Source: Streptosporangium brasiliense
GTDB lineage: Bacteria > Actinomycetota > Actinomycetes > Streptosporangiales > Streptosporangiaceae
DNA length: 64,000 bases
Assembly (NCBI RefSeq): GCF_030811595.1
Contig: NZ_JAUSRB010000002.1
Span: forward strand, 8,184,001 to 8,248,000
Reading direction: 5' to 3'
Part shown: one piece after another, positions 1 to 64,000 of the stretch
Numbering within the stretch: the first letter of the stretch is position 1
Layout: the number at the start of each line of letters is the position of its first letter
The notes under the pieces: generated by a model
Databases searched by the model: none
Told to the model about the DNA's origin: nothing
The model's input: only the letters and a program-made list of their open reading frames with translations
Translations under genes and position numbers: made by a program

Positions 1-627
1 ACCACGCTGGCGAAGCTGGTCTCCAGGTTCTACGACCCGGTGGCCGGCCGCGTGCTGCTCGACGGGGTGGACCTGCGCGATCTCGGCGAGGACTCGCTGC
101 GCGGCGCGGTGGTCATGGTGACGCAGGAGAACTTCCTGTTCACCGGCTCGGTCGCCGACAACATCAGGTTCGGCCGGCCCGGCTCGACCATGGCCGAAGT
201 GGTCGAGGCCGCCCGGGCCATCGGCGCCCATGACTTCATCTCGGCGCTTCCCGAGGGCTACGACACCCAGGTCGCCAAGCACGGCGGCCGGCTGTCGGCC
301 GGCCAGCGGCAGCTCGTGGCGTTCGCCCGGGCCTTCCTCGCCGATCCGGCGGTGCTGATCCTCGACGAGGCGACCTCCAGCCTGGACGTCCCCGGTGAGC
401 GGCTGGTGCAGCGGGCGATGCGGACGATCCTGGCGGAACGGACCGCCCTGATCATCGCGCACCGGCTGTCGACCATCGAGATCGCCGACCGGGTGCTCGT
501 GATGGACAGCGGCGGGATCGTGGAGGACGGCCCGCCCGACCAGCTCGTCGCACGGGACGGCCGCTTCGCCGGCCTGCACCGGGCCTGGCTGGAGAGCATC
601 TCGGATCTCCCGAGGACCCCCGGCTAG
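1..627 (+). CDS. ABC exporter ATPase domain, C-terminal part (cut by window edge)
   Basis: This is the last 208 residues of an ABC transporter nucleotide-binding domain, open at the window start. The first residues ([13 protein letters not shown]) directly follow the missing Walker A. Visible motifs in order are a Q-loop (VTQENFLF), a signature written LSAGQRQ instead of LSGGQ, Walker B with D-loop ([11 protein letters not shown]) and an H-loop ([15 protein letters not shown]). The SRFYDP and LDGVDLRDL wording is typical of half-exporters with a fused transmembrane domain (lipid A/multidrug type), so the upstream part is probably a membrane permease. It would energise export of an unknown substrate. 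A strong hairpin follows the stop codon. Confidence 0.9.
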
Positions 628-697
628 ACCGGACGGCCGGGCAGAGGCCGGGCACGGGGCCGCGGGCATACGGCCCGGCGCACGGACGGGCATACGG

Positions 698-723
698 ACG
701 GGCTCCACACGCGTGGAGCCCGT
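698..723 (+). terminator. Hairpin terminator after the ABC exporter gene
   Basis: A perfect 11-bp stem (698-708 paired with 713-723) has a 4-nt loop and lies 71 nt after the exporter stop. There is no long T run. The first in-frame GTG of the next gene lies inside this hairpin, which argues against using that codon as its start. Confidence 0.6.
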
Positions 724-763
724 TCCCGCCGGCGCGCAACGTGAAACGGAGGTAAAAAGGGGT

Positions 764-852
764 AGCCCGCACCGGATGAAGGCAGACTACTCATCGTCCA
801 CCAGCCGGGCGAGCCTGGACTTCAAGCGCAGCCCGCACCGGATGAAGGCAGA
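764..852 (+). repeat. Pair of 23-bp direct repeats around a start codon
   Basis: The same 23 bp occur at 764-786 and 830-852, 66 bp apart and therefore in frame. Each copy contains ATGAAGGCAGA and encodes SPHRMKAD, so the phospholipase gene has two candidate starts with identical surroundings. Confidence 0.85.
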
Positions 853-2443
853 TGACTGGTTCCTCACCGGTGCCGAACGCGGCAACCCGGCGTCCCGGAT
901 CGACGCCCGGCACGACGGCGACACCGCCTGGTCGAGCGGGAACGCCGTACGCCCCGTCCCGCACGGCGCGCCGTACTTCACCGAGCTGCTGGCCCGCGTC
1001 CGCGAGCTGCGGGCCGGAGACCTGCTGCTGTTCACCGACTGGCGCGGCGATCCCGGCGAGCGGCTGGACGGCCCCGGCACCGAGGTCGCCGAGGTGTTCG
1101 CCGCGGCCGCGCGGCGCGGTGTCGTGGTGAAGGGTCTCCTGTGGCGCTCGCACTGGGACCGGCTCCTCTTCAGCGAGGCCGAGAACCGCCACCTGGGGGA
1201 CGCCATCGAGGCCGCCGGCGGGGAGTGCCTGCGTGACATGCGCGTCCCACCCGGCGGCTCGCACCACCAGAAGCTCGTGGTGCTGCGGCACCGCGCCGAC
1301 CCCCGGCGCGACATCGCCTACGTCGGCGGCATCGACCTGTGCTGGAGCCGCCGGGACGACGCCTCCCACGCCGGGGACACCCAGGCCGCCCCCATGGCCG
1401 AGGTGTACGGCGCGCGCCCGCCCTGGCACGACGTGCAGGCCGCGATCGAGGGACCGGCCGTCGGCGACGTCGAAGCCGTGTTCCGGGAGCGCTGGGAGGA
1501 CCCCGGGCCGCTGACCCGCAACCCCCTGCACCGCCTCGCCGACCTGGTGCGGCGGGAGGACACCCGGCCGGATCCGCTGCCGCCGCAGTTCCCCGACCCG
1601 CCCGCCTGCGGCCCGCACGCCGTACAGCTCCTGCGGACCTACGCCCACCGGCGCACGCGCTACCCGTTCGCCCCGCGGGGAGAACGCAGCGTCGCCCGCG
1701 GCTATCTCAAGGCGCTGCGCCGGGCCCGCTCCCTCATCTACATCGAGGACCAGTATCTGTGGTCGCCGCAGATCGCCGAGTCCTTCGCCGAGGCACTCAA
1801 GGTCAACCCGGACCTGCTGATGATCAGTGTCCTCCCGCTCCACCCCGACCAGGACGGCGCGCTCAACGGCACCCCCCAGATACTGGGCCGCAACCAGGCC
1901 CTGTCCATCCTCAAGGAGGCGGGCGGAGACCGCTTCGCGGTGTACGGCCTCGAGAACCGGCAGGGCACTCCGGTCTACGTCCACGCCAAGGTCTGCGTGA
2001 TCGACGACGTGTGGGCGACGATCGGCTCGGACAACTTCAACCGCCGGTCCTGGACCTACGACTCCGAGCTGACCTGCGCGGTGCTCGACGGGACCCCGGA
2101 CGGCCGGGAGCCCGCCGACCCGGCGGGCCACGGGGACGGCGCTCGCCGCTTCCCCCGCGACCTGCGGCTGACCCTCGCGCGCGAGCACCTCGACCGTCCC
2201 GACCTGCCCGACGCGGACCTGCTGGCCCCGGAGTCGTTCTTCGCCGCCTTCGCCGCCTCCGCCGAGGCCCTCGAACGGTGGCACGCCGAGGGCCGCCGGG
2301 GGCCGCGGCCGGATGGACGGCTCCGGCTGTACGAGCCGTCGCCGCTGTCGCCCCTGACCACCGTCTGGGCCGCCCCGCTCTACCGGATCGTGTGCGACCC
2401 CGACGGGCGGCCCCGCGCCATGCGCCGGAGCGGCACCTACTGA
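776..2443 (+). CDS. Phospholipase D-family protein with two HKD motifs
   Basis: This PLD-superfamily enzyme is predicted to cleave phosphodiester bonds of phospholipids or related substrates. HKD motif 1 reads HHQKLVVL and is followed by GGIDLCWSRRD. Motif 2 reads VHAKVCVIDD followed by IGSDNFNRRSW, so both catalytic halves are intact. I see no signal peptide, so it is probably cytosolic. Two start codons lie in the repeated segments: ATG 776 (555 aa, with an AAGGGG-like ribosome site) and ATG 842 (533 aa). The family-like text DWFLTGAERGNPASR begins just after the second, so 842 may be the ancestral start and the first 22 residues a duplication. It stands alone and converges on the next gene. 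Confidence 0.85.
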   Translation: MKADYSSSTSRASLDFKRSPHRMKADDWFLTGAERGNPASRIDARHDGDTAWSSGNAVRPVPHGAPYFTELLARVRELRAGDLLLFTDWRGDPGERLDGPGTEVAEVFAAAARRGVVVKGLLWRSHWDRLLFSEAENRHLGDAIEAAGGECLRDMRVPPGGSHHQKLVVLRHRADPRRDIAYVGGIDLCWSRRDDASHAGDTQAAPMAEVYGARPPWHDVQAAIEGPAVGDVEAVFRERWEDPGPLTRNPLHRLADLVRREDTRPDPLPPQFPDPPACGPHAVQLLRTYAHRRTRYPFAPRGERSVARGYLKALRRARSLIYIEDQYLWSPQIAESFAEALKVNPDLLMISVLPLHPDQDGALNGTPQILGRNQALSILKEAGGDRFAVYGLENRQGTPVYVHAKVCVIDDVWATIGSDNFNRRSWTYDSELTCAVLDGTPDGREPADPAGHGDGARRFPRDLRLTLAREHLDRPDLPDADLLAPESFFAAFAASAEALERWHAEGRRGPRPDGRLRLYEPSPLSPLTTVWAAPLYRIVCDPDGRPRAMRRSGTY

Positions 2444-2496
2444 TCACCGCCGGCGCCCCGGCCGCCGATCGTCGGGGCTGTTGAGGTGGGGGGTGG

Positions 2497-4266
2497 TCAG
2501 GTGTCCTTGATGTCGCAGACGGTGGCGCCGGCGGTGACGCTCTCGCCCACCCCGGCCCGTAGCCCGGTCACGGTGCCCGCCCTGTGCGCGGTCAGCGGCT
2601 GTTCCATCTTCATCGCCTCCAGCACCACGATCACGTCGCCGGCGGCCACCACGTCGCCGTCGGCGGCCACGACCTTCACGATCGTGCCCTGCATCGGGCT
2701 GATCAGGCCGTCGCCGCCGGCGGCGGCCCTGCGGCCGGCCGCGGTGGCGGCGCGGCGCGGCGGGCGGGCCGCGGCCGGCCGGGCGCCGGCGGCGCCGAAC
2801 CCGGCCGGCAGCACCACCTCCAGCCGTTTGCCGCCCACCTCGACGGTGATCCGCTCCCGGCCCGCCGCCTCCCCGGCGGCCGCGTCGGCGGCGGTGGTGG
2901 GGTAGGGGGGCAGGGTGTTGACGAACTCGGTCTCGATCCAGCGGGTGTGCACCGCGAACGGTTCGGCGGTGAAGGCCGGCTCGGTCAGTACCGCGCGGTG
3001 GAAGTCCAGCACGGTCGGCATGCCCTCGATGGTGAACTCCGCCAGCGCGCGGCGGGCCCGGCGCAGCGCCTGGGCGCGGTCGGCGCCGGTCACGACGAGT
3101 TTGGCGATCAGGGAGTCGAAGGCGGCCGGCACGGTCATGCCGGCCTCGTAGCCGGCGTCCAGCCGGACCCCGGGGCCGGCCGGGGCGCGGAGCGCGGTCA
3201 GCGTGCCGGGGGCGGGCAGGAAGCCGCGGCCGGGGTCTTCGGCGTTGATGCGGAACTCGATGCTGTGGCCGCGGGGGGCGGGGTCGTCGTAGCCCAGCGG
3301 CTGGCCGTCGGCGATGCGGAACATCTCGGCCACCAGGTCGATGCCGGTGACCTCCTCGGTGACGGGGTGTTCGACCTGCAGGCGGGTGTTGACCTCCAGG
3401 AAGGAGACGGTGCCGTCGTGGCCGATGAGGAACTCGCACGTGCCGGCGCCGATGTAGCCGGCCTCGCGCAGGATCGCCTTGGAGGCGGTGTACAGCTGCT
3501 CGCGCTGGGCGGGGGTCAGGAAGGGGGCGGGTGCCTCCTCCAGGAGTTTTTGGTGGCGGCGTTGCAGCGAGCAGTCGCGGGTGGAGACCACCACGACGTT
3601 GCCGTGGGCGTCGGCCAGGCACTGGGTCTCCACGTGCCGGGGCCGGTCGAGGTAGCGTTCGACGAAGCATTCGCCGCGGCCGAAGGCGGCGGTCGCTTCG
3701 CGGACGGCGCTGTCGTAGGCGTCGGGGATCTCATCCAGGGTGCGGGCGACCTTCAGGCCGCGGCCGCCGCCGCCGTAGGCGGCCTTGATCGCGATGGGCA
3801 GGCCGTGTTCGGCGGCGAAGGCGAGGACCTGTTCGGTGCCGGTGACCGGGTCGGGGGTGCCGGGGGTGAGCGGGGCGCCGACGCGGTGGGCGATGTGGCG
3901 GGCGGCGACCTTGTCGCCGAGCGCGGTGATCGCGGCCGGGGGTGGGCCGATCCAGGTCAGGCCGGCGTCGAGGACGGCTTGGGCGAAGGTGGCGTTCTCG
4001 GCGAGGAAGCCGTAGCCGGGGTGGACGGCGTCGGCGCCGGTGGCGGTGGCGACGGCGAGGAGTTTGGGGATGTCGAGGTAGGTGTCGGCGGGGGTGGTGC
4101 CGGTCAGGGCGTGGGCCTCGTCGGCCAGGCGGACGTGCAGGGCGTCGAGGTCCTGGTCGGCGTAGACGGCGACGCTGGCCAGTCCGGCGTCCTTGCAGGC
4201 GCGGGCGATCCGCACGGCGATCTCACCACGGTTGGCGATCAGGACCTTGTGGAAACGACGGTTCAT
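2497..4266 (-). CDS. Acyl-CoA carboxylase alpha subunit (biotin carboxylase plus BCCP)
   Basis: A 589-residue acetyl/propionyl-CoA carboxylase alpha chain. It begins with a biotin-carboxylase N domain ([17 protein letters not shown]), followed by an ATP-grasp domain with a glycine-rich loop ([11 protein letters not shown]), then [16 protein letters not shown] and a C-terminal biotinyl domain with EAMKM, whose lysine carries biotin. It makes carboxybiotin for a separate beta subunit and feeds malonyl- or methylmalonyl-CoA synthesis. The start at 4266 is preceded by GAAGG at good spacing; a longer upstream frame is non-homologous. The length is typical of actinobacterial AccA/PccA subunits. No beta subunit is next to it. 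Confidence 0.95.
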
Positions 4267-4641
4267 AGCGGCCTTCGCAGCGTGGAGGGTGGTGACCAGG
4301 GGCAGGGCGGCCGGTGGCCGTGCAGTCTCCGGCGGGAGCTCTCCGGGCGGGAGCCGGAGGCGTCCCCCGCCGCGCGGGTGACGGCCGCCGTCTCGGGGGC
4401 GGGGCCGTGATGGACGCTCGGCCCGGCCGGCTCCCGACCGCGCGCCGTCTCCCCCGGCGGATCGGTCCCCGGCGCCGGAGCGTCTCCGGCCTTCTGTTGT
4501 ACGTGCACGCGATCTCCTCACCGGATTACCTGGTTACGCCGCTCCAGAGATATGCAATACACCGATGCCGCAAGGTTAGTCAGGGATGTCCTTTTCCAGA
4601 CACCCCTACAAACCCGCCCGGGACCACCCGTCCGGGACGGC
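4267..4641. other. 375-bp intergenic region
   Basis: Upstream of the carboxylase gene and downstream of the LAL regulator, both on the minus strand. Most is GC-rich, but an AT-richer patch at about 4530-4600 probably carries the carboxylase promoter. I see no convincing paired -35/-10 and no RNA gene. Confidence 0.4.
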
Positions 4642-7431
4642 TCAGGCGGTGACGGGGCTGCCGAATTCGAGGCTCGACGGCAGGTCGGCGCGCCGGGTGA
4701 TGTTCAGCTTGCGATAGGTCCGGGTCAGGTGCTGCTCAACCGTGCTGATCGTGATGTAGAGCTTGCCGGCGATCTCCCGGTTGGTGTATCCGGCGGCCGC
4801 CAGGACGGCGACCCTGCGCTCGGCGTCGCTCAGGACGGCGGCCAGCTCCGTCGCCACCCGCATCCCGGCGCCGTCCCCGTCACCGTCCCCGTCCTTGGAC
4901 AGCGCCCTGCTCAGCGGCCCGGCCTGGCACACCTGGGCCATGGCCTGCGCCCGGCCCGCGATCATCGCCGCGCGCCGGTACTCGCCGAGCTCCTGGTATG
5001 CCTTGACGAGGTCGAAGAGCGCTCTGGCCATCTCGTACCCGTCGCCGGCCGCCTGCAGCAGCTCCACCGCCTGGCGGAGCAGCATGGGGCGGTGCCGTAC
5101 CTCGCCGGTGGCGGCCAGCAGGCGCATGGCGATGCCGTGGACCCGGGGCGTCTCGGGGCCGCAGCGCCTGATCTGCTCCTCGACCAGCTGCCGCGCCTGT
5201 TCCGGCCGGCCCAGGCTCAGGCAGGACTCGGCGACGTCGGTCCGCCAGGCGACGAGTCCCGGCACGTCCAGGTCCCACCTGCCCATCAGCTCACCGCAGA
5301 GCCGGAAGTCGCGCAGCGCCAGGGCGGCGTGACCGGTCGCCAGGCTGTAGCGGCCCCTGGCGTGCAGGTAGTGCAGGCCGTACCGGGTCTGGAACATGGC
5401 CTCGGGCACGGGCTGGTCGAGGTGCTCGTGAACGGCGTCGTACTTGCCCATCGCCGTCAGGGCGAGGATGAGGCTGCTCAGCGGCCCGCCCGCGGCGACG
5501 CCCCAGCTGCTCAGCGGGATGATCTCCAGGGCGGCGCGCGCGTGCTGCTCGGCGCCCGGCATGTCCCCCTGGCGGATCGCGATCTCGGCCCGGATGGCGG
5601 CGAGCCTGGCCTGGCGGCTCGGGGCGTGCAGCGAGGAGGCCTCCGCGCTGAACAGGTCGCACCAGGGCGCGGCCCGGTCGGGCCGCCCGGCGTAGGTGAG
5701 CGCCAGCAGGGCGCTCTCCACGGTGTCCATCGACATCTCGTCCAGGCGGCAGCCGCGCAGGATCCGCTCGACCGCGTCCAGGACCTCCGCGCGCGGCCCC
5801 CTGGCGAGCACGTCGGCGAGCGCGAGCGCGGTGTCCAGCCGGCGGTTCGCCGTCACCGACACGACGGCGGCGCGGTCGCGCCCGCCGGCCGCCCGCTGGA
5901 GGTGGGCCAGGAAGGGCGGGTGGGTGGAGCGCAGCCACGGGCGGGCGATGACGAGCTCGGTGACCGTCTCGGGGTCCATCGCGCCGCCCGACTCGTTCAG
6001 ATGCTCCAGCACGTCGCGCGCGTCCTCGAACCGGCCGTGCCACAGCAGCGCCCGGGCCAGCACCACGGCGTCGCTCCCCCGGAGATGGCCGCGCTGCATC
6101 CCTTCGGCCAGCTCGGCGAGGTGCCCGGCGGGCGCGGCCGGATTGATCCGCCACTCGGCCCGCACGAGCATCGTGGTGATCTTCATGCGGCGCTGCTCGT
6201 CGGCGCACTCGCGCCAGGCCAGCCGGAGATAGGCGACGGCGGACTCCACGCGTCCTTCGCGCAGCGCGTTCCTGGCCGCGTCCTCCAGGACGGAGACCCC
6301 CCAGGGGGCGTCGGCCCGGCCCGCCTGGAGGAGGTGGTCGGCGACCGTCGTCGTGGAGGCGCCGCTCTCGTGGGCCAGCTCCGCCGCGCGCCGGTGCAGG
6401 TCCGCCCACTCCCCCGCCCCCACCTCGGCCAGTACGGCGGTGCGCGCCGCCTCGTGCCGGAAGCGGCCCAGGGCGAGCAGGCCGGCGACGGTCAGGAAGT
6501 GCAGGGACCGGATCACGGAGGCGGGACCGACTCCGAGCAGCCGGGCCAGGGAGTCGGGGCCGCCGAGGATCGCCAGCCCCCGTGCCACCTGGAGCATCTG
6601 CGGCTCGCCGCGGTGCAGGCACGACAGGACGGCCTGGCCGTACCGGTCGCCGACGACGAGCTCGGCCGGAGCCTCCCCGCCGGCGGTCCGCACGGAGTCC
6701 TCGTAGTCGTCCACCAGCGCCCCGGCCAGCAGCGGGTTGCCGCCGCTGACGGCGTACCAGCCGTCGGCGAACCGCTCGGCCGTCTCCCGCCCCACCCGCT
6801 CGGCGACCAGGGACATCACACCGGCCCGGGAGAGCGGGGCGAGCTGGATGCGGCGGCAGTGCGGCTGGCGGAGCAGCTCGGTCTGGAAGAACGTCTCGCT
6901 GGACCATCCGTGGTCGGAGTGGCTGAACACCGCCACGATCCTGGCGAACCTCACCCGGCGCGACAGGTAGGACAGGCAGAGCAGGGAGGCGCGGTCGGCG
7001 TGCTGCACGTCGTCGACGACGATCATCAGCGGATACCGCTCCGACAGCTCCAGCAGCAGCGTGCACAGGGCGTGGACGATCTGGGCGTCGACCTGGTCGA
7101 GGGGCTCCGCCTCGGAGCCGGACGACGTCACGGTCCGGGCCCCCTCCTCCAGCAGGGCCATGGCCCGCTCGCGCTCCTCCGCCACCAGCGGCGAGTCCTG
7201 GATCAGCTGGCGCAGCACACCCAGCGGCAGATCGCGCTCGACCCGCGACCCGGTCGCCGTGACGGGCAGCGCGCCCAGCTCCAGGGCCTGCTCGGCGAAG
7301 CGGTGCAGCAGCTCGCTCTTGCCGGTCGCGACGGTGCCGCTCACCAGCGCGACCCTCCCCTTGCCCATCACCGCGTTGGCCAGGAGCCCCTCGAGGGAGG
7401 CCAACGCCTCATCTCTTTCGACCAAGCTCAT
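4642..7431 (-). CDS. LAL-family LuxR transcriptional regulator
   Basis: A large ATP-binding regulator of about 929 residues. The N-terminal STAND-type ATPase has Walker A GTVATGKS (near residue 35) and Walker B-like LMIVVDDVQHAD. A long helical/TPR-like middle follows. The C-terminal LuxR helix-turn-helix reads LSDAERRVAVLAAAGYTNRE then ITISTVEQHLTRTYRKLNI. LAL proteins often activate antibiotic or sugar-utilisation genes when bound to ATP and a ligand. The second of two adjacent ATG codons (7431) is better spaced from GGGAGG than the first (7434). It lies beside the leuA-like operon and may control it, but nothing in the sequence proves the target. Confidence 0.9.
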   Translation of the reverse strand: MSLVERDEALASLEGLLANAVMGKGRVALVSGTVATGKSELLHRFAEQALELGALPVTATGSRVERDLPLGVLRQLIQDSPLVAEERERAMALLEEGARTVTSSGSEAEPLDQVDAQIVHALCTLLLELSERYPLMIVVDDVQHADRASLLCLSYLSRRVRFARIVAVFSHSDHGWSSETFFQTELLRQPHCRRIQLAPLSRAGVMSLVAERVGRETAERFADGWYAVSGGNPLLAGALVDDYEDSVRTAGGEAPAELVVGDRYGQAVLSCLHRGEPQMLQVARGLAILGGPDSLARLLGVGPASVIRSLHFLTVAGLLALGRFRHEAARTAVLAEVGAGEWADLHRRAAELAHESGASTTTVADHLLQAGRADAPWGVSVLEDAARNALREGRVESAVAYLRLAWRECADEQRRMKITTMLVRAEWRINPAAPAGHLAELAEGMQRGHLRGSDAVVLARALLWHGRFEDARDVLEHLNESGGAMDPETVTELVIARPWLRSTHPPFLAHLQRAAGGRDRAAVVSVTANRRLDTALALADVLARGPRAEVLDAVERILRGCRLDEMSMDTVESALLALTYAGRPDRAAPWCDLFSAEASSLHAPSRQARLAAIRAEIAIRQGDMPGAEQHARAALEIIPLSSWGVAAGGPLSSLILALTAMGKYDAVHEHLDQPVPEAMFQTRYGLHYLHARGRYSLATGHAALALRDFRLCGELMGRWDLDVPGLVAWRTDVAESCLSLGRPEQARQLVEEQIRRCGPETPRVHGIAMRLLAATGEVRHRPMLLRQAVELLQAAGDGYEMARALFDLVKAYQELGEYRRAAMIAGRAQAMAQVCQAGPLSRALSKDGDGDGDGAGMRVATELAAVLSDAERRVAVLAAAGYTNREIAGKLYITISTVEQHLTRTYRKLNITRRADLPSSLEFGSPVTA

Positions 7432-7702
7432 CATCAGCCTCCCTCTTCGAGCAATGGATCAGGCGGTTCAGAACCGCAACTTACGGCCGGACGGAGTACG
7501 CAGGTCCAGTGGACCCGGCGTCTTTGCCTTCTGCTTTTTGAGCTGGACTCTCCGCATGGTCGCCGTACCTTTCGATCTCGGCTGTTCTCCGATGGGATGA
7601 CGATGACGACGCTAGGCTTGCCCGGTTTCCGTCTGTTATCGGATGGCTATTCCCCGCGCTGTGCGGTCATCGCCCGCCCGCGGCGGCCGCGGCGCCCGCC
7701 CG

Positions 7703-9442
7703 CTACCTGCCCGCGGCGATCAGCGGTGCGGCGGCACCGGCGTTCTCCTCGCTCCTGGCGGGCAGGTGCTTCAGCCGCGCCCTGATGACGGCCGAACGCA
7801 CCGCCGCCAGTGAGGCCGCCTCGACGTCCCGGTCGATGCCCACCCCCCAGGAGGGCCGGCCGTCGACCCGGCACTCCGCGTAGACGGCCACCTCCGCGTC
7901 CGGCCCCCGGTCCTGGCCGGCGAATCCGGTCCGGTGCACGGCCCGCACGTCGAAGCCCCAGCGGGACAGCGCCGCGCGGACGGCCTGGACGGCGTCCGTA
8001 CGGCCGGCGCCGACGTCGAACCTCTCCCCGTCGACGTGCAGGGAGGTCGTCACCAGCTCGGTGCCGGAGGCGAGGGGGACGGGCAGCTCGGCGTTCAGGA
8101 GGTATTCGCGTTCGAAGAGCCGCCCGACCCGGTCCGGCGTGATCTCCCCGCCCTCCGCGTCGGCCTGCGACTGGACCACGTGCGCGAAGTCGATCTGCAG
8201 CTCGCGCGGCAGGTTCAGCCCGTGCCAGGCGCTCATGACGTAGGCGACCCCGCCCTTGCCGGACTGGCTGTTGATCCGTACCACGGCCTCGTAGGTGCGG
8301 CCCACGTCCTCGGGGTCGAGCGGCAGGTACGGCATCTCCCACGGCAGGTCCCCGACGGCGGTCCCCCGCCGGGCGGCCTCGCGCTCCAGGGCGTCGAACC
8401 CCTTCTTGATCGCGTCCTGGTGGGAGCCGGAGAAGGAGGTGTAGACGAGGTCGCCGCCGTAGGGGTGCCGCGGATGGACGGGCAGCCCGTTGCAGCGCTC
8501 CACCGTGCGGCGGATCTCGTTGATGTCGGAGAAGTCGATGCCGGGATCGACCCCGTGGGTGAACATGTTGAGCCCGAGCGTGACCAGGCAGACGTTGCCC
8601 GCCCGCTCCCCGTTGCCGAACAGGCAGCCCTCGATCCGCTCCGCGCCCGCCAGGAGGGCCAGCTCGGCGGAGGCGACGGCCGTGCCCCGGTCGTTGTGCG
8701 GATGGATGGACAGGCAGACGTGCTCTCTCCTGGAGAGGTTGCGGCTCAGCCATTCGATCTGGTCGGCGAAGACGTTGGGCAGGGAGCGCTCGACGGTCGT
8801 GGGGAAGTTGAGGATGATCCCGCGGCCCGGCTCCGGCTGCCAGACGTCCATGACGGCCTCGCAGACCTCCAGGGAGAAATCCAGCTCGGTGTCACTGAAC
8901 AGCTCGGGAGAGTATTGGAAGCCGAGGTCGCAGTCACCCAGCGTCTTCTCGGCGTATTTCATCATCAGCCGGGTCCCCTGCACCGCGAGGTCCTTGCACT
9001 CGTTGCGGCTCATGCCGAACACCACGCGCCTGAACAGCGGCGACGTCGCGTTGTACAGGTGGATGGTGGCGCGCGGCGCCCCTTCGAGGCTCTCCACGGT
9101 GCGCCTGATCAGCTCGTCCCGGGCCTGCACGAGCACCGAGATCCGCACGTCGTCGGGGATCCGGTCCTGGTCGATCAGCACGCGCAGGAAGTCGTGGTCG
9201 TCCTGGCTGGCGACCGGGAACCCCACCTCGATCTCCTTGTAGCCCATGCCCACCAGGAGGTCGAACATCGCCAGCTTGCGGTCGGGGGACATGGGGCTGG
9301 CCAGTGACTGGTTGCCGTCGCGGAGATCGGTGGACAGCCAGCGCGGCGCGGAGACGATGGCACTGTCCGGCCACGTGCGCCCAGGAAGATCCACCGGTGT
9401 GAACGCGCCGTAGCGCCCGGCCTGTCGTCTCACGTTCCTCAC
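7703..9442 (-). CDS. leuA: 2-isopropylmalate synthase paralogue
   Basis: A 579-residue alpha-isopropylmalate synthase that condenses acetyl-CoA with a 2-oxo acid, the first committed step of leucine synthesis or of 2-oxo-acid chain extension. The DRE-TIM barrel is recognisable from STDLRDGNQSLA near residue 35, the metal-binding HPHNDRGTAVAS and FGNGERAGN. A LeuA_dimer-type regulatory domain fills the C-terminal third. The length matches the long actinobacterial LeuA. The GTG start at 9442 has GAAGGGA 8 nt upstream. It follows the HIUase-like gene by 34 nt on the same strand, so they probably share a transcript. No leuB, leuC or leuD is nearby, which suggests a paralogue with a specialised role. 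Confidence 0.93.
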   Translation of the reverse strand: MRNVRRQAGRYGAFTPVDLPGRTWPDSAIVSAPRWLSTDLRDGNQSLASPMSPDRKLAMFDLLVGMGYKEIEVGFPVASQDDHDFLRVLIDQDRIPDDVRISVLVQARDELIRRTVESLEGAPRATIHLYNATSPLFRRVVFGMSRNECKDLAVQGTRLMMKYAEKTLGDCDLGFQYSPELFSDTELDFSLEVCEAVMDVWQPEPGRGIILNFPTTVERSLPNVFADQIEWLSRNLSRREHVCLSIHPHNDRGTAVASAELALLAGAERIEGCLFGNGERAGNVCLVTLGLNMFTHGVDPGIDFSDINEIRRTVERCNGLPVHPRHPYGGDLVYTSFSGSHQDAIKKGFDALEREAARRGTAVGDLPWEMPYLPLDPEDVGRTYEAVVRINSQSGKGGVAYVMSAWHGLNLPRELQIDFAHVVQSQADAEGGEITPDRVGRLFEREYLLNAELPVPLASGTELVTTSLHVDGERFDVGAGRTDAVQAVRAALSRWGFDVRAVHRTGFAGQDRGPDAEVAVYAECRVDGRPSWGVGIDRDVEAASLAAVRSAVIRARLKHLPARSEENAGAAAPLIAAGR

Positions 9443-9476
9443 TGGCTGGTTCCCTTCTATGCTTGCACGTCCGCCG

Positions 9477-9815
9477 TCAGTTGTTGGAGCCGAAATACGT
9501 CGAGTAAGAGTAAGGGGAAATAACTACTTTTATCTGATATGAATCTGTTTCGTCCTTCATGCGGAATATGACGGCTATTTCGGGATATGCGGCACTGAGG
9601 CCGAGGCCGACGAAGTAGTAGTCGCTCTCGAAGACGATGCGATACAGGCCGCGCTCGAACTTCTGCCCCCACCACTCCGTGATGCAGCCCTCGTCATCGG
9701 TCTCGGCGTCGGCGATGGCGCTCCATTGGCTGTCCTCGGCCCGCTCCAGCCGCGCCCGCACGCCGGCGGCGTACCGCCCATGGACGCCGTCCAGCGCCTG
9801 TGCACTAATGCCCAT
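9477..9815 (-). CDS. Degenerate transthyretin/HIU-hydrolase-like protein
   Basis: A 112-residue protein aligned by eye to 5-hydroxyisourate hydrolase. The N terminus reads ISAQALDGVHGRYAAGVRAR (family STHVLDTxxGxPAxGVxVxL). The middle has RGLYRIVFESDYYFVGLG, and the end is SPYSYSTYFGSNN where the family ends SPYSYSTYRGS. The catalytic N-terminal histidine (STH becomes SAQ) and the C-terminal arginine are replaced, so hydrolysis of HIU is unlikely. Its 3' third uses AT-rich codons (ATA, AAA, GTA, ATT) that are rare in neighbouring genes, a hint of recent acquisition or relaxed selection. It precedes leuA in a likely two-gene operon. No other purine-catabolism gene is nearby. Confidence 0.7.
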   Translation of the reverse strand: MGISAQALDGVHGRYAAGVRARLERAEDSQWSAIADAETDDEGCITEWWGQKFERGLYRIVFESDYYFVGLGLSAAYPEIAVIFRMKDETDSYQIKVVISPYSYSTYFGSNN

Positions 9816-10316
9816 GTCAGCGACACCTATCTACAAGGCCCGCCATGGCGGACCAGCTTGACTATCTCCGCGGTTCACGCCCGGCCGCCGGGGGTGGGCC
9901 CTCGCGAGCCCGCGGACGGTCTCACGAGGGCCCCGGCTCCCGGTCCGCCGCGTGTCGGCTGACCGCCGCACACGACGGACACCGGCCGGTCCGGGCCTCC
10001 GAACCAGGCTTCCGGAGCGCGCTATCGTTCTGGCTTCGTCCGGCTATCGGCCGCCTTCGTCCCGCTATCGTCCTCCGGACCGCGCCGGCGGGACGGACAC
10101 CGCGGATCCGCCGGCGTCCGCCGCGGCGATGGGCCTCACAATTGGCGGACCCTTCTTGATATGAGCTGAGAAATGCGTCAACACCCTCTTTGACCTGCGC
10201 TGATGGCATACCGGAAGCGATCCGATAATGACCGGATGGCGGCGGCTGCGACGTTGAAAGTGCCTCAGCCAACCGGCCGGCGACCACGGGCCACCGCGAC
10301 AGACAAGGGCAGCAAA
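9816..10316. other. 501-bp intergenic region
   Basis: Divergent region between the HIUase-like/leuA operon (minus) and the small secreted peptide gene (plus). It contains the 22-bp tandem repeat at 10021-10070 and a good -10-like hexamer GATAAT at 10224-10229 without a clear -35. No credible ORF or RNA gene was seen. Confidence 0.5.
10021..10070. promoter_or_regulatory. Direct heptamer repeats with a 21-22 bp period
   Basis: GCTATCG occurs at 10021-10027, 10043-10049 and 10064-10070. A related CTTCGTCC sits between the copies near 10034 and 10055. A period of two helical turns on one face of the DNA is the arrangement used by SARP activators, and a SARP gene starts 0.9 kb away. The assignment is by pattern only. 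Confidence 0.4.
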
Positions 10317-10535
10317 ATGAGCGACTACACCGGCAGCCGCATCTTCCGCCTTGCTTTCTCCGCCATCGTCATCACCGCGGGGGTGGCGGCCACGGGCACC
10401 GTCGCCATCGCGGGCACGGCGGCCGCGGGCGCTTCCGGTGTCACGATGGTGAGCGCCTCGGACACCCAGCCGACCCCCACCCCGACCCCGACCCTGCCCC
10501 CGCACACCGACGGTGACCCGTGGGACGGTTCGTGA
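10317..10535 (+). CDS. Small secreted peptide upstream of the SARP gene
   Basis: A 72-residue product with a short N-terminal head (MSDYTGSRIFR), one long alanine-rich hydrophobic segment at about residues 12-40 that could be a signal peptide or membrane anchor, then a proline/threonine stretch (TPTPTPTLPP) and the acidic aromatic tail DGDPWDGS. The start at 10317 follows AAGGGC. A longer in-frame ORF from about 10203 lacks a ribosome site. A textbook intrinsic terminator follows, so it has its own transcript. I do not recognise a named family. Its position before a TPR-containing regulator makes an exported signal peptide conceivable, which is inference only. Confidence 0.6.
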   Translation: MSDYTGSRIFRLAFSAIVITAGVAATGTVAIAGTAAAGASGVTMVSASDTQPTPTPTPTLPPHTDGDPWDGS

Positions 10536-10601
10536 GCCGGTGAACTCCTGAAAGACGGACGCACGGGTTGAGTGTCGCGGGTCGCCAGCGGCCACCCAGA
10601 C

Positions 10602-10633
10602 GGCCGGAGACATTACGTCTCCGGCCGTTTTCC
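10602..10633 (+). terminator. Intrinsic terminator after the small peptide gene
   Basis: A perfect 12-bp stem (10602-10613 with 10619-10630), 5-nt loop ATTAC and a TTTT tail at 10630-10633. It is one of the strongest terminators in the window and separates the peptide gene from the SARP gene. Confidence 0.9.
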
Positions 10634-10955
10634 GTTCTCTTGACAATGGACTTACGGCCACAAACGGCGGATGAACTCATCGGGGTGGCCCAGACTCTGG
10701 CAAGGCATCACTCCAAGTAGTACACTCCACACCAAAGTGACACATTGCACACGGGGTGACTCTAGTATCGGTAAGATTCAGCGACCGCGTATATCGCGAA
10801 CATCGACGACAATTGCCGTTACAGACAGACTTTCCTGGTCTCCCTGAGGACGCACGCCTGACAATGAGGTTGTACAACCGACGCTTCTCTCGCATCGGGA
10901 AGTGTAGGGACTTTCGCATGGGCCGGGGTTGCGGGTTTTCTTCAAGGAGATGCGG
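10634..10955 (+). promoter_or_regulatory. SARP gene upstream region
   Basis: About 320 bp of comparatively AT-rich DNA between terminator and regulator. It contains TTGACA at 10642-10647, GTGAC repeated at 10737 and 10757 (20 bp apart), and TAGTAT at 10763-10768, a plausible -10 without a well-placed -35. No supported gene lies here. Confidence 0.4.
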
Positions 10956-13900
10956 GTGGACTTCCTCGTTCTTGGACCTCTGGAGGTGACCAACGGCGAC
11001 CAACGGCTGGACCTTGGAGGCATAAGGCAGCAGACCGTGCTCGCCGTCCTCCTCCTCGATGCCAACCGGGCGGTCACCACCGGCCGGCTCATGGAGGCGA
11101 TCTACGGAGACGACCCGCCGACCACGTCCCGGGCCCAGGTGCAGATCTGCATATCCGCCCTCCGGCGCCTTTTCGCCGCCCAGGGCAGCGCCGATCTCAT
11201 CGCCACCCAGTCCCAGGGCTACGCGATCCAGGCCGACAGCAGCCGGATCGACTCGCACCGCTTCGAGAACCTCCTCCTCCAGGCCCGGCGCGCCCGCGAG
11301 GACCGCAGCCCCGAAGAGGCCATCAAGCACTACCGCCGGGCGCTCGCGCTCTGGCGCGGCCCCGCCCTCGACGGCATCGAGAGCAGGCTCGTGCAGTCGG
11401 CGGCGGGCAGGCTCATCGAGCACCGGATCACGGCGAACGAGGACTGCCTCCAGCTTGAGCTGGATCTGGGCAGGCATCACGAACTGGTCGGCGAGCTCAG
11501 CGAGCTCGTGGAGGAGTATCCGCTGCGTGAGCGGCTCCGCGGCCAGCTGATGCTGGCGCTATACCGATCGGGACGTCAGGCGGAGGCGCTCCAGGTCTAC
11601 CGGCTCGCCCGGCAGACCATGATCGAAGAACTCGGGATCGAGCCCAACGAGCGCCTGCAGCAGCTGGAATACGCGATCCTCACCTCCGACGAGAGCCTCG
11701 ACCTGCCGGCGCAGCCCGTCAAGGTCGCCGAGGAGCCGCCGGCCCGCGTGCCGCACGTCCCCGGCATGCTCCCCACCGACATCGCCGACTTCACCGGCCG
11801 CACCAAGCAGATCGACGACATCCGCCAGCGGCTGACGCTCGCCTCCGGCGACCGGTCCCGCTTCGCCGTACCGATCATCGCGATCGTCGGGAAGGCGGGG
11901 ATCGGCAAGACCACCGTCGCGGTGCACTCGGCGCACAGCGTCGCCGAGCACTTCCCCGACGGGCAGCTCTACGCCGACCTGCACGGGGGCCTGTCCCGTC
12001 CGACCAGCCCGATGCAGGTGCTCGAACGGTTCCTGCGCGTGCTCGGCGTGCCGGGCACCGCGCTCCCCGACGGCCTGGAGGAGCGGGCGGAGATGTACCG
12101 CGCCCTGCTCGCCGACCGCAGGATGCTGATCGTGCTGGACGACGCGGGCAACGAGAGCCAGGTCCTGCCGCTGCTGCCCGGCAATCCCGCCTCCGCCGTG
12201 ATCATCACCAGCCGGAGCAGGCTCGCCGGACTGGCCGGTGCGATCCACGTCGATGTGGACGTCTTCGATTCGAGCCAGTCGATGGACCTGCTCTCCCGGA
12301 TAGCCGGGGTCGAACGGGTGCAGTCGGAGCCGGAGTCGGCCGCGGCGCTGGCCGAGCTCTGCGGCCAGCTCCCCCTGGCGCTCCGCATCGCCGGCGCGCG
12401 GCTGCTGGCACGCCCCCACTGGAGCATCGAGCAGCTGGTGGGACGGCTCGAGGACGAGACCCGCCGGCTTGACGAGCTCAAGCACGGCGACATGGGGATC
12501 AGGGCCAGCATCTCGCTGACCTATGACAGCGCCGGCGAGGACGCCCGGCGGCTCTTCCGCCGGCTGGCGATCCTGGAGTCGCAGCTCTTCTCCGCCTGGA
12601 TCAGCGCGGCACTGCTCGACCTGCCCTTCGCCGACGCGCAGGACCTGCTGGACGACCTGGCCGACGCGCAGCTCGTCGAGACCACGGGGGTCGGCCGCGG
12701 GGTGCACACCCAGTACCGCTTCCACGACCTCATCCGGGTCTTCGCCCGGGAGCGGCTGGCCGCGGAGGAGTCCGCCGGCGAGCGGAGCGCGGCCCTGGCC
12801 CGCGTGCTCGGCGGGCTGCTCTTCCTCGCCGAGGCCGCCCGCCGCCGTGAGTACGGCCCCGACGTCATGATCCACAGCGACGCCTCCCTCTGGTCGCTGC
12901 CCAGGGAGCTGGTCGACCAGCTGATCGCGGTGCCGCTCGCCTGGTTCGAGCGTGAGCGCATGATCCTGGTCTCCGGCATCCGACAGGCGGCGCAGGCAGG
13001 CTTCGTCGAGCTCTGCTGGGGCCTGACGATCAACGCGGTGACGTTCTTCGAGGCGCGGGTCTACCTCGACGACTGGCGGGAGACCCACGAGATCGCGCTG
13101 GCGGCCACCCGGCACGCCCGGGACAAGCGCGGCCAGGCGGCGGTGCTCCACTCGATGGGCTCGCTGGCCATCACCGAGCAGCGCTTCGACGACGCCCAGC
13201 GCGACTTCGAATCGGCGGTCCGGCTGTTCCGGGAGGTCAGCGACGACCGCGGGGTGGCCATGGCCATCCGCAACATCGGCTTCCTCGACCGGATGAACGG
13301 CCGCTTCGACGAGGCCGAGGCGCACTACGAATGGGCGCTGACGACCTTCCGCGCCATCGGGGACCAGGTCGCCGCCGCCTACGCCCTCCACAACCTGGCC
13401 CAGCTCCGGCTGGAGTTCGACGACTTCGACGGCGCCAAGCGGCTGCTGTCGGAGGCGCTGCAGCTCAGCGGGAACGGCGGCAGCAGAAGGATGAAGGCCC
13501 AGGTCCTCAACCGGATGGGCCGCGCCCATCTGCAGTCGGGCGAGCCCGCTCTCGCGGCGCGCATGTTCGACGAGACGCTGACCATCGTCAGGGACATCGG
13601 CGACCCCACGGGTGAGGCGTACGCGCTGTACGGGCTGGGCACCGCGCGGCTGCGCCAGGGCATGCTCGCCGAGGCGGAGGGGGCGCTGCGCCATGCCCTG
13701 ATGATGGCCAGCACCTCCAACCAGCGGCTGGCGGAGGCCCGGGTGCTGGTCGGCCTGGGCGAGCTGGCCATCGCCTCCGGCGGACCGGCCCAGGCCGTGC
13801 CCTACTTCCAGCAGGCGCTGTCCCTGTTCCGCCGGATACAGGTCCCGGTCCACGAGGCCCGCACTCTGATCATGCTCGGCGACGCGCACCTGGCCGCAGG

Positions 13901-14024
13901 CAACAGCGCCGCCGCGCACGACGCGCTGGCCGAGGCGCACGCCCTGGCCGAGAAGCTGGATCCCCCGGTGGCCGAGCAGATACGGGCGCAGCTGGCCGAG
14001 AAGGCCCGTGATCGGGAGGGGTGA
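10956..14024 (+). CDS. SARP-family regulator with NB-ARC and TPR domains (AfsR-like)
   Basis: A 1022-residue activator. An OmpR-type winged helix (VDFLVLGPLEV to about residue 95) is followed by a bacterial transcriptional activation domain to about 250. An NB-ARC ATPase follows with Walker A VGKAGIGKTT and Walker B-like MLIVLDDAGNESQ, then a C-terminal array of TPR units. SARPs bind heptameric direct repeats and activate secondary-metabolite promoters; the ATPase and TPR parts sense signals. The GTG at 10956 is chosen because AAGGAG lies 6 nt upstream, whereas the ATG at 10950 abuts that site. It has its own promoter region and converges on the pseudokinase gene. The target cluster is unknown. 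Confidence 0.93.
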   Translation: MDFLVLGPLEVTNGDQRLDLGGIRQQTVLAVLLLDANRAVTTGRLMEAIYGDDPPTTSRAQVQICISALRRLFAAQGSADLIATQSQGYAIQADSSRIDSHRFENLLLQARRAREDRSPEEAIKHYRRALALWRGPALDGIESRLVQSAAGRLIEHRITANEDCLQLELDLGRHHELVGELSELVEEYPLRERLRGQLMLALYRSGRQAEALQVYRLARQTMIEELGIEPNERLQQLEYAILTSDESLDLPAQPVKVAEEPPARVPHVPGMLPTDIADFTGRTKQIDDIRQRLTLASGDRSRFAVPIIAIVGKAGIGKTTVAVHSAHSVAEHFPDGQLYADLHGGLSRPTSPMQVLERFLRVLGVPGTALPDGLEERAEMYRALLADRRMLIVLDDAGNESQVLPLLPGNPASAVIITSRSRLAGLAGAIHVDVDVFDSSQSMDLLSRIAGVERVQSEPESAAALAELCGQLPLALRIAGARLLARPHWSIEQLVGRLEDETRRLDELKHGDMGIRASISLTYDSAGEDARRLFRRLAILESQLFSAWISAALLDLPFADAQDLLDDLADAQLVETTGVGRGVHTQYRFHDLIRVFARERLAAEESAGERSAALARVLGGLLFLAEAARRREYGPDVMIHSDASLWSLPRELVDQLIAVPLAWFERERMILVSGIRQAAQAGFVELCWGLTINAVTFFEARVYLDDWRETHEIALAATRHARDKRGQAAVLHSMGSLAITEQRFDDAQRDFESAVRLFREVSDDRGVAMAIRNIGFLDRMNGRFDEAEAHYEWALTTFRAIGDQVAAAYALHNLAQLRLEFDDFDGAKRLLSEALQLSGNGGSRRMKAQVLNRMGRAHLQSGEPALAARMFDETLTIVRDIGDPTGEAYALYGLGTARLRQGMLAEAEGALRHALMMASTSNQRLAEARVLVGLGELAIASGGPAQAVPYFQQALSLFRRIQVPVHEARTLIMLGDAHLAAGNSAAAHDALAEAHALAEKLDPPVAEQIRAQLAEKARDREG

Positions 14025-14053
14025 GCGGTGAGGCCGGGAGCCGTCCGCCGGAG

Positions 14054-15862
14054 CTACGGCCGCCCCACCCGCCGCCGCTCCTGCTGACCGGCTGCCCGGC
14101 GGTGCTGCCGGCGCGCCCGCACGCCGCGCCAGATCTCCTGACCGCGGGAGAACCCGCTCTCGGCCAGGTCCACCAGCGTCCGTGTCACCGCCGCCCTGAT
14201 CGACGGGTAGCGCACCCGCAGCTCCAGCCAGAGGGACTCGGCGCCCCTGGCGACCCGCACCGCGACCGAGCGTCCCTGGTCGGCGAGCTCCTGCCGCCGG
14301 CGCCGGAGCTCCTCCCGGCTCTCCTCGGCGAGCTGCCGGCCGGCCGCGTCGGCGCTCGAGGTGAGCAGGAGCACCGACACGATGGCGGCGCGGGTCTCCA
14401 GCTCCTCGGGCCTGCCCTTCAGGGCGCGCCCGCGCTGCTCCGACCACCAGGTGACCCGTCCGATCGCGGCCCGCCGCATCGGATGCAGGCCGCCGGCGCG
14501 CAGCCGCCACCGGTGCGTGCGGGCCGCCTGCGGGACCAGGCACAGCTCGACGGCCGCCGCCACGCCCCGCTCCCAGGTCTCCTCGGAGACCTCGCCGACG
14601 ACGTCGTACAGCCGGTCGAGCACGCCCCGCACCTCGGCCATGATGACGGGGACCTCGGTCTCGGCCCTGAGCAGGCGCGCGCACCCGCCCGCCGTACCCT
14701 CCGGGCATTCCGGATGCGCGCAGCGGTGCCGGGCCGCGTGCGCGAGCGCGCCGGCCGCCACCGTCTCGGCGACGGCGTGGTGGCCGGACGACCCGCCCCT
14801 GGCCAGGTCGAGGAGGCCGTCGGCGTCGATCGCCATCCCCCGGTATCTCGGCCGCAGCCCGGCCGTGAAGGCCGCGGCGAAGGCGGCGACGGCCACGGGT
14901 CCGGGCGTGGTCTCCTCAAGCCACGCGCGGTCGAAGCGCCCGTCCCGGACCTCCCGGTCCAGCCAGGTCGCGAGCCGGGCGCGGCCGCCCTCGCGCAGCC
15001 ACGACTCGGCGGCCCCCGGCCGGGCCGTCAGGTCGATCGCCAGCGCGGCCGGGGTGGCGTGGGAGCGGTCGGCGAACTCCAGGGGCGCGTACCGGCGGAC
15101 GGGCGCGACCTCGGGCGCCGCGCCGGCCAGCCACGACCGGACCGCCTCGCCGTCCCAGCGCGTGGCCGGGTCGACGCTCAGCAGTCCGGCCAGCAGCCGC
15201 TCCCAGCGCTCCTCGCCGACGGCTCCGAGGTCGACGGCCGCGTCGCCGGGCCCGAACACCGGGGGGCGGCCGGTCAGGAGCTCGTGGACGACGACGCCCA
15301 GCGTCCACCAGGCGGCGGGGGCCCCGCGGACCCCCTCGACGGTCTCGGGCGGCACCGGCCAGGACGTGCCGGCCGGCAGGGCCGCCCACTGCGCGGCACG
15401 GTGGTGGCCCAGCGCCAGCACCAGCGGGCCGGTCTGCCTGACCAGCAGGTCGTCGGGGCCGAAGTCGCCGACCACGTGCCCGAGAGCGCCCTGCCAGATG
15501 TCGAGGCAGCGCGCGACGGCGGCCACGATCTCAAGCGACCGCTCCTCCGGCAGCGGCCCGGTGCTCATCAGGTCGCGGAGGGTCCCCAGCGGGAGGAACT
15601 CCTGGACCAGCCACGCCGCCCCCACCCGGTCGTGCTCGATCAGCCTCGTGGTGTACGGCTCCCCCGTGATCAGGCCGCTCAGCCGTTCCAGCAGGGCCGG
15701 GTCCAGGCTCAGTCCCGGCCGGTAGACCCTGAGCGTCACCGGCGTGGCGTCACCCTTGCGGGGACGCGCCAGATAGAGATCGCACTCGTCGTTCTGGAGC
15801 AGGAGCCGCTCGATGAGGTATTTCCCGGTGAGGGCCCAGGGGACGGAGACGCGCGGGATCAT
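14054..15862 (-). CDS. Degenerate Ser/Thr protein kinase-like protein (pseudokinase)
   Basis: A 602-residue protein whose first about 270 residues follow the kinase fold (GKYLIERLLLQNDECDLYLAR, VRQTGPLVLALGHH, WWTLGVVVHELLTGRPP). The glycine loop is not conserved, the catalytic-loop HRDLKPxN is replaced by HVVGDFGPDDLL, and DFG is absent. Phosphotransfer therefore seems unlikely. The remaining about 330 residues are helical, with a Cys/His cluster (HRCAHPECPEGTAGGCA) that may bind metal, and match no family I know. The start at 15862 has GGAGG upstream and overlaps the stop of a small upstream ORF by an ATGA, suggesting translational coupling. Confidence 0.75.
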   Translation of the reverse strand: MIPRVSVPWALTGKYLIERLLLQNDECDLYLARPRKGDATPVTLRVYRPGLSLDPALLERLSGLITGEPYTTRLIEHDRVGAAWLVQEFLPLGTLRDLMSTGPLPEERSLEIVAAVARCLDIWQGALGHVVGDFGPDDLLVRQTGPLVLALGHHRAAQWAALPAGTSWPVPPETVEGVRGAPAAWWTLGVVVHELLTGRPPVFGPGDAAVDLGAVGEERWERLLAGLLSVDPATRWDGEAVRSWLAGAAPEVAPVRRYAPLEFADRSHATPAALAIDLTARPGAAESWLREGGRARLATWLDREVRDGRFDRAWLEETTPGPVAVAAFAAAFTAGLRPRYRGMAIDADGLLDLARGGSSGHHAVAETVAAGALAHAARHRCAHPECPEGTAGGCARLLRAETEVPVIMAEVRGVLDRLYDVVGEVSEETWERGVAAAVELCLVPQAARTHRWRLRAGGLHPMRRAAIGRVTWWSEQRGRALKGRPEELETRAAIVSVLLLTSSADAAGRQLAEESREELRRRRQELADQGRSVAVRVARGAESLWLELRVRYPSIRAAVTRTLVDLAESGFSRGQEIWRGVRARRQHRRAAGQQERRRVGRP

Positions 15863-16056
15863 GCTCCTCCCTCCGGCAGCCCGGGGAAGGACAGCGGCGC
15901 GTGCGCGCCCGGCCCGAGCGGGACGGACGAGGCGGCGGGCAGGCGCAGCAGCGGGAGCGGAGTGGGCGCGCTCCTGCCACGCCCGGGGACGCTCTCCACA
16001 TCGGCGCCGTGAGCGGCTCTCCGCTCCAGAATCCACCAGGGGGCGTCGCTCTTCAC
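15859..16056 (-). CDS. Possible 65-residue ORF coupled to the pseudokinase gene
   Basis: A GTG-initiated frame (VKSDAPWWILERRAAHGADV at its start) whose TGA overlaps the ATG of the pseudokinase gene. The tail is proline-rich, ending FPGLPEGGA. The exact ATGA overlap supports it; the weak ribosome site and lack of recognisable homology argue against. It could be a leader or coupling ORF. Confidence 0.35.
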   Translation of the reverse strand: MKSDAPWWILERRAAHGADVESVPGRGRSAPTPLPLLRLPAASSVPLGPGAHAPLSFPGLPEGGA

Positions 16057-16243
16057 CCTGCGGATTCTAGCCAAAAAGCCGCCTGGCGCTTCTGGGCACA
16101 GCGCCGGCTCGGCCGCGGCACTCCACGCGAGGCACCTGTCGCCGGGCGTCGGGCCCACGCCCGCGGGCATGGAACCGCGACCACCCGGGACGGCCCGGGA
16201 CGGCCTCCCACCGTCCCGGGCGTGATGCGGTACTGAGACCGCG

Positions 16244-16276
16244 ATCGCCCCGCGGCCGTTCCCGCCGCGGGGCGAT
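16244..16276 (-). terminator. Hairpin downstream of the ebo-like operon
   Basis: A perfect 13-bp GC-rich stem (16244-16256 with 16264-16276) and 7-nt loop, 80 bp past the stop of the last operon gene. There is no T tract. The rest of the roughly 300 bp between 16056 and 16356 holds nothing else I can support. Confidence 0.55.
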
Positions 16277-16355
16277 CCGCCCCGCCGGTGACCACCGGCG
16301 GGTCCGGCGCGGACGGCCGCGGGTGGCGCGCCACCGCTACCCGCCCGCGCCGCCG

Positions 16356-17738
16356 CTACCCGCCCGCGCCGGCCAGGCCGAGCAGCAGGTCCTTGACCTC
16401 GGTGGCGGCGAAGTGCTCCCTGGCCGCGGCGGGATCGGAGCAGAGCAGGACCGGCGCGTCGCGCGGGTCGGCCGGGAGCCGCCCGTGGGATCCCCGCACG
16501 GCCCGTGCCCCCGCGTCGAGCCCGACCACGCTCATCATGTAGCGCATGCCGAGCTTCTTGCGCAGCAGCGCCGCGGCGGCGCGGCGCTTGGCCGCGCCCG
16601 GCCCCGCCGGGTCGAAGAACAGCTCCGCCGGGTCGTAGCCCGGCTTGCGGTGGATGTCGACCAGGCGCGCGAAGTCCGGCGCCCGGGCGTCGTCGAGCCA
16701 GTAGTAGTAGGTGAACCAGGCGTCGGGCTCGGCGACCAGGACGAGCTCCCCGGCGCGGGGGTGGTCCAGCCCGTGCCGGGCCTTGCCCCCGCCGTCGAGC
16801 ACCTCGGCCACGCCGGGCAGGGCCGCGCACAGCTCGGCCACGGCCGGCACGTCGGCCGGGTCGCGCACGTAGACGTGGGCCACCTGGTGGTCGGCCACGG
16901 CGAACGCCCGTGACGTCCACGGGTCCAGATACTCCATACCCGCCTGGGTGTGCACCCGCAGCAGCCCCTCGGCGCGCAGCAGCCGGTTGACGTCGACCGG
17001 GCGGGAGACCTCCGTGATGCCGTACTCCGACAGCGCCACGACCGTGCTCCCCCGGGCGGCCGCCGCCTCCAGCAGTGGTGCCAGCACCCGGTCCAGGTCG
17101 GCGGCCGCGGCGGCCGCGCGCGGATCGGAGGGGCCGTGGCGCTGCAGGTCGTAGTCCAGGTGCGGCACGTAGGCGAGGGTGAGGTCGGGACCGTGCGTTC
17201 TCATGATCTGCTCGGTGGCCCGGCAGATCCACTCCGACGAGGCGATCCCCGCCCCCGCTCCCCAGTAGCTGAACAGCGGGAAGTCCCCCAGCCGGGCGGT
17301 GAGCGCGTCGTGCAGTTCCGGTGGGTCGGTGTAGCAGTCGGGGTCCTTTCGCCCGTCGGCGTGGTAGATCGGCCGCGGGGTGACGGTCCAGTCGACGTCG
17401 GCGCCCATGGCGTACCACCAGCACACGTTGGCCACCGTGTAGCCGGGGCGGACCCTCCGGGCGGCCTCCCAGAGCCTCTCCCCGGCGACCAGCGCGTTGT
17501 GCTGCCGCCACAGCAGCACCTCCCCCAGGTCGCGGAAGTACCAGCCGTTGCCCACGATGCCGTGGCCGGCCGGGAGCAGTCCGGTGAGGAAGGTCGACTG
17601 TACCGAGCAGGTGACGGCGGGCAGCACCGTCCCGAGCGACGCCTGGAAGCCGCCGTCGGCGACGGCGCGCAGCCGGGGCATGTGCTCCAGCGCCCGCGGG
17701 GTCAGCCCGACCACGTCGAGGACCAGCAGTGATGTCAT
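16356..17738 (-). CDS. eboF: EboF-like type I phosphodiesterase / nucleotide pyrophosphatase
   Basis: A 460-residue alkaline-phosphatase-superfamily enzyme. The N-terminal metal and nucleophile region reads LVLDVVGLTPRALEHMP then LPAVTCSVQSTFLTGLLP, with the catalytic Thr/Ser in that stretch. Further metal ligands are in PHLDYDLQRHG and the later SEYG and DH motifs. It is predicted to hydrolyse a phosphodiester or phosphate ester, presumably of the pathway intermediate. The start at 17738 overlaps the stop of eboE as ATGA; a longer in-frame start at 17759 is less likely. It is the last gene of the seven-gene operon. The EboF assignment rests on family and neighbours. Confidence 0.8.
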   Translation of the reverse strand: MTSLLVLDVVGLTPRALEHMPRLRAVADGGFQASLGTVLPAVTCSVQSTFLTGLLPAGHGIVGNGWYFRDLGEVLLWRQHNALVAGERLWEAARRVRPGYTVANVCWWYAMGADVDWTVTPRPIYHADGRKDPDCYTDPPELHDALTARLGDFPLFSYWGAGAGIASSEWICRATEQIMRTHGPDLTLAYVPHLDYDLQRHGPSDPRAAAAAADLDRVLAPLLEAAAARGSTVVALSEYGITEVSRPVDVNRLLRAEGLLRVHTQAGMEYLDPWTSRAFAVADHQVAHVYVRDPADVPAVAELCAALPGVAEVLDGGGKARHGLDHPRAGELVLVAEPDAWFTYYYWLDDARAPDFARLVDIHRKPGYDPAELFFDPAGPGAAKRRAAAALLRKKLGMRYMMSVVGLDAGARAVRGSHGRLPADPRDAPVLLCSDPAAAREHFAATEVKDLLLGLAGAGG

Positions 17739-18862
17739 GCGCTCATCCCCAGACCGCACAGTTCGGCACGGGCGAAGGCCAGCTCGGCGGCGATGCCGTC
17801 GGCGAGCTGGCCGGGGGTGCGCGGGCGCTGCGCCGCGGGGAGCACACCCCAGGTGTAGGTCTCCACGTCGAAGTGGTCGCAGGCCGCGTCGGCGGCGCCG
17901 ACCAGCTCGCCGAGCGCGTCACGCAGCAGCGGCGCGGTCGTGGCCAGCGGCGCGGCCGGGGAGGAGTGCAGCGGCACGTGGTAGTGGACCCGCCAGGGAC
18001 CGGGCAGTCCCGCCGCGAAGGCCTCGTCCAGGTCGTCGGCGGCGCCTCCCGCGGGGTTGCGGGTCTGGTGCAGGAAACGCGGTTCGGCGTACTCCCGCAG
18101 CGCGTCGGGGTCGTCGGTCTCCAGCGCGTTGGAGAGCTGGACCTTCACCACCGGCACCCGTGCCCGGCCGAGCGCGCGCAGCGCGTCGGCGGGCCTCTCC
18201 CACGCGCACGCGAGGTGCGCGAGATCCAGGCAGACGCCGAGCCGGTCGGTGTCGGCGCCGGAGAGCGCGGCGACGGCCTGGCCGGTGGTCTCGACCACGC
18301 AGCCGGGCTCCGGCTCGAAGGCGACCCTGATGACCCGCCCCGTCCGGCGCTCGATGTCGGCCAGCCCCGCGGCGAGCTCGTCGAGCATGAACGCGGCGGC
18401 GGCGGCGCGGGCGCCGTCCCAGGGGTGCCGCCACGCCAGCGGCAGCGTGGAGATGGATCCCCGCGCCGCGTCGTCCGGGAGCAGGTCGGCCAGGACGCGC
18501 GCCAGGTCGAGGGTGTAGCGCAGGCGTTCGGGGGTGGTCCAGTCGGGGTGGTAGACCGCCTGTTTGACCACGGGGTCCTGGAACGAGCGGTAGGGGAAGC
18601 CGTTGAGCGTCACCACTTCCAGGCCGCGCACGTCCAGCTCGCGGCGGAAGCGCCTGCGCGCGCCGCCGTCGACGGCGATCGCCTCGGCCACCGGCGCGGC
18701 CAGCCAGAGCCCGAGCCCGAGCACCTCGCTGCCGAGGCGCTCGCGGATCGGCAGCGCGTACTCGTCGAGCTGCCCGACGATGCCGGCGAGGTCCTCGGCC
18801 GGGTGCACGTTGGTGCAGTAGCTCAGGTGGAGCAGGCGTCCTCCCGGGTGCCGCAGGCGCAT
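17735..18862 (-). CDS. eboE: EboE-like metabolite traffic protein (TIM barrel)
   Basis: A 375-residue xylose-isomerase-like TIM barrel. The opening HLSYCTNVHPAEDLAGI is characteristic of EboE. Candidate metal-site segments are FEPEPGCVVET, CLDLAHLACAWE and VHYHVPLHSS. EboE is required, with other Ebo proteins, for moving the scytonemin monomer to the periplasm in cyanobacteria; the chemistry is not known. Here it overlaps the TatD-like gene upstream by 1 nt (TGATG) and eboF downstream by 4 nt, so its production is tied to the whole set. Confidence 0.85.
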   Translation of the reverse strand: MRLRHPGGRLLHLSYCTNVHPAEDLAGIVGQLDEYALPIRERLGSEVLGLGLWLAAPVAEAIAVDGGARRRFRRELDVRGLEVVTLNGFPYRSFQDPVVKQAVYHPDWTTPERLRYTLDLARVLADLLPDDAARGSISTLPLAWRHPWDGARAAAAAFMLDELAAGLADIERRTGRVIRVAFEPEPGCVVETTGQAVAALSGADTDRLGVCLDLAHLACAWERPADALRALGRARVPVVKVQLSNALETDDPDALREYAEPRFLHQTRNPAGGAADDLDEAFAAGLPGPWRVHYHVPLHSSPAAPLATTAPLLRDALGELVGAADAACDHFDVETYTWGVLPAAQRPRTPGQLADGIAAELAFARAELCGLGMSA

Positions 18863-19713
18863 CAGCTGCCTCCCCGCAGGATCGAGCTGCCCTCGAAGGC
18901 GGGCCCGGCGTCGCCGACGGCGGACAGGTCGAGCCGTCCCGACTGGCCGTAGAACTCCGCCGGGTTGCGCCAGAGCACCCGGTCGACGTCGTCGTCGGTG
19001 TAGCCCGCGGCGAGCATCGCCTTCCCGGTCTCCAGGGTCAGCAGCGGGTCCGAGACGCCCCAGTCGGCGGCCGAGTTGACCAGCATCCGCTCCAGCCCGT
19101 GGGTCCGCATGATCTCCACCATGCGGGGTGGCGACATCTTGGTGCCGGGGTAGATGGAGAACCCCATCCAGCAGCCGGAGTCGTGCACGAGGTCCACGGT
19201 CACCTCGTTGAGGTGGTCGATGGCGACGCGCCCCGGCGGGATGCCGGACTCGGCGACGACCTCCAGGCTGCGCCGGGTGCCGCGGGCCTTGTCCCGGTGC
19301 GGGGTGTGCACCAGCGCGGGCAGGTCGTGCTCGACGGCCAGCGCGAGCTGCGCGGCGAACACCTCGTCCTCCTCCGGGGTCATCGAGTCGTAGCCGATCT
19401 CGCCGACCGCGACGACGCCGTCCTTGTCGAGGTAGCGGGGCAGCAGGTCGAGCACCGGCCGGCAGCGCGGGTCACCCGCCTCCTTGGGGTTGAGCGCGAT
19501 CGTGGCGTGGTGGCGGATGCCGAAGTTGCCGGCCCGGTACGGTTCCCAGCCGATCAGCGAGTCGAAGTAGTCGGTGAAGGAGCCGGGGTTGGTGCGGGGC
19601 TGGCCCAGCCAGAAGGCCGGTTCGACGACCGCGCGGACTCCGGCGGCCGCCATTCTCGTGTAGTCGTCGGTGGTGCGCGAGGTCATGTGGATGTGGGGGT
19701 CGAAGATGCGCAT
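18862..19713 (-). CDS. eboB: EboB-like TatD-family metal-dependent hydrolase
   Basis: A 283-residue amidohydrolase-fold protein. The metal-binding motif DPHIHM (HxH) opens the protein. It is followed by GEIGYD, VHTPHRDK, IDHLNE and the late aspartate in NSAADWG, giving the full TatD ligand set. The substrate is unknown, presumably a phosphoester, amide or lactone in the Ebo pathway. Its ATG at 19713 overlaps the stop of eboA (TGATG). Third from last gene of the operon. Confidence 0.85.
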   Translation of the reverse strand: MRIFDPHIHMTSRTTDDYTRMAAAGVRAVVEPAFWLGQPRTNPGSFTDYFDSLIGWEPYRAGNFGIRHHATIALNPKEAGDPRCRPVLDLLPRYLDKDGVVAVGEIGYDSMTPEEDEVFAAQLALAVEHDLPALVHTPHRDKARGTRRSLEVVAESGIPPGRVAIDHLNEVTVDLVHDSGCWMGFSIYPGTKMSPPRMVEIMRTHGLERMLVNSAADWGVSDPLLTLETGKAMLAAGYTDDDVDRVLWRNPAEFYGQSGRLDLSAVGDAGPAFEGSSILRGGS

Positions 19714-20318
19714 CAAGCCTCCTTCTCGGCTGTCAGCCGGTTGAGCAGGGCGGTCGCGTCCGCGGGGATCGAGCGCCCGGCGGCGGCGCGCTCCTCGGCC
19801 AGCGCGGCCAGCATCACGGCCAGTTCCGGGTCCGCCCGCTCGGCCAGGGCGTCCACCGCCGCCAGCGGGACGCCCATGAACACGCACTTGAGCACCGCCT
19901 GCCGCCACGCCGCCTGGTCGAGGTCGCGGGCGCAGGGGCCGAGCGCCGCGGCCACCAGGCGGGCGTCGTTGGTGCGGATCGCGTCGTGGAGCAGGGGTGG
20001 GGCCGCCGGGCCGACCGCCAGCATCGGCAGCGCCTTGAGCACCGCGCGCTTCTCGTCGGGGTCGCCGTACCGGTAGAGGGCGGTGACCTCCTCGGCGGCC
20101 CGGTCCGGCGGCAGCGCGGCCAGCAGCAGCGCCCTGACGGCCTCGTCCGCCGTCCAGCCCGGGGCGTCCGGCAGCGGCGCCCGCCCGGCGTTGCGCCCGG
20201 CGGCGGCGAAGGACCGCCCGACCGTCTCGGGCCGCTCCGCCAGGCGCGCCAGCGCGCCGTCCAGCCATCCCCGCGCCGGTACGGCCGGCAGCGCGGCCCG
20301 CAGTCGTTCCGGTCCCAT
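19713..20318 (-). CDS. eboA: EboA-domain protein
   Basis: A 201-residue helical protein of the EboA family, recognised from the central block RTNDARLVAAALGPCA followed by WRQAVLKCVFMGVPLAAV and ELAVMLAALAEERAAAGR. No enzymatic motif is visible; the function is unknown, and it may scaffold the other Ebo enzymes. Overlaps of 1 nt on both sides (with the isomerase-like gene upstream and eboB downstream) place it inside the operon. Confidence 0.85.
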   Translation of the reverse strand: MGPERLRAALPAVPARGWLDGALARLAERPETVGRSFAAAGRNAGRAPLPDAPGWTADEAVRALLLAALPPDRAAEEVTALYRYGDPDEKRAVLKALPMLAVGPAAPPLLHDAIRTNDARLVAAALGPCARDLDQAAWRQAVLKCVFMGVPLAAVDALAERADPELAVMLAALAEERAAAGRSIPADATALLNRLTAEKEA

Positions 20319-21223
20319 CACGGCTCCTCCCCTCCGGCGGCCGTCCTCGCGGCGGCGCCCCCTCCGGTGGTGCGATCTCCGGCGCCCTGCGCTCCGGCCG
20401 CGCGCAGGAAGTCGATCGAGCGGGCGGCCACGGCCGGCGCGGCGTGCGAATGGCGGGGGAGCTCGACCGCGACCAGCCCGCGGTAGCCGATCTCGCCGAG
20501 CGCGCGCAGCACCGGCGGGAAGTCGATCTCCCCCTCCCCGAACTCCAGGTGCTCGTGCACGCCCCGGCGCATGTCGTCGATCTGCACGTTGACCAGGTGG
20601 TCGGCGACGGCCCGCACGCAGGCGGGCACCGGCTCCGGCTCGACGCAGCGGCAGTGGCCGATGTCGAGGGTCAGGCCGAAGACAGCCGGCGCGCCGAGCG
20701 CCGCACGCAGCCGCCGCCACCCGGCGACCGTCTCGACGAGCATCCCCGGTTCGGGCTCGAAGCCCAGGGGCAGGCCCGCGGCCTCGGCGGGGCCGACGAG
20801 CTGGGCGCAGCCGTCCACGAGGCGTTCCCAGGCGACCCCCTCCGCCACCCCGGCCGGGCGCACGCCCGCCCAGAAGGACACCGCCTCGGCGCCCAGGTCG
20901 GCGCCTATCGCGATCGCCCTGCGCAGGAAGTCCAGCCGCGTCCGCCGCTCGTCGTGCAGCAGGGTGGGAGCGTGCTTGCGCCGGGGGTCCAGCAGGTAGC
21001 GCGCGCCGGTCTCGATCACCACCGCGAGGCCGAGGCCGCGCAGCCGGTCGGCCAGCGCCGCCACCCTCCGGGCCAGCCCGCCGGCGTAGGGGTCGAGATG
21101 GCCGTGGTCGAGCGTCAGGGCCACGCCGGTGTAGCCGAGGTCAGCGATGACCTCGCAGGCGTCGGCCAGCCGGTGGTTGGCGAACCCGTTGGTCCCGTAG
21201 CCGAACCTGAGGGCGGCGCTCAC
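20318..21223 (-). CDS. Sugar phosphate isomerase/epimerase-like TIM barrel
   Basis: A 301-residue AP-endonuclease-2/xylose-isomerase-like barrel. Metal-site candidates in order are FEPEPGM, LTLDIGHCRC, NVQIDDMRRGVHEH and AVELPRHSH, matching the E-D-H-E pattern of divalent-metal isomerases. It probably isomerises or epimerises the sugar-like product of the neighbouring cyclase. The GTG start at 21223 overlaps the ubiA-like stop as GTGA. It is a second barrel in addition to EboE and is not part of the classical six-gene ebo set. Confidence 0.85.
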   Translation of the reverse strand: MSAALRFGYGTNGFANHRLADACEVIADLGYTGVALTLDHGHLDPYAGGLARRVAALADRLRGLGLAVVIETGARYLLDPRRKHAPTLLHDERRTRLDFLRRAIAIGADLGAEAVSFWAGVRPAGVAEGVAWERLVDGCAQLVGPAEAAGLPLGFEPEPGMLVETVAGWRRLRAALGAPAVFGLTLDIGHCRCVEPEPVPACVRAVADHLVNVQIDDMRRGVHEHLEFGEGEIDFPPVLRALGEIGYRGLVAVELPRHSHAAPAVAARSIDFLRAAGAQGAGDRTTGGGAAARTAAGGEEP

Positions 21224-22287
21224 GTCGGTGAGACCTTCCGGGCGAGCCGCCGGCCGAGCGGGGCGGCCACCGCCACGGCCAGTCCTGCGGGGACGGCGCC
21301 GGCGCGGACGGCGAGCGCGCCCTGCAGCGCGGGCAGCACGGTGATGCCGGTCCCGACGGCGCCGCGGATCCGTGGCGCGGAGGGGTCGGCGACGGCCCTG
21401 GCCTGGGCGGATCCGAACCGCGCGAGATACCAGGAGGCGAGCGCCGCCTGGAGGGCCGGTCCCCGGCCGGCGCCCCGCCCGCGTCCGGCGGCGGCGACCC
21501 CCGCGGCCAGCGCCGCCGTAGCGGCCAGGGTCGCCGTGGGCAGCAGGCGGTCGGCGCCGGACACCTCGCGCCGCGACAGCGAGGTGATCATGTAGGTGTG
21601 GGCGGCGACCGCGAGGGCGGGGGGCAGCGCGGCGGCGAACGTGCGCGGCGGCGGCCACGCCCGCGGCCCCCCGCCCGGCGGCGCTCCCGTCCCGCCTTGG
21701 AAGCCCGTCCCGTCCCTGAGGTCCGTCCCAGCTCGGAAGCCCGTCCCGCCCCTGAAGCCCGTCCCGCCCCTGGAGTCCGTCCCAGCTCGGAAGCCTGTCC
21801 CGCCCCTGAAGCCCGTCCCGTCCCTGGAGTCCGGACGGCCGGCGGCGGGACACGCGCCGAGCAGCACGTCCAGGGCACGGCAGGCGGCCATCACGGCGGG
21901 ACCGGCGGGCGTGTCCTTCGCCAGCAGGTCGTAGGTCCATATGGCGGCGGCGAGCGGCACGGCCACGGCGAGCCCCCGGCGGCCGGCGGCGAGCCCGGCC
22001 GCCGCCAGGCCCGCGCCGGTCAGCCCGGCGGCGGCCGCCAGCGCCAGCCCCGGAGACACCCGGCCGGACGGTATCGGCCGCCGCGGGCGTTCCACCGCGT
22101 CCAGGTGGCGGTCGGCCCAGTCGTTGGCCGCCATCCCGGCCCAGTACAGGCAGACCGACGCGGCTGCCAGTGCCGGTGTCCGGCGGCCGAGCGTCCCGGC
22201 GGCCGAGCCGCCGGCCACGACGTCACCCGGCACGGACAGCACGGCCGGCCCGCGCACCAGCTCCAGGAGGTCGCGTACCGCCGCCAT
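21220..22287 (-). CDS. eboC: UbiA-family prenyltransferase (EboC-like)
   Basis: A 355-residue multi-pass membrane protein that should transfer a prenyl chain to a polar acceptor. The first aspartate-rich motif is NDWADRHLDAVERPRRPIPS, and the second is near YDLLAKDTPAGP, in the normal order. Between these and the later helices sits an unusual 50-residue hydrophilic insertion of hexapeptide repeats (see the repeat feature). Its membrane helices are alanine/leucine-rich. The start at 22287 overlaps the cyclase stop (TGATG). It resembles the UbiA enzymes annotated as SCO3242-family in streptomycetes, which lie beside an inositol-phosphate-synthase-like gene. Confidence 0.85.
   Translation of the reverse strand: MAAVRDLLELVRGPAVLSVPGDVVAGGSAAGTLGRRTPALAAASVCLYWAGMAANDWADRHLDAVERPRRPIPSGRVSPGLALAAAAGLTGAGLAAAGLAAGRRGLAVAVPLAAAIWTYDLLAKDTPAGPAVMAACRALDVLLGACPAAGRPDSRDGTGFRGGTGFRAGTDSRGGTGFRGGTGFRAGTDLRDGTGFQGGTGAPPGGGPRAWPPPRTFAAALPPALAVAAHTYMITSLSRREVSGADRLLPTATLAATAALAAGVAAAGRGRGAGRGPALQAALASWYLARFGSAQARAVADPSAPRIRGAVGTGITVLPALQGALAVRAGAVPAGLAVAVAAPLGRRLARKVSPT
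21686..21832 (-). repeat. In-frame 18-bp minisatellite inside the prenyltransferase gene
   Basis: About eight 18-bp units encode hexapeptides of the form G-T-[GD]-[FSL]-R-[GAD]. A 54-bp higher-order unit occurs at 21721-21774 and again at 21775-21828 with two mismatches. All units keep the reading frame, and the array falls in a loop after the second aspartate motif. Confidence 0.85.
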
Positions 22288-23443
22288 CAGGACCGCTCCC
22301 GCGGCTCGAGCCCGGCGACGAAGTCGCACAGCACCCGCCACTGCTCGGCCAGGGCGTGCGGCTGCGGCCCGAGCGGATCCTTGAAGAAGAAGGCGAGCTC
22401 GGTGAGCGGGCCGACCCGCCCGGACCGGTGCGCCGCCGCGGTCAGCCGTGCCAGGTCGAGCACCAGGGGCGCGGCGAGCGCGGAGTCGCAGCCGTGCCAG
22501 GTGAACTCCATGCGCATCGGCACGCCGAGGAACCCCTCGAAGGTCACCAGGTCCCAGGCGGTCTTGAAGTCGCCGATGTCCTCCAGATACTCGATGCGGG
22601 TGGTGCCCTGGGGGGTGTAGCCGAGCGTCTCGGCCAGCACCCGCTGCTTGCTGGGCGGTCTTGGCCGCGTTGGGCGCCGGCTCGGCGAGGTTGGCCGCCG
22701 TCCCGCCCGCCGCCCAGCAGGTTGATCCCCGACCACGTCCGCACCCGCAGGTTGCGCAGGGCGAACATCGGGGCGAGCACCGACTTGACCAGCGTCTCAC
22801 CGGTCTTGCCGTCGTGCCCGCCGTACGGCAGGCCCTGCCGCCTGGCGAGCTGGTCCAGGGCGGGCAGCCGGGCCACCGGGTCGACGGGGTGAAGTCCCAC
22901 GTAGGGGCAGCCGCTGCCGAAGGCGGCGTAGGCGTAGAGCGCGCTCGCGGGCAGCAGCGTCCGCGAGCGGGGCAGCTCGGCCTCCAGCGCCGCCAGGTCG
23001 GCGTGCGCGGGGTGCGGCTCGGGCGCCGGCTCGGTGGTCGACACGTTGATCACGACGACCCGGTCCAGGCCGTGCCGCCGCCGGAAATCGGTCAGGTCGG
23101 CGCCTATCAGCTCCGCCGTCCCCGCCTGGTCGCCGGCCTCGGGCGCCGGCCGCAGCTCCCGCTCGACCGCCGGCAGCTCGTCGTGGAGCGCTCTGACCAG
23201 CCACGCCGGCACCACCCCGGCGACGGCCAGCGCGTCGGCCTTCTTGGCCAGGGGCGTCGAGGAGACGTCGTGCCCGCCGAAGACGAGATCCCCCGGACCG
23301 GGGATCCCCGGGTGGCGCAGTCCGGGCAGCTCGGTGACGCAGCCGGTCGGACCGACCAGGCCCGCGCGCAGCGCGAGGGCCCCGATCACGCTGGTGGCGG
23401 CGACCGATCCCCGCGCTCCCACCAGCCACACTCCTGTACGCAT
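22287..23443 (-). pseudogene. Myo-inositol-1-phosphate synthase-like cyclase with two frameshifts
   Basis: The frame from 23443 encodes an inositol-3-phosphate synthase-like protein: NAD-binding GARGSVAATS, DVSSTPLAKKADAL, GHDGKTGETLVKSVLAP and TWSGINLLGGG. After LLGGG the homology shifts to a second frame (ANLAEP, NAAKTA) and then to a third (SKQRVLAETLGYTPQG, then GFLGVPMRMEFTWHGCDSAL). Removing one base from a C run at 22702-22708 and one from GGG at 22653-22655 restores a 384-residue frame. AGGAGG precedes the start. The reaction would be cyclisation of a hexose phosphate. Downstream genes are intact and coupled, so sequencing error is as likely as true decay. Confidence 0.8.
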
Positions 23444-23893
23444 CCGGGCCTCCTGTCAGATTCGGTTCCTGTGGGGAGCGGCGGCGCGGGTGCCCGGTCG
23501 CCGCCCGGGGTCGGCGACGGGGTCAGGGCGGGTTGTGGGATCTTCCTCCTGCCGTGGTCACCCGGCCGGTCCCGCCACGGCGGAGATCCGGGGAACGCCC
23601 TCCGGCCGTCGGAGAGGGCGGCGTCCCCTCGGCTGGGAAGGCGTCGTCGAGCGCACCGGCGCCACGCCGGGCCTGGGAGCACACCTGTTGTCCCATGAAC
23701 GCATAACCCACCATGCCGACCCCGATGTCAACAGTCAGGACTCGAATCCGAGCGGGAGCCTGAGCTCAGGGAGCTGACCGTCCCTGAGCCCAAGCACCGC
23801 CCGTGGTCTGACGACCCCTGGTAGGACCTCCCGCCCCAGGACCAGACCCCGGTCCGACGCGCTCCCACCCCCCGCTCCGCGATCGTGAACGCC
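23444..23893. other. 450-bp divergent promoter region
   Basis: Between the ebo-like operon (minus) and the secreted S33 peptidase gene (plus). An inverted repeat with 9-bp arms lies at 23764-23772 and 23781-23789 (GCTCAGGGA, 8-nt spacer, TCCCTGAGC) and could be an operator or terminator. No convincing promoter hexamer pair or ORF was identified. Confidence 0.45.
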
Positions 23894-25300
23894 ATGTCGA
23901 AATCCCTCGCCACCGTCGTGGCCACCCTGCTGGCCGTGGGCGGCCCGTCCGCCGCGGCGGCCATCCCCGCCGCCGCGTCCGGGACGCCCCTTCAGGAGTG
24001 GCGGACCTGCCCCGGCGACAAGATCGGCATGGAGTGCGCCGACCTCCAGGTCCCGGTGGACTGGCAGAAGCCCGGCGGCCGCAAGATCACCTTGAAGCTG
24101 GGCAGGCTGAAGGCCACCGGCACCTCAGAGGGCTCCGTCCTGGTGGCCTACGGCGGCCCCGGCGGCCCGGGCATCGCCATCACGCAGTCCGTCCCCGGCT
24201 GGTGGACCGGGCTCCGCGAGCGCATGGACATCGTCACGTGGGACACCCGCGGCTACGGCGAGCAGTTCCGGGGCCTCAGCACCGGCCTGCCGTGCGCCTG
24301 GACCCGCGTCCCCGTTCCGGACGTCCCCGAGGACGACGCCGACTTCGGCCGCCTGTCCGACACCAACCGAGGCTACGCCGAAGCCTGCCGGCTCAAGGAT
24401 CCCGAGCTGTTCGCCCACATGACCTCGGCGGACCAGGCCAGAGACATGGAGGCGATCAGGGAGGCCCTGGGCGGCGGCAGGCTCAACTACTACGGCGCCT
24501 CCTACGCGGGCTTCTACGGCCAGGCCTACGCCCGCCTCTTCCCCGGCCAGGTCCGCACGATGGTCCTCGACGGCACGTGGAACCACAGCGCCGCCGACTG
24601 GCCTCGCGAGCTGGAGGAGATGGCCAGGTCCAACGAGGAGTTCATGCGACGCGTCTTCACCTGGTGCGCCGCCAACGACTGCCGGGACGTGCCCGGCCTC
24701 TGGCGCAAGGTGATCGACCGGGCGGAGCGCGCCCCCATTCCCACGACGACCCCCGACGTGGCCTACAAGGCCCGCGACCTCCAGTCCTTCGCCCTGGCCA
24801 TGGCCCGGCAGGGCACGCCGGGCTGGCCCTCGCTGGTGCGGGCGATCCGCAAGGCGGCCGAGGGCGACGCCTCCGACTTCGTGCCCGCTCGCGGCAGCCG
24901 CTATCCCGACCAGGCCACGGGTGTCACGGAATGCGCCGACTGGCCGCGCTACGCCGGCCTCAAGGAGCTGACCGCGGCCACCGACCGGCTGCGCCGGATC
25001 GCCCCCCTCACGGGCAGCGCCAACACGATGGCCTCGGCGACCCTGAGCTGCATCGGCTGGCCCGTGCCGGTGACCAACCCGCCCGCCCCCCTTCCCGCGG
25101 GCCTGCCCCCCATCCTGGGCGCGGGCGCGTGGGGCGAATCGGACGCGGTGCAACGCGCCCTGGCCTTGGTCCCGGGCAGCGTCACCATCCGCCACGACGG
25201 CCCCGGCCACACCCTCTACGGCGACAACCCCTGCGCCCGCGAGCGCATCGACCGCTACCTCACCGACCGGACGCTGCCCCCGCCCGGCACCGCATGCTGA
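23894..25300 (+). CDS. Secreted S33-family alpha/beta hydrolase (tripeptidyl aminopeptidase-like)
   Basis: A 468-residue exported hydrolase. The N-terminal signal peptide (MSKSLATVVATLLAVG then an AAAAIPAAAS cleavage zone) is followed by the S33 hallmark QVPVDWQKPGG, oxyanion region AYGGPGGPG, nucleophile elbow GASYAG and C-terminal histidine in DGPGHTLYGDNPCAR. It likely removes peptides or esters outside the cell. Paired cysteines (CPGDKIGMEC) are compatible with export. The ATG at 23894 is preferred over a GTG at 23885, which would extend the signal peptide only slightly. No functional link to neighbours is visible. Confidence 0.88.
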   Translation: MSKSLATVVATLLAVGGPSAAAAIPAAASGTPLQEWRTCPGDKIGMECADLQVPVDWQKPGGRKITLKLGRLKATGTSEGSVLVAYGGPGGPGIAITQSVPGWWTGLRERMDIVTWDTRGYGEQFRGLSTGLPCAWTRVPVPDVPEDDADFGRLSDTNRGYAEACRLKDPELFAHMTSADQARDMEAIREALGGGRLNYYGASYAGFYGQAYARLFPGQVRTMVLDGTWNHSAADWPRELEEMARSNEEFMRRVFTWCAANDCRDVPGLWRKVIDRAERAPIPTTTPDVAYKARDLQSFALAMARQGTPGWPSLVRAIRKAAEGDASDFVPARGSRYPDQATGVTECADWPRYAGLKELTAATDRLRRIAPLTGSANTMASATLSCIGWPVPVTNPPAPLPAGLPPILGAGAWGESDAVQRALALVPGSVTIRHDGPGHTLYGDNPCARERIDRYLTDRTLPPPGTAC

Positions 25301-25461
25301 CGTCGGGCGCGTACGGCTCTCGCCGCCGACGTCGCGCATGGGCCGGGCACGGCATCGACGCGCAGCGCCGGACCCGCTGACCGTGCGGGCCCTGCCACAG
25401 CGTGAGCCGGAGCGCGCCGTCCGGGCCCAGGCCCGGGGGAAGCGGTCCGCGGGTGTGTCGC

Positions 25462-26562
25462 TCAGTGGGGAGACGCGGCGATCCGTACGCGGTGGCTGTC
25501 GTCGTCGGACAGGAACGACGCCAGCGCCCGCCCCTGCTCGGCGACGGTGGTGCGGTCGGCCCGGGAGAAGCGGCGCAGCGGGGTGACCGTCACGGTGCCG
25601 GCCCTGACGTCCCAGGTCGCGGCCACCCGGCCGTCGACCAGCACCACGCGTGCGCCGGCGACCGACAGGCCGCGGTGGGCGTCGTCGACGATCCGGCTGC
25701 GGTCGTGGTAACCGAGGAGCGCGTTGTCGAACGCCGGCAGGAACCGCACCGGGGCGGGTGTGTCGGGGTCCGGGCGCGGCGCGTCGGGGAGGTCCAGCAG
25801 TTCCCGGCCTCGCTCGTCGCGGAAGGTGACCAGCTCCTCGCGTACCGCGGCCACCGCGGCCGGCAGTCCGGCCAGGCCGCACCAGGCGCGCAGGTCGGCC
25901 GCGGCGGCGGGGCCGAACGCGGCCAGATAGCGCCGTACCAGCGCTCCGCCCACCGGATCGGAGCCCGCCGGGGCCGGCGGGTCGATCTCGCGCCCCAGCC
26001 AGGAGGAGAGCAGGACGTTGCGCACCCCCGCCTTCGTGCGCCACAGCCCGCGCGGTGGCAGCTGCGCCATCGGGACGAGGGCGGCGACCAGCATTTCGCC
26101 CAGCGCCCGCGGGCCCGGCGCCGGCCAGCGCCCGGCCAGCGCCCGCGCGAGCTCGGCCATCGAGCGGGGCTCGTCGTCGGCCATCACCGCCCGGCCCGCC
26201 GTCGCGAGCTCGTCGAGATCCACCCCGGCGAGCTCGCGGCGGTAGGTCCCGAGCACCCGCTGGCGCAGCATGGTGTCGTGACGGGCCCGCCAGGCCAGGG
26301 CGTCGTCGGCGGTGAGGAGGTGGACGGTGCGGCGCATGAGGTGGGTCCGCACCACGCTCCGCCGGGTCAGCAGGTCCGAGAGCGCCGCCGGGTCGAACGC
26401 GCGCAGCCGGGACCAGAGCCCGACGAACGGTTCCTGCGGTTCCTGCGCCTGCAGGCCGCACAGGTGCGCGACGGCGTCGAGGACCGGCATGTCGGCGCGG
26501 TCGAGCAGCAGTTGCCGGGCGAGCGTCGCGCGGTTGAGCGCCCGGGTGTCGAGAACAGTCAT
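25462..26562 (-). CDS. Winged-helix AlkZ-like (HTH_42) protein
   Basis: A 366-residue protein of the winged-helix family that contains the AlkZ/YcaQ DNA glycosylases. The N-terminal block MTVLDTRALNRATLARQ leads into HLCGLQAQEPQEPF, where QAQ occupies the position of the QxQ/QxD catalytic motif, then VVRTHLMRRTVHLLTADD, and a late FLPAFDNALLGYHDRSRI. Members unhook interstrand crosslinks or excise alkylated bases; many are uncharacterised. A GTG at 26571 would overlap the stop of the upstream pseudogene, but the ATG at 26562 fits family starts. It is not beside a genotoxin cluster here, so a resistance role is speculative. Confidence 0.75.
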   Translation of the reverse strand: MTVLDTRALNRATLARQLLLDRADMPVLDAVAHLCGLQAQEPQEPFVGLWSRLRAFDPAALSDLLTRRSVVRTHLMRRTVHLLTADDALAWRARHDTMLRQRVLGTYRRELAGVDLDELATAGRAVMADDEPRSMAELARALAGRWPAPGPRALGEMLVAALVPMAQLPPRGLWRTKAGVRNVLLSSWLGREIDPPAPAGSDPVGGALVRRYLAAFGPAAAADLRAWCGLAGLPAAVAAVREELVTFRDERGRELLDLPDAPRPDPDTPAPVRFLPAFDNALLGYHDRSRIVDDAHRGLSVAGARVVLVDGRVAATWDVRAGTVTVTPLRRFSRADRTTVAEQGRALASFLSDDDSHRVRIAASPH

Positions 26563-26567
26563 CGGGG

Positions 26568-26858
26568 TCACGCCGCGGCGCGCTCGTCGGCCGACCGTCG
26601 GCGTGGCGCCGCGCGGGTGACGGCCGGCACGGTGTCGTCGCGTCGGCCCTTCGGGGCCCTGCCCGCGACTTCCTCCGACTCCCCGTGGGGTCCGTACACG
26701 TCGGCGGTGCCGACGGGGTCGATCCCCGGGTCCGGGGCCCGGTGGATGATCCGCACGCGGTCGTCGCGGCCGGTGTCACCGGCCGGTCCGGGCATCATGG
26801 TGCCCGGGCGGTGGGGGCCGATCTGGATCCCGGTCCGGCCCAGCGCGCGAATCCTCAC
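26568..26858 (-). pseudogene. Aldo/keto reductase remnant
   Basis: A 96-residue frame keeps the N-terminal signature of aldo/keto reductases (ALGRTGIQIG, then RVRIIHRAPDPGID, GTADVYGPHGESEEV, KGRRDD) and then loses homology and stops. A functional enzyme is about 320 residues. Several substitutions change leucine or phenylalanine to proline at conserved places (LGTMMFG becomes PGTMMPG; ALDAGINFVDT becomes APDPGIDPVGT), and the catalytic region is missing. GGAAGG precedes the GTG. It is best read as a decayed fragment. Confidence 0.7.
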
Positions 26859-27023
26859 TGCCACGTCCTTCCTTCGAGTTGTGTGTCGCTCCGGTGGGAG
26901 CCGGCAGCGCCGGCCGGACCGGCCGCTGCGGCCTGCCACCGGCCGGCGGGCAAAGGCCGTCGCCGGACGCCTCCGCCGGAGCGCCGGCCGGGCGGCGGGT
27001 GCCGGCCGGCCGGGCTCCGGTGG

Positions 27024-27449
27024 TCAGGAGGCGTCGTATCCGCTGACGACGTCCACGACCCAGGTGACGCCGAACCGGTCCTTCAGCATTCCGTAGAGGG
27101 GCGCCCACTGCGCGGGTCCCAGCGGCCGCAGGACGGTCGCGCCGCCGGAGAGCTTCCCCCAGTACGCGGTGACCTCCTCGGCCGTCTCGCCGCGGAGCGA
27201 AATGAAGAACGCGTTCTCGCCCTGGTTCCACGGCAGGTGCGAGGGCACGTCGTAGGCCATCACGCGAAAACCGCCGCCGGAGGCCACCTGGCCCCACATC
27301 ACCTGGTCCGCCTCGGACGGGTCCTGGACGTTCCCGGCGTCCTCGTACGTGATCGTGATCACGTCCCCGCCGAACACGGACTGGTAGAACGTGAGTGCCG
27401 CGCGGGCGTCACCTCGGAAGTTCAGGTGGGTCACGGCGTTGACGGACAT
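27024..27449 (-). CDS. VOC-superfamily (PhnB/glyoxalase-like) protein
   Basis: A 141-residue protein of the PhnB-like branch of the vicinal-oxygen-chelate fold: HLNFRGDARAALTFYQSVFG at the start, QVMWGQV and the paired motif WAPLYGMLKDRFGVTWVVDV at the end. Family members are often annotated as 3-demethylubiquinone methyltransferase-like or DNA-binding PhnB, but their activity is usually unknown. AGGAG precedes the ATG. It diverges from the WYL regulator gene, a common arrangement that suggests control by that protein. Confidence 0.9.
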   Translation of the reverse strand: MSVNAVTHLNFRGDARAALTFYQSVFGGDVITITYEDAGNVQDPSEADQVMWGQVASGGGFRVMAYDVPSHLPWNQGENAFFISLRGETAEEVTAYWGKLSGGATVLRPLGPAQWAPLYGMLKDRFGVTWVVDVVSGYDAS

Positions 27450-27636
27450 GATCGGCTCCTTCGTCTCTCGATCGATCTTGTTCGGGCAGTCCCGCGCATC
27501 CAGGTCCGGCGGCCGGCAGGGCGCGTCGGCCGCGGGGCCGGTCCGCTGTGACAGCGGGAGCTCGGTGCCCCCGCCGCCTGACGACGGTCACGAGGATCGG
27601 CCCGCCCGGCCCTGCCGGGTGACCACAGTCGCAGGA

Positions 27637-27661
27637 GAAGCGGCCAGGTTGTGGCCGCTTC
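27637..27661. promoter_or_regulatory. Perfect inverted repeat upstream of the WYL regulator gene
   Basis: Ten-base arms GAAGCGGCCA (27637-27646) and TGGCCGCTTC (27652-27661) flank the 5-bp spacer GGTTG. The element ends 19 bp before the regulator start and lies in the divergent region shared with the VOC gene, so it is a good operator candidate. Confidence 0.65.
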
Positions 27662-27680
27662 TTGGGGCAAGATTGGCGTC

Positions 27681-28667
27681 ATGCCGAAGACATCAGCGCG
27701 ACTGCTGTCAATGCTCTCCCTGCTCCAGGCGCGCCGGGACTGGCCGGGGGCGCTACTGGCCGAGCGGCTGGAGGTCAGCCCACGCACCGTGCGCCGCGAT
27801 GTCGACCGCCTGCGCGAGCTCGGCTACCCGATACTGACCACCAAAGGCCCCGACGGGGGGTACCGGCTCGACGCCGGCACGGAACTGCCCCCGCTGCTGT
27901 TCGACGACGAGCAGGCGGTCGCCCTCGCCGTCGCGCTCCAGATCGCCGCCACCACCGGTGCCGGCATCGAGGAGGCCGCGGCGCGCGCGCTGAACACCGT
28001 CCGGCAGGTCATGCCCGCACGGCTGCGCCGCCGGATCGACACCTTCCAGGTCACCGCCGTCGAACGGCCCGACCTCAGGCCGGCCCCACAGGTCGACAGC
28101 GGCGTGCTCATGGCGCTCAGCGCCGCCCTCCACGCCCGCGAGGTGCTGCGCTTCGACTACGCCCCCGCGTCCCCGCCGGAGGTGGACGACAACGGCGTGC
28201 AGGCCCCGCCGCGCCGGGCGCAGCCCCACCACCTCGTCACCTGGGGCGGGCGCTGGTATCTCGTCGCCTGGGACCTCGACCGCGAGGACTGGCGCACCTT
28301 CCGTGCCGATCGGATCACCCCGCGCACCCCCACGGGTCCCCGCTTCACTCCGCGCGAGCTGCCCGGAGGTGAGGTGGCCGCCTTCGTGGCCGGCAGGTTC
28401 CGGGGCTCCGACGGCTCCGGCGACTGGCCCTGCCGCGGCGAGGTGATCCTCGACCTGCCCGCCGCCGCCGTGTCCCGCTACACCCGAGACGGAATCGTCG
28501 AGGAACTCGGCCCGGACCGCTGCCGGCTCGTCCTGGGCTCGTGGTCATGGCCTGGCCTGGCCGCCGCCATCGGCAGGTTCGACGCCGACATCGAGGTCGT
28601 CGGCCCGGCCGAGCTCAAGGACGCCTTCGCGCACCTGGCCCGCCGCTACGCCGACGCCGCGGCCTGA
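27681..28667 (+). CDS. YafY-family WYL-domain transcriptional regulator
   Basis: A 328-residue DeoR-like regulator. The N-terminal winged helix (SARLLSMLSLLQARRDWPGA, then LEVSPRTVRRDVDRLRELGY) binds DNA. A WYL domain follows, with the ligand-binding core HHLVTWGGRWYLVAWDLDRE, and a C-terminal extension (WCX) ends the protein. Such proteins sense small ligands or nucleic acids. The start at 27681 matches family starts; an in-frame upstream ATG at 27651 lies inside the inverted repeat. It probably regulates itself and the divergent VOC gene. Confidence 0.9.
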   Translation: MPKTSARLLSMLSLLQARRDWPGALLAERLEVSPRTVRRDVDRLRELGYPILTTKGPDGGYRLDAGTELPPLLFDDEQAVALAVALQIAATTGAGIEEAAARALNTVRQVMPARLRRRIDTFQVTAVERPDLRPAPQVDSGVLMALSAALHAREVLRFDYAPASPPEVDDNGVQAPPRRAQPHHLVTWGGRWYLVAWDLDREDWRTFRADRITPRTPTGPRFTPRELPGGEVAAFVAGRFRGSDGSGDWPCRGEVILDLPAAAVSRYTRDGIVEELGPDRCRLVLGSWSWPGLAAAIGRFDADIEVVGPAELKDAFAHLARRYADAAA

Positions 28668-28670
28668 GAC

Positions 28671-29303
28671 TCATCCCTTGGCGACGTGACCGAGGAGCCA
28701 GTCGACGAGCGGGCGGAGGTGGCGCCAGCCGTCGCGGACCTCGGTGAGCGCCCCGCGCCCCCGCGCCTTCGATCTGGGCACGCGGCGCTCGGCCCCCAGC
28801 GAGCTGTGGCGGAGCAGCTCGATGCGCGGGTGATCGGCCGGGTAGCCGCGGGGCTGGGTCTTGACCCGGTCGCCCACCAGCTCGAACCCGTCCTTGACCA
28901 GACGGTCGGTGATCTTGACGAGCCCGCCGCCGGTGTGCCCGTCGTCGACCGCGGCGCGGTAGCGGGCGGTCTCGGCGGGGTCGTAGGCGTGGAAGCCCGC
29001 GCCGAGGAACAGTCCGTCGGCCTCCAGCTGGAGGTAGTAGCCGACGCTCCCGCCCGCGCCGACCGTGACACCCTGGTAGGTCTTGTAGGGCGACTTGTCC
29101 TTGGCGAACCGGGTGTCACGCTGCGGCCGGAACAGCTTGGCCTGCCCGAACTCCTCCTCGAGCTCGTCGAGCAGCGCGAGCAGCGGCTCCCGGACGGAGC
29201 CCTCGTAGACCTCCTTGTGGCCGTGCCAGTAGTCGCGCGAGTTGTCGGCGGCCAGCCCCTCGTAGAAGGCGAACGCCCTGGCCGGAATGCCGTCGAAACC
29301 CAT
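28671..29303 (-). CDS. DUF2461-family protein
   Basis: A 210-residue protein of the TIGR02453/DUF2461 family. Diagnostic text includes FDGIPARAFAFYEGLAADNS, FRPQRDTRFAKDKSPYKTYQ and a GYYLQLEADGLFLGAG strand. The biochemical function of this widespread family is not known. It is monocistronic by layout, with its stop only 3 nt from the convergent regulator stop. Confidence 0.9.
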   Translation of the reverse strand: MGFDGIPARAFAFYEGLAADNSRDYWHGHKEVYEGSVREPLLALLDELEEEFGQAKLFRPQRDTRFAKDKSPYKTYQGVTVGAGGSVGYYLQLEADGLFLGAGFHAYDPAETARYRAAVDDGHTGGGLVKITDRLVKDGFELVGDRVKTQPRGYPADHPRIELLRHSSLGAERRVPRSKARGRGALTEVRDGWRHLRPLVDWLLGHVAKG

Positions 29304-29349
29304 GCCGCTCCTTCCCTTTCCCCTTCTTCTCTTCTCCGCCCCTCTTCCC

Positions 29350-29394
29350 CGTCACGCCCGCGGCACGCCCGTCGTCACGCCCGCGGCACGCCCG
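29350..29394. repeat. 22-bp tandem duplication beside the DAHP synthase stop
   Basis: The same 22 bp (beginning CGTCACGCCCGCGGC) occur at 29350-29371 and 29373-29394, immediately downstream of the DAHP synthase gene. It is not a hairpin terminator. Function unknown. Confidence 0.7.
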
Positions 29395-29397
29395 CCC

Positions 29398-30560
29398 TCA
29401 CAGCACGCTCACGAAGCGCTCGACCACCTCGGCGGCCTGCTCGGCGTTGAGCCGGGGGTCGCACGCGGTCCGGTACCGCGACAGGGGAGGCAGCGCGGAG
29501 AAGGGGAGCGGGGTCGGCACGCATTCGGTCACGTCCTCGGGCGTCATCTCCAGATGCAGTCCCGCCGGGTGCCGCCGCAGGGAGCGCAGGACTCGGACGA
29601 ACGCCCCGACCTCCTCCAGGACCGCCCCCATGGGCCGGGTCTTGCGGCCGGTGCCGATCCGCATGGTGTTGCCGTGCATGGGGTCGCACAGCCACACCAC
29701 CGGGGTGCCCCGCCTGGCGACCTCGCCCACGACCTCCGGCAGCAGCCGCCGGATCCGCGCGCTGCCCATCCGCACGATGAAGGTCAGCCGGCCGGGGACC
29801 GCCTCCGGGTTGAGCAGGCGGCTGAGCCGTACGGCGTCCGCCGGGCGGATCGATGGGCCGATCTTCAGTCCGATCGGGTTGGTGATCGAGGCGGCGAACG
29901 CCACGTGCGGGCCGTCGGCGGAGCGGGTGCGGTCGCCGATCCAGACCGAGTGCGCCGAGGAGGCGAACCGCCCGGCGCTCCCCTGCCTGGCGAGGGGATG
30001 CTCGTAGTCCAGCAGCAGCGCCTCGTGCGAGACGTGCGCCCGCTCGACGGCCTCCCGCCCCTCCCAGGAGGCCCGCACGGTGGCGAGCACCCGCTCGGCG
30101 CACTCGTAGGCCCGCAGCAGCCGCAGCGGGTCGGGGAAGCGGGCGCCGGGGTCGGCGTCCGGGCTGTTGACCGCGTCACCTCGGTAGGCGGGCATGACCG
30201 TTCCGTCGGGGACCCGCTCCCACGCCTCGGAGCGCGGCTTGCCGTACTGGCCGGCGAGTCGCCCGATCGGCACGACCGGGACGCCGGCGGCGGCGCCCAG
30301 CCCCCGGGCCAGGTGGTAGAGCTGGTCGAGCTTCCTGCCGACGTCGCACGGGTTCGACTCGCGGAACCGCTCGGCGCAGTCGCCTCCCTGGAGCACCAGC
30401 GCCCGGCCGTCGCCGGCGCGTCCCATCGACTCCGCCAGCCGCGCGCACTCCTCCTCGGTGACCAGCGGCCGCAGCGCGGCCAGCCGCCGCCTGACCTCGT
30501 CGAGCAGGTCGGGGTCGCTCCAGTCGGGCTGCTGGGGCGCGTGCCCCGGCGTCAGCGCCG

Positions 30561-30564
<4 letters not shown>
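29398..30564 (-). CDS. Class II 3-deoxy-7-phosphoheptulonate (DAHP) synthase
   Basis: A 388-residue type II (plant/PhzC-like) DAHP synthase joining phosphoenolpyruvate and erythrose 4-phosphate, the entry to the shikimate pathway. Motifs are LQGGDCAERF, GRLAGQYGKPRS, KIGPSIRP and CDPMHGNT. It is shorter than housekeeping mycobacterial AroG and lacks an obvious extra regulatory N-terminus, like the copies in aromatic-metabolite clusters, so it may be less feedback-inhibited. Its start overlaps the stop of the aryl-AMP ligase (ATGA). This context says it boosts chorismate supply for the aryl cap of the metallophore. Confidence 0.93.
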
Positions 30565-32174
<1,610 letters not shown>

Positions 32175-32196
32175 CGGCTTCTCCCTCCTCAGGGCC

Positions 32197-32847
32197 TCAT
32201 GGGGCTATCCGCACGCTCCGCCAGCCGTCACCGGCGATCTCCCGGCGGTAGCGGAAGCGGTCCTGGACCTCGTCGGTCCGGCGCTGCCAGAACTCGACCT
32301 CCTCGGGGGTCAGCCGGTAGCCGCCCCAGTGGACGGGGCGCGGCACCTCCTGTCCCGAGAAGCGGTCGCCGGCCTGGGCCAGCTGCGTCTGTAGCACGCT
32401 CCGGTCCCCCACCACCCGGCGCTGGTCGCTGGCCCAGGACAGCAGCTGGACACCGCGGGGCAGACCCGCGAAGAAGGCGTCGGACTCGACGTCGGTGAGC
32501 CGGGCGACGCCGCCTTCGGCCCGCACCTGGCGGCCCACCTCCAGCCAGCCGAAGCAGAGCGCGGCCTGCGGGTTGACGGCCAGGTCGGCGCTCTTGCGGC
32601 TGCCGTAGTTGGTGAAGAACACGAATCCGTGGTCGACGTAGGCCAGGTCGATCCAGCGCGCCGACGGACGGCCGTGGATGTCCGCCGTGGCGAGCACGGC
32701 CGCCCGGCCCGCGGCCGGGCCGGTGCCCAGCCACTCCTCGTGCCAGCTCCGGAACTGGGCCAGCGGGTCGCGCTCCAGCCTCTCGGGGTCGATCCCGTCC
32801 CTTCTGCAGGAGGCGCCCAGCCGGATGAGATCGGTGGTCGTCGACAT
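32197..32847 (-). CDS. Pyridoxamine-phosphate-oxidase-family flavoprotein (PdxH/PhzG-like)
   Basis: A 216-residue FMN-binding split-barrel oxidase. Recognisable blocks are PSARWIDLAYVDHGFVFFTN, SRKSADLAVNPQAALCF, WASDQRRVV and the C-terminal PVHWGGYRLTPEEVEFWQ. Housekeeping PdxH makes pyridoxal phosphate; relatives such as PhzG oxidise biosynthetic intermediates. Leading the ligase and DAHP synthase genes in one transcript, it may oxidise a dihydro-aromatic or thiazoline intermediate, or merely supply PLP. The ATG at 32847 is preferred because GAGAGG lies just upstream; an ATG at 32859 is possible. Confidence 0.85.
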   Translation of the reverse strand: MSTTTDLIRLGASCRRDGIDPERLERDPLAQFRSWHEEWLGTGPAAGRAAVLATADIHGRPSARWIDLAYVDHGFVFFTNYGSRKSADLAVNPQAALCFGWLEVGRQVRAEGGVARLTDVESDAFFAGLPRGVQLLSWASDQRRVVGDRSVLQTQLAQAGDRFSGQEVPRPVHWGGYRLTPEEVEFWQRRTDEVQDRFRYRREIAGDGWRSVRIAP

Positions 32848-32874
32848 CGGCCTCTCCATCCACCATTACAAATT

Positions 32875-32924
32875 TTATAGTCATATGCCGTGCGTGGCAT
32901 GATTTAAACGCTAATGCCTATAAT
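32875..32924. promoter_or_regulatory. Divergent promoters with an ATGCC-N6-GGCAT operator candidate
   Basis: An AT-rich island between the oxidase (minus) and methyltransferase (plus) genes. A consensus -10, TATAAT, lies at 32919-32924 for the plus strand. TATAAA (complement of 32875-32880) serves the minus strand. Between them sits an inverted repeat ATGCC (32885-32889), 6-bp spacer, GGCAT (32896-32900), with a third ATGCC at 32914-32918. It does not resemble the iron boxes found elsewhere here. Confidence 0.55.
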
Positions 32925-32960
32925 TATCTAATGCAACGTCGATCAGAGACCGGAGAGACG

Positions 32961-33647
32961 ATGAATGCTCGCGCCCGGCAGGCCGCCGGAAATCTTCTCG
33001 CCCGCCACCGGGAAATCACGCTGCGGCGGAATTTCCGGCTGCTCGGCCTCGACTGGGACCTTCTTCCCGGCGTCTACGCCCCGCACCTGTCGCAGTCCTC
33101 GGCGCTGTACGCCGAGTGGATCCCCTACCCGGTGCACGGCTCCCTCTGCGAGATCGGCAGCGGCACCGGCTACGTGGCCGTCACCGCCGCCCTGCGCGGA
33201 TGCGACGCGGTGACCGCGATCGACATGAGCCGGGCCGCCGCCGACAACACCCGGCTCAACGCCGTACGGCACGGCGTCGCCGACCGCGTCCGCGTGGCCT
33301 GCGGGGACATGTTCGCCCCGCTGGAGGCCGGCGACCGCTTCGACCTGATCTACTGGAACTCCAACTTCGTCGAGGCGCCCTCGGACGAGGGCACGGCCGA
33401 CGACCTGGAGCGGGCGTTCTTCGACCCCGGCTACGTCGCGCACGACGCCTTCCTGCGCGACGCCGGCGGCCATCTGAACCCCGGCGGGCGCCTGATGCTC
33501 GGCTTCACCGACCTCGGGAACCCGGCGCGGATCGGCGAGATCGCCGCCCGGCACGGCTGGCGGCCGGCCGTTCTCCGGGCGGCCCGCTGCGCGGCCCCGG
33601 AAGGGGAGATAAATTACCAGCTCGTCGAATTCCTCCGGGACCGATGA
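32961..33647 (+). CDS. Class I SAM-dependent methyltransferase
   Basis: A 228-residue Rossmann-fold methyltransferase. SAM motif I is CEIGSGTGYVAVTAAL. Motif II carries the acidic AIDMS, and the motif IV region reads IYWNSNFVEAP where HemK-type enzymes have NPPY. The substrate is therefore not obviously a glutamine or nucleic acid, and a small-molecule acceptor is possible. GGAGAG precedes the ATG at 32961; an earlier in-frame start at 32931 lacks a ribosome site. It is the only plus-strand gene among the left-hand cluster genes, and its TATAAT promoter is shared divergently with the oxidase operon. A role in O- or N-methylating the metallophore is inference. Confidence 0.8.
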   Translation: MNARARQAAGNLLARHREITLRRNFRLLGLDWDLLPGVYAPHLSQSSALYAEWIPYPVHGSLCEIGSGTGYVAVTAALRGCDAVTAIDMSRAAADNTRLNAVRHGVADRVRVACGDMFAPLEAGDRFDLIYWNSNFVEAPSDEGTADDLERAFFDPGYVAHDAFLRDAGGHLNPGGRLMLGFTDLGNPARIGEIAARHGWRPAVLRAARCAAPEGEINYQLVEFLRDR

Positions 33648-33825
33648 ATGCCGGAGGAATTCCTTCCCGTCCATGAGAACGACCGGTGACGGCGGCGCGA
33701 CGGAAAAGCGCCGCCGCCGTCCGGAATATCGGCGGGGACGGCCGGAGAGGCGCGATCGCGGAAAACTCCGGGACGTCCCCGGCAATTCCCCGGGACGGCG
33801 GATTCCCGGGGACGGAGATTCCCCC

Positions 33826-33859
33826 GGGGCGCCCCCGCCGCCGACGGCGGGGACGCCCC
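33826..33859. terminator. Bidirectional hairpin between convergent genes
   Basis: Fifteen-base arms (33826-33840 and 33845-33859) pair with a single mismatch around a 4-nt loop. It lies just past the stop of the NTF2-like gene and downstream of the convergent methyltransferase. The surrounding 218 bp hold several further GC-rich inverted repeats but no gene. Confidence 0.65.
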
Positions 33860-33865
33860 GGCGGC

Positions 33866-34246
33866 TCAGCCGTCCTGCTTCACCGGCGTCTGCTGGTGGA
33901 AGGCGAGCTTCCACGCGCCGTCGCGGCGGACGTAGGCGCTGCTCATGTAGAGCTGGAAGGCGACGCCGCCCTCCTTGAGGCTCACCGCCGCCCGGTAGGT
34001 GATGACCGCGCTGTCGTCGGTGAGCGGCACGACCTTGACGTCGTGCAGCGCGTAGTCGTCGAAGGGCGACTTGCTGGCGTCGATGTCGTCGGCGAGCTCC
34101 GCCCCGGTCTGCAGGCCGTCCGGCTCGACGCACAGCGTCCGGTCGGTGACCAGCCGGCGGTAGAAGTCGCCGTCCCCCACCGATATCGCCGCCCAGCCCT
34201 GCTCCTCAAGGGCGAGCAGTTCCCTCTCGATCGCCTTGGCATCCAC
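33866..34246 (-). CDS. NTF2/SnoaL-like small protein
   Basis: A 126-residue alpha+beta-barrel protein of the DUF4440/SnoaL-like superfamily: LLALEEQGWAAISVGDGDFY, then SAYVRRDGAWKLAFHQQTPV, which is the typical final strand pair. Members act as cyclases, isomerases or ligand-binding proteins. The GTG at 34246 is chosen because GAGGAG lies 6 nt upstream; the upstream ATG at 34279 lies in the gap after the thioesterase. It ends the NRPS operon, 39 nt after the thioesterase stop, so a role in metallophore maturation is possible but unproven. Confidence 0.8.
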   Translation of the reverse strand: MDAKAIERELLALEEQGWAAISVGDGDFYRRLVTDRTLCVEPDGLQTGAELADDIDASKSPFDDYALHDVKVVPLTDDSAVITYRAAVSLKEGGVAFQLYMSSAYVRRDGAWKLAFHQQTPVKQDG

Positions 34247-34285
34247 TGTGGTCTCCTCTCGTAGGGGGTCACGGGTCATGACGTG

Positions 34286-35065
34286 TCACGGAGCCGACGG
34301 CCACGGGTCGGACAGGCGGCAGTGGCGCAGCACCTCCCTGACCAGCTCGCCCTCGTGGGCGACCAGATAGAAGTGGTCCCCGGGGAAGGCGCGCAGCCCG
34401 AAGGCCCCGGCTGTCTGGTCGGCCCACGCCGCCGCCTCGTCCACGTCGACCTCGGGGTCGGCGTCTCCGAGGCAGGCGCAGATCGGCGTCCGGATCGGCG
34501 CGCCGGGCCGCGGCTCGTAGGTCTCGACCAGCCGGTAGTCGGCGCGGAGCGTGGGCAGGACGAGCGCGCGCAGCGCGGGGTCGGCGAGCGTCTCCTCGCT
34601 CGTCCCGCCGAGCCTGCGCAGGTCGGCCAGGAGGGCCGCGTCACCGCCGAGGTGCACCCCGGCGGCCCTGAGGCGGTCCGGCGCGGGCCGTCCGGAGACG
34701 ACGAGGCCGGCCAGGGGACCCCTCCCGCGCTCTTCGAGCCGCCGTGCCACCTCGTGCGCCACCGCCGCGCCCATGCTGTGACCGAACAGCGCGATCGGCA
34801 CGTCCGGCAACTCCTCCAGCGCCGCCGCGACCGGGCCGGCGAGCCCGTCCATGTCCGCGGCGGGCTCCTCCCCGATGCGGTCCTGGCGGCCGGGATACTG
34901 CACCGCGTACAGCTCGACGCCGTACGGCAGCCGCCCCGCCCAGGTCCGGAAGAAGCCGGCCGCGCCGCCCGCGTGCGGGAAGCACACCAGCCGCAGTCTC
35001 GGCGCGGGATCGGCGCGCTGGCACCGCAGCCACCGGTCGCGCATCTCGGTCGTCATGATCGTCAT
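34286..35065 (-). CDS. Type II thioesterase (GrsT/Irp4-like)
   Basis: A 259-residue alpha/beta hydrolase that removes misloaded groups from carrier proteins. Motifs are RLVCFPHAGGAAGFFRTW, nucleophile elbow LFGHSMGAAVA, the acidic strand ICACLGDADPEV and GDHFYLVAH with the catalytic histidine. Its ATG overlaps the reductase stop (ATGA) and is preceded by GAGGAG. Co-translation with the reductase and NRPSs fits an editing role; it might also hydrolyse the aryl-CoA thioester proposed for cap synthesis. Confidence 0.93.
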   Translation of the reverse strand: MTIMTTEMRDRWLRCQRADPAPRLRLVCFPHAGGAAGFFRTWAGRLPYGVELYAVQYPGRQDRIGEEPAADMDGLAGPVAAALEELPDVPIALFGHSMGAAVAHEVARRLEERGRGPLAGLVVSGRPAPDRLRAAGVHLGGDAALLADLRRLGGTSEETLADPALRALVLPTLRADYRLVETYEPRPGAPIRTPICACLGDADPEVDVDEAAAWADQTAGAFGLRAFPGDHFYLVAHEGELVREVLRHCRLSDPWPSAP

Positions 35066-36189
35066 GTGAGCAGCTCCTCGTGCTGCGATCTCATGGCGGA
35101 GATCAGCTCGTCGGCGGAGATCGGGCGGGGCGCCGGGCCGAGCAGGCGTTCGGGGAAACCCAGTGCCCCCGCCATCGCCTGCCACACCTTGCAGACCGAG
35201 AGGTGGTACTGGCCGTCGCGGAGCGGATCGACCCCATCGCGCCGCGCCTCCCAGGTGGCGCGCAGGGCCCGCTCGACCCCCGCCGGCCACATGTCGCCGA
35301 GGATCTCGCGGTAGCTGGGCGCCCGCGCCGGCCCGATCGGCGCACTGCTGGGGAAGTCGAGGTGCTCGTCGGCCGCGCCGTCCAGCGTGGCGAGCAGCCT
35401 GGCCTGCGCGGGCAGGTGCGGGCGGGGGGACCACAGCACCGGCCCGTGGGTGTTGGCCAGCGTGAGCGTCCCCCCCTCCGTCCCCAGGGTGATCCGGTGC
35501 AGGAAGTGCGCGTGGTTGTCGGGGTCGGCCGGGTTCAGCTGGTTCTGCACCCGCAGGGTGAGGGGCACCCCGGCCAGGACTCCGGTGAGGGTGCGGAAGG
35601 GCGGTTCGACGTCGGACAGCCGGCGGATCTCCTCCGGCACGTCCGGAGGGTCGGCGAACCGCCACGGCCGCAGCCCGCCCAGGGCCCGACCCAGGATGTC
35701 GAAGAGGTTGTAGGAGACCTGGACGCCGCAGACGGCGTCGACGAACAGGGGGCGCTGGCGGGCCAGCAGCACCCGCGCGGCGGCCGTGAACCTGCGTACC
35801 GGCGGCAGGTGCGTGTAGTGCGTGTTGACCTGGTAGAAGACGCCTTCCCGGCGGGCCGCGCGCAGCGAGGCGGCGAGCTCGTCGTGGAGCAGGGGCCCCT
35901 CCTGCAGCACGTGCACGCCGCGGGACATGAACTGGGCCGCGACGGCGCTGCCCGGGCCGCCGTTGACCTCGCCCAGGAGCACCACGCAGGCGAGGTCGAC
36001 GCCGTCCGGCACCTCCGCCACCCGCGTGTACAGCGGGACCCCGGCCTGCCGCGCGCAGCGCCGCGAGCGCTCGCCGCCCCTGGCCAGTACCCCCGCCAGT
36101 TCGAACGGCACGCCGGGCCTGGCCAGTGCCGCCAGGTGCACCCGTCCGAAGCCGGTGCCGCAGACGATGACACGTGGCCGTCGGCTCAC
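35062..36189 (-). CDS. Thiazolinyl imide reductase (Irp3/PchG family)
   Basis: A 375-residue NADPH-dependent Gfo/Idh-like reductase. The nucleotide-binding motif reads VIVCGTGFGRVHLAALARPG. Family-specific text includes GVHVLQEGPLLHDEL, YQVNTHYTHLPPVRRF and NQLNPADPDNHAHFLHRI. Irp3 and PchG reduce one carrier-bound thiazoline to thiazolidine during yersiniabactin and pyochelin assembly. The GTG start overlaps the preceding stop (GTGA). Its presence predicts one thiazolidine ring in the product, probably at the second or third cysteine-derived ring. Confidence 0.93.
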   Translation of the reverse strand: MSRRPRVIVCGTGFGRVHLAALARPGVPFELAGVLARGGERSRRCARQAGVPLYTRVAEVPDGVDLACVVLLGEVNGGPGSAVAAQFMSRGVHVLQEGPLLHDELAASLRAARREGVFYQVNTHYTHLPPVRRFTAAARVLLARQRPLFVDAVCGVQVSYNLFDILGRALGGLRPWRFADPPDVPEEIRRLSDVEPPFRTLTGVLAGVPLTLRVQNQLNPADPDNHAHFLHRITLGTEGGTLTLANTHGPVLWSPRPHLPAQARLLATLDGAADEHLDFPSSAPIGPARAPSYREILGDMWPAGVERALRATWEARRDGVDPLRDGQYHLSVCKVWQAMAGALGFPERLLGPAPRPISADELISAMRSQHEELLT

Positions 36190-37364
36190 AGGACTCCCTC
36201 CTCCATCTCCATCTCCGCGGCCCGCGCCGCGCCGTCGACGATCTCCAGCCGGGTGACCGCCGGGTCGTCGAGGAGGGCCTGGAAGACGGCGCCGGCGTCG
36301 AGCACGTCGGCCGCCTCGTGCAGTCCCGGGCGGACGAGCCCCCGCAGGACCGCCCCGACCGCCGGCACGGCGGCCGCCGCGCTCAGCTCGTAGCTGTCGG
36401 CGGCCCGCGCGAGGAGCGTCCGGGTGACCGGCCGGCCTCCCGTCTCCCCCGCCATCTCGAAGACCATCTGGAAGTACGGCGTGCGCCCGAGGGACTCCAG
36501 GCGCGAGGCCCGCACCAGCTCGTCGGCCGCGGCGTCCGGGTCCAGCTCGGGCAGGCGGGCCAGCGCGGCGAGCGTCAGCTCCCCGTCGAAGACGCTCGAC
36601 CACTCGACCTCGGCGATGCCGAGCGAGCGGGCGAGCCGTTCGGCCTCCGCGCTGAGGTAGGGGTAGGCGTTGACCCGGCCGGGGAAGTGCGGCACCTCGA
36701 CGCCGTGCCGGGGCCTGGACGCGCCGGGGATCACCTGGTGCCCCCGCCAGACCGCCAGCGGCGTCGCGTACCCGCCGGACAGCGAGGCCACGTAGTCGAG
36801 CGCGGCGGCCGGGGTGAACCTGTCGACGCCGCCCACGTGGGCGGTCAGGCGGTCGACCCGGTCGAATCCCTGCCCGGCGAGATGCCTCGGCAGCAGGGCC
36901 GACAGGCCGGGCATCATCCCGGCCGAGAGGATGACGACCCGCCCGGCGCGCTCCCACCCTCCGCGCTCCCGCCCCGCCTGATCCCGGTCCGGGCGGGCCG
37001 CGGAGCCCGCCGACAGACGGTCGCGCACGGCCGCGTCGCCGGCGACGTCGACGTAGTGGGCGCCGGCGGCCAGCGCGGCGCGGGCCACGGTGTCGAGGAC
37101 CCGGCTGGACGGCCCCGCGCAGTTGACCACCACGTGGCAGCCCTCGCAGAACGCGGCGAGCGCCGCGGCGTCGCGGATGTCGACGGCGACGGCCGCGTCC
37201 GCCCCGGTCCGGGCCGCGGCGAGCGCGCGGACCCGGCCCAGGTCCCTGCCGCCCAGGCGCAGCGGGCCCGCCCCGGCTCCCCGGAGGCGGCGGACGACCG
37301 CCCCGCCCACGGCCCCGTAGCAGCCGAGGACTCCGACGACGGGTGCCCGGCGGTCGCCGCTCAT
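36186..37364 (-). CDS. Saccharopine-dehydrogenase-like NAD(P)-binding protein
   Basis: A 392-residue protein. The Rossmann motif GVLGCYGAVGGAVVRRLRGA is followed by VVNCAGPSSRVLDTVARAA and AGAHYVDVAGD, the usual text of the saccharopine-dehydrogenase NADP-binding family, then a longer C-terminal domain without known motifs. Homologues reduce imines or enones, but many have unknown reactions. It is coupled by ATGA overlaps to the NRPS upstream and by GTGA to the imide reductase downstream, so it is part of the assembly operon. It may perform a second reduction; it is not an opine dehydrogenase of the CntM type as far as I can tell. Confidence 0.8.
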   Translation of the reverse strand: MSGDRRAPVVGVLGCYGAVGGAVVRRLRGAGAGPLRLGGRDLGRVRALAAARTGADAAVAVDIRDAAALAAFCEGCHVVVNCAGPSSRVLDTVARAALAAGAHYVDVAGDAAVRDRLSAGSAARPDRDQAGRERGGWERAGRVVILSAGMMPGLSALLPRHLAGQGFDRVDRLTAHVGGVDRFTPAAALDYVASLSGGYATPLAVWRGHQVIPGASRPRHGVEVPHFPGRVNAYPYLSAEAERLARSLGIAEVEWSSVFDGELTLAALARLPELDPDAAADELVRASRLESLGRTPYFQMVFEMAGETGGRPVTRTLLARAADSYELSAAAAVPAVGAVLRGLVRPGLHEAADVLDAGAVFQALLDDPAVTRLEIVDGAARAAEMEMEEGVL

Positions 37365-40300
37365 CGCGCCGCCCGAGCCGTGGACAGGAAGGTCGCCACC
37401 TCGTCGACGTTGGGCGGCTGCAGGCAGGTGAAGTGGTCGCCGGGGATGTCGACCACCTCCAGGTCGCCCAGGCACAGCTCGCGCCAGAGACCGGTCATGT
37501 CGTCGCGCAGCCACGGCAGGAAGCGGGTGTCGCCGAGCTGCCGCAGGAAGGTGATGTCCCCGGCGTACGGCTCCGGGGTGTGCGTGCCGACCGCGAGGAG
37601 GCTGTGCCGTACCACCCGGAAAAGGGAGCTCACATGCCGCTCGACCTCGGGGTCGGACCGGGTCGCGGCGGCGGCGCGGCCGATCGCGGCCAGCCGCTCC
37701 CGCTGGGGGCGCCCGGCGAGCCGCCGGAAGGCGGCGGCGGCCGACTCCAGGGCCGGGTCCCCGGTGAGCCCGGTCACGAGGCCGGCGGGCACGCGGTCGG
37801 GGTCCTGGCCGAGCAGGGACTCGAACACCCGTGACATGGCGGCCTCGTCACCCGGGTAGCCGGCGTCGGCGGGGTCGATCCCCATCACGCGGGCGAAGAC
37901 GTACTCGACGACCAGCTCGTCCTCGATGATCCGCGGCAGGGTGTAGCTGCTGATCACGGTGAGGCTCTCCACGGCGGCGCCCGCCTCGGTGAGGTGGCGG
38001 GCGACCTCGGTGGCCAGGAGGCCGCCCATGCAGTAGCCCACGACGTGGAAGCGGGTGGAGCCGGTGCCGAGCAGCGACCTGGCGTACCGGGCGGCGCGCC
38101 GGTCGATCAGGCCCTCGGGCTCCTCGGCGAGATACCGCTCGACCTCGGTGATCGCCAGGCCGGTCAGCGGCCCGCCCTTGGCGGCCATCAGCCGGGCCAG
38201 CGCGCGGTAGGGCGCCAGGGTGCCGCTGCCCTCGTGGACGAGCACGCGCAGGGCGCCGTCGCCCCCGTCCTCCGCGCCGCCGAGCGGGATCAGCGGGGAG
38301 GTCTCGCCGCCGGCGCCGGGAGCCTCCTCGGCGTGCGCCTGCCGGACGTGCTCGGCCAGCGCGGCCACGGTGGGCCGGTGCAGGATCTGGCGGACCAGGT
38401 CGTCCCAGAACAGCTCCCGGGTCTCGGCCACCTCCTCGCGCAGGCGGGCCGCCAGCTTCGCGACGACCAGCGAGTCCCCGCCGAGCTCGAAGAAGTCCTC
38501 CTCCCGGTTGACCTCGGCCAGGCCCAGGACCTCCGCCCACACCGCCGCGAGCCGGCGTTCGAGGTCGTCACGGGGACTGCCGCCCGCCGTGGCGCGCCCG
38601 GACGCCGCGCGGGGCAGCCAGGAGCGCAGCGTCGCGTGGTCGACCTTGCCGTTCGCGGTGAGCGGCAGGGCGTCCACGACCTGCGTGTGACCGGGGATCA
38701 TGTGTTCGGGCAGCCGGTCGGCCAGGTGCCCGGTGAGGCCGGCCACGTCGAGAGGGGCTCGGTCGCTCTTGAACCGGGCGGCGAAGACGTTCTGGCCGAG
38801 CGGGCCGGTGACGTCGTCCGGCCCCGGCAGGCACAGGGTGGTGTCGGCACCGGCCTCGGCGAGGAGCCCCAGCCACTCCCCGCGGTCCAGGAAGGTCCGG
38901 TCGCGTCCCCTGCGCAGGTCCTCGTAGTCCCACTTGCGCGGGTCCTTGTCCGGCATCATGAACTCCATCGAGGTCATGATCTGGTAGCTGTCCTTGGTGG
39001 TCTCGATGAAGACCAGCCAGCCGCCCGGCCGCAGCATCTCGCGGAGCCGGGCCAGCACCCGGCCCGCGTGCCGGGAGTTGTGCAGCACGTTCGCGCACAG
39101 GATGACGTCGCGGTCGTTGGGGGCGTAGCCCTGCTCGCGGTAGTCCTCGTTGAGGTCGAACAGCCCGTAGCGCACCCAGGGCCGGTCACCGAACCGCTCA
39201 CGGGCCTCGTTGAGGAAGAACGGCGAGACGTCGGTGAACAGGTAGTCGACGTCGAACTCGGCCAGTGCGGGGATCATCTGGGCGCTGGTGCCGCCGACGC
39301 CCGCGCCGACCTCCATGACGCGCAGGGGGCCGTCGTGCCGGGCGGCGATCCCGCGGAGCACCTCGATGGCGGCGTGGTTGACGTAGCGGCTGATGATGTT
39401 CTCCCGGTAGGCCGCCTCGGAGATCTCCAGCCGGCCTTCGGGGAACAGCAGGGGCAGCGGGTCCAGCTCGTCGCGGAGCAGCTCGGGCAGGCGCTCGGTG
39501 CTGTCCTTGAAATAGTCGATGAGCACGGCCTTGTAGCTGTCCTCGCGCTGGAGCTCGGCCACCGCCTGCCAGGCCAGCGCCAGGTCGCCGGCCTCGATCA
39601 CCCGCAGGGCGCGCAGGCCGTCGCCGTCGTCCTGGACCAGGCCCTCGCGCTCCAGGACCCGCAGCCACCGCCGGACGAGCCGGTGATGGCGGGGCGCCGC
39701 CCCGGTCGCGGTCAGGACCTCCTCGGTGGTCACCGTCTCCTCGGTGGAGCCGAACAGGCCCTGCCGCCGCAGCGCCCACATCATGCCGAGCACCGCGGCC
39801 CGGTCGAGCCTGCCGATGAACTCCATGAGCTCGGCGCGGTCGATGTGGGCGGTGTGCGGGCCGGCCGCCGCGGCGGCCGCGGCGGCCAGCTCCGGGGCCG
39901 GGTCGCCGCCGGCGGCGGCCCGCCGTACCGGCTCCGCGAAGGCGGCCAGCCTGCGCTCCATGCCGGTGCCGTCGACCAGGACGTGGGCCGCCGCGACCGA
40001 CGGGTGGGACTGGATCGCCGCCTCCACCTCGGCCGGCTCGATGCGGTGCCCGCGGATCTTGACCTGCCGGTCCGCCCGGCCGAGGAATTCGATCGTGCCG
40101 TCACCGTGGTAGCGGCCCAGGTCGCCGGTGCGGTAGAGGCGCTCGCCGGTGGCGGGATGGCGGATGAAACGCTGGGCGGTCTTCTCCTCGTCGCCGAGAT
40201 ATCCCAGCGCCAGGCCCGCGCCGCCGATGTACAGCTCGCCGGGCACCCAGTCGGGGCAGGGGCGCAGGGCCTCGTCGAGGACGTGGAAGGTCTGGTTGGC

Positions 40301-43006
40301 CAGCGGCGTGCCGTACGGGATGCTCCGCCAGCCGTCCCGGACCTCGCCGATCGGGTGGTGGATCGACCAGATCGCCGCCTCGGTGGCGCCGCCGAGGCTG
40401 ACCAGCTCCAGGCCCGGCAGGCGTCCCCGGACCCGGTCGGGCAGCGCGACGGGGATCCAGTCGCCGCTGAGCATCGCCAGCCGCAGTGACGGCAGGTCGA
40501 TCTCCGGCTGGGAGCCCAGGTAGTGGTCGAGCATCTGCAGCTGCGCGGGCACGGAGTTCCAGACCGTGACGCCGTGCTCGGCGATCAGCCGGGCCCAGTG
40601 CGCGGGGTCGCCGCGGCCCGCGGCGTCGGGCAGCACGAGGGCGCCGCCCAGGGAGAGGGGGCCGAAGATGTCGTAGACCGACAGGTCGAAGCCCAGCCCC
40701 GCCAGGCCGAGGACGCGGTCCTCCTCCGTCACCGCGTAGCGCCGGTTGACGTCGGCCACGGTGTTGAGGGCCGCCTGGTGGGAGATCATCACTCCCTTGG
40801 GGTCGCCGGTCGAGCCCGAGGTGTAGATCACGTAGGCCAGGTCGCCCGGGTCCGCCTCCGACTCCGGGGGCGGGAGCTCCGACGGCGGGAGGAGGTCGAC
40901 GTCGACGAGCCGGGCCCCCTCCGGGCGGTCGCGGACCCACGACTGGGTGAGCACGTGCCGGACGCCGGCGTCGGCGAGGATCCGCGCGCGCCTGGCGGGC
41001 GGCTGGCCGGTGTCGACCGGCAGGTAGGCGCCGCCGGCCAGGAGCGTGCCGAGCACGGCGACGACCTGCTCCCAGCCCTTGTCCATCATGACCGCGGCCA
41101 GGTCGCCCGGCGCGAACCCCCGGGTCCTCAGCGTCCGGGCCACGCCCGCCGCCCTGGCCAGCAGCTCGCCGTAGGTGAGGGTCCGCCCGTCCGTCACGAC
41201 GGCCGCCCTGCCGGGCGCGCGGCGCGCCTGGGCGACGACCTCCCCGTGCAGCGGCCCGCGCGGCGACGGAGCGGCGGTCGCGTTCACCCGCTCACGCCGG
41301 TCGGCCTGTACGGCGGGCAGCCCGACCGGGCAGGCGCTCTCCCACGGCCCGTCCGAGGCGGCCAGGGCGCGCAGCAGCCCCTCCAGCGCGCCGAAGGCGT
41401 CCTCGACGACCCCGTCGTGGAACACCCCGTCCCGCACGTCCCACCTGATCTCCAGCGCCCCGCCCTCGACCACCGCCTGGCAGTCGATCCACACCTGCGG
41501 CGTCTGGCTCCTGCCGTACACCACCTCGGCCAGGCCGCGCATGCCCTCGTGGCCCGACGCCTCGTCGCTGAGCCCGATCGTGCTGGTGAAGACGGCCGGC
41601 ATCAGCGCGGCGCCCCGGCCGCGGCGGCGGGCGATCTCCCGCATGACCTCCACGCCGGAGTAGAGCCGGTGGTCGAGGTCCTCCCAGAGCCGCTCCTGCA
41701 GCGCGCGGGCCCGCCCGTGGAACGTCGCGTCCGAACCGCCGTCGACGGCCAGCAGGCTGACCGTCGTGAAGTCGCCGACCAGCCCTCCCACCTGGGGATG
41801 GAGCGGCTGCCGGTTGAGGAGGGTCAGGTTCAGCGAGAACCGGGGACGCCGGCTCCACCTGGCCACCACCTCGGCGTAGGCGGCCAGCACCGCTGTGGAC
41901 GGGGTCACGCCGTGGGCGCCCGACCTGCTCCGGAACCGGTCCCACTCCCCGGCGTCGAGGGTCATCCGGTGGCGGGTGAAGCTCCGGCCGGCCCCGGCGG
42001 CGGCGTTGTCGCGGACCGGCAGCTCGGGCGGCCCCGGCAGCTCCTCGACGCGCCCTTCCCAGTAGTCGCGGTCACGCTCGTAGGCGGCGCCGTCGCGCAG
42101 CCGGCGGGCCGCGAGCAGGTAGTCGCGGAAGCTGATCTCCAGAGGCGGCAGGACGTGCTCCGGATCGAGGTAGAGCCGTTTGAGCTCGGTCAGCAGCAGT
42201 TGGATGCTCAGGTAGTCGGCGATCAGGAAGTCGATCGAGACGTGCAGCAGCGCCCGTCCGTCGGCACGCGTGACGCGCAGCTCGAACAGCGGCCAGGCGC
42301 CGGCGTCGTAGACCCGGTGGTCCATCTCGGCGCGGACCCCGTCGACGTGCGCGCTCACCCGTCCGGCGGGCTCGCCGCGCAGGTCCGTCACCTCGATCCG
42401 GTAGTCCGGGACCTCGGCCGACACCTGCTGGTAGCCGTCGACGTGGACGACCGCCCGCAGCATGTCATGGCGGCGGACCAGGGCGCGCCAGGCGGCCTCC
42501 AGCCGGGGCGGGTCCAGGTCGGGGAAGGCCAGCTCGGCGTAGACCTGGCAGGCCGTGCCTCCGTAGTCGAAGGCGTCCCTGCGGCCGAGGACGTAGGCGG
42601 CCTGGACGTCGGTCAGCGGGAACGGCTCGTGCCGCTCCCCGGGTGCGGGGGTCAGCTCCGGGCCGGGCCGGCGCAGGTGGTCGAGCAGGGCGCCCCTGTG
42701 GGCCGACAGCAGTGCCCGCCGCTCATCGGTCATCACGCCCTGCGGCGCCCGGAAGCGGAGCCGCCCGGACTCCTCCCAGAGCTGGATCCCCTGGCGTTCG
42801 AGCTCCGCGACGAGCCGTCCGGCGCTCACGCCCCGCCCCGCCCCGGTCCCGCCCGGCTCCGGCGGCCGCGCGCTCTCTCCGGCCCGCGCGGTCTCCTCCA
42901 CCCGCGCGGTCTCCTCCGGCCGCGCCGGCTCCTCCGCCCGCACAGGCTCCTCCGGCCGCACGGCCGCGGCGCCGTCTCTGTCGGTGCGCTCGGTCCGCTC
43001 GGTCAT
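37361..43006 (-). CDS. NRPS: docking-Cy-A(MT)-PCP-TE, cysteine-specific terminal module
   Basis: An 1881-residue synthetase resembling PchF. A charged Glu/Arg-rich leader (1-45) is followed by a TubC-like docking domain (about 45-105) and a heterocyclisation domain with DFLIADYLS near residue 261. The A domain has SGSTGDPKG near 730; its pocket residues read by eye as DLYNLSLIW, the cysteine code. A SAM methyltransferase inserted late in the A domain carries MEVGAGVGG near 1232. The PCP has GGDSLVVAK near 1510. The thioesterase elbow is GYCMGG near 1659, a Cys nucleophile instead of Ser, with GDHFTCL near 1858. It adds and methylates the last Cys-derived ring and releases the product. ATGA-coupled on both sides. 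Confidence 0.95.
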   Translation of the reverse strand: MTERTERTDRDGAAAVRPEEPVRAEEPARPEETARVEETARAGESARPPEPGGTGAGRGVSAGRLVAELERQGIQLWEESGRLRFRAPQGVMTDERRALLSAHRGALLDHLRRPGPELTPAPGERHEPFPLTDVQAAYVLGRRDAFDYGGTACQVYAELAFPDLDPPRLEAAWRALVRRHDMLRAVVHVDGYQQVSAEVPDYRIEVTDLRGEPAGRVSAHVDGVRAEMDHRVYDAGAWPLFELRVTRADGRALLHVSIDFLIADYLSIQLLLTELKRLYLDPEHVLPPLEISFRDYLLAARRLRDGAAYERDRDYWEGRVEELPGPPELPVRDNAAAGAGRSFTRHRMTLDAGEWDRFRSRSGAHGVTPSTAVLAAYAEVVARWSRRPRFSLNLTLLNRQPLHPQVGGLVGDFTTVSLLAVDGGSDATFHGRARALQERLWEDLDHRLYSGVEVMREIARRRGRGAALMPAVFTSTIGLSDEASGHEGMRGLAEVVYGRSQTPQVWIDCQAVVEGGALEIRWDVRDGVFHDGVVEDAFGALEGLLRALAASDGPWESACPVGLPAVQADRRERVNATAAPSPRGPLHGEVVAQARRAPGRAAVVTDGRTLTYGELLARAAGVARTLRTRGFAPGDLAAVMMDKGWEQVVAVLGTLLAGGAYLPVDTGQPPARRARILADAGVRHVLTQSWVRDRPEGARLVDVDLLPPSELPPPESEADPGDLAYVIYTSGSTGDPKGVMISHQAALNTVADVNRRYAVTEEDRVLGLAGLGFDLSVYDIFGPLSLGGALVLPDAAGRGDPAHWARLIAEHGVTVWNSVPAQLQMLDHYLGSQPEIDLPSLRLAMLSGDWIPVALPDRVRGRLPGLELVSLGGATEAAIWSIHHPIGEVRDGWRSIPYGTPLANQTFHVLDEALRPCPDWVPGELYIGGAGLALGYLGDEEKTAQRFIRHPATGERLYRTGDLGRYHGDGTIEFLGRADRQVKIRGHRIEPAEVEAAIQSHPSVAAAHVLVDGTGMERRLAAFAEPVRRAAAGGDPAPELAAAAAAAAGPHTAHIDRAELMEFIGRLDRAAVLGMMWALRRQGLFGSTEETVTTEEVLTATGAAPRHHRLVRRWLRVLEREGLVQDDGDGLRALRVIEAGDLALAWQAVAELQREDSYKAVLIDYFKDSTERLPELLRDELDPLPLLFPEGRLEISEAAYRENIISRYVNHAAIEVLRGIAARHDGPLRVMEVGAGVGGTSAQMIPALAEFDVDYLFTDVSPFFLNEARERFGDRPWVRYGLFDLNEDYREQGYAPNDRDVILCANVLHNSRHAGRVLARLREMLRPGGWLVFIETTKDSYQIMTSMEFMMPDKDPRKWDYEDLRRGRDRTFLDRGEWLGLLAEAGADTTLCLPGPDDVTGPLGQNVFAARFKSDRAPLDVAGLTGHLADRLPEHMIPGHTQVVDALPLTANGKVDHATLRSWLPRAASGRATAGGSPRDDLERRLAAVWAEVLGLAEVNREEDFFELGGDSLVVAKLAARLREEVAETRELFWDDLVRQILHRPTVAALAEHVRQAHAEEAPGAGGETSPLIPLGGAEDGGDGALRVLVHEGSGTLAPYRALARLMAAKGGPLTGLAITEVERYLAEEPEGLIDRRAARYARSLLGTGSTRFHVVGYCMGGLLATEVARHLTEAGAAVESLTVISSYTLPRIIEDELVVEYVFARVMGIDPADAGYPGDEAAMSRVFESLLGQDPDRVPAGLVTGLTGDPALESAAAAFRRLAGRPQRERLAAIGRAAAATRSDPEVERHVSSLFRVVRHSLLAVGTHTPEPYAGDITFLRQLGDTRFLPWLRDDMTGLWRELCLGDLEVVDIPGDHFTCLQPPNVDEVATFLSTARAAR

Positions 43007-46000
43007 ATGTCGCCCTCCTCGAAGGCCGCTGTCTCGGTCTCGGTCCGCTGCTCGATCAGGGCCGCCTGCTCGGCGACGGTCGGGCCCGCGAAGATCTCCC
43101 GCAGGGCCAGCTCGGCGCCGAACCCGGCCCGGATCTCCTCGGCGAGGCGGGCCGCCAGAATGCTGTCGCCGCCGAGGGCCACGAAGCTCTGGTGCCTGCC
43201 GGCCCGGGCCAGGCCGAGCAGCCCGCACCAGATCCGGCTCAGCGCCTCCTCGACGGGGCCGGACGGCGGCGCGTCCTCGTCACTCCCCTGCCCGTCCCGT
43301 CCGGCGAGCTCCGCCAGCGCCCCGCGGTCCACCTTGCCGTTGGCGTTGAGGGGCAGGCGGTCGAGCATCGTGATGGTGGGCGGCACGGCGTAGGGCGGCA
43401 GACGCCCGGCGAGCCAGTCGCGCAGTTCCTCCGGGCCGGTGCCGGCGGCCACCACGAGCGCGGCCAGTCGGCGGGTGGGGTGCCCGGCCGCGGTCACCAC
43501 CGCGTGCTCCACGCCCGGGTGCGCCGCCAGCGCGCTCTCCACCTCCCCCAGCTCGATCCGGTGGCCGCCCACCTTCACCTGGTGGTCGGCCCGGCCGAGG
43601 AACTCCAACGTGCCGTCCGGCCAGTAACGGCCCAGATCACCGGTCCGGTACCAGCGCACCCCCGCACGCTCGACGAACTTGGCCGCCGTGACCTCCGGAT
43701 CACCCCGGTAGCCCAGCGCCACCCCCGCCCCGCCGATCCACAGCTCACCCGGCACCCAGTCCGGACAGTCCCGCCCCCTGGCGTCCACCACACGGAAACA
43801 CTGGTTCCGCAGCGGGAACCCGTAGGGGATCGACCGCCACCCTGGATCCACCTCGGTGACCTCGAACGCGTTGGACCAGATGGCCGCCTCCGTCGCCCCG
43901 CCCAGGGCGACCAGCCGGCAGCCCGGCGCCGCCGCGGCCAGCCTGCCCGGCAGGTCCAGCCCGACCCAGTCGCCCGAGACCATCGCCAGCCGCAGACCCG
44001 GCGGCAGCCCCTCGGGCACCGCGACCAGCAGCATGTCCAGCAGCGCCGGGACCGTGTTCCACACCGTCACCCCGTGCGCCGCCACCAGCTCCGCCCACCG
44101 GTGCGCCTCCCGCCTGTCCTCCTCCTCCACCAGCACCAGCGCGCCGCCCGCCGACAGCGGCCCGAACACGTCCCACACCGACAGGTCGAAGTCCAACGCC
44201 GACAGCGCCAGCACCCGATCACCGGCCCCCACCCCGAACCGCTCACCCACATCCACCACGGTGTTCAACGCCGCCCGATGCGACACCTCCACACCCTTCG
44301 GCTCACCCGTCGACCCCGACGTGAAGATCACATACGCCGGCGCACCAGGATCCACCTCCACCGGCCCCACCAGGGGAGTCCCGTCGGCCACCGCCGCCGT
44401 CACCGGTGCGTGCTCCACGCCGTCCGGGGAGATCCCGGGGTCGCCCGTCAGCACCAGCCGCACGCCGGCCCGCCGGTAGATCCGGTCCCGGCGGATCGGG
44501 GGCTGGTCCACGCCCACCGGGACGTAGGCCGCCCCGGCGGCCAGCACGCCCAGCGCCGCCACGTACTGGTCCGTGCCCCGGGGCACCGTCACCGCGACCG
44601 TGTCGCCCGGACCCACGCCCCGCGAGCGCAGCCATCCCGCCACCCGCAGCGCCCGGCCGGCGAGCTCGCCGTACGACAGGCCGCCGCCGTCCCGGACCAG
44701 CGCGGCCCGCTCCGGCTCCGCCCCGGCCAGGGCGAAGAAACGCGAATGCAGGGCCCCCTCGGGCACCGGCCCCGCCGTGCCGTTCGCCTCGGCGCGGACC
44801 ACGAGCTGACCCGCCGGCACCGCGCAGGGCGCCACCGCGTCCCAGGCGCCCCCGGCCAGCCACTCCAGCATCTCGGCGAAGGCGCCGAACATCCCGTCCA
44901 GCACGCCCGCCGGGAACAGCTCCTCGACGGCGTCCCAGTTGAACAGCAGCCCGCCCGCCGACTCCACAACCTGGTGGTCCAGCCACACCTGGGGGGTCTG
45001 GGAGACGCCCCAGACGGGCTCGGCGAACAGCCGCGCGCCGGCGTCCCACGGGTCGTCGCCCGTCACGCCGAGCGTGCTGGTGAACACCACCGGCATGGAG
45101 ACCTCGGCCGAACCGGTGCGCCTGGCCAGCTCCCGCATGACCCAGATGGCCGAGGCGTCGCTGTGCTCCAGATCGGCGACCACCTGCCGCTGCAGGCGCC
45201 GGGCGCTGTCGAGCCAGGTCTCCCCGGCGGCGGGCCGGTAGGCGACGAGCAGCAGGGAGGTGAAGTCGCCCAGGACGTTGCCGATGTCGGGGTGGACCTC
45301 CCTGCGGTCGAAGAGGGTGAGGTTGATCGTCAGGTCCTGCCGCGCGCTCCACGCCCCCAGCACCTCGGCGAAGGCGGTGGCGAGCACGGTGGAGGGGGTG
45401 AGGGCGTGCTTCCTCGCGGTCTCCTTGACGGCCCGCCACCGCTCGGGCGACAGGCGGGCCTGGCGCCGCACGAAGCGGGGACGGCCGATCCGCGAGGGGT
45501 CGGCGGCCAGCGGGAGCTGGGGGGCGGGGGGCAGCTCGGCCACCCGGTCGGACCAGTACGCCCGCGCCTTCTCAAGTGAGGCGGGGTCGGGCCGGACGCC
45601 GAGCACGTAGTCGCGGAAGGACATGTCGACCGGGGGCAGTTCGGCGCCGGGGTCGGCGTAGAGGGCCTCCAGCTCCCGCAGCACGGTCATCGAGCTCAGC
45701 GCGTCGAGGATGATGTTGTCGAAGCTGATCCCGATGCGGGTGCGGTCCCCGGCGTAACGCACGGCCCGCACGTCGAACAGGGGCCACCGGGTGGCGTCGA
45801 TGAGCTGGTGCGACATGGCCTCCCGCAGCTCCGCCAGGGCCTGGTCCGCCCGGTCGCCGTCGGCGCCGGGCACGTCGGTGACCGGGATGGGGAATCTCGG
45901 CACCTCGGGCAGGATGCGCTGGCGGCCGTCGGGGAGGAACTCGGCGCGCAGCATCTCGTGGCGCCGGATGAGCAGGTTCCACGCCTCCTCCAGCCGGGCG

Positions 46001-49000
46001 AGGTCGACCCCGGTGACGTCGTACTCGGTGTAGAAGTGGCAGCCCACGCCGCCCAGCGCGAAGTCGTCGGTCCGCCCGACCCAGTAGGCGCGCTGCACGT
46101 CGGTCGGCGGGAACGGGTCGTGCCGGTGCGCGGGGTCGGGTGTCAGCGTCCGCTGCGCGGGGGCGGAGCCGCCGGGGTCGAGGGTGGCCGCGAAGTCGGC
46201 CAGGACCGGTGTCTCGAACAGCCGGGAGAGCTCCGCGCCCCCGATGCCCGCCGCGCGCAACCTGGTCATCAGCCGCGTCGCGAGCAAGCTGTCCCCGCCG
46301 AGGGTGAAGAAGTTCTGGTCCCGGCCCACGGCGGGCAGTCCGAGCAGCTCGGCCCAGATCTCCGCCACGGCCGTCTCGGTCGCGCCGCGCGGCGGCACGG
46401 CCGGCTCGGCGCGCCCGGCGGACTCCCCGTCGAGGATGCCCCGCACGGCCTCCCGGTCGACCTTGCCGTTGGCGCTGAGCGGCAGCTCCGGCAGTGCCGC
46501 GAACCGTTCGGGGATCATGTAGGGCGGCAGGCGTCCGGCGAGCCAGTCGCGCAGCCCCGCCGGGACGGTGCCGCCGGGCGCCGTCACCAGCGCCGCCAGG
46601 CGGCGGGCCGCGCCGCCCACCGTGGTGACCACCGCGTGGCCCACCTCGGGGTGCGCCGCCAGCGCGCTCTCCACCTCCCCCAGCTCGATCCGGTGGCCGC
46701 CCACCTTCACCTGGTGGTCGGCCCGGCCGAGGAACTCCAACGTGCCGTCCGGCCAGTAACGGCCCAGATCACCGGTCCGGTACCAGCGCACCCCCGCACG
46801 CTCGACGAACTTGGCCGCCGTGACCTCCGGATCACCCCGGTAGCCCAGCGCCACCCCCGCCCCGCCGATCCACAGCTCACCCGGCACCCAGTCCGGACAG
46901 TCCCGCCCCCTGGCGTCCACCACACGGAAACACTGGTTGGTCAGCGGCCTGCCGTAGGGGACCGACGTCCAGTGCGCCGGCACCGTCACCGGCACGTCGG
47001 AGAAGTTGGACCAGATGGCCGCCTCCGTCGCCCCGCCCAGGGCGACCAGCCGGCAGCCCGGCGCCGCCGCGGCCAGCCTGCCCGGCAGGTCCAGCCCGAC
47101 CCAGTCGCCCGAGACCATCGCCAGCCGCAGGCCGTCCAGCGCTCCCGGCGTGGTCTCGGCCGCGACCAGCAGCATGTCCAGCAGCGCCGGGACCGTGTTC
47201 CACACCGTCACCCCGTGCGCCGCCACCAGCTCCGCCCAGCGGGCCGCGTCCTTCCGCTCGTCCTCGGCGACCGGCACCAGCGCGCCGCCCGCCGACAGCG
47301 GCCCGAACACGTCCCACACCGACAGGTCGAAGTCCAGCGCCGACAGCGCCAGCACCCGATCACCGGCCCCCACCCCGAACCGCTCACCCACATCCACCAC
47401 GGTGTTCAACGCCGCCCGATGCGACACCTCCACACCCTTCGGCTCACCCGTCGACCCCGACGTGAAGATCACATACGCCGGCGCACCCGGATCCACCTCC
47501 ACCGGCCCCACCAGCCGGTCGTCGCCGCAGAGGGCGGCCACGTCGTCGACGGAGGCCACCGCCCGCGACAGCGCGGCGATCCGCTCCCGGCGGGCCCGCG
47601 GCTGGTCCACGCCCACCGGCACGTAGACGCCGCCGGCCGCCAGCACGCCGAGCACGGCGACGATCTGGTCGGCCCCCTTCGGCAGGGAGACGGTCACGGC
47701 GTCACCCGGCCCGACGCCCCGCGAGCGCAGCGAGGCCGCCACCCGCAGCGCCCGGCCGGCGAGCTCGCCGTACGTCAGGGCGCCGCCGTCCCGGACCAGC
47801 GCGGTCCGCTCCGGCTCCGCCGCGGCCAGGGCGAAGAAACGCGAATGCAGCAGTCCCGGCGGCACCGGCCCCCGGGTGTCGTTGACCCGGCCACGGACCG
47901 CATGCTGCTCCTGGGGGAGGAGGTCGGGGACGGGCCCGTCCCAGCCGTCCCCGTCCAGCCAGCCGAGCAGGCGGGAGAAGGCTCCGGCCATCCCGTCCAG
48001 CACACCCGCCGGGAACAGTTCCTCGACGGCGTCCCAGTTGAACTGCAGCCCGCCCGCCACCTCGACCACCTGGTGGTCCAGCCACACCTGGGGCGTCTGG
48101 GAGAGCATCCAGCCGAGGTCGCCCAGGCTCTTCTGGACGTCGGCGCCCACCAGGTCGCCCATGCCGACGGCGCTGGTGAACACCACGGGGGCGGTCACCT
48201 GGCCGGCGCGGCGGCCGCGGCTGAGGTCCCGGAGCACCTCCACCCCCGAGTACGCCGAGTGCGCGACGTCGGCCTGGAAGCGGCTCTGCAGCGTCCTGGC
48301 CCGGTCCGCGAAGGACATCTCCTCCGACAGGTCGACCTGGAGCAGGAGCAGGTTGGTGAAGTCGGCGACCATCCGCGGCACGTCGGGGTGGAGCGTCTGC
48401 CGGTCGAACAGCGGGAGGTTGAGCAGGAAGCGGGGCCGGCCGCTCCACGCGCCCACCACCTCGGCGAGCGCCGTCGCCAGGACCATCGGCAGCGTCAGGC
48501 CGTGCCCGCGGGCCCGCTCGGCCAGCCGCTGCCGCACCTCGGGCGGCATCCAGTGGTCGCGGCGGACCACGCGCACCCGCTCGACCCGCTCCGGCTCGAC
48601 GGCCAGCGGGAGCCGGGGACCGGCCGGCAGGTCGGCGAGGCGCTCCTGCCAGTACTCCCGGTCCGTACGGCGGTCCTGCCGGCGCCGGGCCTCCTGCTCG
48701 GCGAGGTAGGTGGGGAATCCGTAGGTGAGCGGGGGCAGCGGGTCATCGGGCCGGGAGTAGAGAGCGGCCAGGTCCTCAAGGATGATCTGGATGCTGCGCA
48801 CGTCGGCGACGAGCAGGTCGAAGCCGGCGTGCAGGCGGTGGGCGCCGCCGGGCAGCAGGGTGAGCCACAGGTCGAACACCTCGCCGCGCTCCACCTCCAG
48901 GCGGCGGTGGGAGAGCCTCTCCCGGAGCGCGGCGAGCCGTCCGGCGACCGCCTCCGCGGGCTGCTCGCGCAGGTCGTGCACGGTCAGGCCGGGCCACGGG

Positions 49001-49929
49001 CTGCGGTCGAGGATCTGCTGGGTGCCGTCGTCGAGGAAGCGCGTGCGCAGCAGCGCGTGCCGCCGCAGCAGCGCGCGGACGGCCTCCTCCAGCGCCGGCG
49101 CGTCCACGCCGGCGCCGTCGAACTCGGCGTAGAAGTGGCAGCCGACGCCGCCGAGCACCTGGCGGTCCTGGCGGCCGATCCAGTAGGCGTGCTGCACGGG
49201 GGTGAGTCCGAACGGGGCGCTCTCGTCCACCTCCGGCACCGCCTCCGGCGCCGGCCGCTGCCCGCCCGTGCGGGCCGACAGCAGCGCCCACCAGGCCGCG
49301 AGCGTGGGCTGGTCGAAAAGGTCGGCGAACTTGACCTCCGCGCCCCCGCGCTGCCACTCGCCGGCCAGCTGCATCGTGCGGATGGAGTCGAGGCCGTGGC
49401 GGACCAGGTCGTCGTCGTCGCCCAGCTCCGCGGGGTCCATGCCGAGCACGGCGGCGACGGTCAGGCGGACGGCGTCGGGCGTCAGCGGCCCGGCGCCGGC
49501 CGGGGCGGGCGTCCGGCCGGGGGTGCCCGCCGCCCACTCCCCCGCGGCGGGCCGGGGCGCGGGGGAGAGAGAGTCGGCCCGCAGCACCTCGATCTCGCCG
49601 TGGCGGTAGCGGTTGAGCAGGGCGGCGCGTCCTGGCCCGTCCCCGGTGTCCGGGCCGAGCTGCCCGGGGGCGACAAGCACGACGGTCTCGGCCACCACCT
49701 CGTGCTCCTCGGCCACGGCGGCGCGCATCCGGCCGGCGAGCTCGGCCAGCCGAGCAGGCGGGAGATCCCGCTCCGTCTCGGCCGTCAGCAGCAGGCCGCC
49801 GCCGGAGATCGGCTGCAGCACACGGCACGGGCGCCCGGTGGCCTCCGCCAGCGTGCGTTCCAGATCCTCCGGGCGATGAATGCGATCCTGAACGGTCAGA
49901 TCGTGTCGCCGCGTCGCCATGTCCCACAT
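43003..49929 (-). CDS. NRPS: (FAAL remnant)-ArCP-Cy-A-PCP-Cy-A-PCP, loading plus two cysteine modules
   Basis: A 2308-residue synthetase resembling HMWP2/PchE. Residues 1-120 look like the C-terminal subdomain of a fatty-acyl-AMP ligase (AAVAEEHEVVAETVVLVAPG) with the catalytic SGK replaced. An aryl carrier protein follows with phosphopantetheine Ser182 in GLDSIRTMQL. Cy1 has DLLVADVRS near 373. A1 has SGSTGEPKG near 826. PCP1 is GGDSLLATR near 1210. Cy2 has DNIILDALS near 1408. A2 is near 1870 and PCP2 (GGDSILAAR) near 2255. Both A pockets read DLWNVSLIW, close to the cysteine code. It takes the aryl-AMP and makes aryl-bis-thiazoline. Transcribed from the iron-boxed divergent promoter. Confidence 0.95.
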   Translation of the reverse strand: MWDMATRRHDLTVQDRIHRPEDLERTLAEATGRPCRVLQPISGGGLLLTAETERDLPPARLAELAGRMRAAVAEEHEVVAETVVLVAPGQLGPDTGDGPGRAALLNRYRHGEIEVLRADSLSPAPRPAAGEWAAGTPGRTPAPAGAGPLTPDAVRLTVAAVLGMDPAELGDDDDLVRHGLDSIRTMQLAGEWQRGGAEVKFADLFDQPTLAAWWALLSARTGGQRPAPEAVPEVDESAPFGLTPVQHAYWIGRQDRQVLGGVGCHFYAEFDGAGVDAPALEEAVRALLRRHALLRTRFLDDGTQQILDRSPWPGLTVHDLREQPAEAVAGRLAALRERLSHRRLEVERGEVFDLWLTLLPGGAHRLHAGFDLLVADVRSIQIILEDLAALYSRPDDPLPPLTYGFPTYLAEQEARRRQDRRTDREYWQERLADLPAGPRLPLAVEPERVERVRVVRRDHWMPPEVRQRLAERARGHGLTLPMVLATALAEVVGAWSGRPRFLLNLPLFDRQTLHPDVPRMVADFTNLLLLQVDLSEEMSFADRARTLQSRFQADVAHSAYSGVEVLRDLSRGRRAGQVTAPVVFTSAVGMGDLVGADVQKSLGDLGWMLSQTPQVWLDHQVVEVAGGLQFNWDAVEELFPAGVLDGMAGAFSRLLGWLDGDGWDGPVPDLLPQEQHAVRGRVNDTRGPVPPGLLHSRFFALAAAEPERTALVRDGGALTYGELAGRALRVAASLRSRGVGPGDAVTVSLPKGADQIVAVLGVLAAGGVYVPVGVDQPRARRERIAALSRAVASVDDVAALCGDDRLVGPVEVDPGAPAYVIFTSGSTGEPKGVEVSHRAALNTVVDVGERFGVGAGDRVLALSALDFDLSVWDVFGPLSAGGALVPVAEDERKDAARWAELVAAHGVTVWNTVPALLDMLLVAAETTPGALDGLRLAMVSGDWVGLDLPGRLAAAAPGCRLVALGGATEAAIWSNFSDVPVTVPAHWTSVPYGRPLTNQCFRVVDARGRDCPDWVPGELWIGGAGVALGYRGDPEVTAAKFVERAGVRWYRTGDLGRYWPDGTLEFLGRADHQVKVGGHRIELGEVESALAAHPEVGHAVVTTVGGAARRLAALVTAPGGTVPAGLRDWLAGRLPPYMIPERFAALPELPLSANGKVDREAVRGILDGESAGRAEPAVPPRGATETAVAEIWAELLGLPAVGRDQNFFTLGGDSLLATRLMTRLRAAGIGGAELSRLFETPVLADFAATLDPGGSAPAQRTLTPDPAHRHDPFPPTDVQRAYWVGRTDDFALGGVGCHFYTEYDVTGVDLARLEEAWNLLIRRHEMLRAEFLPDGRQRILPEVPRFPIPVTDVPGADGDRADQALAELREAMSHQLIDATRWPLFDVRAVRYAGDRTRIGISFDNIILDALSSMTVLRELEALYADPGAELPPVDMSFRDYVLGVRPDPASLEKARAYWSDRVAELPPAPQLPLAADPSRIGRPRFVRRQARLSPERWRAVKETARKHALTPSTVLATAFAEVLGAWSARQDLTINLTLFDRREVHPDIGNVLGDFTSLLLVAYRPAAGETWLDSARRLQRQVVADLEHSDASAIWVMRELARRTGSAEVSMPVVFTSTLGVTGDDPWDAGARLFAEPVWGVSQTPQVWLDHQVVESAGGLLFNWDAVEELFPAGVLDGMFGAFAEMLEWLAGGAWDAVAPCAVPAGQLVVRAEANGTAGPVPEGALHSRFFALAGAEPERAALVRDGGGLSYGELAGRALRVAGWLRSRGVGPGDTVAVTVPRGTDQYVAALGVLAAGAAYVPVGVDQPPIRRDRIYRRAGVRLVLTGDPGISPDGVEHAPVTAAVADGTPLVGPVEVDPGAPAYVIFTSGSTGEPKGVEVSHRAALNTVVDVGERFGVGAGDRVLALSALDFDLSVWDVFGPLSAGGALVLVEEEDRREAHRWAELVAAHGVTVWNTVPALLDMLLVAVPEGLPPGLRLAMVSGDWVGLDLPGRLAAAAPGCRLVALGGATEAAIWSNAFEVTEVDPGWRSIPYGFPLRNQCFRVVDARGRDCPDWVPGELWIGGAGVALGYRGDPEVTAAKFVERAGVRWYRTGDLGRYWPDGTLEFLGRADHQVKVGGHRIELGEVESALAAHPGVEHAVVTAAGHPTRRLAALVVAAGTGPEELRDWLAGRLPPYAVPPTITMLDRLPLNANGKVDRGALAELAGRDGQGSDEDAPPSGPVEEALSRIWCGLLGLARAGRHQSFVALGGDSILAARLAEEIRAGFGAELALREIFAGPTVAEQAALIEQRTETETAAFEEGDI
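43517..43806 (-). repeat. 290-bp block identical to 46649-46938 (A2 copy)
   Basis: This segment of the second A domain is base-for-base identical to 46649-46938 in the first A domain. Further near-identical pairs at a similar offset are 43870-43995 with 47005-47130, 44021-44097 with 47162-47238, and 44133-44373 with 47274-47514 (two mismatches in 241 bp). Identity includes silent positions. Confidence 0.9.
46649..46938 (-). repeat. 290-bp block identical to 43517-43806 (A1 copy)
   Basis: Partner of the A2 block, 3132 bp away. Flanking stretches between the identical blocks diverge freely, which points to conversion tracts rather than a uniform recent duplication. Confidence 0.9.
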
Positions 49930-50022
49930 AGCGAATCACCCTGACACGGGCCTCGGAGAACAGGCAATCAACGGAATGACCTGAGCCGGGGAAAGCGGGC
50001 GGGCAGGGTAGCCGATATGTGA

Positions 50023-50041
50023 TTAAGTATGGCTTGCCTAA
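50023..50041. promoter_or_regulatory. IdeR/DmdR-type iron box between the divergent NRPS and aryl-cap operons
   Basis: TTAAGTATGGCTTGCCTAA is a 19-bp imperfect palindrome close to the actinobacterial consensus TTAGGTTAGGCTAACCTAA. It lies 94 bp before the NRPS start and 177 bp before the oxygenase start, so iron-loaded IdeR/DmdR probably represses both directions. Confidence 0.8.
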
Positions 50042-50140
50042 GTCACGGAAGGCGCCGCCGTGTCCTGCGACAATGTGAACGGTATATCCGTTCGGCCCCA
50101 TCCACGGGCCCGTCGGAAATAATTCACCACCTATTTCGAG

Positions 50141-50185
50141 GTGCCCGATCGGGCACTTGACCCCCTCCGCGGACCGTCCTAGCTT
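50141..50185 (+). promoter_or_regulatory. Promoter of the aryl-cap operon with an adjoining 16-bp palindrome
   Basis: A perfect palindrome GTGCCCGATCGGGCAC (50141-50156) abuts a -35-like TTGACC (50157-50162). A TAGCTT -10 follows at 50180-50185 with 17-bp spacing. The palindrome is placed like an activator site and is separate from the iron box. A ribosome site GGAGAGGAGG precedes the gene start at 50218. Confidence 0.55.
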
Positions 50186-50217
50186 CGGCATGGCCGGCTC
50201 TGGAGAGGAGGCGACAG

Positions 50218-50946
50218 ATGTCCAACACGCTCGGGGTTCTCGCGAACCAGGTGGTTTCCGGCCCGGAGGAGGCCCGCGCGCTCGGAGACGATTACGTCAC
50301 CGCGGTCGGCAAGATTCTCAACAGCCATGTCCGCAACGAGGCGGCCGGGGCCGCGATATTCGACGAGCCGTCGATCGCGCTCGCGCCGACGCCCCGGGAG
50401 AAGTGGCTGGCCTGCAGAATGGCGATGGAGGAATACGGGCACCATCTGAAATTCAACAAACTCGCCGCCGAGCTCGGCGTGGAGGACCCGCACGCGCGGT
50501 CCCCCCTTTCCGTATTCGAATACGAGGTGACCACCTGGACCGAATACGTCATGACCAAGGCGATCGTCGACCTCGCCGAGGTCGTCCTGATGGAGGACCT
50601 CGCCCACTGCTCCTACCTCCCCCTCCGCAAGCTCTGCCGGTCGCTGATGCCGGAGGAGCGCTTCCACGTCGGGTTCGGCACCACGACCGCGCGGCAGCTG
50701 GCGGCCGACCCCGCCGGACGCGACGAGGTACGGCGGGCGGCGCACGAGCTGATCACGATGACGCTCCCCTTCTTCGGCCGCAGCGACTCCAGGAACAACG
50801 AGACCTTCCGCCGCTGGGGCATCAAGCGGATGACGAACGACGAGTGCCGCGCGGAGTTCGTCCGCCGGACGCGGGCGCTCCTCGAAGAGGAACTGGAGCT
50901 CGATCACCCGGAAGTGGACGTGCGATGGCACGGCACTTCGAGTTGA
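50218..50946 (+). CDS. PaaA/BoxB-like diiron oxygenase
   Basis: A 242-residue ferritin-like protein of the phenylacetate-CoA-epoxidase family. Two EX(2-3)H-type pairs are present: NEAAG with MEEYGHHLKF, and DLAEVVLMED with MPEERFHVGFG, which give the carboxylate/histidine ligands of a diiron site. PaaA and BoxB epoxidise aryl-CoA thioesters. The next-but-one gene is an aryl-CoA ligase, so the substrate is probably an aryl-CoA made by it. Unlike the Paa system there is no PaaB, PaaC or reductase gene nearby. It opens the plus-strand operon under the shared iron box and overlaps the next ORF by 22 nt. Confidence 0.85.
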   Translation: MSNTLGVLANQVVSGPEEARALGDDYVTAVGKILNSHVRNEAAGAAIFDEPSIALAPTPREKWLACRMAMEEYGHHLKFNKLAAELGVEDPHARSPLSVFEYEVTTWTEYVMTKAIVDLAEVVLMEDLAHCSYLPLRKLCRSLMPEERFHVGFGTTTARQLAADPAGRDEVRRAAHELITMTLPFFGRSDSRNNETFRRWGIKRMTNDECRAEFVRRTRALLEEELELDHPEVDVRWHGTSS

Positions 50947-51495
50947 GCGCGCCGCCCTCCGGCCTGGCCACGGAGCTGGGGCCGGGCGGCGACCGCGTCG
51001 AGCGGCTCCTGCGCGGCGTCTGCGACGCCACCCGGCCGAGCACGGCGCCCGGTTTCACCACCCCCGCGCCGGCGCGGCCCGCCACCCGCTTCACCGTCGT
51101 GCGCGACCGGGCCACCGCCACGGCGGCCATGGACCTGGTCGACCCCGGCTGGCTCGCCGATCTCGACCGCCGGCGCGCGGCGGCCCGGTCGCGGCTGCTC
51201 GACGCGGGCCGCGAGGAGCAGCTCGAACTGGCCGAGCACGTGGCCATGCTGGTGGCGACCCCCCGGCTCGACCCGGCCGACCAGACGGACCCCGGGGCCC
51301 GCGCGGTCTCCGGCGCCCTGCTGTGGCTCATCGGAACGGTCGTGGCCGGCGCTCTCGCCGACGGGGACGGCGAGGAGGACGAGGACGGCACGCTCGCCGA
51401 GCTCACCGACCTGCTGACGGACGGGTGGTGGCCGATCGGCCGTGTGAACGGCCGCTTCCTGATCACCCCCTACACCGCCGACCGAGGTGAGCCAC

Positions 51496-51503
<8 letters not shown>
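50925..51503 (+). CDS. Uncharacterised 192-residue protein coupled to the diiron oxygenase
   Basis: I do not recognise a family. The protein is rich in Ala, Arg, Asp and Thr. A helical middle (DPGWLADLDRRRAAARSRLL), a hydrophobic segment (VSGALLWLIGTVVAGALA) next to an acidic run (DGDGEEDEDG) and a C-terminal WWPIGRVNGRFLITPYT are the clearest features. No cofactor motif is seen. It overlaps the oxygenase gene by 22 nt and the CoA-ligase gene by 8 nt. Such tight coupling suggests a structural partner, replacing the missing PaaC-like subunit, or an assembly factor for the oxygenase. Confidence 0.8.
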
Positions 51504-53076
<1,573 letters not shown>

Positions 53077-53130
53077 CCACATGACGGCGGGCAGCCCGCC
53101 GCCTCCCGCAGACCGACCCGGGGAACCGCC

Positions 53131-55251
53131 GTGCGCACTCTGATCATCGACAACTACGACTCCTACACCTACAACCTCTTCCAGCTCATCGCGGAGACCT
53201 ACGGGGTCGAACCCGTCGTCCTGGCCAACGACGACGACGGCTGGCACCGGATGGACCTGGAGCGGTTCGACGCGCTGATCATCTCCCCCGGTCCCGGGCG
53301 GCCGCAGGTGGAGCGCGACATCGGGGCCTGCCTCGACGTGATCCGCGAGTCGGGGCTGCCGGTGCTGGGGGTGTGCCTGGGCCACCAGGCGCTCGGCTGG
53401 CTGTCGGGCGCCGACGTGGTGCCGGCCCCGGCCCCGATCCACGGCTACGTCGAGGAGATCCGGCACTGCGGCCGCGATCTGTTCCGCGACCTGCCGCAGG
53501 GCTTCCACGCCGTGCGCTACCACTCCCTGTGCGTGGCCACCCCAGCCCCGGACGACCTGGAGATCACCGCGTGGACCGGGGACTCCGTCGTCATGGGGCT
53601 GCGGCACCGGACGATGCCGTGGTGGGGGGTGCAGTTCCACCCCGAGTCGATCTCGACGGAGTACGGCCCGGCGCTGCTGCGCAACTTCCGTGAGCTCGCC
53701 CTGCCGGCGCGGCGCCGGGAGCACGGCGGGACCCGCCGCGCGCACGGCCCCCGGTGGTCGCTGGAGGTGGAGCGCGTCCCCGGCGCCGCCGACGCCGAGC
53801 AGACCTTCACCGAGCTCTTCGGCGCGCAGCCGTACGCGTTCTGGCTGGACAGCAGCCGCACCGGCCAGGGGCTGGCGCGTTTCTCCTTCCTCGGTGACGC
53901 GGGCGGCCCCCACGGGGAGGTGCTGTCCTGCAGTCCGGGAGCGGGCAGCGTCCAGGTCCACGACGCCTCGGGGATCGGCACGGCGATCCACAGCTCGATC
54001 TTCGACGTGCTGGACGAGCGCGTGCGGGCGCGCGCCGTACCCGCCGATCCCGCGCTGCCGTTCGACCTGAACGGCGGCTACGTGGGGCACTTCGGCTACG
54101 AGCTGAAGCGCGACTGCGGCGCGGCCTCGCCGCACGTCTCCCCGCTCCCCGACGCGGTCTGGATGTCGGCCACCCGGTTCGTCGCGATCGACCACGAGGC
54201 AGGGCAGACGTGGGCGGTGGCGCTCACCGACGGCGGGCCCCGCAGCGGGGCCCTGGCCAGGCGCTGGGTGGCCGGGGCGGCCGAGGCGTGCCGGCGGGCG
54301 GCCGGGAGTCCCGCGGCGGAGGAGGGGCCGCCGGCCGGGGAGGGGCCGCCGGCCGGGGAGGAGTTCGATCCGGAGCCGTGGCTCGTGCGGTCCCGCGCGG
54401 ACTACCTCGCCGACGTCGAGGAGTGCCTGCGGCTGCTGCGTGCCGGGGAGAGCTACGAGATCTGCCTGACCAACGCGGCGGAGATCCCGTTCGACGGGTC
54501 CGCGCGCGCGCTCTACCTGCGCCAGCGCCGCCTCAACCCCGCCCCGTACGCGGCCTACCTGCGCCTGGGCGACCACGAGGTGCTGTGCTCGTCACCGGAG
54601 CGCTTCCTCAAGGTCGGCAGGGACGGGGTCGCGGAGTCCAAGCCGATCAAGGGCACCGCCCCGCGCCACCCCGAGCCGCGCAGCGACCAGGCGCTCAGGG
54701 ACGGGCTCGCGTCGTCGGACAAGACCCGCGCGGAGAACCTGATGATCGTCGACCTGCTCCGCAACGATCTCGGCAGGATCTGCGACATCGGCACGGTGGA
54801 CGTGCCGCGCTTCATGGCCGTGGAGTCCTACACCACGGTGCACCAGCTTGTCTCCACCGTGCGCGGCCGGCTGCACGAGGGCATGAGCGCGGTGCCGGCC
54901 GCGCGCGCCTGTTTCCCCGGCGGGTCGATGACCGGCGCGCCGAAGCTGCGCACGATGGAGATCATCGACAGGCTCGAAGGCCGGGCGCGGGGCCTCTACT
55001 CCGGCACGATCGGCTTCTTCGGGCTCAACGGCACCGCGGACCTCAACATCGTCATACGGACCGCGGTCGCCCACTCCGGCAGGCTCACGGTCGGCGCGGG
55101 CGGGGCGATCGTGCTCGACTCCGACCCCGTCGAGGAGTACGAGGAGATGCTGCTGAAGGCCAGGGCGCCGCTGCGGGGCCTGAGCGGCCTGCCCGGCGCG
55201 CCGGTCAGTCGCGCGGTCCCCGCTCCAGGTCGGGGAGCAGCCCGCGGTTGA
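53131..55251 (+). CDS. pabAB: Fused aminodeoxychorismate synthase (PabA-PabB)
   Basis: A 706-residue fusion. The N-terminal glutamine amidotransferase (LIIDNYDSYTYNLFQLI, nucleophile in GVCLGHQALG, catalytic WGVQFHPES) delivers ammonia. The C-terminal chorismate-binding domain has PIKGTAPR, in which the lysine is diagnostic of PabB; anthranilate synthases have PIAGT. Late motifs are FPGGSMTGAPKLRTMEIIDR and GAGGAIVLDSDP. The product is 4-amino-4-deoxychorismate, precursor of 4-aminobenzoate. A GAEEG-type linker with a PPAGE repeat joins the halves. It starts 54 nt after the ligase, and its last 47 nt overlap the convergent regulator gene. No PabC lyase is in the window. Confidence 0.93.
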   Translation: MRTLIIDNYDSYTYNLFQLIAETYGVEPVVLANDDDGWHRMDLERFDALIISPGPGRPQVERDIGACLDVIRESGLPVLGVCLGHQALGWLSGADVVPAPAPIHGYVEEIRHCGRDLFRDLPQGFHAVRYHSLCVATPAPDDLEITAWTGDSVVMGLRHRTMPWWGVQFHPESISTEYGPALLRNFRELALPARRREHGGTRRAHGPRWSLEVERVPGAADAEQTFTELFGAQPYAFWLDSSRTGQGLARFSFLGDAGGPHGEVLSCSPGAGSVQVHDASGIGTAIHSSIFDVLDERVRARAVPADPALPFDLNGGYVGHFGYELKRDCGAASPHVSPLPDAVWMSATRFVAIDHEAGQTWAVALTDGGPRSGALARRWVAGAAEACRRAAGSPAAEEGPPAGEGPPAGEEFDPEPWLVRSRADYLADVEECLRLLRAGESYEICLTNAAEIPFDGSARALYLRQRRLNPAPYAAYLRLGDHEVLCSSPERFLKVGRDGVAESKPIKGTAPRHPEPRSDQALRDGLASSDKTRAENLMIVDLLRNDLGRICDIGTVDVPRFMAVESYTTVHQLVSTVRGRLHEGMSAVPAARACFPGGSMTGAPKLRTMEIIDRLEGRARGLYSGTIGFFGLNGTADLNIVIRTAVAHSGRLTVGAGGAIVLDSDPVEEYEEMLLKARAPLRGLSGLPGAPVSRAVPAPGRGAARG

Positions 55252-55936
55252 GCGCGACGGCGGTCGCGAGCGTCCGGTTGGAGCAGTTGAGCTTGGCCAG
55301 GATGTTGGCGACGTGACGTTTGGCGCCGTGCTCGGAGATGCCGAGGCGGCGGGCGATCTGCTTGTTGCTGAGCCCCTCCGCCATCAGGGAGAGGGTCTCC
55401 CGCTCGCGTGAGGTCAGCGGCGAGGCGGCGCGGTCGGCCCCGGGGTGCCGCTCGGCCTCCCTCTCCCGAGCGGCCTCGGCGCGCCTGACCCGGGCCAGCA
55501 GCTTGCGCGCCAGCGGGCCGGGCATCGGCATGAGGCCGCTGTCGAGGTCGGCCAGGGCGCTGCCCAGGGAGTCGCGCGTCAGGTCGTTCTCGAGCAGGAA
55601 GCCGTCGGCCGGCAGTGCCGCCGCCTCGACCAGGGCCCCGTCGCTGGCCGCGCGGAGCAGCAGCAGGATCCGCACGTCGTGCTCGACCGCGGTCCGCGCC
55701 AGCTTCTCGGCCACGTGCTGCTCGCCCGGGGTGGGCAGCACCAGGATGTCGGGGCGCCGGGAGCGGAGCAGCTCGACGCCGTGGTCGAAGTCGTCGGTCG
55801 CGCAGGTCTCGTCGACCATGGAGAGATCGTCGAGCATCGTGCAGAGCCCGCAGCGGATCACCTCGTTCCCCATGGCCACCAGCACGACCCTGCCGGGGAG
55901 ATCAGCCTGATCCGAGAGGTGGCGCAGTGAAGTCAT
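55205..55936 (-). CDS. NarL/FixJ-type regulator with an atypical receiver domain
   Basis: A 243-residue regulator. The N-terminal half has receiver-like secondary structure (RVVLVAMGNEVIRCGLCTML) but lacks the acidic pair and the conserved lysine, so phosphorylation control is doubtful. The C-terminal LuxR helix-turn-helix is intact (LTSRERETLSLMAEGLSNKQ then SEHGAKRHVANILAKLN). It sits at the centre of the iron-regulated genes and is a candidate pathway activator; the 16-bp palindrome near 50141 is a possible target. The 3' end overlaps pabAB antisense by 47 nt. Confidence 0.88.
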   Translation of the reverse strand: MTSLRHLSDQADLPGRVVLVAMGNEVIRCGLCTMLDDLSMVDETCATDDFDHGVELLRSRRPDILVLPTPGEQHVAEKLARTAVEHDVRILLLLRAASDGALVEAAALPADGFLLENDLTRDSLGSALADLDSGLMPMPGPLARKLLARVRRAEAAREREAERHPGADRAASPLTSRERETLSLMAEGLSNKQIARRLGISEHGAKRHVANILAKLNCSNRTLATAVALNRGLLPDLERGPRD

Positions 55937-56031
55937 CCTCGTCCCGTCGTCGCAGTCGGCCCCCCGACCCGAGGGCGCCTACCCACGGAGGAACCGAGTA
56001 TTCCCCGGTGTCACCGGCATCGTGGAGCGTC

Positions 56032-57498
56032 TCACCGGCGCTCGGCGACCGCGCCCGCCTGGCCGGCCCAGCTGATCCGCCCCTCGTCGATCGCGCAGGC
56101 GGTGTCGCAGTGGCGGGCGACCAGGTCGAGATCGTGGCTGACCAGGACGACCGTCAGGCCGCGCTCCTCGCGCAGGCGCATCAGCAGCTCCATGAGGGCG
56201 TGCGCGGTCCGGGCGTCCAGCGCCGAGGTCACCTCGTCGCAGACGAGCACGGCGGGGTCGGCCGCGAGCGCGCGGGCGAGGGCGACCCGCTGGCGCTGCC
56301 CGCCGGACAGCTCGTGCGGCAGGCGGCCGGCGGTCTCGGCGGGCAGCGCCACGTCGGCGAGGAGCCGCTCGACCCGGGCCGGGACGTCGGCGGGATCGGC
56401 GCGCCGGTGCAGGCGCATCGGGCGAGCGAGGACCGCGCCGACCGTGCGGACGGGGTTGAGCGCCCCGAGCGGGTCCTGCGGCACGAGCTGGACCAGCCTG
56501 CGCTGCTCCCCGGTACGGCGGGCGAGCCGGAGCGGGAGCGGCCGGCCGGCCAGCTCGGCGACGCCTTCGGCGTGCGGGTGCAGGCCGGTGATGGCCCTGG
56601 CGAGGGTGGTCTTCCCCGCGCCGGACGGCCCGATGACCGCGTGCGCGACCCCCTGGCCCAGCTCCAGCTCGACGTCGTGCAGGATGGTCCGGCCGCGCCT
56701 GCCCGCGCGGGCGCGCAGCCGCCGCATGGCCAGCGCCGGCGAGCTCCGCGCCGTCCCCGGAGCCGTCCGCCCCGAGCCGGCGCCAACTCCCGGGACCGGG
56801 GCCGGACCCGGGGCCGGGGCCGGGGTCCGGGGGGCCAGCTCGATCACCCGGTCGGCGACCCGGCCGACCAGGTCCCTGTCGTGGGAGGCCAGGATCACGG
56901 CCATGCCGTGGCGGTCGGCGAGCTCCCGGACGAGCAGGCCGATCTCCCCTCCCAGCGACGGGTCCAAACCCGCGGTCGGCTCGTCGAGGAGCAGCAGGTC
57001 CGGACGGCGGGCGAGGGCGCGGGCCAGGGCCAGGCGGCGCTGCTGACCGCCGGAGAGCTGGTGGGGGCGGCGGGCCAGCAGCTCGTCCCCGGCGGGCAGG
57101 CGCACCTCCGCCAGCAGCCGGCGGAGCTCGTCGAGGCCGGGCCGGACCGCGAGCTCGGCCAGCAGGTGGCGGACGCGCATGCGGGGGTTGAGCCGCGCGG
57201 CCGGGTCCTGGTCCACCAGGGCGATGTGGTGGCGGCGGAGCAGGCGCAGCCGTACCGGATCAAGGCCCAGGACCTCCTGGCCCAGCACGCGCACCCGCCC
57301 TGAGCGGTGGGTCAGGCCCTCCGGCAGCGCCCCCAGCATGCCGCGGAGCGCGGTGGACTTGCCGATCCCTGAGGGCCCGGTCAGGGCCACGACGGCGCCC
57401 CGCTCCCCGGTCACCGGGGGCACGTCCACCACGACGCCGCCCGCCGGGTCCGTCAGGACGAGGCCGTCCATCTCCACCACCGCCGTCCTGGAGCTCAC
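56032..57498 (-). CDS. Fused double ATPase of a Dpp/Nik-type ABC importer
   Basis: A 488-residue protein with two nucleotide-binding domains in one chain, as if DppD and DppF were fused. Domain 1 has GPSGIGKST, signature LSGGQQRRLALARAL and Walker B LLLLDEPTAGLDP. Domain 2 has GPSGAGKTT, LSGGQRQRVALARAL and VLVCDEVTSALDA. A Pro/Ala/Gly linker (APAPGPAPVPG) joins them at about residues 228-250. It powers the two permeases encoded upstream. The GTG start overlaps the permease stop (GTGA). Confidence 0.92.
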   Translation of the reverse strand: MSSRTAVVEMDGLVLTDPAGGVVVDVPPVTGERGAVVALTGPSGIGKSTALRGMLGALPEGLTHRSGRVRVLGQEVLGLDPVRLRLLRRHHIALVDQDPAARLNPRMRVRHLLAELAVRPGLDELRRLLAEVRLPAGDELLARRPHQLSGGQQRRLALARALARRPDLLLLDEPTAGLDPSLGGEIGLLVRELADRHGMAVILASHDRDLVGRVADRVIELAPRTPAPAPGPAPVPGVGAGSGRTAPGTARSSPALAMRRLRARAGRRGRTILHDVELELGQGVAHAVIGPSGAGKTTLARAITGLHPHAEGVAELAGRPLPLRLARRTGEQRRLVQLVPQDPLGALNPVRTVGAVLARPMRLHRRADPADVPARVERLLADVALPAETAGRLPHELSGGQRQRVALARALAADPAVLVCDEVTSALDARTAHALMELLMRLREERGLTVVLVSHDLDLVARHCDTACAIDEGRISWAGQAGAVAERR

Positions 57499-58295
57499 AG
57501 CCTGGTCACCGCCCGCCGTCCGGGCCGCGGTGCGAGCACCTCGGCGGCCGCCTGCACGCTCAGCGCCAGCACTCCGATGGCCAGGCTGGGGACGACGACC
57601 GCCCAGGGGTTGAGCAGGATGCCGGGCGCGTTCTCGCGGACCATCAGGGCCCAGTCCGCGGCCGGCGGCTCCGGTCCGACCTCCAGGAAGGCCGCGGTGG
57701 TGACCACGTACACGGCCGCCACGAAGCGCAGGCCGAGCAGGACCAGCAGCGTGGCACGGAGGTTGGGCAGCACCTCGCGCCAGATGAGCTGGGGCAGCCG
57801 CTCTCCCCCGGCGGCGGCGGCCTCGACGTACCCCGACCCGGCTATGGGCGCCGCCGCCCCCGCCACCATGCGGACCGCGTACGGCAGGGAGACCACGACG
57901 GCCGCGGTGACCAGCGCCACCCGGCCGCCGCCCCGCCAGGAGAGCACCACCAGCAGCACGGCCAGCACCGCGGGCAGCAGGATCATGAGGTCGGCGAGCC
58001 GCTCGACCAGCCGGCCGAGGGCGGGGCGCAGCGCGGCCGCCGTCCCCAGCGCCGCGGCGGCGACGGTGACCGCGCACGCCACGGCGAGCGAGGTGAGCAG
58101 CAGGTCGCGGCCTCCGGCCAGCAGGCGGCTGAGGACGTCCCTGCCGAGCTCGTCGGCGCCCAGCGGGACGCCGGGGCCGGGCAGCGCGTAGGGGGCGGCG
58201 ACCGGGGCGTCGATCGCGTGCGGCGCGAGCAGCGGCCCCACCAGCGCGATCGCCGCGATCAGGCCGGCCGGCACGAGGCGGAGCACGGTCCTCAT
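57495..58295 (-). CDS. ABC importer permease, DppC-like
   Basis: A 266-residue integral membrane protein with about six hydrophobic helices. After the first helix the family motif LGADELGRDVLSRLLAGGRD appears, and the EAA loop reads EAAAAGGERLPQLIWREVLP, which docks to the ATPase. Overlaps of 4 nt with both neighbours place it in the importer operon. Confidence 0.92.
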   Translation of the reverse strand: MRTVLRLVPAGLIAAIALVGPLLAPHAIDAPVAAPYALPGPGVPLGADELGRDVLSRLLAGGRDLLLTSLAVACAVTVAAAALGTAAALRPALGRLVERLADLMILLPAVLAVLLVVLSWRGGGRVALVTAAVVVSLPYAVRMVAGAAAPIAGSGYVEAAAAGGERLPQLIWREVLPNLRATLLVLLGLRFVAAVYVVTTAAFLEVGPEPPAADWALMVRENAPGILLNPWAVVVPSLAIGVLALSVQAAAEVLAPRPGRRAVTRL

Positions 58296-59314
58296 GAGCG
58301 CCTCACCGAGGCCCAGCCCCGCACCAGGTCCGCGGCCAGCAGCACGGCGAGGACGGCCACGCTGGTCGCCACCACCACGCCCGCCACCAGGGGGGTGTCC
58401 CGGTCGCGGACCGCTCCGGCGAGGACGCTGCCGACGCCCGGGTAGTTGAAGATCGTCTCGACGACGACGGCGCCGCCGAGCAGCATGCCCACCGACGTCG
58501 CCGCGCCGGCGGCGATCGCGGGCAGGGCTCCGGGGAGCACGTGCCGCAGCAGCACCCGGCGGGGCGGGAGCCCGTCCAGGACGGCCGCCTCGACGTGGGG
58601 CGCGGTGCACTCGTCGGCCAGCGCGGCGCGGACGATGCGGGTGTTCCACCCGATCTGCGGCACGGCGAGCGAGAGCACCGGCAGCACGAGCATGGCCGCC
58701 GACGCGGGCCCGCCGCCGCCCGCGGCGGTGACGGTGACCGCGGGCAGCAGGTCCGCCCAGAGCGCGAGGACCAGGACCAGGACGCTCGCGACCACGAACT
58801 CCGGCAGCGCCGCCACGATCGTCGACGTCCCCGAGATCGCGCGGTCCAGCGCCGAGGAGGGGCGGAGCGCCGCGGCTCCGGCCAGCGCGAGCGCGGCCGC
58901 CACGGTGACGGCGAAGGCGAGGCCGCCGAGCAGCAGCGTGTTGGGGAAATGGCGGCCCAGGACCTCGGCCACCGGCTCGCCCCGGGACGTCACGCCCAGG
59001 TCACCGGCCGGCAGACCGGCCATCCAGCGCAGGAAGCGGATCCAGAGGGGCTGGTCCAGCCCGAGCTCCGCGCTGCGGGCGGCGACGGCCTCGGCCGAGG
59101 CGCCCCGGCCGAGGCTTGCGCGCGCGGCGTCGCCGGGCAGGAACTCCATCGCCGCGAAGACCGCGACGAGCAGGGCGGCCAGCAGCGCGACCCGCTGGGC
59201 CAGCACGCCCAGTCCCCGCAGGAGGAGGGGCGCCGGCCCGGACGGGGCGGGCCGGGCCGCCCGCCGCGCGGACGGCCTGGCCACGGCGCGGCCGGCGGTC
59301 AGGCGCTCAACCAT
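58292..59314 (-). CDS. ABC importer permease, DppB-like
   Basis: A 340-residue membrane protein. A proline/arginine-rich N-terminal tail precedes the first helix, then come the DppB-type periplasmic region (LGLDQPLWIRFLRWM, GDLGVTSRGEPV), an EAA loop (EAAVLDGLPPRRVLLRHVLP) and VVETIFNYPGVGSVL near the end. Its start overlaps the binding-protein gene by 16 nt. The N-terminal cytosolic extension of about 40 residues is longer than usual. Confidence 0.92.
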   Translation of the reverse strand: MVERLTAGRAVARPSARRAARPAPSGPAPLLLRGLGVLAQRVALLAALLVAVFAAMEFLPGDAARASLGRGASAEAVAARSAELGLDQPLWIRFLRWMAGLPAGDLGVTSRGEPVAEVLGRHFPNTLLLGGLAFAVTVAAALALAGAAALRPSSALDRAISGTSTIVAALPEFVVASVLVLVLALWADLLPAVTVTAAGGGGPASAAMLVLPVLSLAVPQIGWNTRIVRAALADECTAPHVEAAVLDGLPPRRVLLRHVLPGALPAIAAGAATSVGMLLGGAVVVETIFNYPGVGSVLAGAVRDRDTPLVAGVVVATSVAVLAVLLAADLVRGWASVRRS

Positions 59315-60843
59315 GCCCGCTCCAGCTGGACTCTGCCGTAACCGGGCAGCCTGGGCAGGCCGCCGACCCCCGCGGCGGCCAGGTCGACGCCGTCGGCCAT
59401 GCCCCACAGCAGGTAGCCGGAGCGCTCGTGCTCCAGCCGCTGGAGCTCGCGCAGCGCGTCCGCGCGCCGGGCGCCGTCCGGGGCGCCGACGGCCTTGCGG
59501 TAGGCCGCGTCGAAGGCCGGGTCCTTCCAGCCGGCCTCGTTCTGGGCGGCGTCGGAGCTGAGGGTCTTGCCGGCGAAGAAGACCACCGAGTCGTTGGTGC
59601 CCCAGTAGGTGGTGTAGAGGGGGGCCTTGAGCCAGGTCTTCTCCCAGAAGACGCTCGGGTCCTGCTTGACGACCTTGATGTTCAGCCCGGCCTCGCGGAC
59701 CTGGGTGGCGAACAGGGTCGCCGACTCGGCCAGGCCGGGGATGTCCTCGGTGGTGAACAGCTCGTAGGTCTGGGACAGGTCCAGGCCCGCCTGGCCGAGG
59801 AGCCGCTCGGCCTGTGCCAGGTCGCGGGCGCGCTGCGGGATGTCCTTGGCGTAGGCCGGATCGCCGGTGCCGAGGACGTCGTTGGCGACCGCGCCGTAGC
59901 CGGACAGCACCTGCCTGACCATGGCCTCCCGGTCGACGGCCAGGCGCAGCGCCAGCCGTACGCGCTCGTCGGCGAAGGGGCCGTCGGCGGTGCGCATCAC
60001 GATCGGCATGGCCATGTCGTCGGGGCGGCGGATCACCTGGACACCGTCCCTGCCCTCGGCGGTGCGGGCGGCGACCGCGCCCACGTTGGAGGCCAGGTCG
60101 ATCTGGCCGGTCAGCATGGCGTTGGCCATGGCCTGCGGCGACTCGAACATCCGCACCTCGATGGCGTCCAGCGGGACCTCGCCGCCGTGCCAGGAGTCGT
60201 TGCGGACCAGGCGGGCGCTGCCGTTCCGGAAGGACTCCAGGCGGAACGGGCCGGTGCCCGGCGCCCTCGCCACGTCCTTGGTGTCCTCCTTCAGGACGAA
60301 GGTGGTCAGCCGGAGCAGCAGCGGCACCTCGCTGTTGGGGTAGGCGCTGGTGAGCGTCACGGCGTCGCGGCCGTCGGCCCTGATCCCGCCGGCCTCGACG
60401 CCGGGCAGCCGGGTCGCGCCGGCCGGTGTGGCGCGCAGCCTCCGCAGCGACCAGGCCACGTCGGCACCCGTGACCGGCGTCCCGTCGTGGAAGGTCGCGC
60501 CCTCGGCGATCGTGAAGCGCCACCGCTTCAGGTCGTCGGACTCCCAGCGGGCGGCCAGCCGGGGGGCCACGTTGGGCCGGTCCCCGGGGACCGTCAGCGC
60601 GTCGTGGACCAGCGCGAGGATGAGGTAGTCGCTCTCGTTGACCTGGACGCCGTGCGGGTCGCGGGTGACCGCGGACGCCTTGCCGACGGCTCCCACCCGC
60701 AGGGTGCCGCCGGGTCTGGGCGGACCGGCCGGGGGCGTGGCGCCGGCGGCGGCCCGCCGGGGTCCGGAGCCGCAGGCCGACAGCAGCAAGGCCGCCCCCA
60801 GTCCTCCTCCGGTCGCCAGGATCCGTCTCCTCGTCAGCTCCAC
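59299..60843 (-). CDS. Dpp/Nik-type substrate-binding lipoprotein
   Basis: A 514-residue SBP family 5 protein. The N-terminus combines a twin-arginine-like TRRRILATGG with a lipobox LLLSACGSG, so the mature protein should be lipid-anchored outside the membrane. Family text includes SDDLKRWRFTIAEGATFHDG and SYRKAVGAPDG-like C-terminal helices. Dpp/Nik-type importers carry peptides, nickel or metal-opine complexes. The gene is preceded by an iron box and ends in the permease operon, so a ferric or metal-metallophore substrate is likely; peptides remain possible. Confidence 0.9.
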   Translation of the reverse strand: MELTRRRILATGGGLGAALLLSACGSGPRRAAAGATPPAGPPRPGGTLRVGAVGKASAVTRDPHGVQVNESDYLILALVHDALTVPGDRPNVAPRLAARWESDDLKRWRFTIAEGATFHDGTPVTGADVAWSLRRLRATPAGATRLPGVEAGGIRADGRDAVTLTSAYPNSEVPLLLRLTTFVLKEDTKDVARAPGTGPFRLESFRNGSARLVRNDSWHGGEVPLDAIEVRMFESPQAMANAMLTGQIDLASNVGAVAARTAEGRDGVQVIRRPDDMAMPIVMRTADGPFADERVRLALRLAVDREAMVRQVLSGYGAVANDVLGTGDPAYAKDIPQRARDLAQAERLLGQAGLDLSQTYELFTTEDIPGLAESATLFATQVREAGLNIKVVKQDPSVFWEKTWLKAPLYTTYWGTNDSVVFFAGKTLSSDAAQNEAGWKDPAFDAAYRKAVGAPDGARRADALRELQRLEHERSGYLLWGMADGVDLAAAGVGGLPRLPGYGRVQLERAWLSA

Positions 60844-60868
60844 CTCCGGCTCCTCCCTTACGGCGTCA

Positions 60869-60888
60869 TTAAGGTTTGCCTACCCTAA
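60869..60888. promoter_or_regulatory. Iron box in front of the importer operon
   Basis: TTAAGGTTTGCCTACCCTAA; its complement TTAGGGTAGGCAAACCTTAA fits the IdeR/DmdR consensus with the two arms intact. It ends 26 bp before the binding-protein start on the minus strand. Confidence 0.75.
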
Positions 60889-60977
60889 TTTTTTCGCCAA
60901 CTCAAGGCCGGAAATGTCCGTTTCGATGCGTATTTGCAGATCACGAGCTTATGACGGAGAGATTATATTTTTATAAC

Positions 60978-60996
60978 TTAGGCAAGGCTTGCCTTA
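60978..60996. promoter_or_regulatory. Second iron box, facing the dioxygenase operon
   Basis: TTAGGCAAGGCTTGCCTTA, an almost perfect 19-bp palindrome of IdeR/DmdR type in a very AT-rich stretch (60885-60980). It lies 97 bp before the dioxygenase start, in the 250-bp divergent region shared with the importer. Confidence 0.8.
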
Positions 60997-61093
60997 TCAA
61001 TTCTTGGTGGACTAGCGTCCCATTCCATCGATCGACACCCATGAACTCCGGGACCGGAACGTCATCTCTCGACGGACCAAGGCGGTAATCCAG

Positions 61094-62065
61094 GTGTGCT
61101 CCAACCCGACCCCTGTCCGAGAAATCGGACCTGACACGCTCATCAGCCGGGCAACTGCCCTTGTATCGACGTATGAAACGGCGTCGAACCCTGAACTGAT
61201 CCAGCACCTCCCAGAGGCGGCCGCCGACCTCGGGGACCTCTGCCCCCCGCCCGCCCCGGCCACCGGCCTGTACGTCCTGCGCGGCCTGCCCGTCGACGAC
61301 GCCGGCCTCGGCGCGACCCCGCCGCACTGGTCGGACGCCTCCCCCGAACGCACGGCCGTCTGGGACGTCGCCATGCTGCTGCTGGCCGCCACCGCCGGCC
61401 GGCCGTTCGGCTGGGAGGGACAGCAGGACGGGCGGCTGGTGCACGACATCGTGCCGAGCCGCGGCCACGAGCACGGGCAGACCGGCGCGAGCAGCACGGT
61501 CACGCTCGCCGCGCACAACGAGGACGCCTTCCACCACGGGCGCGCCCACCTGATGCTGCTGGGCTGCCTGCGCAACCCCGACCGGGTGGCGACCAGCGCC
61601 GCGGCCGTGCGCCACACCGATCTCGACGGGGCCGACATCGAGACGCTGTCGGCCCCCGTCCTGCCCATCCTCCCCGACGACGCCTACGACGAGGCCCGGG
61701 GCTCCGCCCTCGAGCCCCCCAGGGTCCCGACCCTGTGGCAGGGCGAGGACGGACTGTGCCTGCGCTTCGACCCCGCCTACACGCCGCTGGAGCAGGCGGG
61801 CCCCGGCTACCGGGCCGCCTACGGGCGGCTCGGCCGCGAGCTGGAGCGGGTCAGGACCGGCGTGCGGCTCGACCCCGGCGACGTGCTCGTCATCGACAAC
61901 GACGCGGTCGTGCACGGCCGCGAGCCGTTCCGCGCCCGCTACGACGGCACCGACCGCTGGCTCAAGCGGGTCAACGTCCGCCTGCCCGACCGCGCCCGCC
62001 CGCCGGCCGAGGCCACCGAGCACGGGTACGGCCAGCGGCCGATCGATCCCTGCCAGGAGCGGTGA
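61094..62065 (+). CDS. Clavaminate-synthase-like Fe(II)/2-oxoglutarate dioxygenase
   Basis: A 323-residue dioxygenase of the TauD/clavaminate-synthase-like family, nearest in style to amino-acid beta-hydroxylases such as VioC and AsnO. The iron-binding HxE is in LAAHNEDAFHHGRAHL, the distal histidine in DNDAVVHGREPF, and the arginine that holds 2-oxoglutarate in the following YDGTDRWLKRVNVRL. It probably hydroxylates a free or carrier-bound basic or amide amino acid. The GTG at 61094 follows AAGGCGG. Its stop overlaps the next start (TGATG) in an iron-boxed operon. Confidence 0.85.
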   Translation: MCSNPTPVREIGPDTLISRATALVSTYETASNPELIQHLPEAAADLGDLCPPPAPATGLYVLRGLPVDDAGLGATPPHWSDASPERTAVWDVAMLLLAATAGRPFGWEGQQDGRLVHDIVPSRGHEHGQTGASSTVTLAAHNEDAFHHGRAHLMLLGCLRNPDRVATSAAAVRHTDLDGADIETLSAPVLPILPDDAYDEARGSALEPPRVPTLWQGEDGLCLRFDPAYTPLEQAGPGYRAAYGRLGRELERVRTGVRLDPGDVLVIDNDAVVHGREPFRARYDGTDRWLKRVNVRLPDRARPPAEATEHGYGQRPIDPCQER

Positions 62066-63009
62066 TGCGGGTTCTGAGCAGGAGCGACCTGGCCAAGGTG
62101 GAGCTCGGGCCGGCCGAGGTGATCGCGGTGGTGGAGGAGGCCTACCGCGCCCTGGCCGCCGGACTGTCGGCCAATCCGAGCAAGCTGACGCTGCAGCCGC
62201 CCGACGGGCACTCGGTGTCCTACGCCATGCTCGGCCGGGACGGCACCCGCGGGGTGGTCGCCTTCAAGACCTCATACCGGTTCCACCCCCGGCGGGAGTG
62301 CTACTACACCTCGCTGACGCTCTACGACGACGTCTCCGGGCGGCCCGTCGCCCTGATGGACTGCGGCGGGATCGGCGCGATGCGCACCCCGGCGGCGTCG
62401 GCGCTGCTCGCCCGCGAGTGCGCCGCCCCCGGCAGCCGCAGCGCCCTGGTGATCGGCACCGGGGTGCAGGGGCGGCAGGCCCTGCCGTACCTGACGGCCG
62501 CGATGCCCGAGCTGGAACGGCTCATGGTCTTCGGCACCCACCCCGACGGGCTGCGCGCCGTACGGGACTCGGTGCCCGGGCGCGAGGTGGAGGCCGTGCC
62601 GGACCTGCGGGCCGCGGCGGCGGAGGCCGACGTGGTGCTCGCCGTCGCCGGCCCCGCCACCACCGCGGCGGTGGAGGCGGACTGGCTCCGGCCGGACGCG
62701 CTGTGCGTCCTGGTCGGGTACGGCCTGGCCCCCTCGACCCTGCACCGGGCCGGCCGCGTGCTGGCCACCAGCGCCGCGCAGATGGCGGTGACCGGTACCG
62801 ACCTGGCCGACGAGCACGGCGTGCTGCGCCCGGTGGACGCCGAGCTGCCCGACGTGCTCGCCGGCCGGGCCGAGGCGCGGACCGGCGGCGGGCAGCGGAT
62901 CTTCGCCTACAACAGCGGCCTGGTGATCACCGACATCGCGCTCGGCCACCACTACGCGCGGGTGGCCGGGGAGCGCGGGCTCGGGCAGGTGATCGACCTG
63001 TGGGACTGA
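62065..63009 (+). CDS. Ornithine cyclodeaminase/SbnB-like dehydrogenase
   Basis: A 314-residue OCD/mu-crystallin-family enzyme. Family blocks are SRSDLAKVELGPAEVIAVVE, SLTLYDDVSGRPVALMD, the nucleotide-binding LVIGTGVQGRQALPYL and YNSGLVITDIALGHHYA. In staphyloferrin B synthesis SbnB oxidises the SbnA product to 2,3-diaminopropionate; ornithine cyclodeaminases make proline. The iron-regulated context and the SbnH-like gene after it favour the SbnB role, although no SbnA is in the window. AGGAGCGG precedes the ATG. Confidence 0.87.
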   Translation: MRVLSRSDLAKVELGPAEVIAVVEEAYRALAAGLSANPSKLTLQPPDGHSVSYAMLGRDGTRGVVAFKTSYRFHPRRECYYTSLTLYDDVSGRPVALMDCGGIGAMRTPAASALLARECAAPGSRSALVIGTGVQGRQALPYLTAAMPELERLMVFGTHPDGLRAVRDSVPGREVEAVPDLRAAAAEADVVLAVAGPATTAAVEADWLRPDALCVLVGYGLAPSTLHRAGRVLATSAAQMAVTGTDLADEHGVLRPVDAELPDVLAGRAEARTGGGQRIFAYNSGLVITDIALGHHYARVAGERGLGQVIDLWD

Positions 63010-64000
63010 GCGCGCCCCTGCCCGCCAGGCTGTCGGAGCCGGCGCGCACCCTGCTCGGCAAGGGATCCGGGCTGCTGCGGGAGCTCGCCTACGGCCTGCG
63101 CGGCCCCTACCACGTGCTCCTGCCCGACCGGTTCGCGGCCAACCTGACCGCCTTCCTGGAGGTGTTGGAGGAGACCGGCGTCACCGGCGAGGTCCACTAC
63201 GCCAAGAAGGCCAACAAGGCGGCGTGCTGGATCGAGACCTGCGCGGAGCTCGGCGCGGGGGTGGACGTGGCCAGCGTGCCGGAGCTGCGGGACGCGCTGG
63301 GCCACGGCGTGCGCGGCACGCGGATCGTGGTGACGGGCCCGGCCAAGTCGGACGACCTGCTCCGCCTGGCCGTACGGCACGACTGTCTGATCACCGTGGA
63401 CGCCCTCGACGAGCTGGACCGGGTCGCCGCGCTGGACGGCGCGCGGATCATGCTGCGCGTCACGCCGCCGAGCCAGCCGCACAGCCGGTTCGGCATGACG
63501 CCGCAGGAGCTGGAGCGGGCGCTGGAGCGGTGCGGGCCGCCGCGCCTGGAGGGGTTCAGCTGCCACCTGTCCGGCTACGAGGTGGGGCCCCGCGCCGAGA
63601 TGGCCGCCCTGCTGCTGCGCTGGTGCGAGCGGGCGCGGGCCCGGGGCATCCCCGCCACCCGCATCAGTGTCGGCGGCGGGTTCGCGGTGGACTACCTTGC
63701 GGCCGAGGACTGGCGGCGCTTCACCGACGATCCCGCGCACTTCCACGCCGGCAGGCGGTTCGACGGGTTCTACCCCTACCACTCGCCGGTGGCCGGGGCG
63801 GCGGCGCTGCGCGCGGTGCTGGCGGCCAGGCCCGGCGGCGGGAGCGCGGACGTGGCGGCCCTGCTGCGCGGCTCCGGGGTCACGCTGATCCTCGAACCGG
63901 GCCGCGCCCTGCTCGACCAGGCGGGCCTGACGGTCTTCCGGATCCAGGGCGTCAAGGACGCGCGGCACGGCAGGGAGTACGGGATCGTCACCGTGGACGG
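63000..64000 (+). CDS. Y4yA/SbnH-like PLP-dependent decarboxylase (cut by window edge)
   Basis: The first 333 residues of a fold-III PLP enzyme related to diaminopimelate/ornithine decarboxylase. VHYAKKANKAACWIETCAEL places the PLP lysine (AKKAN). Other visible blocks are GAGVDVASVPELRDALGHG, SRFGMTPQEL, SCHLSGYEVG, the phosphate-binding SVGGGFAVDY and LEPGRALLDQAGLT. The YPYHSPVAG text is typical of the Y4yA subgroup, found with siderophore synthetases in rhizobia. The GTG at 63000 overlaps the preceding stop by 10 nt and has AGGTGA upstream. The C terminus lies beyond the window. Confidence 0.85.
   Translation, partial: MGLSAPLPARLSEPARTLLGKGSGLLRELAYGLRGPYHVLLPDRFAANLTAFLEVLEETGVTGEVHYAKKANKAACWIETCAELGAGVDVASVPELRDALGHGVRGTRIVVTGPAKSDDLLRLAVRHDCLITVDALDELDRVAALDGARIMLRVTPPSQPHSRFGMTPQELERALERCGPPRLEGFSCHLSGYEVGPRAEMAALLLRWCERARARGIPATRISVGGGFAVDYLAAEDWRRFTDDPAHFHAGRRFDGFYPYHSPVAGAAALRAVLAARPGGGSADVAALLRGSGVTLILEPGRALLDQAGLTVFRIQGVKDARHGREYGIVTVD

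Follow-up and report, generated by a model that had tools for sequence, protein, structure and literature searches.

By its gene content, gene order, overlap coupling, protein families, absence of EboD and conservation, the seven-gene unit that we have analyzed in Streptosporangium brasiliense is a MIPS-type ebo operon (SCO3242/SCO3243 type). It is an actinobacterial version of ebo, in which an enzyme of the inositol-1-phosphate synthase (MIPS) type takes the place of an unrelated ring-forming enzyme present elsewhere. The operon lies within a stretch of 64,000 nucleotides (the window) and reads, from 5' to 3', MIPS-type cyclase, SCO3242-type UbiA prenyltransferase, sugar phosphate isomerase-like protein (SPI), EboA, TatD-like EboB, EboE and EboF (Table 1). 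All six junctions, read from the sequence, overlap by 1 or 4 nt, as the sequence-only reading had described for an operon of seven genes. TGATG provides a 1-nt overlap at the cyclase/UbiA (22287), SPI/EboA (20318), EboA/TatD (19713) and TatD/EboE (18862) junctions, and 4-nt overlaps are found between UbiA and SPI (GTGA at 21223) and between EboE and EboF (ATGA at 17738).

Table 1. Features of the MIPS-type ebo operon of Streptosporangium brasiliense (positions in the window).
Feature	Coordinates	Strand	Profile or other evidence
ebo-like operon, seven coding units	23443 to 16356	minus	
MIPS-type cyclase, first gene, split in two ORFs	22287..23443	minus	PF07994/PF01658 on halves
Frame-disrupting insertions in cyclase	22640..22730	minus	+4 and +1 nt versus congeners; DNA alignment with five relatives
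UbiA-type prenyltransferase, SCO3242 family, EboC counterpart	21220..22287	minus	NF045897, 356 bits (cut-off 260)
SPI, AP_endonuc_2 / sugar phosphate isomerase-epimerase-like TIM barrel	20318..21223	minus	PF01261, 121 bits
EboA-domain protein	19713..20318	minus	NF035938, 150.7 bits (cut-off 50)
TatD-like metal-dependent hydrolase, EboB counterpart	18862..19713	minus	PF01026, 41.4 bits (cut-off 27)
EboE	17735..18862	minus	NF035939, 402.6 bits (cut-off 250)
EboF counterpart, type I phosphodiesterase / nucleotide pyrophosphatase (PDE)	16356..17738	minus	PF01663, 208 bits

Profile searches assign both EboA and EboE, which upholds the ebo-like identity first proposed from the letters alone. EboA passes its domain model and scores 68 bits with the full-length EboA family model, under the cut-off of 320. 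Its AlphaFold2 model (mean pLDDT 96.9) predicts a HEAT-like alpha-solenoid, and the fold search returned general helical-repeat matches only (Foldseek E > 0.1, best Z 10.3); a kinship with the bilin lyases CpcE/F, which were among these matches, was discarded, the scores being within the chance level for helical repeats. The prenyltransferase passes the 'SCO3242 family prenyltransferase' model and fails that of classical EboC (NF035940, 114.8 bits, cut-off 250). Its first aspartate-rich motif, NDxxDxxxD, is present (NDWADRHLD, from residue 55). The second is missing in the motif alignment, where most EboC-type, SCO3242-type and haloarchaeal rows have a T...(S/A)xxE-type stretch instead. This protein also carries a strain-specific repeat insert at about residues 155-200. 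The TIM-barrel isomerase that had been noticed as an addition is confirmed as SPI, with weak matches to IolE, IolO and hydroxypyruvate isomerase. The TatD-like protein and the phosphodiesterase are 43% and 54% identical to their counterparts in an EboD-type locus (L062). EboE is encoded a second time in the genome (C2:2042622), but no further ebo gene was found around it, and a second ebo set was rejected.

No EboD was detected in the operon or in the genome, whose sole dehydroquinate (DHQ)-synthase-type gene scores 177.7 bits against the cut-off of 333 of the EboD-type model; a canonical EboD encoded elsewhere and acting for the operon is thus discarded. Among 31 ebo genomes the EboD model (NF004852) exceeded its cut-off in one, the genome with a classical cluster, and EboD was not found in any of the MIPS-type ebo genomes tested. 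Comparison with other actinobacterial ebo loci, suggested with the original proposal, recovered the same order in dozens of Actinomycetota. It is complete in 48 of 80 named loci, the rest being mostly truncated or belonging to a cyclase-less Streptomyces variant, and it appears in most of 31 further loci. Identities to relatives with equal gene order run from about 40 to 90% across the phylum. How common this layout is in Actinomycetota, the broken cyclase frame and the secreted sugar-oxidising neighbours of relatives are points absent from the sequence-only reading.

The classical eboABCDEF operon (Yurchenko et al., 2016; PMC5133447) is similarly compact and shares with the one described here the EboA domain, TatD-like EboB, UbiA-type EboC, EboE and PF01663 EboF. 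Both include a sugar phosphate cyclase that forms a ring, DHQ-synthase-like (EboD) in the classical operon and of the MIPS type here. SPI lies outside the classical six-gene set, and the SCO3242 subfamily of UbiA and the gene order are further differences. The word 'inositol' is missing from the main text of that paper. In Streptomyces coelicolor, SCO3243 (myo-inositol phosphate synthase) and SCO3242 (putative transferase) are listed among the genes of the calcium-dependent antibiotic (CDA) cluster (PMC3610822). They match our cyclase and prenyltransferase families (the comparison is by name only, SCO3242 being the name carried by the NCBIfam model that our UbiA passes), but no such cluster is among the annotated nearest neighbours in the window. 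The scytonemin-linked ebo genes of Nostoc punctiforme (PMC6282210) also comprise EboA, B, C, E and F, but with an EboD-type cyclase. Their partner is the secreted ScyE, whose family is represented beside MIPS-type operons on two Streptomyces plasmids as well. A search of the open-access literature, subscription papers being outside its scope, retrieved no paper that connects ebo with MIPS, GSDH/ThuA or haloarchaea.

The first gene is not quite as the sequence-only reading had described it. Its two halves match the MIPS families, as claimed, but it is not a single open frame. One ORF (23443..22544) codes for the first ~245 residues and another (22736..22287) for the last ~120, and a short piece in the third frame separates the two; a frame-aware coding HMM places the breaks near 22714 and 22650. 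In the orthologues examined, including the congener L082, the cyclase is one open frame with both MIPS Pfam domains together, and therefore the frameshifts either come from the assembly or are a lesion of very recent date. In S. brasiliense the pathway would accordingly be either intact or very recently disabled. That the frameshifts are genuine and this strain is losing the pathway, a reading that concerns the strain only and is compatible with any of the functions discussed below, we judge to have somewhat less than an even chance. Two insertions some 60 nt apart within one gene speak for it, as does the count of 3 ThuA genes in this genome versus 9-11 in three congeners with intact operons, together with operon flanks that lack the GSDH/ThuA-type partners described below. 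Frameshift-like events are also rare elsewhere (6 per 345 kb of coding sequence versus 3 per 321 kb in a congener), which gives no sign of a poor assembly overall. On the other hand, dN/dS is 0.25-0.41 for both cyclase halves, comparable to the remaining operon genes, all six of which are intact, and single-base insertions within GC runs are typical assembly errors.

The best sequence relative of the cluster cyclases with a solved structure is the MIPS of Archaeoglobus fulgidus (1u1i and mutants), a characterised inositol-1-phosphate synthase; the cluster enzyme is MIPS-like by sequence. In the alignment to it, all eight active-site residues (D225, N255, D261, K274, K278, K306, D332 and K367, Archaeoglobus numbering) were identical in 25 of 25 intact actinobacterial cluster cyclases, a set that leaves out the broken copy of the window. 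In the tree, the cluster cyclases group in a clade of their own.

On a Gemmatirosa plasmid, MIPS and SPI are found among classical (EboD-type) ebo genes. Because of this, the MIPS plus SPI and the EboD modules look interchangeable, and the idea of a parallel cyclase is strengthened. In tree tests, grouping with the actinobacterial MIPS type was rejected for the Gemmatirosa TatD (p = 1.6e-36) and not for the PDE (p = 0.136) or EboE (p = 0.527); for UbiA, grouping with the EboD type was not rejected either (p = 0.246). With only TatD rejecting, a swap of cyclases is suggested by these sequences rather than proved. Related sets with MIPS, PDE, TatD, UbiA and two SPI genes appear in haloarchaea, on plasmids of Halobaculum, Halocatena and Natronococcus. 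Their MIPS shows 43-46% identity and their UbiA is EboC-like (177.7 bits with the EboC model and 169.9 with the SCO3242 model, under both cut-offs). ThuA or PQQ sugar dehydrogenase genes are nearby in two of the three. Unlike the actinobacterial operons, these sets have no gene annotated as EboA and a partly divergent layout; the EboE model matches both of their SPI proteins only weakly.

A recurrent neighbourhood was found in the relatives. In many genera the operon has genes for secreted GSDH, ThuA or 3-keto-disaccharide hydrolase proteins beside it, and at nearly half of the ebo loci the distance is no more than 4.5 kb. The 6-kb flanks (about 1.07 Mb) contain these genes 44, 47 and 29 times, respectively, and 0.8 Mb of random stretches contained none; 56 of 63 such flanking genes are on the strand of the operon. 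They accompany 47 of 83 cyclase-bearing loci versus 2 of 18 cyclase-less ones (p = 5e-4). Over the phylum as a whole, ThuA is present in 14 of 17 ebo genomes versus 50 of 377 others (p about 1e-9), although ThuA counts also follow genome size and lineage and these neighbourhood links are correlations. Other flanking genes code for Gfo/Idh/MocA oxidoreductases (levoglucosan-dehydrogenase-like, at 373 bits, under the cut-off), isomerases and sugar ABC transporters. A polyprenyl-diphosphate-synthase-type gene adjoins 11 loci, some are adjoined by polyketide-type genes or a multicopper oxidase, and on two Streptomyces plasmids a ScyD/ScyE-family gene is directly upstream of the cyclase. PqqE was over the cut-off in only 4 of 29 actinobacterial ebo genomes, and hence a supply of PQQ to the GSDH partners is not obvious. 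In the window itself, the operon flanks have no GSDH, ThuA or ScyE gene.

With about an even chance of being right, we propose that the product of the operon is a membrane lipid, prenylated and derived from a cyclitol, with a role in oxidative reactions outside the cytoplasm. Judging from the families, the substrate of the cyclase would be a hexose 6-phosphate and its product a cyclitol phosphate, either inositol 1-phosphate itself or a similar compound, MIPS and SPI together filling the role of EboD in classical ebo. SPI, the TatD-like protein and EboE could alter the ring, which they would isomerise, dehydrate or hydrolyse, the UbiA-type protein would join ring and prenyl chain in the membrane, EboF may cleave a phosphate-containing intermediate and EboA might act as a helical-repeat scaffold. 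The neighbourhoods suggest that the lipid would serve extracytoplasmic oxidations by secreted propeller-type proteins, and that it could be a carrier for a compound or a membrane-bound helper; these proteins would be the GSDH/ThuA partners of actinobacteria and haloarchaea, and ScyE where scytonemin is made. In favour of the proposal, a flavobacterial EboC was able to farnesylate aromatic compounds in membrane fractions (PMC9235831), and in Nostoc the arrival of the scytonemin monomer in the periplasm depends on every ebo gene tested (PMC6282210). Several observations count against it. The EboC acceptors tested are all aromatic, none a cyclitol, and the Nostoc phenotype fits export instead of a cofactor role. 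The second aspartate motif is replaced in most EboC-type proteins, and in the window the operon has no GSDH, ThuA or ScyE gene beside it and a broken cyclase frame.

It is possible, though we think it unlikely, that the operon is chiefly a device for metabolite export, the Ebo proteins building and recycling a lipid carrier for a small molecule and the neighbouring oxidases acting on the cargo. The NCBI name of EboE is 'metabolite traffic protein', and the place of SCO3242/SCO3243 in the CDA cluster and the polyketide-type or multicopper oxidase genes beside some loci fit such a role; the operon, however, has no transporter, and what recurs beside it is a set of sugar-oxidising proteins, not a single class of exported metabolite. 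Catabolism or salvage of oxidised sugars or cyclitols, with the secreted proteins forming and cutting 3-keto-glycosides and the Ebo enzymes acting on the imported products, is improbable. It would account for the flanking ThuA, hydrolase, oxidoreductase, isomerase and transporter genes, and DUF1080 proteins, whose genes have similar neighbours in Caulobacter, have been proposed to hydrolyse 3-ketoglycosides in the periplasm (PMC9007349). However, a biosynthetic cyclase and a prenyltransferase are both unfit for catabolism, and at classical ebo clusters such neighbours are often missing. We would put slightly lower still the chance that ebo, with either cyclase, yields a prenylated quinone-like or cyclitol redox lipid, an electron acceptor or cofactor for secreted propeller-type oxidoreductases (GSDH, ScyE). 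The isomerase/dehydratase-like TIM barrels would then dehydrate the cyclitol towards a polyphenol for EboC to prenylate, which would explain why the operon is found with sugar oxidation in both actinobacteria and haloarchaea, and with scytonemin maturation in cyanobacteria. It is very improbable that the first gene is a duplicate copy of inositol-1-phosphate synthase, used for mycothiol or phosphatidylinositol, that happens to adjoin the ebo cluster, in spite of the Pfam families and active-site residues shared with true MIPS: the same genomes have a separate mycothiol-type Ino1 (over the cut-off in 19 of 29), which rules out a housekeeping Ino1 role as the main reading, the cluster cyclases are a clade apart, and first position, overlap coupling and operon linkage hold phylum-wide.

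The question of what ebo does extends over several phyla and includes plastids. Its natural replacement of one cyclase by another of well-understood chemistry (glucose 6-phosphate to inositol 1-phosphate) narrows the rings that the pathway may form, and the secreted sugar-oxidising and ScyE-type proteins that recur nearby point to reactions worth assaying, a concrete handle on the role of ebo. Both the cyclase swap and the link to the neighbours are testable in tractable Streptomyces and possibly in haloarchaea.

The operon consists of seven minus-strand genes in the order cyclase, UbiA, SPI (a sugar phosphate isomerase-like TIM barrel), EboA, TatD-like, EboE and phosphodiesterase, and the successive overlaps read from the sequence were 1, 4, 1, 1, 1 and 4 nt, in agreement with the 1–4 nt of the sequence-only reading. 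NCBIfam and Pfam profiles assigned both EboA and EboE, as that reading had named them, together with the remaining families. Among named organisms, Streptosporangium subroseum and further Streptosporangiaceae are the nearest relatives; the genome of the strain is 10.49 Mb.

Features of the operon and of the compared loci (L numbers, loci read for comparison; C2, a contig of the same genome)
Feature	Location	Profile or detail
Operon	window 23443-16356, minus strand	
EboE		402.6 bits
EboA domain		150.7 bits
UbiA, SCO3242-family prenyltransferase		356 bits
Phosphodiesterase		PF01663, 208 bits
TatD-type hydrolase		41 bits
SPI, AP_endonuc_2 TIM barrel		121 bits
Tandem repeat in UbiA gene	window 21686-21833	54 bp (3 x 18 bp)
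Cyclase frame shifts	window, near 22714 and 22650	+4 and +1 nt relative to congeners
AlkZ-like DNA glycosylase gene near operon	window 25462-26571	PF06224, 253.5 bits
Solo EboE-like gene	L057:9587-10537 (C2:2042622)	40% identity, near radA/sms gene
Lone eboE, Streptomyces plasmid	L273:8980-10158	in type II polyketide-like cluster
Further frameshift-like spots, same genome	L238 near 3574; L243 near 14640	on the minus strand in both loci; flanked by long coding runs
Classical ebo cluster, Ketogulonicigenium vulgare (industrial sugar oxidiser)	L268:3774-13122	flanked by two Gfo/Idh/MocA genes and an SPI gene
Ferritin-like protein gene beside classical clusters of Mycetohabitans and Aureibacter	L270:3987-5069; L227:835-2103	
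Different MIPS gene set, Roseomonas and Hymenobacter plasmids	L279:7977-16564; L280:5932-12558	with YcaO, Gfo/Idh/MocA, SPI

The cluster cyclases had Archaeoglobus MIPS (myo-inositol-1-phosphate synthase) as best solved-structure match (E 3e-68), orthologues with an intact gene kept 8/8 aligned MIPS active-site residues, and the actinobacterial ones formed a single clade in the MIPS sequence tree (SH-aLRT 97). Housekeeping Ino1 is encoded by a distinct gene. No canonical EboD was found to serve the MIPS-type operon: EboD exceeded its cut-off only in one compared genome, G437, where the ebo cluster is classical, so that MIPS-type cluster and EboD are mutually exclusive in this sample.

The cyclase gene does stand in first place as had been read; the single open frame did not hold, since a coding-frame model detected two shifts, in a stretch that was open in the orthologues examined. 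The dN/dS of both cyclase halves (0.25–0.41) matches that of the other operon genes (0.21–0.40), and therefore any loss would be recent. Elsewhere in this genome comparable frameshift-like events were few: 345 kb of coding sequence held 6, versus 3 in 321 kb in a congener. The breaks are either an assembly error or a recent lesion.

EboA was predicted to be a HEAT-like alpha-solenoid (mean pLDDT 96.9), likely a scaffold, with structural matches no better than chance level for helical repeats. In EboC-type proteins the first UbiA aspartate motif is conserved and the usual second motif is missing. The repeat in the UbiA gene encodes a GTGFRxG-type insert (residues about 155–200) absent from congeners L082 and L078.

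SCO3242-type genes were over cut-off in 13/60 genomes of relatives (own genome counted) and EboE in 18/396 genomes of the phylum; across 84,980 species scanned, EboE relatives numbered at least 590. Among the best 80 of these, whose loci were read, 48 had the complete order, and most incomplete ones were interrupted by contig ends or belonged to a Streptomyces variant without cyclase. This variant carries an upstream CrtO-like FAD oxidase in 8 loci (L059, L156, L159, L171, L174, L177, L186, L193) and an inositol-monophosphatase-family gene in 6 (best model histidinol-phosphatase, below cut-off), and 14/15 genomes with a cyclase-less locus have a cluster-type cyclase elsewhere. No other ebo genes were found around the solo EboE-like gene of the window's genome, nor any within 9 kb of the lone plasmid eboE.

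The DHQ-synthase-like gene is present in each of the classical plasmid-borne clusters compared (Deinococcus, Azospirillum, Aureibacter, Salipiger, Mycetohabitans and Ketogulonicigenium), whereas a Gemmatirosa plasmid has in its place MIPS plus an SPI 50% identical to that of the window, adjoining TatD and phosphodiesterase genes 71% and 61% identical to their Deinococcus counterparts. Grouping of Gemmatirosa with the actinobacterial MIPS type was rejected in the TatD tree (p = 1.6e-36) and undecided for other genes. This suggests, short of proof, that MIPS and SPI can replace EboD. Plasmids of the haloarchaea Halobaculum, Halocatena and Natronococcus combine MIPS with phosphodiesterase and TatD-SPI-UbiA-SPI; no EboA is annotated in these sets. 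Their UbiA scored 177.7 bits (EboC model) and 169.9 bits (SCO3242 model), under both cut-offs and far over other UbiA models. Halocatena has a ThuA gene close by, and Natronococcus a PQQ-type sugar dehydrogenase.

Beside the actinobacterial operon, secreted GSDH-PKD-CBM6 and ThuA-3-keto-disaccharide-hydrolase proteins recur, as do TIM-barrel isomerases, Gfo/Idh/MocA oxidoreductases, sugar ABC transporters and polyprenyl diphosphate synthases. The 6-kb flanks (about 1.07 Mb) held 44 GSDH, 47 ThuA and 29 3-keto hydrolase matches, against none in 800 kb sampled at random from the window's genome and one congener; 56/63 of these genes lie on the operon's strand. In Streptomyces they lie upstream of the operon, in Micromonospora downstream, suggesting linkages of separate origins. 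Kinship ignored, such neighbours occurred in 47/83 cyclase-bearing versus 2/18 cyclase-less loci (p = 5e-4), ThuA in 14/17 ebo genomes versus 50/377 others (p = 1e-9) and, within the genus, 9–11 ThuA genes per genome in three with intact operon, 0–5 in twelve without and 3 in the window's genome. On two Streptomyces plasmids the cyclase is directly preceded by a ScyD/ScyE-family gene, reminiscent of how ebo is paired with ScyE in scytonemin producers (PMC6282210). The window's flanks contained no GSDH, ThuA, 3-keto hydrolase or ScyD/ScyE-family genes.

NCBIfam already holds curated models of the gene families, and SCO3242/SCO3243 appear in a list of the genes of the calcium-dependent antibiotic of Streptomyces coelicolor; in the open-access literature searched we found no description of the MIPS-type operon, of the secreted proteins that accompany it or of the related haloarchaeal sets. 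The main alternative is that ebo would act in export, the conclusion drawn for Nostoc (PMC6282210). In the pathway that we propose, the cyclase would yield a cyclitol phosphate, the TIM-barrel enzymes would remodel the ring and UbiA would prenylate it, in vitro prenylation having been supported for one distant EboC only, with aromatic acceptors (PMC9235831). The resulting membrane lipid would serve secreted oxidative enzymes, and this role and export could be compatible if the lipid is a carrier.
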